DNA of 38,227 bases from Bacteroidota bacterium (GTDB taxonomy: Bacteria; Bacteroidota; Bacteroidia; Cytophagales; UBA9547): the NCBI GenBank assembly GCA_004293915.1, contig RDZG01000072.1, positions 1 through 38,227 on the forward strand. The letters run 5' to 3'. Below the pieces are notes generated by a model, which did no database searches, was not told the origin of the DNA, and saw only the letters and a program-made list of their open reading frames with translations. The translations under genes were made by a program, and so were the position numbers. Positions 1 to 38,227 of this stretch are shown here, in pieces (the first letter of the stretch is position 1; every line of letters starts with the position of its first letter).

Positions 1-32
1 TTGAGCCGTACTATTTTCAGGAAATGATATTT

Positions 33-59
33 TTTGCATAGAATTTTAGTTTATGCAAA
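33..59. repeat. Short inverted repeat near left edge
   Basis: The 8-nt arm TTTGCATA (33-40) is matched by TATGCAAA (52-59) across an 11-nt spacer. No gene covers positions 1-260, and this is the only structure I see there. It could be an operator or a weak hairpin for a gene transcribed leftwards out of the window. Arms this short can occur by chance in AT-rich DNA. Confidence 0.25.
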
Positions 60-260
60 TATACAAAAATGTAATATATTATTTTCGGTTTAATATAAAC
101 TACATTGGCTGAGTTTTTCAGCAGACCCTACTTACCAGAATCAATTAAACAAAAACGGCTTAAAAACGCTCAAAAATAAACAAAGTTCTACATGATTCAC
201 TGGATATTAAAATCACAATTAAAATCTGAATTCATGCTTTGTGTTTCAACAGAATTCTAA

Positions 261-2693
261 CTATTTCATCCACTTTTTTAGTTGTTGTTTGTCTGCTAAA
301 GTAGATTTTGCATAAAACTCGTTCATAGCTTTTTTGTATGTAGTTTGTTTGTATAAATATTCTATAACTTGTGATGCTGGTCCAGCAAGTCTGCCATTAA
401 AATGCAAGGCTGCTTGAGCCAAATTTTCCATAAATTTATCCGAATAAAAATTTAGTTTTTTAAGCACTTCAAAAGCTAATACTCTGGTTCTAAACTCATA
501 CGAAGGCGAACTATATCTAATTAATTCTTGCAATAAATCTTCGTTTTTGATTTGATTTAATTGCAATTCCAACCACTTTATACGTATATTTTTATGGTTA
601 TTTCCAATTTCATTTTTAGTAATTTCTAAATATTCGTTTTGCATTTCTGGATATTTTGCACAAAGTTTTTCCAATGCAGTTTCGATAGCCACATAAGAGC
701 TGTCTTTCAGTAAGTTACGTAATTGTGGCTCAAATTTTGCGGGCAAACTAGCTATGTTATTTATAATGGCTTTTCGCACATTTACATCTTTATCTGTGAT
801 GGCATTTTGCAAAACTTCCATGCTTTCTTTGCTAGTGTCTGCCGCCAATTGATTCACGATTTCGGCACGAATAGCATGAAATTTATCTCGCATGTAAGCA
901 CTTATCAGTGTTTCACGTTTTTTGTTTATATCCACACCTTTTAGTTGTAAAATGGCATCGTACCTGTCGAGCATGTGTGGTGCTCTCAAAGCTTGGTTCA
1001 TCCATTCTTCTTGGTATTTTGTAAACGTTACAGATTTAAGAATTTGCGAATTTGGATCAAAAAGTACAAAATCAATTTCCATATTATTTTTATTTGGAAT
1101 AGAAACTCTAGTTGTTTGATTTTCAATGATTTGCACTAATGTATCTTTGGTTTTATCGCGATAATAAACCTCAAATTTTATTGGCATTTTAAATAACCCA
1201 ACCAAATCGTTGATTTCATGTGATTGTTCAACTGTAATTTCTGTAACTCGCTCATTTTTAGTGTTTTTAATATCAGAATAGGCTACTTTATAAGCAGGTT
1301 CGCCACCTTTGTAAACCCATTCATCCCAAAACCAATTAAGCGAAATACCAAGTTCGTCTTGAAATGCAATCAATAACTCATTGGAATCCACATTTTTATA
1401 GGCATTTTTTTCTAAATAGGGTTTTATCACTCTGTTATATTGCTCTCTGCCAACTACATATTTTATCATTTCCAACACAAAAGCTCCTTTGGGATACCAG
1501 CGTGTTGCTCCAGCTTCGGAACTTGCAATAGCTTTTTTATCGGTTTGTGATGCTGTAAGTGATTGATTGATAGCACTTTTACGAAGCCAATCGAATTGAT
1601 TTTTACCAAATGCATCTCTATCAAAAATCCATTGATAATGAGTTGCAAAACTTTCTTGCAACCACGTATCGCTACTCGAACGGGCTGTTATCATATCGCC
1701 AAACCACATGTGAGCCAATTCGTGTGCATTTACAGCCACATAATTGCGGTCCAAATAGCCTCGAGCATCAACACAATAAAAATCGCCAAAAACGGTTGCA
1801 GTAGTGTTTTCCATTGCCCCAAACATATAATCTTGGGCTGGAATTTGCGAATATGGAGCTTTCCAAGGATAGTTTATACCAATTTCTTTTTCATAAAAAT
1901 CCATGATTTGTGTTGAATATTTATAAATAGTTTCAATTCTATCTTTATGGTCTGGATAGTAATAAAAACGTAAAATTTGTCCTGATTTTGATTTTACTTC
2001 TTTGATTTCGTAATTTCCAATTCCTAACATAATCAAATATGGAGCATGCGATTGAGGCATCCGATATTGCCAGGTTTTGGTTCCGTCTTTATTGTCTTTT
2101 TCTTTTAATTTATTACCATTTGATAACACTTGATATGATGCATCGAAAGTTATATTTACTTCCGAAATTATTTTATCGTTCATTTCGTCATACATCGGAA
2201 TCCAGTGGCGATTATCTATTCCTTGTCCTTGTGTCCAGATTTGTTTGCGAGACAAGTTTGTGGTATCATTCCAGCCAATAAAATACATTCCTCGCTTTGG
2301 TTTTGCCTCATAATTAATTACTAATGAATACTTTGTGCCAAACAAAAAAGGTTGTTCAGAATAAAAAGTATAACCAGCTGTATCTCGTTTAAATGTAATT
2401 TCCTTGCCATTTACCTTTGCCTCTTTTATAACCAATCCTTCACGTGCATCGAGAAAAAAATTATCAACTTTGTTGCGAAGTGGCGTAAAAATGTGTGTAA
2501 CTGTGCCTTTCAATGAACCTTCTTTGGGTTGAATTGCAATGTTTAAAATCAATTCTTGAAAATCGAGTGGATGTTCTCTTGGCGAAAGTGCAGGATCGAG
2601 TTCTCGTTTAAAAAATTTAGGTTGAGCAATGGAATTGAAATATAATGTAATTAACAAACCTATAAAAAAGGTATTTTTCATTTTTATAATCAT
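261..2693 (-). CDS. M1 family aminopeptidase (gluzincin) with HEAT-like C-terminus
   Basis: This is a zinc metallopeptidase that removes N-terminal amino acids from peptides, and it is probably periplasmic or surface-located. A signal peptide (FFIGLLITLYFNSIAQ) precedes the M1 N-terminal beta domain. The substrate-binding GAMEN motif is at residues 292-296. The zinc site is HELAH (His324, Glu325, His328) followed after 18 residues by Glu347. The M1 active-site Tyr region (RWYPKGAF) is also present. The last ~250 residues look like helical HEAT/ARM repeats, as is usual for Bacteroidota members, and 810 aa fits the family. The second Met (residue 5, MKNTFF, codon at 2681) gives a cleaner signal peptide and may be the true start. 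It is the last gene of a minus-strand run, 70 nt after gcvT, so co-transcription with gcvT is possible but not certain. Confidence 0.93.
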   Translation of the reverse strand: MIIKMKNTFFIGLLITLYFNSIAQPKFFKRELDPALSPREHPLDFQELILNIAIQPKEGSLKGTVTHIFTPLRNKVDNFFLDAREGLVIKEAKVNGKEITFKRDTAGYTFYSEQPFLFGTKYSLVINYEAKPKRGMYFIGWNDTTNLSRKQIWTQGQGIDNRHWIPMYDEMNDKIISEVNITFDASYQVLSNGNKLKEKDNKDGTKTWQYRMPQSHAPYLIMLGIGNYEIKEVKSKSGQILRFYYYPDHKDRIETIYKYSTQIMDFYEKEIGINYPWKAPYSQIPAQDYMFGAMENTTATVFGDFYCVDARGYLDRNYVAVNAHELAHMWFGDMITARSSSDTWLQESFATHYQWIFDRDAFGKNQFDWLRKSAINQSLTASQTDKKAIASSEAGATRWYPKGAFVLEMIKYVVGREQYNRVIKPYLEKNAYKNVDSNELLIAFQDELGISLNWFWDEWVYKGGEPAYKVAYSDIKNTKNERVTEITVEQSHEINDLVGLFKMPIKFEVYYRDKTKDTLVQIIENQTTRVSIPNKNNMEIDFVLFDPNSQILKSVTFTKYQEEWMNQALRAPHMLDRYDAILQLKGVDINKKRETLISAYMRDKFHAIRAEIVNQLAADTSKESMEVLQNAITDKDVNVRKAIINNIASLPAKFEPQLRNLLKDSSYVAIETALEKLCAKYPEMQNEYLEITKNEIGNNHKNIRIKWLELQLNQIKNEDLLQELIRYSSPSYEFRTRVLAFEVLKKLNFYSDKFMENLAQAALHFNGRLAGPASQVIEYLYKQTTYKKAMNEFYAKSTLADKQQLKKWMK

Positions 2694-2763
2694 AGAAATT
2701 TATACGAGCAATTTACAAAATTTATTCTGTTATGTAACTTTACAATAATTGATTTATTAAAAT

Positions 2764-3849
2764 CTATAAAAATGGCGTTTTAACAACTTCGGCTTCAATA
2801 AGTTTTTCTCTAACAGAAATATAGATTTTTGAACCAATAACCGATTGATTTATAGCCACATAGCCCATTCCAATACCAATACCTAATGTTGGCGATTGTG
2901 TTCCTGATGTAACATCGCCAATTTTATTTCCAGTGGCATCGCAAATGGCATAATGACTTCTGGGAATACCTCGTTCAATCATTTTGAAGCCAACTAGTTT
3001 TTTTTGAACTCCTTCTTTTTTTTGTTTTTCAAATTTATCTGAGTCCACAAATTTTTTCGAAAACTTGGTAATCCAACTTAATCCAGCTTCTATTGGCGAA
3101 GTGGTGTCGTCTATATCATTTCCATATAAACAATAGGCTTTTTCTAATCTCAATGTATCTCTGGCTCCAAGTCCAATTGGTTTTATGCCAAATTCGGCTC
3201 CAGCTTCCATTATTTTATGCCAAACATTTTCGGCTAAATGATTTGGAATGTAAACTTCAAAACCACCTGCACCTGTATAGCCTGTATTTGAAATTAAAAT
3301 ATTTTTGTTACCAGCAAAATCGCCAATTTCAAATGCATAATAGGGTATAGATGAGAGATTTAATGAAGTTAATTTTTGCATTGCCAAAATTGCTTTTGGA
3401 CCTTGAACGGCAAATAAACAAAGTTCGTCAGAAAGATTTTTTAGTTCGGCTCCAAATGTATTTTGCGAATTAATCCAATTCCAATCTTTTTCGATATTTG
3501 ATGCGTTTACAACCAAAAAATATTCCTCATCGGCAATTTTATAAACCAATAAATCATCTACAATTCCACCTTTTCCATTTGGCAGGCAAGAATATTGTAC
3601 TTTTCCGTTTGTCAATTTGCTTACATCGTTTGTAGTTACAAATTGCAATAATTCGAGCGAACCTTTTCCTTTTACGCTAAACTCTCCCATGTGAGAAACA
3701 TCAAAAATTCCAACCGAATTTCTAACTGCGTGATGCTCATCTAAATCAGAAGAATAACGAACAGGCATATTATAACCTGCAAATGGTACAATTTTAGCTC
3801 CTAAATTGATATGAAGTTGGGCTAATGGAATATTTTTCGGTTCTAACAT
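2764..3849 (-). CDS. gcvT: Glycine cleavage system T protein (aminomethyltransferase)
   Basis: GcvT transfers the aminomethyl group from the lipoyl arm of the H protein to tetrahydrofolate, releasing ammonia and forming 5,10-methylene-THF. It acts in the cytoplasm. The 361-aa protein matches the family length. It shows the conserved opening ([18 protein letters not shown]), the FDVSHMGEF block, the [13 protein letters not shown] block, the [18 protein letters not shown] block and the C-terminal SGTQSPTLG barrel motif. The gene lies 30 nt downstream of the DUF1080 gene and upstream of the M1 peptidase. No gcvH or gcvP is nearby, and I see no glycine riboswitch in the short upstream gap, so its expression probably depends on the upstream promoter of the run. 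Confidence 0.96.
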
Positions 3850-3879
3850 TTTACTTAAACTTATAATTTAATATTTTTA

Positions 3880-4563
3880 CTATAATACTCTGATTTTTAT
3901 GTTTTTAAAAAATACTTTATCTCCATGATCTTGCAATGCTATGTACCCTTTTTTGTATTTCCCAAAACCTTTCCAATCTTTAAATTTACTATTGGAAATC
4001 ATTTCGTCCCATTTTTTATCAAAAAGTGTATATTGAACAATCATTACATCATTTAAAAAATGTTTTACTTGATTTCCCTTCACAATTAATTTTACTTTAT
4101 TCCATTCACCAGCTTTTTTTACAGTTACTTTCGAAGGAGCAATCATATCGTAAAGCGAGCCTGCACGGTGGTTTTTCCATTTGTTATCAGGATGGCAGGT
4201 GTCGTCCAAAATTTGCATTTCTGGACCAGTAGAATATACCGCTCCAAATGTTGTATCTTCGACAACATGATAAAAAATGCCGCTATTTCCACAATCCGAA
4301 ATTTTCCATTCTAGATTTAATTCAAAAGATTCGTATTGATTTTCGCTCACAATATCGCCTCCGTTTTTGTCGGTCAGAACCAAACAACCATCTTCTGCTT
4401 TCCATTGCGGATTGATGGTTTTACTTTTGAAATTTCGCCAACCATTTGTGGTTTTTCCATCAAATAGCAGTTTCCAGCCTTGTTTTATTTCTTTTTGACT
4501 TAGTACATTTTGTGCAAACAAAGAAATTTGTAAAGCACATAAAATTATTGTTATCTTTTTCAT
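3880..4563 (-). CDS. Secreted DUF1080 (3-keto-disaccharide hydrolase-like) protein
   Basis: The 227-aa protein has a signal peptide (MKKITIILCALQISLFAQ) followed by one DUF1080 domain. Family features visible are the opening GWKLLFDGKTTNGWRNF, the LEWKISDCGNSGIFYHV segment, GPEMQILDD, an NHRAGSLYDMI segment, and the closing YIALQDHGDKVFFKNIKI. The fold is a concanavalin-like beta sandwich. Some members hydrolyse 3-keto-glycosides; others are carbohydrate-binding proteins of unknown function. Placement in the cell envelope is inferred from the signal peptide. It lies 24 nt after the small TPR gene and 30 nt before gcvT. Nothing in the neighbourhood fixes a substrate, so the enzyme activity is a family-level guess. 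Confidence 0.88.
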   Translation of the reverse strand: MKKITIILCALQISLFAQNVLSQKEIKQGWKLLFDGKTTNGWRNFKSKTINPQWKAEDGCLVLTDKNGGDIVSENQYESFELNLEWKISDCGNSGIFYHVVEDTTFGAVYSTGPEMQILDDTCHPDNKWKNHRAGSLYDMIAPSKVTVKKAGEWNKVKLIVKGNQVKHFLNDVMIVQYTLFDKKWDEMISNSKFKDWKGFGKYKKGYIALQDHGDKVFFKNIKIRVL

Positions 4564-4587
4564 ATATAAGTTTTTATTTTTGCAATA

Positions 4588-4920
4588 TTAATCATCTTCA
4601 TAATCTAATCCAAGCAACTTATTTAGTGCCGACCTAAGTTCTGCCAAAGCATGAAAATCGGGCTTTTTAGTAGCTATTTCAATGCCTTTTTTAAATATAT
4701 ATTCTGCTTTTTGTAGTTCGTTTTTTTCTTGAAGCACTATGCCAAATTGATAATATGTTCCGATATATTCAGGATTTTTTTCTACTAAATCATCAAAAAA
4801 AAATATAGCTTTTTCTATATCAACTTTTTTGTATTCCAACGCAATGGCATATTTCAAAAAAGCATCATTTGGCTCGTCTTGCAGCATTTCCAATAAACTT
4901 TTGAGGCGTGTTTGCGACAT
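4588..4920 (-). CDS. Small tetratricopeptide-repeat protein
   Basis: This 110-aa cytoplasmic protein has no signal peptide. It consists of about two to three TPR units, seen in the pattern A-x3-E-Y with hydrophobic spacing (for example FLKYAIALEYKK and YYQFGIVLQEKNELQKAEYIF). TPRs mediate protein-protein contacts; no partner is evident. It is the first gene of the minus-strand run that continues through DUF1080, gcvT and the M1 peptidase with gaps of 24, 30 and 70 nt. A good -7 element is present just upstream (see 4947-4954). Confidence 0.8.
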   Translation of the reverse strand: MSQTRLKSLLEMLQDEPNDAFLKYAIALEYKKVDIEKAIFFFDDLVEKNPEYIGTYYQFGIVLQEKNELQKAEYIFKKGIEIATKKPDFHALAELRSALNKLLGLDYEDD

Positions 4921-4946
4921 TTTTCAAATAGATTTTTTATGAATTA

Positions 4947-4954
4947 CAAATGTA
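4947..4954 (-). promoter_or_regulatory. Bacteroidota -7 promoter element (TACATTTG)
   Basis: Read on the minus strand, TACATTTG matches the Bacteroidota -7 consensus TAnnTTTG. It lies 26 nt upstream of the TPR gene start at 4920, a plausible 5' leader length. A TTTG further upstream is only about 14 nt away, closer than the usual -33 spacing, so only the -7 box is convincing. It would drive the run ending with the M1 peptidase. Confidence 0.5.
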
Positions 4955-5188
4955 GTTTTTTGTGTTTACAAATCAGAAATAGTTCATCTTATATTGTAGT
5001 TTGTAAAATTATTTTATCAAAATAATTACTAAAAGCAATTTGCGTTCTCTTTATCATTTTTAAAATTTTCCAAATTAATGCCTGCATTTTAGCTTAATTA
5101 CCATTCAAAATGCTTATTGTATCTGCTAGTATTTAATTCTTTATCATAGTATAATTATCATATTTTCAAGTAGTTATATGCTTTATAC

Positions 5189-5326
5189 GACACAAAGAAC
5201 AATATTGTTCGTTGTAAAAGAATAATATTGTTTGTTGTAAAAGACGTATTCAGAAAATCAAAAAAGATAATTATCTTTCTTTGTAAAAGAATAATAATTA
5301 TCTTTGTAAAAGAATAATAATAAATA
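5189..5326 (+). repeat. Array of six 23-bp tandem units carrying promoter-like boxes
   Basis: Six consecutive 23-nt units begin at 5189, 5212, 5235, 5258, 5281 and 5304. The last one ends at the A of the ATPase start codon. The core TTGTAAAAGA is exact in the units at 5212, 5235, 5281 and 5304 and degenerate in those at 5189 and 5258. The second half of each unit is AT-rich and partly palindromic (ACAATATTGT, GATAATTATC). Across the junctions of units 4/5 and 5/6 the sequence reads TATCTTTC and TATCTTTG; the latter (5299-5306) is a match to the -7 consensus TAnnTTTG. The rest of the 4921-5325 gap shows no gene. The array could be a multiplied promoter or a binding site for a multimeric regulator. 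Confidence 0.75.
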
Positions 5327-6525
5327 TGGTTTACAAAGAACAAATAGAAACAGCTTTTGTAGAACAGCAGAAACACACAAGAGATGATTTTTTTATAGAC
5401 AGAGAACCAATAAAAGCTATTTCTGTAAAAACTAGCCATATCGTGGTGCTTACAGGCATACGCAGATGTGGAAAGAGTACATATATGCAACAACTCATCG
5501 TCAAACATTATCAAAATGTTGCTTTTTTTAATTTTGAAGATCCACGCATATTTGGTTTTTCTGTAGAAGATTTTTCAAAACTTAGCGAAGTAATGGGCAA
5601 CGATAAGGAAGCCTATTTTTTTGATGAAATACAAAATATAATAGGCTGGGAAGTATTTGTACGACAATTGCACGACAGAGGGAAAAAAGTGTTTATCACA
5701 GGTTCAAATGCCAATTTGCTTAGTAAAGAATTAGGTACTCGTCTCACTGGTAGATACTTAAGTTATGAGATATTTCCGTTTTCGTATCAAGAATATTTGG
5801 TTTATTTTAAAAAAAACGATTCGGATGATGTTTTTCTAGAATATATACAGCTAGGTGGATTTCCAGAATACCTCAAAGATAAGCTCGATGAAATCGTGCA
5901 AACACTTTTGAAAGACATTGTATATAAGGATATCGCCATACGTTATGGGGTTAAAAACTCACATATATTAATGCAAATAGCCTTGTATTTGATATCAAAT
6001 GTGGGTAAAGAAGTGAGTATCAACAATATAAAAAATGCTTTTTCAGTAGGATCAACTTCTTCGGTTTCAGATTATTTACATTGGTTTGCAGAAACTTATT
6101 TGTTCTTTTTTGTACCAAGATTTAGTTGGTCTCAAAAAAGTATAGTTCGTAATCCCAAAAAAGTATACACCATAGATACTGGTTTTGCCCATAAAAATTC
6201 ACTCAGTTTTACCTCGGATTATGGTCGGTTGCTCGAAAATTTTGTTTATATACAACTCCGAAAACGAAATTTGGAGGTATATTATTTTAAAGAAAAAAAA
6301 GAATGTGATTTTGTGGTTTTTCAAAATACTGTTTTTCAATATGCTATACAGGTTTGTACTGTGTTACATGCCGATAACCGCCTACGCGAGATGGAAGGAT
6401 TGCTCGTAGCATTAGATTTTTTTAAAATAAACAAAGGTTATATCCTCACTATGAACCAAACCGATACGATACAAATAGAAAATAAAACTATAGAAATAGT
6501 AAAAGCCAAAGATTTTGTGTTTTAA
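5326..6525 (+). CDS. AAA+ ATPase with DUF4143 C-terminal domain
   Basis: This 399-aa cytoplasmic protein belongs to the large Bacteroidota/archaeal group of AAA_14-DUF4143 ATPases, whose biological role is not established. Walker A is GIRRCGKST (residues 44-52) and Walker B is YFFDE (97-101). The sensor-like segment VFITGSNANLL and the arginine-rich LGTRLTGRY follow. A helical middle region contains a winged-helix-like part (NIKNAFSVGSTSSVSDYLHWF). The C-terminal domain (LLENFVYIQLRKRN, then KKECDFVV and AIQVC) resembles a restriction-endonuclease fold, but the usual E-x-K is Q-x-C, so nuclease activity is unlikely. It is a single gene between a 23-bp repeat array and the hydrogenase-like operon. 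Its free-standing character suggests a mobile cassette, but no transposase or terminal repeat was found. Confidence 0.9.
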   Translation: MVYKEQIETAFVEQQKHTRDDFFIDREPIKAISVKTSHIVVLTGIRRCGKSTYMQQLIVKHYQNVAFFNFEDPRIFGFSVEDFSKLSEVMGNDKEAYFFDEIQNIIGWEVFVRQLHDRGKKVFITGSNANLLSKELGTRLTGRYLSYEIFPFSYQEYLVYFKKNDSDDVFLEYIQLGGFPEYLKDKLDEIVQTLLKDIVYKDIAIRYGVKNSHILMQIALYLISNVGKEVSINNIKNAFSVGSTSSVSDYLHWFAETYLFFFVPRFSWSQKSIVRNPKKVYTIDTGFAHKNSLSFTSDYGRLLENFVYIQLRKRNLEVYYFKEKKECDFVVFQNTVFQYAIQVCTVLHADNRLREMEGLLVALDFFKINKGYILTMNQTDTIQIENKTIEIVKAKDFVF

Positions 6526-6610
6526 ATCTAATACTGATGAGGAAGCTGATTTATTCATTCTATTTTTTTAATATTAATGCAATTTTAATAGCTACTTGCA
6601 ATTAGAATAC

Positions 6611-6618
6611 TATTTTTG
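6611..6618 (+). promoter_or_regulatory. Candidate -7 element upstream of hyfE-like gene
   Basis: TATTTTTG matches TAnnTTTG and sits 21 nt before the first ATG of the HyfE-like gene. No well-spaced -33 TTTG was found. If real, the transcript starts inside this window and lacks any NuoL/NuoH-type genes, as none lie between it and hyfE. Confidence 0.35.
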
Positions 6619-6639
6619 TAGGTAGTAATTTTTAGGATT

Positions 6640-7308
6640 ATGATGAATATATTGGTTTTGCTTTTTTGCATCACACTCATATCGTTGCTCACTTCGGGTA
6701 GGTTACGTACTTATTCTAATGCGCTTGCTTTGCAAGGGATTTTGCTTTGTGCCATTTCTTTCAAAGAATTGCAAGAACTGAAAGAACTAAACTATCTCAA
6801 TTTGGTATTTATTATGCTCGAAACGCTATTATTTAAAGGAATTATAGTGCCATTTTTTTTAAATTATTTAATCAAAAAAAATAATATTCATTACGAAAGA
6901 GAGCCAAACGAAACCAATTTTTATGCGCTTTTTAAAATTGCAATTATTTTTATTTTTTCCTTTATTATTGGCTATAAACTTCATCATCACGATTTCAATA
7001 TTTCCATTGGCACAAACGATACATCAAAAATCATTTTCTTTACTGCTTCGCTTTCGGCAATTTTTACAGGTTTATTGATTGTAATTCGCAGGACAAAAAT
7101 TATCACACATATTGTTGGCTATTTGGTAATTGAAAATGGGCTTTTTTTACTCACATTGGCTTTGGGAGATGAGATGCCAATTGTTGTGAATTTAGCTATT
7201 TTGTTTGATATTATTTCAACCACTTTGCTACTCGGGGTTTTTGTAAATCGTGTTCAAATGACATTTAAAGATACCGAAATTGGCAAACTAACCGAACTTA
7301 GAGATTAG
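6640..7308 (+). CDS. hyfE: HyfE-like (NuoK/MrpC-related) membrane subunit
   Basis: This 222-aa integral membrane protein has about six to seven hydrophobic segments, starting with ILVLLFCITLISLLTSGRL. It resembles hydrogenase-4 component E, whose C-terminal half is related to the complex I subunit NuoK and to MrpC (VGYLVIENGLFLLTLAL carries the buried Glu typical of that family). In energy-converting complexes this subunit forms part of the membrane ion-translocating arm. Two adjacent ATGs (6640, 6643) give equivalent starts. The stop codon is followed after one nucleotide by the HyfF-like gene, which indicates translational coupling. HyfB- and HyfC-type partners, normally encoded upstream, are absent here; the preceding gene is an unrelated ATPase. 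Confidence 0.85.
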   Translation: MMNILVLLFCITLISLLTSGRLRTYSNALALQGILLCAISFKELQELKELNYLNLVFIMLETLLFKGIIVPFFLNYLIKKNNIHYEREPNETNFYALFKIAIIFIFSFIIGYKLHHHDFNISIGTNDTSKIIFFTASLSAIFTGLLIVIRRTKIITHIVGYLVIENGLFLLTLALGDEMPIVVNLAILFDIISTTLLLGVFVNRVQMTFKDTEIGKLTELRD

Positions 7309-7309
7309 T

Positions 7310-8740
7310 ATGGAACCCATTATTATCTATTTGCTTATTACACTTTTTGTTTCAGCTGCTATGTTTTTTGCCAGAAATAAATGGCTAAGTTTTTCATTAT
7401 TTATTCCAGCTGTAATTTCACAATTTTGGTTTTTATATTGGACTTATACCCACAGAGGCGGAAAATTTTTAACCTATTTTAGAGTCGATTCTATTGGCGT
7501 TTTATTTATTGGTGTGATATCTATTTTATTTGTTTTTAGTATTATTCATACTTATTTATACGACCAAGATCGCAAATCACCTATCCGACAAGTAACCATT
7601 CAAAATGCTGTAATGGTTGCATTTATTACCGCAATGAGTTGTGCCTTAATTTCCGACCATTTGGGTTTGTTGTGGGCTTTTTTAGAAGCCACAACCGTTT
7701 GCTCTGCTATTTTAATATATTTTGATCGCACAAATATTTCTCTTGAAGCAGCTTGGAAATACTTTTTTATCTGTTCAATTGGTTTGGCATTGGCTTATGT
7801 TGGCATTTTGTTTTTAGGAATTGCCGGACAAGAAAAAGAGCATTTGGATATTTCGGTAAGTTTGTTGCGAACTAAAGTACACGAATTGAGTCCGATTTGG
7901 CTCAAAATAAGTTTCTTATTTGCGATTGTTGGTTTTAGTGTAAAAATGGGTGCAGCCCCACTTTTCACTGTTGATATCGATGCAAAAGACACTGCACCTT
8001 CGCCAATTGGAGCCTTATTTTCTGGTGGGTTGCTTAATGTTGGCTTTGTAGCAGTATTTCGGTTTTACGAAATTTTTGCAATGACCGAAATTCGTGATTG
8101 GATGGATAAAGTTATAATGATTATTGGTGTTTCATCAGTATTTTTTGCAACGGTATATTTATTAAAAGTAAAAAATATTAAACGTTTGTTGGCTTATTCG
8201 AGCCTCGAACATGTAGGCATTGCTTTGATTGCACTTGCTTCTGGAGGCATTGGAATTATGGCAGCCATTTTGCATTTAGTTATACATTCTTTTGTAAAAG
8301 CTGGACTTTTTTATCAAATCGGGCAACTATACAGAACTTATCAAGACAAAGACATTATGCTTCATGGCGAATATTTTAAAAATTATCCTGCTGGTGCAAT
8401 TGTATTAATGATAGGCTTTTTGTTTATGATGTCTATTCCGCCATCTGCACTTTTTCTTACCGAATTTTATACTTTTGGAGCTTTGTTTTCAAGTTTTCAT
8501 TGGATTATAGGTGTATTGGTTTTGGGTTTGCTCACGGTTATATTTTATGCCTTAACCAAAGCCTTAATTCAAATTTTATTTGCACAAATGCTACCTATGC
8601 AAGAAGTTCAACAACGTATAAATCCTTGGGAATCAGTTAGTCAATACATAATTATGGCAGCGGTTTTGTATATGGGCATTTTCCCAAATCAAACATTGAT
8701 AAATTTTGTTGCCGAAGCTGTTAGCCATTTGCCAAAATAA
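7310..8740 (+). CDS. hyfF: HyfF-like antiporter/NuoN-type proton-translocating membrane subunit
   Basis: The 476-aa polytopic protein belongs to the proton-conducting transporter family (NuoL/M/N, MrpA/D, HyfF). Charged residues that line the proton path in this family are present: Glu126 in WAFLEATT, Lys150 in AAWKYFF, Lys212 in GFSVKMGAAP, His322/His325 and Lys330 in HLVIHSFVKAG. The loop after Lys212 (LFTVDIDAKDTAPSP) corresponds to the family's H-x-W-L-P-D-A-H/P-x-x-P region, here in the HyfF variant. The membrane channel therefore looks functional. The gene begins one nucleotide after the HyfE-like stop. The next gene of the complex (9575) lies 834 nt further on because a toxin-antitoxin pair intervenes. 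Confidence 0.9.
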   Translation: MEPIIIYLLITLFVSAAMFFARNKWLSFSLFIPAVISQFWFLYWTYTHRGGKFLTYFRVDSIGVLFIGVISILFVFSIIHTYLYDQDRKSPIRQVTIQNAVMVAFITAMSCALISDHLGLLWAFLEATTVCSAILIYFDRTNISLEAAWKYFFICSIGLALAYVGILFLGIAGQEKEHLDISVSLLRTKVHELSPIWLKISFLFAIVGFSVKMGAAPLFTVDIDAKDTAPSPIGALFSGGLLNVGFVAVFRFYEIFAMTEIRDWMDKVIMIIGVSSVFFATVYLLKVKNIKRLLAYSSLEHVGIALIALASGGIGIMAAILHLVIHSFVKAGLFYQIGQLYRTYQDKDIMLHGEYFKNYPAGAIVLMIGFLFMMSIPPSALFLTEFYTFGALFSSFHWIIGVLVLGLLTVIFYALTKALIQILFAQMLPMQEVQQRINPWESVSQYIIMAAVLYMGIFPNQTLINFVAEAVSHLPK

Positions 8741-8770
8741 GTTTCTTTCATTATTGAAAAACCAAAAAAA

Positions 8771-8783
8771 ATGAAAACCATAG
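8771..8783 (+). repeat. 13-nt direct repeat, left copy (matches hyfG-like gene start)
   Basis: ATGAAAACCATAG at 8771-8783 is identical to the first 13 nt of the HyfG-like gene at 9575-9587. The left copy begins 30 nt after the hyfF stop, about where hyfG would be expected, and now opens only a 21-codon reading frame that ends at 8836. The segment between the copies (about 800 nt) contains the toxin-antitoxin pair. The rest of the 8741-8990 gap has no recognisable gene. Confidence 0.45.
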
Positions 8784-8990
8784 TTTTCCCAGCTATCGCA
8801 TGTATCAAGAGAAGCGTTACTTATGATCTTAAATAAGCAAAGTTTGCACCTTTGAAAAATATCGAAGCTGAATTCGAATGTCAAATAAAAAGTAGTTTTC
8901 AACTATATGAAACAGTTAAAAAAGTTAATGCTATTGTAGTTTATTAAAATATAAAATAGTAGTTTTAGATTATAAATATCCATTATTAAA

Positions 8991-9215
8991 ATGAATATAT
9001 CACATACAGCACCAATAAAGTTAGAGCTATTTAGAGAGATTGATAAAATGACCGAAAAAGAACTAATAGCTATACATCAATTCATAGTTAAAGACCATAA
9101 AAAAGATTTTTATGATTTGCTTGAAGATTGGCAAAAAGAAGATATTGAAGCTGGATTGAGAGATATTAAAGCTTCTAAAACGATGCCAGTTGAATCATTT
9201 TTGAAAAGTTTGTAA
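8991..9215 (+). CDS. Antitoxin-like small protein (RelE/ParE partner)
   Basis: This 74-aa acidic, mostly helical protein carries the C-terminal signature of the antitoxins that accompany RelE/ParE toxins in Bacteroidota: a DLLEDWQKEDIEAGLRDI block followed by a short extended tail (PVESFLKSL) that would cover the toxin. I see no clear N-terminal DNA-binding fold (the EKELIAIHQFI helix is the only candidate), so autoregulation is uncertain. The stop codon TAA (9213-9215) overlaps the toxin ATG by one nucleotide, the usual coupling in such pairs. The pair interrupts the hydrogenase-like operon between the HyfF- and HyfG-like genes. Confidence 0.8.
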   Translation: MNISHTAPIKLELFREIDKMTEKELIAIHQFIVKDHKKDFYDLLEDWQKEDIEAGLRDIKASKTMPVESFLKSL

Positions 9216-9523
9216 TGGAAATCGGAATAAATTATGAAGTATTGATTTCAGAAAATGCACAAATTAGATTTAAAGAAATATTACTTTATTTAGATATAAA
9301 TTGGTCTGAAAGTGTAAAAAATAATTTTGTATTAAACTTCAAGAAAATCATTGAGATATTAAAAAGCAACCCCTATTTGTTTCAAGAATTTTCAAAAAAG
9401 AAAAAAATAAGAAAATGTTTAATTACGAAACATAACGCACTTTATTATACCATTTCAAACAACAAAGTACAAATTATTACAATTCAAGACACAAGACAAA
9501 ATCCTAAAAAACTAAAATTATAG
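9215..9523 (+). CDS. RelE/ParE-superfamily toxin
   Basis: This 102-aa basic protein has the ParE/RelE toxin layout: an N-terminal strand (YEVLISENAQIRFKEILLYLD), an amphipathic helix with the NWSE motif (INWSESVKNNFVLNF), NPYLFQEF, and the C-terminal block KIRKCLITKHNALYYTISNNKV followed by the TRQNPKKLKL tail typical of the Bacteroidota branch. Members either cleave ribosome-bound mRNA or inhibit gyrase. The sequence does not allow a choice here, though the NP-LF and QNPKKL segments are closer to ParE-like plasmid-stabilisation proteins. It starts within the stop codon of the antitoxin gene and ends 51 nt before the HyfG-like gene. Confidence 0.85.
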   Translation: MEIGINYEVLISENAQIRFKEILLYLDINWSESVKNNFVLNFKKIIEILKSNPYLFQEFSKKKKIRKCLITKHNALYYTISNNKVQIITIQDTRQNPKKLKL

Positions 9524-9574
9524 TTTACTATGAATCCATTAATTTTTACTGATTTTGTGCAAAAGACATAGCCT

Positions 9575-9587
9575 ATGAAAACCATAG
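9575..9587 (+). repeat. 13-nt direct repeat, right copy (hyfG-like start)
   Basis: ATGAAAACCATAG forms the start of the HyfG-like gene and repeats the sequence at 8771-8783 exactly, 804 nt apart. The match stops on both sides. The two copies bracket the toxin-antitoxin genes. Confidence 0.45.
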
Positions 9588-11107
9588 AAACAAAAAATAA
9601 TATTCCCGTTGATTTAGCCGATGTGCCAATTCACACTTACGCCATTTTTTTTGAAATTGTGAGTGCTTTGATGAAAAACAAAACAGTGCATTGCACCACC
9701 TATTTTGCATTTGAAAACAAAACTAATCTGCAATTTATTTGCTGTTTAGCAGATGATGCCACAAGTAGTTTACATTTATTATCTCACCAAATGCCAATAG
9801 ATGCTTTGGAGCCGATTGAAGCATTAACCAAAAAAATAAACGCTTTTCATATTTTTGAACGTGAAATTGCCGAAAATTTTGGTGTTGAATTTAAAAATCA
9901 TCCTTGGCTAAAACCAGTTCGATATGCAAAAAATAGAGCAAATTCCGAAAAACAAATTAATAATTACCCTTTTTTCAAAATCGATGGATTTGATACACAT
10001 GAAGTTGGAGTTGGTCCCATTCATGCTGGCATTATCGAACCTGGACATTTTCGGTTTTCGTGCCATGGCGAAATTGTGCATCACCTCGAAATCCAATTGG
10101 GTTTTCAACATCGAGGAATCGAAAAATTATATCTTACCAAACCACATTTGCTCCAACGCACCATTTTAACAGAAAATATTGCTGGTGATACAGCCATTGG
10201 ACACACCTTGGCTTTTGTAAATATGATGGAAGCCTTGTATGGAATCGAAAAAGATATTCGTTGGGTAAAAATGGATATGCTTCGTTCGTTGGCATTGGAA
10301 GTCGAACGCATTGCTATTCATGTTGGCGACATGAGCAATTTGTGTTTAGATGTGGCTTATCAGCTCGGAAATGCAGTTTTTGGTGCTTTGCGAACTCCTG
10401 TAATTAATTTTTTTCAGTTTTGGTGTGGCAATCGTTTTGCAAAAGGACTATTGCGAGTGGGCTATAATCCGCACCCGTTTACACCCCAATTGATGGAGCG
10501 TTTGGTAAAAATTTTGGAAGAATTTGATATAAAATACATGGAAATGCAACACAAAACTTTTACGCTTCCGAGTGTATTAAATCGTTTTGAAAAATGTGGC
10601 ATTTTGAACATGGAGCAAATGGATATGATTGGTGCGGTGGGTATGTCGGCACGTATGACAGGTATTTCAAGAGATGTTAGAGCTTCACACCCTTTTAATT
10701 ATTACGAACATTTGGCTTATGAACCTGTGCTTTTAGAAACAGGCGATGTATATGCACGAGCCATGATGCGAAATTTAGAAATACAAAAATCTATGGCTTA
10801 TATTCGAACTATGCTTTCGCAAATTTATCGTTTAAATGTAGAAGAGCCTCAAAAATATAGAGCAGATATTTACGACAAAAAAATGATTCCAAATCAGATA
10901 TGTGTTTCATTAACAGAAGGCTGGAGAGGCGAAATTTGCCACACTGGAATCACAAACGAAAAAGGTGATTTGATGCATTATAAAGTAAAAGATCCTTCGA
11001 TGCACAATTGGACTGCACTTGCTTTGGCATTACGACAAAACGAAATTTCTGATTTTCCTATCAACAACAAAAGTTTTGATTTGAGTTATTGTGGACATGA
11101 TTTATAA
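9575..11107 (+). CDS. HyfG-like large subunit (NuoC-NuoD fusion) lacking NiFe ligands
   Basis: This 510-aa soluble subunit has an N-terminal NuoC/30-kDa-like domain (about 1-130, ending in the FHIFEREIAENFGVEF motif) and a C-terminal group-4 hydrogenase/NuoD-like domain (GPIHAGIIEPGHFRF, HLEIQLGFQHRGIEKL). In hydrogenases the NiFe centre is held by R-x-C-G-x-C and D-P-C-x-x-C. Here the first motif reads NIAGDTAIGH, with Ala203 and Thr206 in place of the cysteines. The second reads FDLSYCGHDL at the extreme C-terminus, with Ser504 and Gly507 at the aligned cysteine positions and only a shifted Cys506. It cannot bind a NiFe site in the known way. It matches the hydrogenase-related (Ehr) branch rather than an active hydrogenase. 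The next gene follows 21 nt downstream. Confidence 0.88.
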   Translation: MKTIETKNNIPVDLADVPIHTYAIFFEIVSALMKNKTVHCTTYFAFENKTNLQFICCLADDATSSLHLLSHQMPIDALEPIEALTKKINAFHIFEREIAENFGVEFKNHPWLKPVRYAKNRANSEKQINNYPFFKIDGFDTHEVGVGPIHAGIIEPGHFRFSCHGEIVHHLEIQLGFQHRGIEKLYLTKPHLLQRTILTENIAGDTAIGHTLAFVNMMEALYGIEKDIRWVKMDMLRSLALEVERIAIHVGDMSNLCLDVAYQLGNAVFGALRTPVINFFQFWCGNRFAKGLLRVGYNPHPFTPQLMERLVKILEEFDIKYMEMQHKTFTLPSVLNRFEKCGILNMEQMDMIGAVGMSARMTGISRDVRASHPFNYYEHLAYEPVLLETGDVYARAMMRNLEIQKSMAYIRTMLSQIYRLNVEEPQKYRADIYDKKMIPNQICVSLTEGWRGEICHTGITNEKGDLMHYKVKDPSMHNWTALALALRQNEISDFPINNKSFDLSYCGHDL

Positions 11108-11128
11108 TATTTAACACACACTTGAAAT

Positions 11129-11890
11129 ATGTTTGACGAAATAAAAATATTACAACATCAAGGAAAGCAATTTATTCCTGATGTTACAAAAGTGAATCTT
11201 CCAGTTTCTTTTGCTGTTGGCAGACCAGAAATTGCCGAAGATATTACTGCTGAAAATGCAAAACTTGCCAAAGCCATTTGCCCCACTCAAGCTATTGAAA
11301 ACGAACCATTTAGCATAGATTTAGGCAAATGTACGTATTGTATGGAGTGTGTACGCATTTGCGGAAAAGACAAAATAAATTTCACTAACGATTATAAAAC
11401 CGCAACCAATGTGCGAGAGCGTTTGATTGTGAAAGCAGGCGAAAAACATCCAATTACAATCGACCAAAGTTTGGTAAGACCCGAAATAAAAAAACTCTTT
11501 AAAAACTCTTTAAAACTGAGACAAGTTTCGGCTGGTGGAGATAATTCACAAGAATGGGAATTAGGAGCAACTAATAATGTGAATTTTGATTGCAGCCGAT
11601 TTGGAATAGATTTTGTGGCTTCACCTCGCCATGCCGATGGGATTGTGATTACAGGTCCGATTACCGAAAATATGGCAGAACCTTTGCAGATTTGTTACGA
11701 TGCCATTCCAGAGCCAAAACTCATTATTTTGGTTGGTACCGATGCTATTAGTGGTGGTATTTTTGAAGGATCACCAGCTTTAAATCGGTCGTTTTTAGAT
11801 AAAAATACGATAGATTTATATGTGCCAGGAAGTTTGATACATCCGCTAACGTTTGTAAATGGGGTATTAGAAATGATCGGACAAATATAG
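11129..11890 (+). CDS. HyfI/NuoB-like small subunit fused to a ferredoxin domain, proximal cluster lost
   Basis: This 253-aa soluble subunit has an N-terminal ferredoxin-type region in which Cys51 (ICPTQAI) and Cys68, Cys71, Cys74 (CTYCMEC) can hold one [4Fe-4S] cluster. Cys78 is left over and the second CxxCxxC set is missing. The C-terminal region is NuoB/HyfI-like (RFGIDFVASPRHADGIVITGP). The four ligands of the proximal N2-type cluster are all replaced: the G-S-C-N-x-C position reads GATNNV (Thr148, Val151), V-G-D-C-A reads VGTDA (Asp205) and P-G-C-P-P reads PGSLI (Ser235). The peptide between the first motif and RFGI is also shortened. Electron transfer to the large subunit by the classical path looks impossible. 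It ends 2 nt before the convergent folB. Confidence 0.87.
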   Translation: MFDEIKILQHQGKQFIPDVTKVNLPVSFAVGRPEIAEDITAENAKLAKAICPTQAIENEPFSIDLGKCTYCMECVRICGKDKINFTNDYKTATNVRERLIVKAGEKHPITIDQSLVRPEIKKLFKNSLKLRQVSAGGDNSQEWELGATNNVNFDCSRFGIDFVASPRHADGIVITGPITENMAEPLQICYDAIPEPKLIILVGTDAISGGIFEGSPALNRSFLDKNTIDLYVPGSLIHPLTFVNGVLEMIGQI

Positions 11891-11892
11891 AT

Positions 11893-12261
11893 TTACATCG
11901 AAATTTTAACCGTTGTTCGTTCGCATTTTCCGTCTAAAGGTGGATTAAGTTTCGAGACAGAAACAGTAGCTTTTTTTACCAATATAAATTCGGATTTAAT
12001 TTTTTGGCAGATAGAAAAGCATAATGTTTCCAATAGTTTTTGCGGTTTTTTCATCACTGTTTCAGCAATTTTATATACCAAAACATAATCTACTGTATGC
12101 GAAAGATTATCATCGAAAACGGATAAAGGCACTATAACATCGAGTTCTATGCACACTTCAAACGAGTTTCCTTCTTTTTGTTCTGATTCATATACGCCAT
12201 GAAAACCAAAAAAAGACATTTTTTCGAGCGAAATCGAAATTTGAGTAAAATTGTTTAACAT
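11893..12261 (-). CDS. folB: Dihydroneopterin aldolase
   Basis: FolB splits 7,8-dihydroneopterin to 6-hydroxymethyl-7,8-dihydropterin and glycolaldehyde in folate synthesis. The 122-aa length is typical. Visible family features are the start ISLEKMSFFGFHGVY, the pterin-binding region SHTVDYVLVYKIAETV, the KLLETLCFSICQKI helix with the conserved glutamate, and the ending VSKLNPPLDGKCERTTVKI with the catalytic-lysine motif K-x-N-P-P. It is convergent with the HyfI-like gene (2-nt gap) and lies 19 nt downstream of the small envelope protein gene, with which it is probably co-transcribed. Confidence 0.92.
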   Translation of the reverse strand: MLNNFTQISISLEKMSFFGFHGVYESEQKEGNSFEVCIELDVIVPLSVFDDNLSHTVDYVLVYKIAETVMKKPQKLLETLCFSICQKIKSEFILVKKATVSVSKLNPPLDGKCERTTVKISM

Positions 12262-12280
12262 AGCTATAAAAAATAAAAAC

Positions 12281-12868
12281 TTAATCGCAACTTACACTTC
12301 CCGAAAACTGTATCGTATCGGTTGGATTTGCAACATTTTCGCCTGTTAAATTAGATAGCGAAGCTAATCTACTGCCTGAAAGTGTAAAATCAACTTTGCC
12401 TTTTGTTGCTACCCATGTTTTTTGACTTTTACCAATATCTGTAAACAAAACGTGAACAGTAGTATCATTAATATTGGCTTTATCTGATGTTAAATAATAC
12501 TTTTGGGCAACACTTGGTTTACTTTTGAAATAAATTATAAAATTTGCTTGAGCTTGATTTGGATTAATTGTTCCAGCAATTACTGCCATCACATAATATC
12601 CTTCAGAAATCGCATCGCATCTGCCATAAAGCGAACTTAGTTCTGAACCATAAAGCGAAGGAATACTTATTTTACCAAATCCACGACTTACATCTTTATA
12701 GTCAAACCCATTGTTGCCAGGTATATTGTATAAATTGCCAACACCAGAGGCAGTTGGGTTGTTATTTATGTTTGTGGTTGGAATAGGAGCAGTTTTTGGA
12801 TTACATTTATAAAGTGCAAACAGCCCAAAAGCAACCAAAAATACCAGTGATATGTGTTTTAATTTCAT
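12281..12868 (-). CDS. Hypothetical envelope protein, possible lipoprotein
   Basis: I do not recognise this 195-aa protein. It begins with a strong signal sequence (ISLVFLVAFGLFALYKC) followed by a low-complexity Pro/Thr/Asn linker. Cys22 could be lipidated, but ALYKC is a poor lipobox, so a signal anchor is as likely. The rest is beta-rich with no catalytic motif that I can see (for example SEGYYVMAVIAGTINPNQAQ and KYYLTSDKANINDTTVHVLF). It may be a small immunoglobulin- or lipocalin-like fold. The gene is followed 19 nt later by folB. A -7 element lies about 50 nt upstream. Confidence 0.7.
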   Translation of the reverse strand: MKLKHISLVFLVAFGLFALYKCNPKTAPIPTTNINNNPTASGVGNLYNIPGNNGFDYKDVSRGFGKISIPSLYGSELSSLYGRCDAISEGYYVMAVIAGTINPNQAQANFIIYFKSKPSVAQKYYLTSDKANINDTTVHVLFTDIGKSQKTWVATKGKVDFTLSGSRLASLSNLTGENVANPTDTIQFSGSVSCD

Positions 12869-12918
12869 AGAATTCGAACGTAATAATATACTAAGTTAGT
12901 TTATACGTAGCTAATTTC

Positions 12919-12926
12919 CAAAAGTA
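12919..12926 (-). promoter_or_regulatory. -7 element TACTTTTG upstream of envelope protein/folB
   Basis: Read on the minus strand, TACTTTTG fits TAnnTTTG and lies 50 nt upstream of the ATG at 12868. No well-spaced -33 element was seen. It would serve the hypothetical envelope protein and, by read-through, folB. The 204-nt gap to the next plus-strand gene contains nothing else I can name. Confidence 0.4.
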
Positions 12927-13076
12927 ATTTATTTTGAACAATAAAAGCATAAATTAGTATTAGTTTTTTCGTCCATTTGTGGTAAATATTTAATTTAGGT
13001 CTTATGCTTTCTAGTATTTTCAGCCTTTAACTTGATTTTTTTATCTTTAACTCACGATATTAATTCTATAATTTGC

Positions 13077-13084
13077 TATATTTG
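13077..13084 (+). promoter_or_regulatory. -7 element TATATTTG upstream of small secreted protein
   Basis: TATATTTG matches TAnnTTTG. It overlaps the upstream in-frame TTG/ATG codons (13073, 13085) of the following ORF. Transcription would start near 13090, so translation must begin at the later ATG at 13157. This supports the shorter, signal-peptide-bearing start chosen for the gene. Confidence 0.4.
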
Positions 13085-13156
13085 ATGGTTAGAGAATTGA
13101 CGCTTCTTGGTAAGAAAATAAGACCAACAAGAGTAGAAATTTTATCATTATTTCTT

Positions 13157-13480
13157 ATGTTTAACCTTGGTAAAATCTTTATAATCATCTTTATTTCATT
13201 TATTAATTTTAGTATATTAGCTCAAAGAACTTTTTATAATCTAAATAATAACGAGAATTTTTATTTAAATAGTAATAAGGATACATTGTATAAAAGTTTA
13301 AATTTAAAAAATGCTTGTCAATTTAACTATAGTCAATTAAGTAGATTAAATAAAGGTGCAATAACCGATACTTCACTTCTTGCTTTTTTGATAGAAAAGT
13401 TATATTTACCTAAAAATTCAGATAAAAGTGAGCCTATACTCAGATTTGAAGGAGGTAAAGAGCAGTTTGTAATAAATTGA
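13157..13480 (+). CDS. Small secreted hypothetical protein (possibly 5' part of a frameshifted gene)
   Basis: The frame is open from a TTG at 13073, but the ATG at 13157 gives a good signal peptide (FNLGKIFIIIFISFINFSILAQ) and lies downstream of a -7 element, so I chose it. The mature part of about 85 aa is Asn/Lys-rich and not recognised. It ends in FEGGKEQFVIN followed by TGA. The next reading frame (+1) takes over immediately with similar composition, which suggests that this is the front half of a single protein of about 230 aa disrupted by a one-base indel near 13470-13485. Confidence 0.5.
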   Translation: MFNLGKIFIIIFISFINFSILAQRTFYNLNNNENFYLNSNKDTLYKSLNLKNACQFNYSQLSRLNKGAITDTSLLAFLIEKLYLPKNSDKSEPILRFEGGKEQFVIN

Positions 13481-13854
13481 AAAGACAAATCACATTTTAT
13501 CGAATTAGTTTTTACAACAACAAAAATTTGGATTTTATTTTTATACATACTAATTATAATGATGATTTCAATATGAAAAATCAGGACTCTAAAATATTAT
13601 TAATAGTTACAGTTAAAAATAAAATTAAAAGTGCTATAATTTTATCAAATTGTAAAAAAAACAACTGGTATGGCGAACATTCAGATTTTAAGATGGAGAA
13701 TAATAAAATATTTATAACATACATGACTGATTATAGCGATAATATAAGTTATGATGATCCAGAAGATGGTATTGAAAAAAAAGAGGCTTACTTAATATTT
13801 CCTAATGGCTGTATTAAATTAACCTCAAAGTGGAAACACAAAAGAAAAGGCTAA
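13477..13854 (+). CDS. Hypothetical protein, probable 3' continuation of the preceding ORF
   Basis: This frame overlaps the end of the previous ORF by 4 nt and starts at a TTG; the frame itself is open from 13459. The first ATG is only at 13573 (MKNQDSKILL). The protein has no signal peptide. It contains beta-strand-like segments (KILLIVTVKNKIKSAIIL) and an NNWYGEHSDF / YLIFPNGCIKL pattern that I do not recognise. Because it lacks a good start and directly continues the upstream frame, I read it as the C-terminal part of the same secreted protein. Two short independent genes remain possible. Confidence 0.45.
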   Translation: MKRQITFYRISFYNNKNLDFIFIHTNYNDDFNMKNQDSKILLIVTVKNKIKSAIILSNCKKNNWYGEHSDFKMENNKIFITYMTDYSDNISYDDPEDGIEKKEAYLIFPNGCIKLTSKWKHKRKG

Positions 13855-14119
13855 CTCACTGCTACATGTATAGCTTTTAACAATTACAATATGCTTCAAT
13901 TTAAATAAATGCATCAATAGTTTTTTGTCACGATTTCACAAAATTTTTACTGTTTCTTTACGTGCATTTGTGGCTAAAATTCAATCAGAGTCTTTTTGTA
14001 TTTTGATATTCGTAATTTAAACGAACAAAAAATTTGATTTTTAGCACTTTTTCTTTTATTATTTTGTAAATAGCACCAATTTTAGAAAATTATTCATTAT
14101 TCTTATAAATCAATAAATC

Positions 14120-16435
14120 ATGAAGCACATTTTTTTAGTAATAATAGCCGCAAGCTTTTCGGTTTTAGCACAAAATACAAAATCATTTCTCAATTGGCAA
14201 ATTGGCTATCACAATTCGGCTACAGACCAACCTTTAAAATATTATCCATCAACTGTTCCTGGTGCTGTACAGCTAGATTTGATGGTGGGTGAAAAAATGA
14301 AACAGCCTTATTGGTTTGGCAATAATTTTGAACAATTTATTCCATTCGAACAAAAATGGTTCACCTATAAAACTTCTTTTGATAAACCTGTATTGAAAAC
14401 AGGACAAAAATTTCATTTTGTTTCAAAAGGAATTGATTATCAGTTTATTATCTCTCTAAATGGCGAAAAATTATTGGAACAAGAAGGAATGTTTACTTAT
14501 GTAGATTTGGATTTGACTTCAAAATTGAAAGACAAAAATGAATTAACCATTAAAATTTTGCCAGTAGTAACTGTAGCAGGTTCTCGTCAAACGATTTGGC
14601 ATTATAGAGACAACGCTCGTACTTCTGTAAAGCCTGCCGTGAGCTATGGTTGGGATTGGCATCCACGCTTGATAACTCGTGGAATTTGGGATGAAACCTA
14701 TCTAGAAACTAGAAATTCAACTCAAATCAAAGAAATAAATACCTATTATAATCTTAATCCAAATTCAAAATCTGCTTTTTTTAGATATGATGCAGAACTA
14801 GTGGATGGTGTTGGAAAAATGTATGAATTGAAATTATCTAACGCTGCTGGAACAGATATTTTAAATTTAAACGGAACGATTTCATCCGATAAATTTTCAA
14901 TTTCTCCGAAAGACTCGCTTAAAAATTTAGAGTTATGGTGGCCTAATACCTACGGAAAACAAACACTTTATAATTTGTCATTTACAGTAAAAGATGCTTC
15001 TGGAACTATTTTAGACAAAAGAACGGCTAGAGTTGGTTTTAGAAAAGTGGAAATGCTCATGAACGAAGGCGGATGGATAGATTTTACCGAATTTCCTAAA
15101 CCACGTGCAGTTGCTCCTACTCAAATTGTGGTAAACGGAAAGAAAGTATTTGCCAAAGGTAGCAATTGGGTGCATCCAGAAATCTTTATGGGATTGGCAA
15201 CTCGTGAGTCTTACGAAAAACAGATTAAATTGGCAAAAGAAGCTAATTTTAATATTTTTAGAGTTTGGGGTGGCGGTGTTATCAATAAAGAATCATTTTT
15301 TGATTTATGCGATGAGTACGGAATTTTGGTTTGGCAAGAGTTTCCTTTGGCTTGCAACGAATATCCAAACGACCCAAAATATTTAGATGTATTGAAACAA
15401 GAAGCAACTTCTATCATCAAAAGAGTACGCCAACATGCAAGTTTAGGACTTTGGTGTGGTGGAAACGAACTTTTCAACGAATGGAGCCGCATGACAGAGC
15501 AACACCATGCTTTGCGTTTACTCGACCATTTGACTTATGGCATAGATCCTCAAACACCATTTATTATGACTTCGCCTTTGAATGGTATGGGGCACGGGCA
15601 TTATGTGATGTTTGAACAAGCCAATGGTGGCGAAGTTTTTCAATGGATGCCTAAAAAGAAATTTACAGCCTACACAGAGTTTGGAGTGCCTTCAGTCGCA
15701 AATGTAGAAGTGCTCAAAGCCATGATGCCCGCTGGAGAATTATTTCCTCCAAAAAGAGGCACAGGTTGGGAAACACACCATGCTTTTGGAGTTTGGGGTG
15801 CCAATCGTTGGCTTGAATTGCCTTTCCTAACAGAGTATTTTGGAGAAATAAAATCGTTGGAAGATTTGGTAGCATACTCTCAACTTTCGCAATGCGAAGG
15901 ATATAAATGTATTTTTGAAGAATCTCGCAGACAAAAACCGTTTTGTGCCATGTCGGTAAATTGGTGTTATCAAGAACCTTGGCCTTGTGCTGCCAATAAT
16001 TCATTGATCAATTGGCCCAATGCTCCTAAAGCTGCTTACTATCATGTGGGCAAAGCTTGTCGTCCTGTCTTGGTGAGTGCTCGTATTCCAAAATGGCGTT
16101 GGGACGAAGGCGATACTTTCTCTGCTGAATTATTCATGTTAAATGATATACACGAAAAAGTACCAAGTGCAAAAGTTACCGCTAAGATTGTGTATGATGA
16201 TACTAAAACATTGAAACTACTTGATTGGGAATTTGCAGGATGCAATGAATATGAAAATGCAGCGGGTCCAACTGCTCGAATGGTTTTGCCTAAAATTAAA
16301 AATAATCTTTTCAAATTGGTAGTAGAAGTAGCTGGAAAACCTGAATACACTTCTGAATATACTTGTATATATAGAGGAAATGATGTTTTGAATGCTAAGC
16401 CAAAGATTAAGTATTTAAATGGGGTAGTGGAGTAA
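14120..16435 (+). CDS. Secreted GH2 beta-mannosidase (771 aa)
   Basis: A signal peptide (MKHIFLVIIAASFSVLAQ) is followed by a jelly-roll sugar-binding domain, an Ig-like domain and a TIM barrel of glycoside hydrolase family 2. Beta-mannosidase-type signatures are AVSYGWDWHPRLITRGIW, ELWWPNTYGKQTLY and VNGKKVFAKGSNWVHPE. The general acid/base is Glu450 in WCGGNELFNEW and the nucleophile is Glu520 in YTEFGVPS. It would release terminal beta-mannose (or act on a related glycan) outside the cytoplasm. It stands alone on the plus strand behind a 265-nt gap with no gene and no exact TAnnTTTG box. A second GH2 mannosidase lies on the opposite strand at 19116. At 771 aa it is short for the group, so the C-terminal domains are reduced. 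Confidence 0.92.
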   Translation: MKHIFLVIIAASFSVLAQNTKSFLNWQIGYHNSATDQPLKYYPSTVPGAVQLDLMVGEKMKQPYWFGNNFEQFIPFEQKWFTYKTSFDKPVLKTGQKFHFVSKGIDYQFIISLNGEKLLEQEGMFTYVDLDLTSKLKDKNELTIKILPVVTVAGSRQTIWHYRDNARTSVKPAVSYGWDWHPRLITRGIWDETYLETRNSTQIKEINTYYNLNPNSKSAFFRYDAELVDGVGKMYELKLSNAAGTDILNLNGTISSDKFSISPKDSLKNLELWWPNTYGKQTLYNLSFTVKDASGTILDKRTARVGFRKVEMLMNEGGWIDFTEFPKPRAVAPTQIVVNGKKVFAKGSNWVHPEIFMGLATRESYEKQIKLAKEANFNIFRVWGGGVINKESFFDLCDEYGILVWQEFPLACNEYPNDPKYLDVLKQEATSIIKRVRQHASLGLWCGGNELFNEWSRMTEQHHALRLLDHLTYGIDPQTPFIMTSPLNGMGHGHYVMFEQANGGEVFQWMPKKKFTAYTEFGVPSVANVEVLKAMMPAGELFPPKRGTGWETHHAFGVWGANRWLELPFLTEYFGEIKSLEDLVAYSQLSQCEGYKCIFEESRRQKPFCAMSVNWCYQEPWPCAANNSLINWPNAPKAAYYHVGKACRPVLVSARIPKWRWDEGDTFSAELFMLNDIHEKVPSAKVTAKIVYDDTKTLKLLDWEFAGCNEYENAAGPTARMVLPKIKNNLFKLVVEVAGKPEYTSEYTCIYRGNDVLNAKPKIKYLNGVVE

Positions 16436-16448
16436 AAATATTTAGATA

Positions 16449-16478
16449 TTGTATGTTCTGTGTGCTGCTTTAAGTTTG
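16449..16478 (+). promoter_or_regulatory. Candidate promoter for ybeY (TTG-N19-TAAGTTTG)
   Basis: TTG (16449-16451) and TAAGTTTG (16471-16478) are separated by 19 nt, which fits the Bacteroidota -33/-7 arrangement. It begins 14 nt after the beta-mannosidase stop and would start a transcript about 85 nt before ybeY. The -7 box falls in the loop of the hairpin at 16452-16495. Confidence 0.5.
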
Positions 16479-16495
16479 GTAACACATAGAACATA
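16452..16495. repeat. 13-bp inverted repeat between beta-mannosidase and ybeY
   Basis: TATGTTCTGTGTG (16452-16464) pairs with CACATAGAACATA (16483-16495) through 12 Watson-Crick pairs and one G-U, across an 18-nt loop. No T-run follows, so it is not a canonical intrinsic terminator. It may end the mannosidase mRNA, act as an operator over the ybeY promoter, or both. Confidence 0.7.
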
Positions 16496-16570
16496 ACTTC
16501 GATTTATAAAAACTCAACTGTTCAAGATCTTCAAATTGTATCTTGAAAGTCATATATTTCTCGTTTCAAA

Positions 16571-17002
16571 ATGCCTAAAATTAATTTCTTTCCTGAAAAC
16601 ATAAAATTTGATTTAAAACATAAGACAAAAATCAAAAAATGGATTGCTCAAGTAGCTGGTAATGAAAAATATATCATCGAAAACTTGAATTATATTTTTT
16701 GCTCCGATGCGTATCTTTTAGAAATCAATCAAACGTATTTAAAACACGATACGTTTACTGATATTATTACTTTTGATAATAGCGAATTCGAAAACGAAAT
16801 TATTGGCGATATTTATATTAGTGTTGATCGTGTAAAAGAAAATAGCCAAAAATTGCAACTACTGTTTGAGCAAGAACTGTATCGAGTGATGATACATGGG
16901 CTTTTGCATTTGTGTGGATACAAAGATAAAAAACCTGCTGATAAGCAAAAAATGACCGAAATGGAAGACAAATCGCTTGATTTGTTAGAAATGATCGGCT
17001 AA
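16571..17002 (+). CDS. ybeY: Endoribonuclease / rRNA maturation factor YbeY
   Basis: YbeY is a zinc-dependent single-strand RNA nuclease needed for 16S rRNA 3'-end processing and ribosome quality control. This 143-aa protein has the family's KHDTFTDIITFDN, IIGDIYISVDRV and HGLLHLCGYKD segments. The two first zinc ligands are His109 and His113. The third position, His in the E. coli HGxLHLxGYDH motif, is Asp119 here, a substitution I associate with Bacteroidota homologues. The gene overlaps the convergent oxidoreductase gene by 18 nt at its 3' end. A promoter candidate and a hairpin lie upstream. Confidence 0.93.
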   Translation: MPKINFFPENIKFDLKHKTKIKKWIAQVAGNEKYIIENLNYIFCSDAYLLEINQTYLKHDTFTDIITFDNSEFENEIIGDIYISVDRVKENSQKLQLLFEQELYRVMIHGLLHLCGYKDKKPADKQKMTEMEDKSLDLLEMIG

Positions 17003-18457
17003 TAGTTTGTTGGCAGCAATAATACCACTTAAAGTAACTCCCGGAATTCCCTGTCCGGGATAAGTGCTATCGCCAACAATATATGCTTTGTGGTTATCCA
17101 ACCGATGTTCAACCATTTGCCAAGGTTTGGTTTTCATAAATTGTGGATAGCCGCCTACAAATCCATATTTTCTACCCGTCCATTTTTCCCAATCTTTTGG
17201 AGTAGAAGCGTGCGTATAAATAATGTCATTTCTATCAAAAAAATTTTCTGAAATCAGAAAATCAATAATGAAATTTTCGACTATCGTTTTATCAAAATTT
17301 TCAATGCTTAAATTAAGATTTTCCCAATGTGTACTTACCGAAGCCACCATTTGGTTTTCTATATCGGCACGGTTTGTGCTTGTGTTTGCAGATAGGCTTA
17401 CAAAAATAGTTTGGGCATTAATATAAGGCAATGGTTTGGGCAAATGAAGCTGATAATGAATGGTTTGGTATTCTTTTTTTCGCCAAAAACCAATTCCCAT
17501 CTGAAAAGCAGAATTGAGTTTTTCAGATTTCAAAATTTTGTTTTTAAATTTATTTTGCTTGCTGTTTTTATAAATCTCAATGGTATTATTTAGTGGAATT
17601 CCGCTAATAAAATAGCGTGATTTATATTCGTTTTTTTGTGTTTTGATGTGATAAATATCATTATGAAAATCGACATTTTCGATTTTTTCTTTGTAAATAA
17701 TTTCTCCATTTTTTGATAAAATATAATCTAAAATTGGATTTATAAGTTCTATCATGCCGCCATCCAAATAATAGTTTCCATAATTGGTATAGCAAAGCGA
17801 AGCCGCACCAAAAAGTGCATTAACTTCGTGCATATTATTTTGTGCTGTTATCAAAAGTTGTGCATTGATAAAATCTATAAACTCTTGATTATGATTTAGT
17901 TTGCGTTTTTTTATTAATGCAGCGATTGAAGTAAAAACATATGGTAAAAATTTTATCTGATTAATATTGAGTTTTGAAATTGAGTGTAAAAAATCACTCA
18001 AGTTGCCAAACGGAAATCGAGTTTGTTGGAGCGAAGTTTGCCATACAAATTGGCTAATTTTAAAACATTCGAGCCAAAATTCTTTTTGATTTTGTTTTCC
18101 AAAAACTCGTTCAGCTTCGCAAATCCATTGATTGATGTCTTCAAACCGATTAATAGTTTTGCCGTTTTTGAGTCTTACTTGCATAGGCAAATCGAGCTTT
18201 TTGGCATTTAGTTCCACACCTATTTCGTTTAAAAGAAAACGCAAAGGTTGGTTTTTATCCAATCCAACAAGTGTTGTGGCTCCTGATTCGAACACAAATC
18301 CTTTTCGCCAATAGCTACTTGTGCAGCCTCCTGGCAAATAATTTTGCTCAATAATTAATACATTTAAGCCTTTTTTAGCCAATAATGCAGCAGCTGAAAG
18401 GCTTCCCATTCCGCTACCAGCAATAATAACATCATATATTTTTTCTGAATTATTCAC
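16985..18457 (-). CDS. CrtI/CrtISO-like FAD-dependent oxidoreductase (carotenoid or retinol type)
   Basis: The 490-aa protein is a phytoene-desaturase superfamily member. The N-terminal dinucleotide-binding motif GSGMGSLSAAALLAKKG with IIEQNYLPGG binds FAD. The C-terminal motif GDSTYPGQGIPGVTLSG is that of carotenoid isomerases, C-3',4' desaturases and retinol saturases rather than of CrtI itself. The substrate is likely a polyene or other lipid-soluble molecule at the membrane, but no crtB or other carotenoid gene is in the window, so this is open. It lies 91 nt downstream of tag on the same strand and overlaps ybeY tail to tail. Confidence 0.88.
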   Translation of the reverse strand: MNNSEKIYDVIIAGSGMGSLSAAALLAKKGLNVLIIEQNYLPGGCTSSYWRKGFVFESGATTLVGLDKNQPLRFLLNEIGVELNAKKLDLPMQVRLKNGKTINRFEDINQWICEAERVFGKQNQKEFWLECFKISQFVWQTSLQQTRFPFGNLSDFLHSISKLNINQIKFLPYVFTSIAALIKKRKLNHNQEFIDFINAQLLITAQNNMHEVNALFGAASLCYTNYGNYYLDGGMIELINPILDYILSKNGEIIYKEKIENVDFHNDIYHIKTQKNEYKSRYFISGIPLNNTIEIYKNSKQNKFKNKILKSEKLNSAFQMGIGFWRKKEYQTIHYQLHLPKPLPYINAQTIFVSLSANTSTNRADIENQMVASVSTHWENLNLSIENFDKTIVENFIIDFLISENFFDRNDIIYTHASTPKDWEKWTGRKYGFVGGYPQFMKTKPWQMVEHRLDNHKAYIVGDSTYPGQGIPGVTLSGIIAANKLLADHF

Positions 18458-18548
18458 TAAAACAAGAAGAGTTTAGTTAAAGAATTAAAAAATGGATATA
18501 ATTGTTTTAGCAAAAAAATAAAACACATCTGTTTAAATTTTGGCTTTA

Positions 18549-19112
18549 TTATTTTTTTGCCAAAAAGCAATTTTCTTCATGGTCGATTACCATCCCAACG
18601 GCTTGCATATAAGCATAGCAAATGGTTGAACCCACAAACTTAAAGCCTCGTTTCAGTAAATCTTTGCTCATAGCATCCGATTCTGGTGTGCGAGTTGGCG
18701 CATCTCGATACGATTTCCACGTATTTTTAATGGTTTTGTGGTTTACAAATTTCCAAATATAGGTATCAAAACTACCAAATTCTTTTTGTATAGCTAAAAA
18801 ACATTTAGCATTTATAATAGTAGAATTAATCTTTAATTTATTCCTAATTATACCCGGATTTTGCAATAATTCTTCGATTTTTGCTTCGTCATATTGGCTT
18901 ATTTTTTTGGCATCAAAATTATCAAAAGCCAATAAATAATTATTTCTCTTTTTTAGAACAGTAATCCAACTCAAACCAGCCTGAGCACCTTCTAAAATTA
19001 GCATTTCAAACAAATGTCTGTCATCGTGAACGGCTTGTCCCCATTCAAAATCATGGTAATCGATATAAATTTGGTCTGATGTACACCAGCCGCATCTGTG
19101 TTTAGAGTCCAT
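18549..19112 (-). CDS. tag: DNA-3-methyladenine glycosylase I
   Basis: Tag excises 3-methyladenine from alkylated DNA in base-excision repair. The 187-aa protein is full length. It shows the opening RCGWCTSDQIYIDYHDFEWG, the core LFEMLILEGAQAGLSWITVLKKR, and the carboxy-terminal RGFKFVGSTICYAYMQAVGMV. The zinc site can be assigned to the Cys in RCGWC, the His in YHDFEWG, and the H-x3-C in DHEENC near the C-terminus. The gene starts 3 nt after the stop of the beta-mannosidase at 19116, so both are probably on one transcript, an odd pairing of repair and glycan functions. Confidence 0.96.
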   Translation of the reverse strand: MDSKHRCGWCTSDQIYIDYHDFEWGQAVHDDRHLFEMLILEGAQAGLSWITVLKKRNNYLLAFDNFDAKKISQYDEAKIEELLQNPGIIRNKLKINSTIINAKCFLAIQKEFGSFDTYIWKFVNHKTIKNTWKSYRDAPTRTPESDAMSKDLLKRGFKFVGSTICYAYMQAVGMVIDHEENCFLAKK

Positions 19113-19115
19113 TAC

Positions 19116-21728
19116 TTACAACGTATTTGCCAAAGATTTTATCGTTAGATTTTGCTCAAGTTTGCGAAGTTCTTTGCAATTAGTAACTTTAATTGTTTTA
19201 GTAGTATTTGGTAACAAATCAAAATAATTGTCCGAGAAAAAACATTCATCGGCATCGTGTTTAAGGTAAACCCCTGACGCAAAGCTGTTTGAACTCAATT
19301 CGATTTCTATTCCTCCATCTTCAGTTTGTCTTATTTTTTTAGAAATAGTTGGCATTTCTATTTTTAAATCTTTTGGTTCTAAGAAGTGCAAAATATTTTG
19401 AGTTAAAACTTCGCCATTATTATTTTTTGCATACACATATAATAGTGTTTTTGATTTATCAACTTTTGCCAAAAGTTCATCTGTATTTTTTGTAAATGCG
19501 TGTGTGTTTGCATTTTGTTCAGCCACAATTGGTGTTTCTGCTGTTGCAAGTACATTGCCAGAAAAATCCATTAATTTATATCCAACTTTGAGTTCTACAT
19601 CAACTAATTTATCTGACAAAATACTAATATCAACTAAATTGCCCATTAGCTTTGGATAAATTACTAAATCTTCGTAAGCTTTTTTTACGGCATAATGTGC
19701 TGCCTTCCAACGATAATAATAATCGATACTAGACCACGACATGGTGGGCCAACAATCGTCTATTTGCCAATAAAGAGAACCCCAACAATAAGGTTTGTGG
19801 CTTCGGTGTCCTTCAATAATATCTTTTAAACCTTTTGCTTGCACCATTTGGCTCAAATACACAAAATCAGTTAAGTTTTTTGGCGTTTTGTAATACATAT
19901 TAATATATGCCAATATCATATCGTTGCCATTAAAAATATTTCCTTTTGCATCCTTAGGTCTGAAATCCATAGTACTTCTTTGTTTGTAATCAAAAATGGG
20001 TGAGTCATAAGATGTATCTGTTTTGGTAGCAAAAGATTGCATAGTTTTAGTTTCTGGGTATGATTGTAAACCATATTCGCTTATAAAACGCTGTTTTCTC
20101 GAAATCAAATCTTTGAATGATGCTTGTCCAAACCAAATCCACCAATCGTGTACATCGCCACTTTTTTCGTTTGGCAATTCGTTAAAAACATATCCGCTGC
20201 CAGGCGAAGAGGGCCAATAGGCTCTTGTGCTATCGTTTTGTTTTATAGCATTTGGAATCAAATCGTAAAATATTTTCATATACGTTTTCATAATATCTGT
20301 TGAATCTGAGGCGTTTAGTTTGTATTTTTTTTGCAAACCCCAACCATACCAAGCCACCATGTTTTCGTTGTTTCCGCACCATAATGCCAACGATGGATGC
20401 TGTCTAAGTCTTTTTACATTGTAATCAAATTCGGATTTTAAGTTTAATAAATGCGAACTATCGCCAGGCGACATGCTGCAAGCAAACATAAAATCTTGCC
20501 ATACTAAAATGCCTTTTTTATCACATAAGTCATAAAACTCATTGTTTTCATAAATTGCCCCACCCCAAACTCTAAGCATATTCATGTTTGCATCTGTGGC
20601 TGATTTTAGCACTTTTTCGTATCTTTCAGTGTTTATGTCTGTTAAAATATTATCAGAAGGAATGTAATTAGAGCCTTTCATAAAAATATCTACACCATTT
20701 ACTCTGAATTTGAATGATTTTCCAAGCGAATCTTTTTCTTGAACCAATTCAATTTTTCTGATACCAATTTTTTTATCTACTTCGTGCATCAAATTGTTTT
20801 GAAAAAATAATTTTGCTTTTATAGCATATAGCGGTTGTTCGCCATAACCATTTGGCCACCAAATTTTTGGATTCATAATGTCAAAATTTACTTTAACTTT
20901 ATTAAATCCTTTTTTCAAAAACATTTTTTTGGTTATCACAACTCTGTCTTCCACATTTAATTGCAACAAAGCTTCGCCTTTTTTGGCAGCTATAATTTCG
21001 ATTTGGGCATCGTAATTGGCTTTTATTTTTGTTACCGATTGTAGTTCAAAATAAGTATCAGAAATATGTGCTGCCTCCCACGAACGCAAAATAATTGGTC
21101 GCCAAATACCAGCAGTTACAATTCTTGGTCCCCAATCCCATCCATAATGATAAGGTGCTTTGCGTGTAAATACACTTGTTTTTTTGTCAGTATCAGCAAG
21201 TTCGTTCACAGCAGGTATCAAATAAGGACTTTTTTTGAGTTTTTCCATTCCCAATCTAGTAGCTGATCTAAAAATTATGCGTAACTCATTTTCGCCACTT
21301 TTAATATGTTTTTTACAGTTTACCAAATAGGAAATAAACATATTGTCTGTTTTTTGAATCAATACATTGTTAAGGTAAATTTCTGTATAAGTATCAAGTC
21401 CTTTAAAATCGAGTTCTAGATGATGCTTTTTTAGTTCCTCATCCGAAACTGTAAATGTGGTTTTGTATTCCCAATCGGCATTTTCGAGTGCAATGCTTTG
21501 TTTTTCGTTATCAAAAAGTAATGGATTATCTAATTTTTTGTTAGCGACTAAATCGCTTTGAACCACTCCCGGAACTTTTGCCGAAAGCCATTCTTCGGTA
21601 TCTAATTTTCTAAATTGCCAGTTTTGGTTTAGTTCTCTTTCTACAAAAGTGGCTGGGTTTTGATGTTTCCAAAAATAAGGAATAGCTATTGTGCTAAATA
21701 TCAATAAACTAAATATAAATCCTCTCAT
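19116..21728 (-). CDS. GH2 beta-mannosidase (870 aa)
   Basis: This is a full-length family 2 glycoside hydrolase with an N-terminal signal/anchor segment (GFIFSLLIFSTIAIPYFW), a sugar-binding domain, an Ig-like domain, a TIM barrel and C-terminal beta domains. Beta-mannosidase hallmarks are HYGWDWGPRIVTAGIWRPI, PKIWWPNGYGEQPLY and FMKGSNYIPSD. The acid/base is Glu455 in WCGNNENM and the nucleophile is Glu551 in ISEYGLQSYPE. LYWQIDDCWPTMSWSSIDYY also fits the family. It is probably periplasmic or membrane-tethered and trims terminal beta-mannose. It is a distant paralogue of the 771-aa enzyme at 14120. It heads a minus-strand run with tag and the CrtI-like gene and is divergent from the deacetylase at 21855. 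Confidence 0.94.
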   Translation of the reverse strand: MRGFIFSLLIFSTIAIPYFWKHQNPATFVERELNQNWQFRKLDTEEWLSAKVPGVVQSDLVANKKLDNPLLFDNEKQSIALENADWEYKTTFTVSDEELKKHHLELDFKGLDTYTEIYLNNVLIQKTDNMFISYLVNCKKHIKSGENELRIIFRSATRLGMEKLKKSPYLIPAVNELADTDKKTSVFTRKAPYHYGWDWGPRIVTAGIWRPIILRSWEAAHISDTYFELQSVTKIKANYDAQIEIIAAKKGEALLQLNVEDRVVITKKMFLKKGFNKVKVNFDIMNPKIWWPNGYGEQPLYAIKAKLFFQNNLMHEVDKKIGIRKIELVQEKDSLGKSFKFRVNGVDIFMKGSNYIPSDNILTDINTERYEKVLKSATDANMNMLRVWGGAIYENNEFYDLCDKKGILVWQDFMFACSMSPGDSSHLLNLKSEFDYNVKRLRQHPSLALWCGNNENMVAWYGWGLQKKYKLNASDSTDIMKTYMKIFYDLIPNAIKQNDSTRAYWPSSPGSGYVFNELPNEKSGDVHDWWIWFGQASFKDLISRKQRFISEYGLQSYPETKTMQSFATKTDTSYDSPIFDYKQRSTMDFRPKDAKGNIFNGNDMILAYINMYYKTPKNLTDFVYLSQMVQAKGLKDIIEGHRSHKPYCWGSLYWQIDDCWPTMSWSSIDYYYRWKAAHYAVKKAYEDLVIYPKLMGNLVDISILSDKLVDVELKVGYKLMDFSGNVLATAETPIVAEQNANTHAFTKNTDELLAKVDKSKTLLYVYAKNNNGEVLTQNILHFLEPKDLKIEMPTISKKIRQTEDGGIEIELSSNSFASGVYLKHDADECFFSDNYFDLLPNTTKTIKVTNCKELRKLEQNLTIKSLANTL

Positions 21729-21854
21729 AACATTAAAATATTAACTATGCGTAATTTTTAAGGTAAAATTACACTAAAATACGAATCAAACTAGTTATTA
21801 GTTATTTTTTTAAAATAATATAATTATTATTACAAAAATTTATAATATTCTGAT

Positions 21855-22706
21855 ATGAAAAAGTGTATTTTTATAACGTTACTTTTGGTTCAGCAATTTA
21901 TTTTTGGACAAAAAAATACAATTGAACTTATCGTTAGAGCCGATGATATTGGCTTTTGCCATGCTGTAAATGAGGCTTGTATAAAAACTTATAAACAAGG
22001 AATTGCAAAATCTGTAGAAATTTTGGTGCCTTCGCCATGGTTTATGGAATCGGTAATGATGCTAAAAGATAATCCGGGTTTTGACGTTGGCATACATTTA
22101 TGTTTAACCAGCGAATGGGTAAATTTAAAATGGCGACCAATGACACACGCTGTTAGTTTGACAAATTCTGATGGCTATTTTTGCCCATTTGTTTGGGTAA
22201 ATGATGGTTTTCCAAAAAATCAAGGTTATTTTTTATTAGAAAACAAAGTTGAAATCGTGGAAGTTGAAAAAGAATTTCGTACTCAAATTGAAACTGCTCG
22301 AAAATATTTGCCAACAGTTTCTCATCTATCGGCTCACATGGGTTGCATAGATGCAAATGAAGAGATTAAAGCATTGATTTTGAGGCTTTCAAAAGAGTAT
22401 AATTTGCCAATAAATATGCCAGAAGACATCAAATGGTTAAATTGGGGAATTAGTGATGAAAAAGATAAAAAAACGGCTATAAATAGATTTGTAGAAAAGT
22501 TAAAAGCTTTACAATCAGGTAGATATATGTGTGTGGAACATCCTGGATTTTATACTGATGAAATGCGAAGCATTTACACAAAAAAAGGCGAAAATGTGGC
22601 TTTACAACGTCAGTTTGTAACCGATGTTTGGACTAGCCCAGAAGTAATGAAAGTAATAAAAGATAAAAAAATAAAATTATTATCAGTTGGTGAAGTATTG
22701 AAATAA
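21855..22706 (+). CDS. ChbG/YdjC-like carbohydrate deacetylase, secreted
   Basis: A signal peptide (CIFITLLLVQQFIFGQ) precedes a YdjC/ChbG domain of about 265 aa. The family is a metal-dependent deacetylase group with a TIM-barrel-like fold acting on N-acetylated sugars such as chitooligosaccharides. Metal-site candidates are Asp30/Asp31 in RADDIGF, the His in GIHLCLTSEW and the His pair in SHLSAHMGC; CVEHPGFYTDEM is also conserved. The substrate is unknown. Divergent orientation from the beta-mannosidase across a 126-nt gap suggests a shared role in glycan trimming. It is convergent with the PspC gene, with only 10 nt between the stops. Confidence 0.88.
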   Translation: MKKCIFITLLLVQQFIFGQKNTIELIVRADDIGFCHAVNEACIKTYKQGIAKSVEILVPSPWFMESVMMLKDNPGFDVGIHLCLTSEWVNLKWRPMTHAVSLTNSDGYFCPFVWVNDGFPKNQGYFLLENKVEIVEVEKEFRTQIETARKYLPTVSHLSAHMGCIDANEEIKALILRLSKEYNLPINMPEDIKWLNWGISDEKDKKTAINRFVEKLKALQSGRYMCVEHPGFYTDEMRSIYTKKGENVALQRQFVTDVWTSPEVMKVIKDKKIKLLSVGEVLK

Positions 22707-22726
22707 AAAAAGGATTTTATAAATCC
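22705..22726 (-). terminator. Intrinsic terminator of the PspC gene
   Basis: On the minus strand, GGATTT-ATA-AAATCC (22726 to 22712) is a 6-bp stem with a 3-nt loop followed by seven T residues. The stem includes the TAA stop codon of the PspC-domain gene (22719-22717), and the T-run overlaps the stop codon of the convergent deacetylase gene. Confidence 0.55.
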
Positions 22727-22947
22727 CAAATGGTATTTTTTCTTAATCTAAAATATTTTTTGATGTTCATCAAAAAACCTAAAGCCAAATAAATGATAAC
22801 AGGTGAGCCTTTGGCAATAAACGAAGCATAAATAAAAAAAATGCGAATTTTTCCAGAAGAAACTCCCCAAATATCACCCCAATAGCTACAAATGCCAAAA
22901 GATTGGTGTTCAAAAAATGTTATTATTTTATCGAAATAAGTGAACAT
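22717..22947 (-). CDS. PspC-domain small membrane protein
   Basis: This 76-aa protein has one PspC-type unit: a short N-terminal region (FGICSYWGDIWGVSSGKIRIFFIYAS), where the G-V-C-x-x-A/W...R-l-f/i pattern of the family is recognisable, followed by a hydrophobic segment (GSPVIIYLALGFLM) and a basic tail (IKKYFRLRKN). PspC proteins sit in the inner membrane and are linked to envelope stress responses. No pspA is present here. A complete -33/-7 promoter lies upstream and a terminator overlaps the stop codon, so it looks like a one-gene unit. Confidence 0.8.
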   Translation of the reverse strand: MFTYFDKIITFFEHQSFGICSYWGDIWGVSSGKIRIFFIYASFIAKGSPVIIYLALGFLMNIKKYFRLRKNTIWDL

Positions 22948-22984
22948 TCCTACTTTTTATAAATTTTAATGCAATAATTTTTAT

Positions 22985-23015
22985 CAAATTTAGTTAGAAT
23001 TATAAATATTCCAAA
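22985..23015 (-). promoter_or_regulatory. Promoter of PspC gene (TTTG-N19-TAAATTTG)
   Basis: On the minus strand, TTTG (23015-23012) is followed after 19 nt by TAAATTTG (22992-22985). This is a full match to the Bacteroidota -33/-7 consensus and one of the best in the window. The leader to the ATG at 22947 would be about 30 nt. It is back to back with the promoter candidate at 23025. Confidence 0.65.
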
Positions 23016-23024
23016 ATGCTTGTG

Positions 23025-23032
23025 TAATTTTG
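23025..23032 (+). promoter_or_regulatory. -7 element TAATTTTG upstream of OmpA/TPR lipoprotein
   Basis: TAATTTTG matches TAnnTTTG and lies 32 nt before the ATG at 23065. No TTTG at the right spacing was found upstream. Together with 22985-23015 it makes a compact divergent promoter region. Confidence 0.45.
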
Positions 23033-23064
23033 AGTATTGATTTAACCTTTTACATCATAATATT

Positions 23065-24855
23065 ATGACAAAAATCCATTTTTATTTTTCAACAGTAATG
23101 GTTGGAATTTTTCTTGCAGGTTGTTCGGCTGTAGATATGAAAAAATTAGCCAAAGAACAAAAACTGACTGTAAATCCAAGTCCGTTGGAATTGCATGGCG
23201 ATTCGGTAAAGTTTGATATTTCGTGTATTGTGCCAGTTAAAATGCTTAAGAAAAACAAAAAATATGTTATCACAACTACATATCGTTCGCTCGATCAAAA
23301 AAACACACTCGGAGTGATGACTTTTGATAGCAAAGATTTTCCGTTTGCAGCAACTCAGCCGCCAACTTTGACTAAAAAATTCGCCTTTTTATATAACAAA
23401 AAACTAAACCGTGGCGATTTGTTTATCATGGGTCAAATGCTAAATATAAACAATACAGGTAAAAAAACTCCTGAAATTGATATTGCAAAAGGTATAATCA
23501 CAACTTCGCAATTGGTAAAAGATGTTTTCCCAGTTGCTTATGCCGATCATGGTTATGATAGCCGCGAACAACTTATTCCAAATTCGATAGATTTCTTTTT
23601 CGACAAACGCATTTCTAAGCTCAATGTGAAAGAAACAAAAACAAATAGAGGTAAGTATTTCGAAAAATTTATTTCCGATAAATATGTAACCCGAACCGTA
23701 AATATTATTGGTACACATTCGCCAGAAGGTGCAGAAACTGTAAACGAAAGACTTTCGGAAGAAAGAGCTATTTCGATCGAAAAATATTATCGCCAAATGA
23801 TGAAAAAATTTGATTATGGCGATAAAGGCGATTCTATTTCGTTTATTATTAAAGGAAAAGTAAAAGATTGGGCTGATTTTAAAGACAAACTAGCAGAAAA
23901 TAAAACATTGCCCGATTCTGCAAAAACAACTATTTTGAGTATTATAGATGGTGAACAAGGTACTTTTAGAGAAAAAGAATTACGCCTACAAAGTTTGAAA
24001 TCATACAAAATTGTTGAAAAAGAAATTTATCCATTTTTGCGAAATGCTCGCACCGAAGTTTATACCGTAAAACCCAAAAAATCGGATGCTGAAATATTTT
24101 TGATTGCCAAAAAAATCGCAAACAACAGCAATTTAAAAACAGACACACTTTCGGCTGCCGAATTGCTTTATTCTGCCACACTTACACCTTTGCCAGACGA
24201 AAAAGAGGCTATATATTTGGCTGCAACCAAAAAACTCGATTCGTTTGAAGCACACAACAATTTGGGTGCATTGTATCTCGAAAAAGCATTGAAAGAAAAT
24301 AATAAAACTACAAAAGCAACTTTAATTGAAAATGCACTTTCGCAATTTAAAATTGCAAATAATAAAATGGAATCTGGCGTTTCGTTGCTCAATATTTCTA
24401 CTTGCAAATTGCTTTTGAATGATATTGATGGTGCAAAAGAAGCAGCAGCAAGTGCAAAAACAAAAGAAGCAAATGCCGATGTAACCAAAGGTGTAAATGC
24501 TGTGCAAGGAGTTTTGGATATAAAAGCAGGAAAATACGATGCAGCATTATCAAACTTGGCTGCTGCAGGAACAGAACCTAATGTGCTGTATAACAAAGCA
24601 TTGGCATCGCTTTTGAAAAAAGATTTTACAGCTGCCAAAACTGCCTTTGAAGATGCAATTCAGGCTGATGATAAAAACAGTTTAGCCTATTATTGTGCAG
24701 CTGTTACAGCTTCTCGCTCTGGCGATGTAGAAACTGTAAATCGTTTTTTGAAAAAAGCCTTTGCCATTGATTCAAAATTAAAAAACAGATGTGTCGAAGA
24801 TCTTGAGTTTATATCTTGGAGAGAAAATGATAGATATAAAGATGCCTTGAAGTAA
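23065..24855 (+). CDS. Outer-membrane lipoprotein with OmpA-like domain and TPR repeats
   Basis: This 596-aa protein has a clear lipoprotein signal: LAGC with the lipidated cysteine at residue 20. Next comes a beta-rich domain of about 170 aa, then an OmpA-C-like segment (about 160-240; VNIIGTHSPEGAETVNERLSEERAISIEKYY) that could bind peptidoglycan, and finally Ala-rich TPR repeats (about 340-590), for example AHNNLGALYLEKALKEN and DDKNSLAYYCAAVTASRSGD. It is probably an envelope scaffold. Bacteroidota encode related OmpA/TPR proteins, some tied to type IX secretion, but here the order is OmpA-like then TPR, and I cannot assign a named component. It has its own -7 box upstream; the MNT gene starts 30 nt downstream. 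Confidence 0.75.
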   Translation: MTKIHFYFSTVMVGIFLAGCSAVDMKKLAKEQKLTVNPSPLELHGDSVKFDISCIVPVKMLKKNKKYVITTTYRSLDQKNTLGVMTFDSKDFPFAATQPPTLTKKFAFLYNKKLNRGDLFIMGQMLNINNTGKKTPEIDIAKGIITTSQLVKDVFPVAYADHGYDSREQLIPNSIDFFFDKRISKLNVKETKTNRGKYFEKFISDKYVTRTVNIIGTHSPEGAETVNERLSEERAISIEKYYRQMMKKFDYGDKGDSISFIIKGKVKDWADFKDKLAENKTLPDSAKTTILSIIDGEQGTFREKELRLQSLKSYKIVEKEIYPFLRNARTEVYTVKPKKSDAEIFLIAKKIANNSNLKTDTLSAAELLYSATLTPLPDEKEAIYLAATKKLDSFEAHNNLGALYLEKALKENNKTTKATLIENALSQFKIANNKMESGVSLLNISTCKLLLNDIDGAKEAAASAKTKEANADVTKGVNAVQGVLDIKAGKYDAALSNLAAAGTEPNVLYNKALASLLKKDFTAAKTAFEDAIQADDKNSLAYYCAAVTASRSGDVETVNRFLKKAFAIDSKLKNRCVEDLEFISWRENDRYKDALK

Positions 24856-24885
24856 AATACATTTTCATACTATTTGATAGTTAAT

Positions 24886-25191
24886 ATGAATAAAATTTTG
24901 GTTGATAATATAGATGAACTAAAGCAACTTTGTGCATATTATAGTGTTACAAAAATGTATGCTTTTGGGTCGGTATGCACAGATAGGTTTAATGAAAAAA
25001 GCGATATCGATATATTAATTACTTTTGATAATTTGTCTATCGAAAAATACACAGATAATTACTTTGATTTGCACGAAAAACTAGAAAATTTGTTTGCTCG
25101 AAAAATTGATTTATTGACAGAAAAATCGCTTTCAAATCCATATTTTATCCAAAAAATTGAGCAAACAAAACAGTTGATTTATGGAGCTTGA
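24886..25191 (+). CDS. MNT-type nucleotidyltransferase antitoxin (MntA-like)
   Basis: This small DNA-polymerase-beta-fold nucleotidyltransferase of 101 aa starts at the ATG at 24886; the frame is open from a TTG at 24874. The signature GS-x10-D-x-D is exact: Gly28-Ser29 in YAFGSVCTDR and Asp40/Asp42 in SDIDILITF. In characterised HEPN-MNT pairs the antitoxin AMPylates a tyrosine on the HEPN toxin and so silences it. The gene overlaps the downstream HEPN gene by 11 nt, showing tight coupling. The antitoxin is encoded first, the reverse of some described pairs. Confidence 0.9.
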   Translation: MNKILVDNIDELKQLCAYYSVTKMYAFGSVCTDRFNEKSDIDILITFDNLSIEKYTDNYFDLHEKLENLFARKIDLLTEKSLSNPYFIQKIEQTKQLIYGA

Positions 25192-25513
25192 AATCCGTAA
25201 AAACCTATATGATATTCAAACTTCAATAAATTCTATTGAAGAATATCTTGAAGGGAAAAGAGATTTTAATTTATACTTGTCTAATAAATTACTTAGAAGA
25301 GGAATTGAAAGAGAATTAGAAATTATTGGAGAAGCAATGAATAGAATTTTGAAAATAGATTCTGGTTTTGAATTGGTTGATGCCCGTAAAATTGTAAATT
25401 TAAGAAATTGGGTAATACATAATTATGACAAAATTGACGATGTTATTATTTGGGGAATAATTTCAAAAAACATACCAGCGTTAAAAAAACAAATCGATAA
25501 ATTGTTGTGTTAA
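25181..25513 (+). CDS. HEPN-domain toxin (HepT/DUF86-like)
   Basis: This 110-aa all-helical HEPN protein is typical of the DUF86/HepT family. The catalytic RNase motif R-x4-H-x-Y is intact as RNWVIHNY (Arg75, His80, Tyr82). Tyr82 is the residue expected to be AMPylated by the MNT partner. RGIERELEIIGEAMNRIL is the conserved mid-helix. Known members cleave RNA, including tRNA. It starts inside the end of the MNT gene and ends 43 nt before the aldo/keto reductase gene. Both signature motifs being present suggests a working pair. Confidence 0.9.
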   Translation: MELEIRKNLYDIQTSINSIEEYLEGKRDFNLYLSNKLLRRGIERELEIIGEAMNRILKIDSGFELVDARKIVNLRNWVIHNYDKIDDVIIWGIISKNIPALKKQIDKLLC

Positions 25514-25556
25514 TAAAACAAAATAGTTTATAAAACAGCATAAAAACCAAAAAAAT

Positions 25557-26549
25557 ATGTTTAAATATTCAGCTTCGCCAACAAGATATTCTAATATGAT
25601 TTACAACCGTTGTGGAAACAGTGGTTTGATGCTGCCTGCGGTTTCGCTTGGGTTGTGGCACAATTTTGGCGATGTAGACGACCCGGCTATATACAAACGT
25701 ATTCTTTGTAGAGCATTTGATTTAGGCATAACTCATTTCGATTTGGCAAATAATTATGGTCCGCCACCTGGTTCGGCAGAGATTAATTTTGGCGAAATGT
25801 TCAAAAAGCAATTTTCGGGCTATCGTGATCAAATGATAATTTCTACAAAAGCGGGTTACACCATGTGGGAAGGTCCGTATGGCGATTGGGGATCAAAAAA
25901 ATATTTGATTTCGAGCCTCGACCAAAGTCTAGTTCGGATGGAATTAGAATATGTAGATATTTTTTATTCGCATCGACCAGATCCAAACACACCAATTGAG
26001 GAAACAATGGGAGCTTTAGATTTGATTGTTCGCCAAGGAAAAGCATTGTATGTAGGTTTGTCGAATTATAATCCTGAGCAAACTACCAAGGCTGTGGCAG
26101 AGCTAAAACGCTTAGGTACACCTTGTTTGATACACCAACCCAAATATTCGATGTTTGAACGCACACCTGAAAAAGGCTTGTTGGATGTATTAGAAAAAGA
26201 GCAAATCGGCTGTATTCCCTTTTCGCCTTTGGCACAAGGATTGCTAACAAATAAATACTTAAAAGGTATTCCAAAAGAATCGAGAGCTGGCAAACCACAT
26301 GGATTTTTGAAAGAAAATCAAATCACACCTGTTGTTTTAGATAAAATCACACGATTAAATGCAATAGCCGAAAAACGAGGACAAACATTAGCTCAAATGG
26401 CATTGGCTTGGATTTTGAAAGACAAAAGAATTACAACGGTGCTAATCGGAGCTAGTTCTATAAATCAATTAGAAGATTCGGTTGCTTGTTTGAAAAACAC
26501 CACCTTTGAAACGCATGAACTAAATTTGATTAATGATATTTTAGGTTAG
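25557..26549 (+). CDS. Aldo/keto reductase, YghZ (L-glyceraldehyde 3-phosphate reductase) type
   Basis: This 330-aa NADPH-dependent TIM-barrel reductase has an N-terminus (YSASPTRYSNMIYNRCGNSG followed by LMLPAVSLGLWHNFG) characteristic of the YghZ/GAP-reductase (AKR14-like) subfamily. Catalytic tetrad residues are recognisable: Asp and Tyr in FDLANNYGPPPGSAE, Lys in IISTKAGY, and His in YSHRPDPNTP. The cofactor loop near the end (TTVLIGASSINQLEDSV) is standard. It would detoxify or recycle short aldehydes in the cytoplasm. The chosen ATG fits the subfamily start. It is convergent with purH and separated from it by a strong bidirectional terminator. Confidence 0.93.
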   Translation: MFKYSASPTRYSNMIYNRCGNSGLMLPAVSLGLWHNFGDVDDPAIYKRILCRAFDLGITHFDLANNYGPPPGSAEINFGEMFKKQFSGYRDQMIISTKAGYTMWEGPYGDWGSKKYLISSLDQSLVRMELEYVDIFYSHRPDPNTPIEETMGALDLIVRQGKALYVGLSNYNPEQTTKAVAELKRLGTPCLIHQPKYSMFERTPEKGLLDVLEKEQIGCIPFSPLAQGLLTNKYLKGIPKESRAGKPHGFLKENQITPVVLDKITRLNAIAEKRGQTLAQMALAWILKDKRITTVLIGASSINQLEDSVACLKNTTFETHELNLINDILG

Positions 26550-26573
26550 TTTTATACATAATAAAGTATTTTG

Positions 26574-26608
26574 TATAAAAAAAGTCCCGACAAGCGGGAC
26601 TTTTTTTT
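26574..26608. terminator. Bidirectional intrinsic terminator between aldo/keto reductase and purH
   Basis: The perfect 8-bp stem AAGTCCCG (26582-26589) / CGGGACTT (26595-26602) has a 5-nt loop, with an A-run on the left and a T-run on the right. It works in both orientations and sits between two convergent genes (stops at 26549 and 26630). Confidence 0.9.
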
Positions 26609-26629
26609 AAGAGTTTTTTTTAATATCCA

Positions 26630-28171
26630 TCAATGCAAAAAATGTCTCGTACCAGTAAGCACCATACTTACTTTGTTTTGGTTACAATAGTTTATCGAAT
26701 CTTGATCTTTTATTGAGCCTCCAGGTTGCAAAACAGCAGTTATTCCAGCTTTATGTGCAATTTCTACACAATCTGGAAATGGGAAAAAGGCATCGGAAGC
26801 CATTACAGCTCCTTTTAAGCTAAAACCAAAAGCATTTGCTTTTTCAATGGCTTGTTTGAGTGCATCCACACGCGAGGTTTGTCCAACGCCACTCGCCAAA
26901 AGTCTATCTTCGTTTGCTAAAATAATAGTATTCGATTTGGTATGTTTTACTAATTTATTTGCAAAAATCATTGCTTTGATTTCACTTTCTGATGGAGCAG
27001 TTTCTGTTACTACTTTCAAATCTGCCTCAGTTTCGGTTTTCAAATCTTTGTCTTGTTCAATTATTCCATTTAACAAAGTTTTAAATTGTTTTTCGGCAAA
27101 CTTTACTGTTTTGCGTTTCAACAAAATTCTGTTTTTCTTTTCTTTTAATAATTGCAACGCATCCGAATTATAATTTGGAGCAATCAAAACTTCAAAAAAT
27201 AATTTATGTAACTCTTCGGCTGTAGCCAAATCTATGGTAGAGTTAGTAATAATTACACCACCAAAAGCAGAAACTGGATCGCAGGCAAGTGCTTGTAAAT
27301 AAGCATCTTTAACGGTATTTGCAGTAGCAACTCCACATGCGTTTGTGTGTTTGATAATGGCAAAAGTAGGTCTTGATTTTGCTAATTGATCATCAAATTC
27401 GTCAATCAATTTTACAGTAGCGTCCACATCAACTAAATTATTGTATGATAATTCTTTGCCATTTAAGGTTTCAAACAATTGTTCAATATCGCCATAAAAA
27501 ACACCTTTTTGATGTGGATTTTCGCCATAACGAAGTGTTTTTGCTTTGCGTTCGCTTTGTTTGAATACAGGTAATTTTTCTTCTATATTAAAATAATCGA
27601 ATATAGCTGAATCATAATGCGAACTCATGTCGAATGCTTTTGCTGCATAGGTTCTTCTGTCCGAAATATCTGTTTCTCCCTTTTTTTCGTCCAACAAATT
27701 GGCAAAATCTATGTATTGGTCTCTAGAAGAAATGATAAAAGTATCTTTAAAATTTTTAGCAGTTGCTCTAATCAATGAAATGCCACCAATATCAATTTTT
27801 TCAATAATTTCTACCTGTGAACCTCCAGCAGCCACCGTTTCTTCGAACGGATATAAATCTACAATTACTAAATCAATACTTGGGATTTCGTACTGAGCTG
27901 CTTCTTTCACATCGTTTTCGTTGTCTCTGCGGTATAAAATCCCGCCAAAAATTTTTGGATGCAAAGTTTTTACTCTGCCTCCAAAAATAGAAGGATAATT
28001 TGTGATGTTTTCGACTGGAACAACCTCAAAACCAAGGTCTTTGATGAATTTTTCTGTACCACCAGTCGAGTAAAAAGTTACACCAAGTGCATTCAATTTT
28101 TCAATTACTGGAGCGAGATTTTCTTTGTTATAAACCGAAACTAAGGCAGATTTTATTTTGATTGATGACAT
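26630..28171 (-). CDS. purH: Bifunctional AICAR transformylase / IMP cyclohydrolase
   Basis: PurH catalyses the last two steps of IMP synthesis in the cytoplasm. The 513-aa length is normal. The N-terminal IMP cyclohydrolase (MGS-like) domain shows ALVSVYNKENLAPVIEKL, STGGTEKFIKDLG, GGRVKTLHPKIFGGIL and IDLVIVDLYPFEETV. The C-terminal transformylase domain has the catalytic Lys-His in IIKHTNACGVA (family K-H-x-N-P-C-G, with Ala replacing Pro), SAFGGVI, and the folate-site ending ASDAFFPFPDCVEIAHKAGI, with QPGGSIKDQDSI after it. It is a single-gene unit; I saw no exact -7 box in the 167-nt upstream gap shared with the divergent SpoIIE gene, and no PurR-type box or riboswitch. Confidence 0.97.
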   Translation of the reverse strand: MSSIKIKSALVSVYNKENLAPVIEKLNALGVTFYSTGGTEKFIKDLGFEVVPVENITNYPSIFGGRVKTLHPKIFGGILYRRDNENDVKEAAQYEIPSIDLVIVDLYPFEETVAAGGSQVEIIEKIDIGGISLIRATAKNFKDTFIISSRDQYIDFANLLDEKKGETDISDRRTYAAKAFDMSSHYDSAIFDYFNIEEKLPVFKQSERKAKTLRYGENPHQKGVFYGDIEQLFETLNGKELSYNNLVDVDATVKLIDEFDDQLAKSRPTFAIIKHTNACGVATANTVKDAYLQALACDPVSAFGGVIITNSTIDLATAEELHKLFFEVLIAPNYNSDALQLLKEKKNRILLKRKTVKFAEKQFKTLLNGIIEQDKDLKTETEADLKVVTETAPSESEIKAMIFANKLVKHTKSNTIILANEDRLLASGVGQTSRVDALKQAIEKANAFGFSLKGAVMASDAFFPFPDCVEIAHKAGITAVLQPGGSIKDQDSINYCNQNKVSMVLTGTRHFLH

Positions 28172-28338
28172 TTAGATTAAAGCATATTTTGTGAATGGGT
28201 GCGAAATTAAATAATTCAAATTTCTAATACTAAATTTTTGATTGCAAATGATTTTTTTGTTATTATAATTGGTCTATTAAAGTTGTAGATTCGTCTAAAT
28301 TTAAAAATTGAACATTAATTTTTATCAATATTTGAACA

Positions 28339-30156
28339 ATGAAAAAGTTGACATATATATTGTGTTTTTGGGGAGTAACTATTTTTGCACAATCTGATTT
28401 AGTCGTGAATGGCGAAAAAACAATTTTAGAAAAATTGATTAAAAATGCAGAGGAAAAAAATATAAATGGCGAATTTAGAGAATCAAGTAATATATATAAT
28501 ATAATTGCAACACAATATTGGGAAAAAAAAGAGTACGAAAACGCCATTAAATATTATGAAATTTCAATCGGTTTGAACGAACAAATCGGAAATCAAAACG
28601 GAGTAACGGGCATCAATAGCAATCTGGCAATGATTTATTTTGATACAGAACAGTTTGAAAAATCAATTGGCTATTTTAAAAAAGTAAACGATTATCGCAA
28701 AAGAGGCGAAGATAAATTTGCGGCAGTATCTTCAAGTATTAATCTTGCTGTTGCTCACAATAAAGTTCAAAATTATCAAGAAACCATAAAAGTGATGGAT
28801 GAAGCGCTTAAACTTGCTTTTCAAGTCAATAACTATGAACAAATTAGAGGTTGCTATGGATTGATTTATGAAACATACGAAAAAATGGGCAACCGTCAAA
28901 AATCATCCGAATACTTTGATTTATACAAAACTTTTAATGAAATGGCTCGCAAACAAACCGAGCAAAAATACAAAAAAGGAGCTGAGGAAGCACAATTAAG
29001 AGCATCGCTACTCGAAGCAGAAGCCAAAAACAAGCAATTATTGCTCGAAGTTCAAAATAGAGAAATTTCTAAAAAAGAAAATATTATCAATTCTCAATCA
29101 GAAAAAATTGATGATATAACTGGCAGTTTGAGTAAAACAGAAATTGCTTTGCAGCTGATTGCAGAAAAAGAAAAACTCGAAAAAGCCGAACTTAATCAGG
29201 CATTAGTGGCAAAAGAAAATTCCGAAAATCAAGCTTTTTATACCCAATTATTTGCATTTTTGGGATTACTATTTTTTGTAACAATTGGTCTTTTTGTCAT
29301 TAAAAACAACCGAGAAAAAAGAAAAAATAACGAAGCTTTGCTATTAAAAAACAACGAAATAATTGAAAAAAATATAAGCATCGAAAAACAAAACACAGCC
29401 ATCAAAGACAGTATAAATTATGCCAAACGGATTCAAAATGCGTTGTTGCCATCAGAAAAACTGATAAAAGAAAGTTTTAAAGACCTATTTATTATATACA
29501 AACCAAAAGATATTGTTTGTGGTGATTTTTACTGGCACAAAAAATTAGAAACCGAAAATGAAATTTATACAGTTGTTGCTACCGTGGATTGCACGGGACA
29601 TGGCGTTCCCGGTGCGTTTATGAGCGCAATAGGAATGAATATTTTAAATAAAATCGTAAATGATTCGTGTTTTAAACCAGGCGAAATATTGTCAAAATTG
29701 CATTTTGAAATCAGCAAATCACTACAAAACGATGATGTAGAAATAAGAGATGGTATGGATATGTCGGTAGTATTATTTGCTAAAAAGCAACAAAAAGTAT
29801 GGTTTAGTGGTGCCAAAAATCAAATCATTTACTTTCAAAACAACGAACTTTTTGAACTAAAAGCTAATAAAGAACCAATTGGTGGGCAAACACAATATGC
29901 AGATATTGCATTTGCTGAACATGAAATAAACTGTGATAAAAATACTATTTTTTATCTATTCACAGATGGTTTTCAAGACCAGTTTGGTGGAGATGAGAAC
30001 AGAAAATTTATGTATAAAAACTTAAAAACTGTGCTATCAGAAATACATTTATTGGCTTTTGAAGACCAAAAAATAAATTTGGAAAATAAATTTTTGGATT
30101 GGAAAAAAGACAGAAAACAAACAGATGATGTATTGGTATTGGGTATAAAAATCTAA
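28339..30156 (+). CDS. Membrane TPR/coiled-coil protein with SpoIIE-type PP2C phosphatase domain
   Basis: This 605-aa signalling protein has, in order, a signal peptide (MKKLTYILCFWGVTIFAQ), periplasmic TPR repeats (about 30-205, e.g. ENAIKYYEISIGLNEQIGN), a coiled coil (about 210-290), one transmembrane helix (about 299-320, AFLGLLFFVTIGLFVI) and a cytoplasmic SpoIIE/PP2C phosphatase domain (about 370-605). Metal-binding aspartates are in CGDFYW (Asp396), VDCTGHGVPG (Asp417), TDGF (Asp543) and TDDVLVLGI (Asp596/597). It lacks a histidine kinase or response-regulator domain. It probably dephosphorylates a serine/threonine on an unknown partner, such as an anti-sigma antagonist, in response to a periplasmic signal. 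The CHAT protease gene follows 111 nt later. Confidence 0.92.
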   Translation: MKKLTYILCFWGVTIFAQSDLVVNGEKTILEKLIKNAEEKNINGEFRESSNIYNIIATQYWEKKEYENAIKYYEISIGLNEQIGNQNGVTGINSNLAMIYFDTEQFEKSIGYFKKVNDYRKRGEDKFAAVSSSINLAVAHNKVQNYQETIKVMDEALKLAFQVNNYEQIRGCYGLIYETYEKMGNRQKSSEYFDLYKTFNEMARKQTEQKYKKGAEEAQLRASLLEAEAKNKQLLLEVQNREISKKENIINSQSEKIDDITGSLSKTEIALQLIAEKEKLEKAELNQALVAKENSENQAFYTQLFAFLGLLFFVTIGLFVIKNNREKRKNNEALLLKNNEIIEKNISIEKQNTAIKDSINYAKRIQNALLPSEKLIKESFKDLFIIYKPKDIVCGDFYWHKKLETENEIYTVVATVDCTGHGVPGAFMSAIGMNILNKIVNDSCFKPGEILSKLHFEISKSLQNDDVEIRDGMDMSVVLFAKKQQKVWFSGAKNQIIYFQNNELFELKANKEPIGGQTQYADIAFAEHEINCDKNTIFYLFTDGFQDQFGGDENRKFMYKNLKTVLSEIHLLAFEDQKINLENKFLDWKKDRKQTDDVLVLGIKI

Positions 30157-30267
30157 ATATCTAGGTTTTTTATTCGTTTGGCGATGTAATATGTGTTTTC
30201 AACGAATTGTGAGTGGTGTTTACAATATTAAAGTCATATTTGCTATTCTTATTATTAAATCCCAAAA

Positions 30268-33200
30268 ATGAAAAATCTAATTTTAATATATTTTTATTTA
30301 ATAATTATTACCATAAATGCTCAAAATCAAAACAATGATTTGAATACTTTATTGCTCAAGAATAAACAAATTGAGTCAAGTTCTAAAAATGATTATCGAG
30401 CCTATATGTCAAATCTAGAGGGTATAATAAAAAAATATTTTGAACTTGGCTATTATGATTCAAGTCGAATATTTGCTCAAAAATGGTCGGAAACTGAAAA
30501 TATAATATCCAAACCTCAAAGCCAGAGCCGTTATTTTGCTAATTTACGTCATGGAGAATCCTTATATAAATGTGGCGATTTTAAAAAAGCTGACAGTTTG
30601 TTTCTAGTTTCAACCCAATTTTTTAGTAATAAACTATCAAAAGAATCGCTCGCTCAATTATTTTATACACGAGCTTTAATCAACTATAAAAAAGGAAATT
30701 TTGATACCACTCAATATTGTTTGGAACAATATAAAGCAGACTTTATATCAAAACCACTTTTTGCAGATATTCGTGTAAAAAACATACAAAGTTTGATGCT
30801 TTTGTCGAAAGGACAATACGATGAAGCAACTGAAATTCAAAAAAACATATACGAAAATTTGATCAAATCCATCAACGATAGTGCCTTGATTGCCAATCAC
30901 TTAATGGTGTATTCAAAATGCTTAATTGCAAATGCCAGTTATAAAAAAGCCTTTATTTATGCCTCAAAAGCAAAAAATATAATGACAAATAAAGTCGGAA
31001 ATGGAAATATTAATCTTTGCCCATTTATTGATCAATTAGCTGCTGTTTATTACGAAAAATCTGATTTTGGAAAAGCTTTAGAATTAGCAGAGTATTCGTT
31101 ATTTACAAAACAAAAATTTTTAAACGAAGACAATCCTGAAATTGCTGATTCTTACGCTTTATTAGCAGATATTAATTTAGGTTTAGAAAAAAATGATTTA
31201 TATGCTAGTTATCATAACAAAGCGTATGCTATTTATAAATCAAAACTAGATTCTACGCATTTAGCTTTAGCACTTTCTAGTAATAATGTAGGGATTGTGG
31301 AACAGAAAAATGATTATTTTGAGTCTTCAATTTCATATTTAAAAAAATCTGAATCAATTTATAATCAATCTTTTACGGATAAAAACAATTATTTATTGGC
31401 TAAAGTTTATAATGATTTGGGAGGATTAAATACTAATCAAAAACAAACTAATAAAGCCATTGAAAACTATAATAAAGCCATTAATATTTACAATAATATT
31501 TTTAATAAAAAGCATCCAATAATTGCCGAAACTTACAATAATTTAGCATCAGAATATCAAAATGTAAATCAATATGAAAAAGCTTTAATGAGCTATCAAA
31601 AAGCAATTATTGCCAACAAAAACGACTTTAATGATACGATTAATTTATTAGATAAAATTACTATAAATGGCATTGCCGATGATTTTGTGCTTTTGCAAAC
31701 TTTGAGTGAAAAATCGGCAGTATTAGAAAAAATTTGGGATCAAAAAAATGCTAAATATGATTCAACAAAACAATTTAAAGAATCAGAAATTTCGGAGCTT
31801 TTGGCAGCAAATCAAAACTACAAAACATGTGAAATTCTGATAAAAAGATTAAGAGAAAGTTTCACAAATGAAGATTCAAAAATAATATTGTCTAAAAAAA
31901 CGTCTAAACTTACTGAAAAATCTTCAAACCTATGTTTAAGAATAGGTAAACTTACTGCAAATAAAAAATACATAGAAGAAGCCATTTTAGCTAGCGAAAA
32001 AAGTAAAGCTGCAGCCTTACTTAGTGCGATTCAGGCGACTAATGCAAAACATATTGCTGGTGTGCCAGACAGTATATTAAAGACTGAGTCTGATATTGCT
32101 AAAAGTCTAAAAGACAATCAGATAAAGTTGATTAAAGAGATGAAAAAAGGCAAAAAAGCTGATGCAGAATTAGTAGCAGAATTGCAAAATAAAGTAGCAA
32201 CTTTATCTGAGCAAAAACTCGAAATCATACAAAATATTGAGCGTAATTATCCAAAGTATTATGATTTAAAATATAACACAAAACCAGTTTCAATCTCAAC
32301 TATTCAAAAAACGATTTTAAGTAAGGATTCTTTAAAATTAGACCATAAATCCACAATGGTTCAATATTTAGTTGGAGATTCATACATTTTTGTAACGATA
32401 ATAAACCCTGAAAATTATGAAATGATAAAGCTAAAAAAAGATAGCTTATTACTAAAATATATCAATTATTTTAGAAACGGCATTCGATTTAATTTGTATG
32501 ATTTACATTACGAAGCATCGTTTAAATTGTATCAGTCGCTCGTAAAACCTATTTTGAAATTCATAAAAACAAAAAATTTGATTATCGTGCCAGATGGGGT
32601 AATGGCATTGCTGCCATTTGAAGCGTTGATAATGGATAAAAATATTGAAAAAGTTCAAAATCAGGTTTCAAAATCAAATTTTCATAAATTACATTACTTG
32701 AATAAAAAATATAATATTAAATATTGTTTTTCATCGCAATTGGCTATGGAGCTTTCAAAGCCAATTTTAGAAAAAAGACAAACTGATTTTATTGGAATTT
32801 CTCCTGTTTTCATGCCAAAACATGCCACTGGAATCAAACTTAATAGTATTCAAAAACCAACTGATATGACGTTAGATATGGATTTCAAAACATCTGATTT
32901 TGATTCCACAAAAGCATTTTCACCCAATTTGTCTCCTATTGAAGCTGCATATAATGAAGTAAGTAATTTGCAAAAAATGTACGATAAAAAATCAAAAGTT
33001 GCAAGTTCATTTTTAAACCAATTTGGGCAAGAATCAATTATGAAAAACAATAATATTAAATATTCAAAAGTATTACACATTGCCACTCATGGCATGGTTG
33101 ATGCAAGCAATCCAGAACTTTCGGGTTTGTATTTTGCAAATGATCCAACTCAAAAAGAAGATGGAATTTTATATGCTGGAGAAATTTATAATACCCAAAT

Positions 33201-33507
33201 TAATGCCGATTTGGTTGTATTGAGTGCTTGTCAAACTGGGCTAGGAAAAATCACAAAAGGCGAAGGTTTATTGGGTTTATCTCGTAGTTTGATTTTTTCG
33301 GGAGCCAAAAACTTAGTTGTGTCGTTATGGTCGGTTAATGATTTGACTACAAATAAAATCATGTCGAAATTTTACAAATGTTTTGTATCTAAAAATAATA
33401 CAATTTATTATTCAAAATATTTACGCAAATCGAAACTCAAAATGAGTCGCAAAAAAGCCACTGCTTTTCCATATTACTGGGCTCCTTTTATTCATATTGG
33501 CGGGTAA
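30268..33507 (+). CDS. Secreted TPR-CHAT protease (caspase-like)
   Basis: This 1079-aa protein has a signal peptide (LILIYFYLIIITINAQ), a long TPR superhelix (about 60-490, including the kinesin-light-chain-like repeat KAIENYNKAINIYNNIFNKKHP), a charged helical linker (about 560-700) and a CHAT domain (about 720-1079). The CHAT caspase-like dyad is intact: His941 in HIATHGMVD and Cys988 in LSACQTGLG, followed by GEGLLGLSRSLIFSGAKN and LWSVND. The C-terminal PYYWAPFIHIGG is the family ending. TPR-CHAT proteins are proteases whose TPRs sense or recruit substrates; the signal peptide puts this one outside the cytoplasm. The substrate is unknown. Co-orientation with the SpoIIE phosphatase and the adhesin suggests a link, but the gaps of 111 and 306 nt leave operon membership open. 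Confidence 0.92.
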   Translation: MKNLILIYFYLIIITINAQNQNNDLNTLLLKNKQIESSSKNDYRAYMSNLEGIIKKYFELGYYDSSRIFAQKWSETENIISKPQSQSRYFANLRHGESLYKCGDFKKADSLFLVSTQFFSNKLSKESLAQLFYTRALINYKKGNFDTTQYCLEQYKADFISKPLFADIRVKNIQSLMLLSKGQYDEATEIQKNIYENLIKSINDSALIANHLMVYSKCLIANASYKKAFIYASKAKNIMTNKVGNGNINLCPFIDQLAAVYYEKSDFGKALELAEYSLFTKQKFLNEDNPEIADSYALLADINLGLEKNDLYASYHNKAYAIYKSKLDSTHLALALSSNNVGIVEQKNDYFESSISYLKKSESIYNQSFTDKNNYLLAKVYNDLGGLNTNQKQTNKAIENYNKAINIYNNIFNKKHPIIAETYNNLASEYQNVNQYEKALMSYQKAIIANKNDFNDTINLLDKITINGIADDFVLLQTLSEKSAVLEKIWDQKNAKYDSTKQFKESEISELLAANQNYKTCEILIKRLRESFTNEDSKIILSKKTSKLTEKSSNLCLRIGKLTANKKYIEEAILASEKSKAAALLSAIQATNAKHIAGVPDSILKTESDIAKSLKDNQIKLIKEMKKGKKADAELVAELQNKVATLSEQKLEIIQNIERNYPKYYDLKYNTKPVSISTIQKTILSKDSLKLDHKSTMVQYLVGDSYIFVTIINPENYEMIKLKKDSLLLKYINYFRNGIRFNLYDLHYEASFKLYQSLVKPILKFIKTKNLIIVPDGVMALLPFEALIMDKNIEKVQNQVSKSNFHKLHYLNKKYNIKYCFSSQLAMELSKPILEKRQTDFIGISPVFMPKHATGIKLNSIQKPTDMTLDMDFKTSDFDSTKAFSPNLSPIEAAYNEVSNLQKMYDKKSKVASSFLNQFGQESIMKNNNIKYSKVLHIATHGMVDASNPELSGLYFANDPTQKEDGILYAGEIYNTQINADLVVLSACQTGLGKITKGEGLLGLSRSLIFSGAKNLVVSLWSVNDLTTNKIMSKFYKCFVSKNNTIYYSKYLRKSKLKMSRKKATAFPYYWAPFIHIGG

Positions 33508-33813
33508 AGAAGTGTAGTTGGATATGAATTTTAATGACATATTTGAGTGTATATTTTAAGTAATATTTTAGCTATTTAGTAATATTATTAAGCGTATTTT
33601 AGTCCAAAATTTGGATTTATAAATTAAAAAAATAATATTTGCTTTATTTATAAATTGAATAAATCTGTTTTGGTCAAGATGTTAATATTTATAGTACAAT
33701 TTTGCTTGTTTATCACTAGTTTACGCTGTTTTATCGAAAAACATTCTATTTAAAGTTATTACTTCGATTTATTTGTTATATTTAAATAATATTTATAGTA
33801 CAAATATCAATTT
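33508..33813 (+). promoter_or_regulatory. AT-rich leader region of the adhesin with a 17-nt direct repeat
   Basis: This 306-nt gap has no gene. TAATATTTATAGTACAA occurs at 33683-33699 and again at 33787-33803, exactly 104 nt apart. The second copy ends 10 nt before the adhesin start codon, so it lies in the leader or ribosome-binding region. I see no exact TAnnTTTG box. The repeat could be a regulator site, or the two copies could be alternative start regions. Confidence 0.45.
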
Positions 33814-36800
33814 ATGAAACATAGCATTACAGGAATCATTAAAACGATTATATTTTTTTGTTTATTTGCACTTCAAGTAATAAATAATAACGCATCTGCA
33901 CAAACCGATACATTATTTTATGTCCCGCCTATTTTGGATTGGGGGGCTGGTACGGCAACAAATAGAATACAATTGGAGATGTTATTTTCTACCAATTTCC
34001 CTAGAGCTGTAGTGAGGATAAGAACTCCAAGCAACTCTTTTTCAGCAACGGTTACTGTTTTGTCAGGTATTACAACTAATTATGTAATGCCTGAAAATAC
34101 AAATTTGTTCGATGGTACATCTAGGAGTACTGTTGGTTCTTATGATAGATTATTGCCATTTGCTGTTAGAAATGATATTGGAATAATAATTCAATCTGAT
34201 TTTCCAGTTTCTGTCATTCAGAAATTAAACGACCATACAAGCAATTTAAGTCTAAATAATAACGAAGAGCTAATTATTTTAAAAGGAAGCAATGGCTTAG
34301 GCACTCAATTTAGAGCAGGATCGCAAACTGTGGTGGATGGTGCAGGAAGTTGGACTAGTGATGATAAGCAATTTATTGGTGTAATGGCTTCACAAAATGG
34401 AACATTGGTAACAATTTCAGGTCCTACCAATTTTGTTGGAGTTACCCTTCCAGCAGTAGTAAATATGAATGCTGGTGAATCATTTGTGATGGGAACAACC
34501 AATAGTTATGATATAGTTGCTGGCACGAGAATTTTTTCAAATAAGCCTGTTAGTGTTACAACAGGAAGTCAGCATACTAGAATAGCTCCAGGCTTAGCTG
34601 GAGATGCTGGTATTGACAATTTAGTACCTTATAATCTTTTAGGAACTCAATATATTGCTGTTAATGGTGGAGGTAGCAATCCTTACGACTATGTTGTGGT
34701 TGTACCTACACAAGATAACACTATTGTAAGAGTAGATGGCGTTATCGTAGATGCAGATTTAGACGAAGCGGAGAATTATATGAGATTTAGTTTTCCAACT
34801 TCTGTTTTAGGAGTAGGACGTCCACATTCCATAGAAACGAGTAGCCCAGCGTATGTCTTTCACATAGCAAGTCGAGCAACCAATAATGAAGTTGGTATGT
34901 CATTATTACCTCAACTGAATTGTACTGGAAGCAAGCAAATTGGGTTTCAGATTGATAATATTTTATCAAACATTATCAATTTTGTAGTTCCAACCTCTGC
35001 ACTTTCGTCTTTTAGGTTAAATAATCAAAGTACGACTGCTTTGGGAGTAACAATTAGGACTGTTACTGGACTTTCAAATTGGTCTGCTTTTAATGTAAAT
35101 ATTGCATCTGGAGCAGCTGTAGTCGATTATGATGCTATTGCCAGCGAAAAATTTCATGTAGGAATACTAGGTGCAAATGGAGGAACAGGTTTGTATGGTT
35201 ATATCTCAGGCTTTGATCAACGTTTTACGCTATTTGATATTTTTAATACTACATTGCCTACTACAGGCTTTTCTAGTTTAGGAGGGTATTGTCCTAATAC
35301 TGCTATTTCAAACAAACTTACCTTAGGTAGTTGTGGTCAATTTCATAGTATCACTGGTTTTACAACTAAATTTGGTTCTAACATCACAACTTCCTTAATT
35401 GGTATAAATAAAGTAGATTTTTCAATTAATCCACCAACTTCTACTTTTATTGGTTGTGACACTATAAAATATATTGTTAAGAATGATTTAGGTCAAACAG
35501 ACTCAGTAACAGTAGAAGCCTGTTGGGGACCTACAAAAGTAGCTGCAGGAATAGATTTTGGTACGTGTGGGAGTAGTACAAGGCTACCAGCTGAATTTAT
35601 GCGTTTTGGTGTTGGAAGATGGTCGCAAGTTTCAGGTCCTAATACAGCAAGCATAAGTAATGTACTTGATAGAAATGCTACGGTAACTGGCTTAGTAGAT
35701 GGTGTGTATAACTTTAGATGGACAGGTTCTTTGTCGGGATGTAATGTAGTTTCAGATGATGTACTTTTGGGAGTAACTTGTGCACCTGTTTATCCTATAA
35801 ATGCTGATACTGATGGCGATGGGATTCCAAATGATATTGACTTAGATGATGATAATGATGGGATTACAGATGTTGTGGAGTATTGTGGAATTAATGGTTT
35901 TACAAATGGAAATCCTGAGTTAATTACCAATGGAAACTTCTCAGTTTTGGCATCAGGTATTTTCCCTTTAGCTGCCAATACTAATTGGGCTGGTTGGAGG
36001 AGTAGTGTTCCTTATCACGGCAATAATATCTACCCTCCCGATACTAGAGTAGCTATTCAGTCTGGTAATATCAATTATGTAGGTGGAATAGTTACTCAGG
36101 TGACTTTCCCAGGGGATGCTTTTTTTGGAGTGCCACCAAGTTCAACTTATCTTTATGCTAATGGAAATACTACCGCAGGTGCATATCTCCTTTGTTCTCA
36201 AACCATTACAGGGGTAAGTCCAGCTTCCGTCTATGAAATAACTTCTTATGTATCAAATGGAGTTGATCCAACTGGCTCTTCACCTAATGATCCTTTGTTA
36301 TACTATTTTATAGGAAATACGTCTGTAACAGGTTCTTTCAAACAAGTGTATGATCACTCTGATCCTTTGTCTGGTCATGGAGGCGTAGACCGATGGGATA
36401 GATGGACATCAAATTATACTACTGGACCTTCGCAAACTGTATTAGGATTTTCAATTAGAGATTTTCAAATTGGTAGTAATCGCGATGAATTTGCCATTAC
36501 TAGAATTTCCATCAAAAAACAAGGATATGGATGCTTAGATGCAGATCCTTTACAAGATTCAGATTTTGATGGCGTTCAAAACTACAGAGATTCAGATTAT
36601 TGTTTAGCTATTGGTTCGAGTATTAACATTAAAGGCGTTTGTGCTAGTCTTGACTTTGATACAGATGGAATTATCAATTCTATTGATTTAGATTCAGATA
36701 ATGATGGAATATATGATTTGTTTGAAGCCGGTCATAACGCTACAGATGCTAATAATGACGGAAAGGTAGATGGAGCCGTAGGCACAAATGGTTTTTTAAA

Positions 36801-37680
36801 TACATTAGAAGCCTCTGATGCTACAACTTTAGGTATTGCTATGACTTATACCTTGCTCAATTCTGATTCTGTATCAGGAGTAGACTTTTTAGATTTAGAT
36901 TCAGATAATGATGGATGTTTCGATGCCCGTGAAGCCGGATTTTTAGATCAAAACAATGATGGATACCTTGGAAATATTCCTTTGACTGTTTCCACCATTT
37001 CTGGGACAGTTACTTCAGGTGTTGGATATACAAGACCAGCTACCATTACAGGCTTGACATATTACTATAGAACAGCCGCATCGGGGATAGGATGTACTCC
37101 AGAACCAACCATCGATGGATTTAATACACTAGAAGATGTATCTTCAGTTACTGGTTCGGTACTCACAAACGATTATAATCCATTGACAAATGGCACAACA
37201 GCGTTGTCAATTACAGGTTTTAATGGAACGATTACAGGTGGAACTTTATCTCTAACAGGTACAGGTAACTTTATTTTTGTGCCAAATATTAACTATAATG
37301 GAATAACTAGTTATACCTATACGATATGTAATATTCAAGCTTGTACAACTGCTAACTTAGTATTTACCATTATTGGCGTAAACGATGCACCATTTGTATC
37401 TATTACACCAAATACAATTTCGGGCATTGCAGGAACAACAAATTCGGGTACTATTACAGGCTTTGGCGATGTAGATAATCCATTAAGTCAATTAACAGTT
37501 TCGGGATTAAATCCAATTAGTTCGGGACCCAACGGAACAGTAAATACAATTACAGGCATTCCAAGGCACAATACCCGGAATTCATACATTAAACTACCAA
37601 GTATGCGACCCAACGGTTACTTGCACAAGTGCGGTATTGACAATAAGTATCAGTGGAGCAGTACCGGTACTAGCCAATGA
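33814..37680 (+). CDS. Giant surface adhesin, IgGFc-binding and thrombospondin-3 repeats (frame broken near its 3' end)
   Basis: The signal peptide (IIKTIIFFCLFALQVINNNASAQ) is followed by an IgGFc-binding-protein N-terminal-like domain (about 35-440; FSNKPVSVTTGSQHTRI, DNLVPYNLLGTQYIAVNGGG). Next come beta-rich modules and several Asp-rich calcium-binding thrombospondin type 3 stretches (about 660-695, 905-985, 1025-1050; e.g. DTDGDGIPNDIDLDDDNDG). After about residue 1095 there are cadherin/VCBS-like repeats (SVLTNDYNPLTNG, GVNDAPFVSI). Such proteins are exported in Bacteroidota, often by type IX secretion, and act at the cell surface. After residue 1248 the frame gives 40 meaningless residues and a stop, because about 35 nt are missing at 37557/37558 relative to the next repeat. 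The true protein continues in another frame to the right edge. Confidence 0.85.
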   Translation: MKHSITGIIKTIIFFCLFALQVINNNASAQTDTLFYVPPILDWGAGTATNRIQLEMLFSTNFPRAVVRIRTPSNSFSATVTVLSGITTNYVMPENTNLFDGTSRSTVGSYDRLLPFAVRNDIGIIIQSDFPVSVIQKLNDHTSNLSLNNNEELIILKGSNGLGTQFRAGSQTVVDGAGSWTSDDKQFIGVMASQNGTLVTISGPTNFVGVTLPAVVNMNAGESFVMGTTNSYDIVAGTRIFSNKPVSVTTGSQHTRIAPGLAGDAGIDNLVPYNLLGTQYIAVNGGGSNPYDYVVVVPTQDNTIVRVDGVIVDADLDEAENYMRFSFPTSVLGVGRPHSIETSSPAYVFHIASRATNNEVGMSLLPQLNCTGSKQIGFQIDNILSNIINFVVPTSALSSFRLNNQSTTALGVTIRTVTGLSNWSAFNVNIASGAAVVDYDAIASEKFHVGILGANGGTGLYGYISGFDQRFTLFDIFNTTLPTTGFSSLGGYCPNTAISNKLTLGSCGQFHSITGFTTKFGSNITTSLIGINKVDFSINPPTSTFIGCDTIKYIVKNDLGQTDSVTVEACWGPTKVAAGIDFGTCGSSTRLPAEFMRFGVGRWSQVSGPNTASISNVLDRNATVTGLVDGVYNFRWTGSLSGCNVVSDDVLLGVTCAPVYPINADTDGDGIPNDIDLDDDNDGITDVVEYCGINGFTNGNPELITNGNFSVLASGIFPLAANTNWAGWRSSVPYHGNNIYPPDTRVAIQSGNINYVGGIVTQVTFPGDAFFGVPPSSTYLYANGNTTAGAYLLCSQTITGVSPASVYEITSYVSNGVDPTGSSPNDPLLYYFIGNTSVTGSFKQVYDHSDPLSGHGGVDRWDRWTSNYTTGPSQTVLGFSIRDFQIGSNRDEFAITRISIKKQGYGCLDADPLQDSDFDGVQNYRDSDYCLAIGSSINIKGVCASLDFDTDGIINSIDLDSDNDGIYDLFEAGHNATDANNDGKVDGAVGTNGFLNTLEASDATTLGIAMTYTLLNSDSVSGVDFLDLDSDNDGCFDAREAGFLDQNNDGYLGNIPLTVSTISGTVTSGVGYTRPATITGLTYYYRTAASGIGCTPEPTIDGFNTLEDVSSVTGSVLTNDYNPLTNGTTALSITGFNGTITGGTLSLTGTGNFIFVPNINYNGITSYTYTICNIQACTTANLVFTIIGVNDAPFVSITPNTISGIAGTTNSGTITGFGDVDNPLSQLTVSGLNPISSGPNGTVNTITGIPRHNTRNSYIKLPSMRPNGYLHKCGIDNKYQWSSTGTSQ
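37465..37557 (+). repeat. Adhesin repeat, first copy
   Basis: The stretch encoding GDVDNPLSQLTVSGLNPISS, followed by GPNGTVNTITG, is almost identical at the DNA level to 38048-38140 (a few third-position changes). The copies are 583 nt apart, which is not a multiple of three. Adding the 35 nt missing after this copy gives 618 nt (206 codons), the likely true repeat period. Confidence 0.85.
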
Positions 37681-38227
37681 AGGATTTAGTACAAACGAAA
37701 ACACCAGTATATCAGGCAATTTATTAACAAATGATTTCAATCCAAATACAAATGTGAGTGTAACAGGATTAACATTAAATACAAGTCCAACCCTATTAGG
37801 AGCAAATATTGGCACTTTGAGTGTAAATGGAGCAGGAGCATTTACTTTTATTCCAAGTGCAGAACTAGCTCAAGGCGTAACGACAGTAACTACATATCGT
37901 TATCAAGTTTGTAACAATAGTGGCTGTTCAACAGCACAAGCATCCTTTTCAGTAGTTGGCGTAAACGATGCTCCTTTTATCTCGGCAACTCCTATTTCAA
38001 TCAGCGGAACAGCGGGAAATATCAATAATAGCACCATTACAGGTTTTGGCGATGTAGATAATCCATTAAGTCAATTAACAGTTTCTGGATTAAATCCAAT
38101 TAGTTCGGGACCAAACGGAACAGTAAACACAATCACAGGCGGAACAGTAACGATATCTGGCACAGGAGCTGTAACATTCCAAGGCACAATACCTGGAGTT
38201 TATACATTAAATTATCAAGTATGCGAC
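37559..38227 (+). CDS. Continuation of the adhesin in the shifted frame, open at the right edge
   Basis: From 37559 the frame +1 to the upstream ORF reads as proper adhesin sequence: FQGTIPGIHTLNYQVCD, then NENTSISGNLLTNDFNP, GVNDAPFISATPISISG and GDVDNPLSQLTVSGLNP. It runs with no stop to the last base, so the C-terminus (perhaps more repeats and a type IX sorting domain) is outside the window. There is no start codon of its own with a leader. It is the 3' part of the gene beginning at 33814, separated by the deletion, and would not be translated unless the frame is restored. Confidence 0.8.
38048..38140 (+). repeat. Adhesin repeat, second copy
   Basis: This near-identical copy of 37465-37557 lies in the downstream frame. 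It is followed by an intact version of the region (38141-38175) that is absent after the first copy, which makes the deletion measurable. Confidence 0.85.

Follow-up and report, generated by a model that had tools for sequence, protein, structure and literature searches.

Ehr complexes and the window locus

It has long been asked how the head of complex I brings about proton movement at a distance within the membrane, and the answer is usually sought in electron transfer from cluster N2 to quinone; in the DAC/DAB system (DabA-DabB), a NuoL-like proton subunit is coupled to a non-redox head. The founding papers on the energy-converting-hydrogenase-related (Ehr) complexes are reportedly those of Marreiros et al. 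in 2013 and Coppi in 2005. In the accessible parts of two later sources, Ehr is defined by a group-4-type large subunit without conserved NiFe-coordinating residues, and the N2 cluster of the small subunit is not named as a defining feature (PMC6349859, PMC10284858; the words 'N2 cluster' do not occur in the accessible text of the former). Ehr function is given as unknown in the corresponding parts of PMC12342949 and PMC10284858. Of the 562 relatives confirmed in a scan of genome contigs, the best 80 were used; the scan finds Ehr complexes spread over many phyla.

The window considered here is the whole 38,227-nucleotide stretch of Bacteroidota DNA that was analysed, and the features placed on it below are all on its forward strand. 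Sequence comparison confirms positions 9575-11890 as the EhrL and EhrS genes of an Ehr complex, and both open reading frames are present as the earlier note had described them. EhrL (9575-11107, 510 aa) fuses NuoC-like (30 kDa) and NuoD/HycE-like (49 kDa) domains (Pfam PF00346, PF00329), and EhrS (11129-11890, 253 aa) fuses a HycF/NuoI-like ferredoxin domain to a NuoB/HycG-like domain, with PF01058 matched over residues 144-248 and Fer4 over 62-78, the latter below its cut-off. Upstream lie a HyfE-like membrane subunit, EhrC (6640-7308, 222 aa; NCBIfam hydrogenase 4 membrane subunit, E 5.9e-14, below the model cut-off), whose place in the operon is conserved among relatives, and a HyfF-like antiporter-type subunit (7310-8740, 476 aa; PF00361, E 9.2e-44), which we infer to be EhrD. 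A ParE-like toxin gene (9215-9523, PF05016) and a preceding small ORF (8991-9212, without a match in the Pfam search) together occupy 8991-9523, outside the complex and interposed between the HyfF-like gene and ehrL. The operon is split in this genus: the HyfB-like (EhrA) and HyfC/NuoH-like (EhrB) genes of the window genome stand on another contig (G000:C52), and in a second genome of the genus (G001) the HyfF-like gene adjoins ehrL, and S is located apart from L. In a third, a 380-contig draft (G002), L is present and EhrS was not found.

The locus shares with the Ehr of Geobacter sulfurreducens (EhrA-1/A-2/B/C/L/S, GSU0739-0745) its subunit plan, gene order, absence of NiFe cysteines and fused ferredoxin and NuoB-like small subunit, but lacks N2, one of two ferredoxin clusters and the upstream HTH-EIIA gene; a relative from Geomonas (L113) retains all four N2 cysteines. 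With group 4 NiFe hydrogenases and formate hydrogenlyase (HycEG, HyfGI) it has homologous membrane subunits and common head-subunit folds, as the predicted EhrL superposes on HycE (7z0s_E) with Z 40.3 and rmsd 2.5 over 487 aligned residues, and EhrS on HycG (7z0t_G) with Z 15.2 and rmsd 2.3 over 139. The fold search matched complex I and hydrogenase chains, and is informative mainly for residues 118-253 of S and 137-510 of L. Unlike those hydrogenases, the complex lacks all eight NiFe and N2 ligand cysteines. With complex I (NuoB, NuoC, NuoD, NuoH, NuoL/M/N) it has in common its fold, the acidic residues of the NuoH-like subunit and the antiporter Glu/Lys residues; however, EhrS is devoid of N2, whereas the genome's own NuoB carries all four cysteines. 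The quinone-site Tyr of NuoD presumably aligns to EhrL Gly204.

Loss of the NiFe and N2 ligands

In EhrL, the former RxCGxC motif reads Ala203-Gly-Asp205-Thr206 (10181-10192) in the alignment with HycE, and the former C-terminal DPCxxC motif has become DLSYCGHDL (11078-11104). Cys241, Cys244, Cys531 and Cys534 of Escherichia coli HycE align to Ala203, Thr206, Ser504 and Gly507, which upholds the loss of NiFe cysteines that had been claimed. EhrL thus has none of the four NiFe-coordinating cysteines, in agreement with the definition of Ehr, and lacks the two CxxC motifs by which group 4 NiFe hydrogenases are recognized; a full set of four occurs in none of 89 large subunits, all of which retain Asp205. 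The hydrogenase maturation gene hypD is absent from the window genome (given as 100% complete, in 156 contigs), consistent with the absence of a NiFe site.

In EhrS, the loss of all four N2 ligands stands, as do two of the positions assigned to them in the earlier note, Asp205 (11741-11743) and Ser235 (11831-11833); the other two, Thr148 and Val151, do not, and the true sites are Asp138 and Gln141 (11540-11551). The correction follows from HMMER alignment, in which the family's SAGGDN... stretch matches without gaps the N2 motifs found in MbhJ and HycG, from a concurring MAFFT alignment with HycG, and from N2-bearing relatives: a near one (L185) has SAGGCNACENEL at the place of SAGGDNSQEWEL in the window. 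The single ferredoxin-type cluster ascribed to this subunit was borne out, its ligands Cys51, Cys68, Cys71 and Cys74 (11279-11350) being cysteine in 108/108 small subunits.

It had been left unsaid how common such N2 loss is in Ehr. All four cysteines are kept by 56 of the 108 small subunits and absent from 52 (the window counted, and one protein counted twice), in a sample chosen for likeness to the window, so that the N2-less fraction is not an estimate for Ehr in nature; loss is not general, and marks one Bacteroidota clade. Nor do other cysteines take over, since the NuoB-like domain holds too few: 50/52 N2-less rows have at most three after residue 110, among them ten with one and the window with two, the other two rows having four or five. 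Outside the ferredoxin domain, cysteine exceeds one fifth of N2-less rows only at positions 141 (67%), 148 (44%) and 189 (79%), and window EhrS has only Cys155 and Cys189. The commonest replacement of the four ligands is Asp-Cys-Asp-Asn (35/52).

In large-subunit trees, built without any N2 column by quick searches without bootstrap, the N2-less rows form one side of a branch, with SH-aLRT support of 100 (36 scored N2-less rows) and 96 (51 rows), although the second run warned of long branches meeting and the placement of one row (L172) is unsure. On this topology N2 is lost once, in one Bacteroidota clade, and as the cluster is absent throughout that clade, the N2-less Bacteroidota complexes are a variant of Ehr. 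Just outside it, the nearest outgroup (L141) keeps N2, and its EhrL is 52% identical to that of the window, near the midpoint of the 47-58% spanned by N2-less members outside the genus. Both trees, which hold no curated Ehr reference, separate all relatives, Geomonas among them, from HycE/HyfG. The N2-less rows come from many Bacteroidota families, many with intact operons, which disposes of the notion that the window copy alone is degenerate.

Working of the complex without N2

We consider it somewhat probable, at about 0.58, that the complex is a proton-coupled membrane machine driven from the L/S head by a small-molecule or conformational event, with no electron transfer through N2. Such an event would take place at the former NiFe/quinone cavity, and the NuoH-like subunit would couple it to the movement of protons in EhrA and EhrD. 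The remaining [4Fe-4S] cluster would serve structure or redox sensing, and would not act as a wire; the cluster-to-cluster distances used here are those of complex I. The proposal of an Ehr-type complex that keeps its proton-channel residues and has no canonical redox wire holds up. In the HyfF-like subunit, Glu126, Lys212 and Lys330 are present as reported and at least 95% conserved in both N2-less and N2-bearing groups, as are E170, K249, K280 and K377 of the HyfB-like subunit (numbered on its 691-aa open frame) and E124, E132, E184, D191, E198, E204 and E266 of the HyfC/NuoH-like subunit. In EhrL, 86 positions are conserved to that degree in both groups, and residues around the old active site are invariant across relatives. 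Ten positions in L switch between groups, and five in S, three of which are N2 ligands.

Against the same-genus G001, dN/dS is 0.095 for L, 0.083 for S, 0.14 for the HyfF-like and 0.033 for the HyfE-like subunit, and against G002 it is 0.139 for L; dS is saturated (1.3-2.8), and these ratios, rough as they are, indicate purifying selection on four subunits. The paucity of cysteines for a second cluster, the few positions of L that switch with the loss of N2, and the retention of pump residues and head, all count for a complex that N2 does not drive. As N2 was lost once while head, fold and membrane residues were kept under purifying selection, the large subunit's role appears to have outlived the N2 relay. 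On the other side, the absolute conservation of the ferredoxin cluster is as expected of a redox protein and counts against a non-redox reading; L changed somewhat with the clade, as 17 of its positions are conserved solely among N2-less members and five solely among N2-bearing ones; and the split operon in the genus, and S not being found in G002, likewise weigh against the proposed working.

The same cluster, present in 52/52 N2-less rows, speaks for a redox alternative, in which another centre, for instance a mononuclear metal at Asp138/141/Asp205/Asn235 or a bound organic cofactor, would replace N2 and supply the L site with electrons from the ferredoxin cluster. Asp138 (50/52), Asp205 (47/52) and Asn235 (46/52) are largely kept, where the majority residue of a column averages a fraction of 0.75, variants such as Asp-Asp-His-Ser look metal-friendly, and a cofactor in the emptied site would be invisible to sequence. 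However, these columns rank only 59th, 93rd and 102nd of 253 in conservation, the window has Asp-Gln-Asp-Ser, and in some members position 141 is Ala, Val, Gly or Tyr or position 235 is Phe or Tyr, while one has Ala in place of Asp138. We regard a substitute centre as unlikely, while giving it more weight than the three alternatives discussed next.

Doubtful, and more so, is the suggestion that the head formed by L and S is a remnant capping a plain Mrp-type cation/proton antiporter made up of EhrA, EhrD and EhrC. Its antiporter-type subunits are indeed intact, and G002 would supply an example of L without S; but G002 is a 380-contig draft, and identity to a further genome (G006) is higher for L (57%), S (63%) and the HyfC/NuoH-like subunit (58%) than for the HyfB-like (45%), HyfE-like (48%) and HyfF-like (45%) subunits. 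Against G001, L and S also have a lower dN/dS than the HyfF-like subunit, and the 86 shared conserved positions of L speak against a vestigial head. Decay of the complex in the window lineage would accord with the broken operon of the genus, in which EhrA and EhrB lie on another contig, a toxin-type gene separates EhrD from L, and S stands apart from L in G001, but is largely refuted by open frames, by dN/dS ratios far below 1 for four subunits and by the 52 N2-less rows, and we hold it to be very improbable. Equally improbable is an electron-input head for formate dehydrogenase, as proposed for Margulisbacteria and Saganbacteria in the accessible part of PMC6349859 (FDH-Ehr) and in keeping with Ehr subunits being more abundant in G. 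sulfurreducens on formate than in hydrogen-containing conditions (PMC7894505). An Fdh-alpha-like protein in the window genome (601.9 bits, under the cut-off of 666) also speaks for this reading; but the path from formate dehydrogenase to L is cut where N2 is missing, no formate dehydrogenase was recognized by eye among the 40 largest neighbour clusters, and the gene of that Fdh-like protein is on a different contig, some 4 kb away from a NuoH gene.

Driven by something other than electron flow, as this membrane pump may be, the N2-less clade with its retained head, NuoH-like link and antiporter residues opens head-to-membrane coupling to study minus the electron step from N2, and argues against N2 electron delivery as the core of Ehr function.

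Gene neighbours and inorganic carbon

The neighbours of Ehr operons hint at inorganic carbon, which is the best lead for a substrate and a concrete, testable candidate. SulP genes adjoin a minority of operons, in five arrangements; a same-strand SulP gene lies within 500 bp after S in 4/88 loci with at least 800 bp past S. The N2-bearing outgroup L141 also has SulP beside S, with the start of the SulP ORF overlapping S. At another locus (L155) a SulP-STAS-EIIA fusion lies between L and S, its EIIA domain belonging to the same Pfam family as that in the HTH-EIIA gene which precedes other Ehr operons (30 loci, with one genome counted twice). Elsewhere, at one locus each, EhrL-EhrS are followed by DabA, two antiporter-type proteins and SulP-PII (L091), and EhrS by a beta-carbonic anhydrase (L089); the accessible part of PMC3826726 places a beta-carbonic anhydrase beside the hyf cluster of Acidithiobacillus caldus.

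It is conceivable, though we advance it only tentatively, that Ehr is a non-redox, proton-coupled inorganic-carbon machine, performing vectorial CO2/HCO3- conversion or bicarbonate uptake in the manner of DAC/DAB with an EhrLS head, in which case the N2-less clade would be a natural experiment in head chemistry without electrons via N2. The likeness to DAC/DAB is one of proposed working mode, and the difference lies in the EhrLS head and the lack of DabA in the window genome. Searches found no SulP, beta-carbonic anhydrase or DabA (PF10070) in that genome, which counts against the inorganic-carbon reading, and among the neighbour genes of the sampled loci no obligate partner of the N2-less clade was found beyond the operon itself. 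No earlier report of an N2-less Ehr or of an inorganic-carbon function for Ehr was found in the accessible parts of one open-licence library.

Two further neighbours deserve mention. At one locus (L158), S is followed by a 181-aa ORF that scores 40 bits to the SulP query and has no Pfam match, and it was excluded from the SulP count. At three loci of a single genus (L161, L162 and L166), S is followed by a PaaE-like reductase, named by eye.

Loss of N2 along one branch of Ehr complexes

The earlier note held that the large subunit (EhrL, 9575-11107, + strand) and small subunit (EhrS, 11129-11890, +) of an energy-converting-hydrogenase-related (Ehr) complex have lost the ligands of both the NiFe site and N2, the iron-sulfur cluster of the NuoB/HycG-like domain. 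In alignment, Cys241, Cys244, Cys531 and Cys534 of E. coli HycE correspond to EhrL Ala203, Thr206, Ser504 and Gly507; in the 89 large-subunit loci compared, where the window enters once as L012, Cys occupies position 203 in 10 cases and position 206 in none, while Ser504 and Gly507 are each found in 88, with one gap apiece. Extracts of earlier work describe Ehr without metal cysteines in CPR (PMC7304191), and the motifs SGD[TS].. and NLSYSGHDL of hydrogenase-like large subunits in Acidithiobacillus (PMC6002666), which resemble the Ehr motif of the present EhrL. Taking HycG Cys48, Cys51, Cys115 and Cys145 as N2 ligands, the counterparts in EhrS are Asp138, Gln141, Asp205 and Ser235, and aligning with HMMER to MbhJ and HycG, without gaps, gives the same sites. 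The loss of N2 ligands stands, although the first two sites had been wrongly put at Thr148 and Val151.

Relatives were chosen for their likeness to the window, and the fractions that follow describe that sample. In a first set of 79 small subunits the N2 positions read CCCC in 43 (N2-bearing) and not in 36 (N2-less), 23 of the latter carrying DCDN. The enlarged sample comprises 56 N2-bearing and 52 N2-less small subunits, window included, with DCDN in 35/52. This count omits L012 and L015-L020 (repeat retrievals, with longer flanks, of genomes already included), L157 (complex I), L181 (a hydrogenase-like cluster), and L154 and L155 (deep HycE-like Ehr, both CCCC), adds L182, and holds one protein twice per group (L059/L176; L106/L145). 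L185, the small subunit of genome G596, read by eye outside the count, is CCCC.

On a tree of EhrL, which holds no N2 column, every scored N2-less row lies on the same side of one branch, so that N2 would most simply have been lost once. SH-aLRT support for this branch is 100 with 36 scored N2-less rows, and 96 on a larger tree with 51 N2-less and 58 N2-bearing among 122 rows (11 unscored; L012-L020, L157 and L181 left out of the tally). Just outside the clade branch the N2-bearing L141 and, on a long branch of unsure placement, L172 (G596; N2-bearing by L185). As EhrL of L141 is 52% identical to the window's, mid-range of the 47-58% for N2-less members outside the genus, EhrL changed little where N2 was lost; some change is nevertheless evident, with 17 positions conserved only in the N2-less group and 5 only in the N2-bearing group (first set).

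EhrL was found at E 1e-50 or better in 17/395 Bacteroidota-phylum genomes sampled (the window's own and L140 N2-less, 15 N2-bearing), and in 16/395 genomes of the window's class (its own and 14 others N2-less, G596 N2-bearing). The window's EhrL is nearest those of two same-genus genomes, then that of Cytophagales contig L066, and EhrL of the same-family genome G004 (L020) is identical to that of the Cytophagales-titled contig L059; this places the organism in the Bacteroidota, and probably in the Cytophagales. An N2-less Ehr also occurs on L063, a 4.6 kb contig placed in a Phycisphaerae bin, possibly in error, its true origin then being Bacteroidota.

Operon layout and constraint

The window is contig C80 of a 3.85 Mb genome in 156 contigs. 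Upstream of ehrL lie HyfE-like (6640-7308, +) and HyfF-like (7310-8740, +) genes, and an AAA_14/DUF4143 ATPase gene (5326-6525) sits just 5' of the former, the place of EhrA/EhrB in relatives. A ParE-like toxin gene (9215-9523, +) and a small ORF 5' of it (together 8991-9523) split the HyfF-like gene from ehrL; both look inserted, since the flanking genes are adjacent in same-genus G001. HyfB-like and HyfC/NuoH-like genes, absent from the window, adjoin each other on another contig of this genome, C52. Where relatives offer sufficient flank, the order is mostly B-(B)-C-E-F-L-S in a single operon. Counting against a functional complex, that operon is fragmented in the window's genus: G001 has S separated from L, and in the 380-contig draft of same-genus G002, where EhrL lies on G002:C370 (L174), no EhrS was found.

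With the C52 genes, the window's subunit plan is that of Geobacter sulfurreducens Ehr: partial accounts of EhrA-1, EhrC, EhrL and EhrS (PMC7894505), and of ehrA-2 and ehrB (PMC13194489), match the present subunits, and the HyfF-like subunit would be EhrD. The excerpt of PMC13194489 regards Geobacter ehr as nonfunctional, which speaks against any Ehr function there. Elsewhere in the window's genome, a 1180-aa Fdh-alpha-like protein, below the family cut-off, is encoded near a NuoH gene (G000:C30:33767-41003), hinting at a second complex-I-like cluster. In a Verrucomicrobia MAG, a second HyfB-to-HycG-like operon lies directly 3' of the Ehr operon (L095:12263-19900).

Against G001, dN/dS (Nei-Gojobori) is 0.095 for L, 0.083 for S, 0.14 for F and 0.033 for E; the comparison with G002 gives 0.139 for L. 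These values are rough given dS of 1.3-2.8. AlphaFold2 models S with pLDDT 95.0 and pTM 0.91, and L with 92.0 and 0.93; the former matches HycG (Z 15.2, rmsd 2.3, 139 aligned) and the latter HycE (Z 40.3, rmsd 2.5, 487 aligned). Conserved at 95% or more in both groups of the first set are Glu126, Lys212 and Lys330 of F, Glu170, Lys249, Lys280 and Lys377 of B (numbered on the 691-aa open frame), Glu124, Glu132, Glu184, Asp191, Glu198, Glu204 and Glu266 of C, and 86 positions of L. Ten positions in L and five in S switch between the groups, three of the latter being N2 ligands. Identity to genome G006 is 57% for L, 63% for S and 58% for C, versus 45% for B, 48% for E and 45% for F. N2-less Ehr is thus genuine, shared across a clade and under selection. 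It is a variant form of a known complex, the function of which is given as unknown in extracts of PMC12342949 and PMC10284858, as is its benefit in ammonia oxidisers (PMC10432482, in part); an FDH-Ehr complex has been proposed (PMC6349859, likewise). The portions searched of the open-licence Ehr literature yielded no mention of N2 loss.

Proposed coupling without N2

EhrS Cys51/68/71/74 are Cys in all 52 N2-less and all 56 N2-bearing rows; we take this set to be N6b of complex I, the cluster nearest N2. Without N2, the gap from N6b to the old active site would presumably be too long for fast electron transfer, judging from complex I. The second ferredoxin cluster was scored as intact if Cys78 is present and the 14 residues preceding Cys51 hold at least 3 Cys. 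It is intact in 6/52 N2-less rows, all of them members of the window's family or L059, the identical contig, and in 34/56 N2-bearing rows, and is thus missing in many of both; in the window it is missing, with Cys78 left over.

Because the head and its membrane link persisted when N2 went, the reaction of L would be independent of electrons through N2, at least in the N2-less clade. We favour non-redox coupling, in which binding or a conformational change within the old cavity of L would be transmitted to EhrA and EhrD by way of the NuoH-like subunit. The main rival is a replacement cofactor at Asp138, Asp205 and Asn235.

Neighbouring genes and a possible link to inorganic carbon

The surroundings of Ehr offer a lead towards inorganic carbon. 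A SulP gene directly follows S in the N2-less L042, L050, L170 and L177 (L016 being the genome of L177) and in the N2-bearing L141, directly precedes B in L180 (N2-less), and precedes an HTH-EIIA gene in L106 (= L145), L116, L147, L148, L149 and L150; it lies farther off in L088 and L117, and none was found in the fetched stretches of L146, L151, L152 and L153, relatives of L106. Pfam confirmed SulP in L042, L050, L016/L177, L106, L091, L180, L141, L155 and G712/L170, the remainder resting on phmmer likeness to these. SulP proteins carry sulfate too, and several cases are related, with L042, L050, L170 and L180 grouping together on the EhrL tree.

As a control, 25 self-chosen Ehr-bearing genomes (G156, G596 and 23 from the N2-less clade) were scanned for SulP: 16 contain it, in 32 match rows or about 30 genes. 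In four of the 25 (G006, G014, G712, G156) the Ehr operon has SulP as its direct neighbour, with about 0.01 expected by chance, assuming about 3,500 genes per genome. Against the lead count the absence of SulP from 9 of these 25, and the window's genome, in which no SulP, beta-carbonic anhydrase or DabA was found. Extracts of the literature place a beta-carbonic anhydrase gene immediately beside A. caldus hyfBCEFG (PMC3826726) and carbonic anhydrase genes recurrently beside those of formate hydrogenlyase or formate dehydrogenase, naming Desulfocapsa sulfexigens (PMC10880623), and discuss SulP next to carbonic anhydrase as a sulfate/carbonate antiporter system (PMC2621215). A structure of the vectorial CO2-hydrating DAB2 is listed as PMC13144422.

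The HTH-EIIA gene occurs in 30 loci, all N2-bearing (by phmmer; one Pfam-checked), for example 5' of the Ehr operon at L113:2103-2777, and in no N2-less locus examined; in the first set the counts were 18/44 N2-bearing versus 0/45 loci of the N2-less clade, the flank being too short in some. A beta-carbonic anhydrase gene follows S in L089, and in a deep Ehr cluster a SulP-STAS-PTS EIIA fusion is encoded between the L and S genes (L155:6939-9134). A Planctomycetaceae MAG (L091:177-12368) encodes in a row HTH-EIIA, EhrL, EhrS, DabA (E 1.9e-241), two antiporter-type genes and SulP-PII; no EhrA-D genes separate HTH-EIIA from EhrL, and the row starts close to the contig's end.
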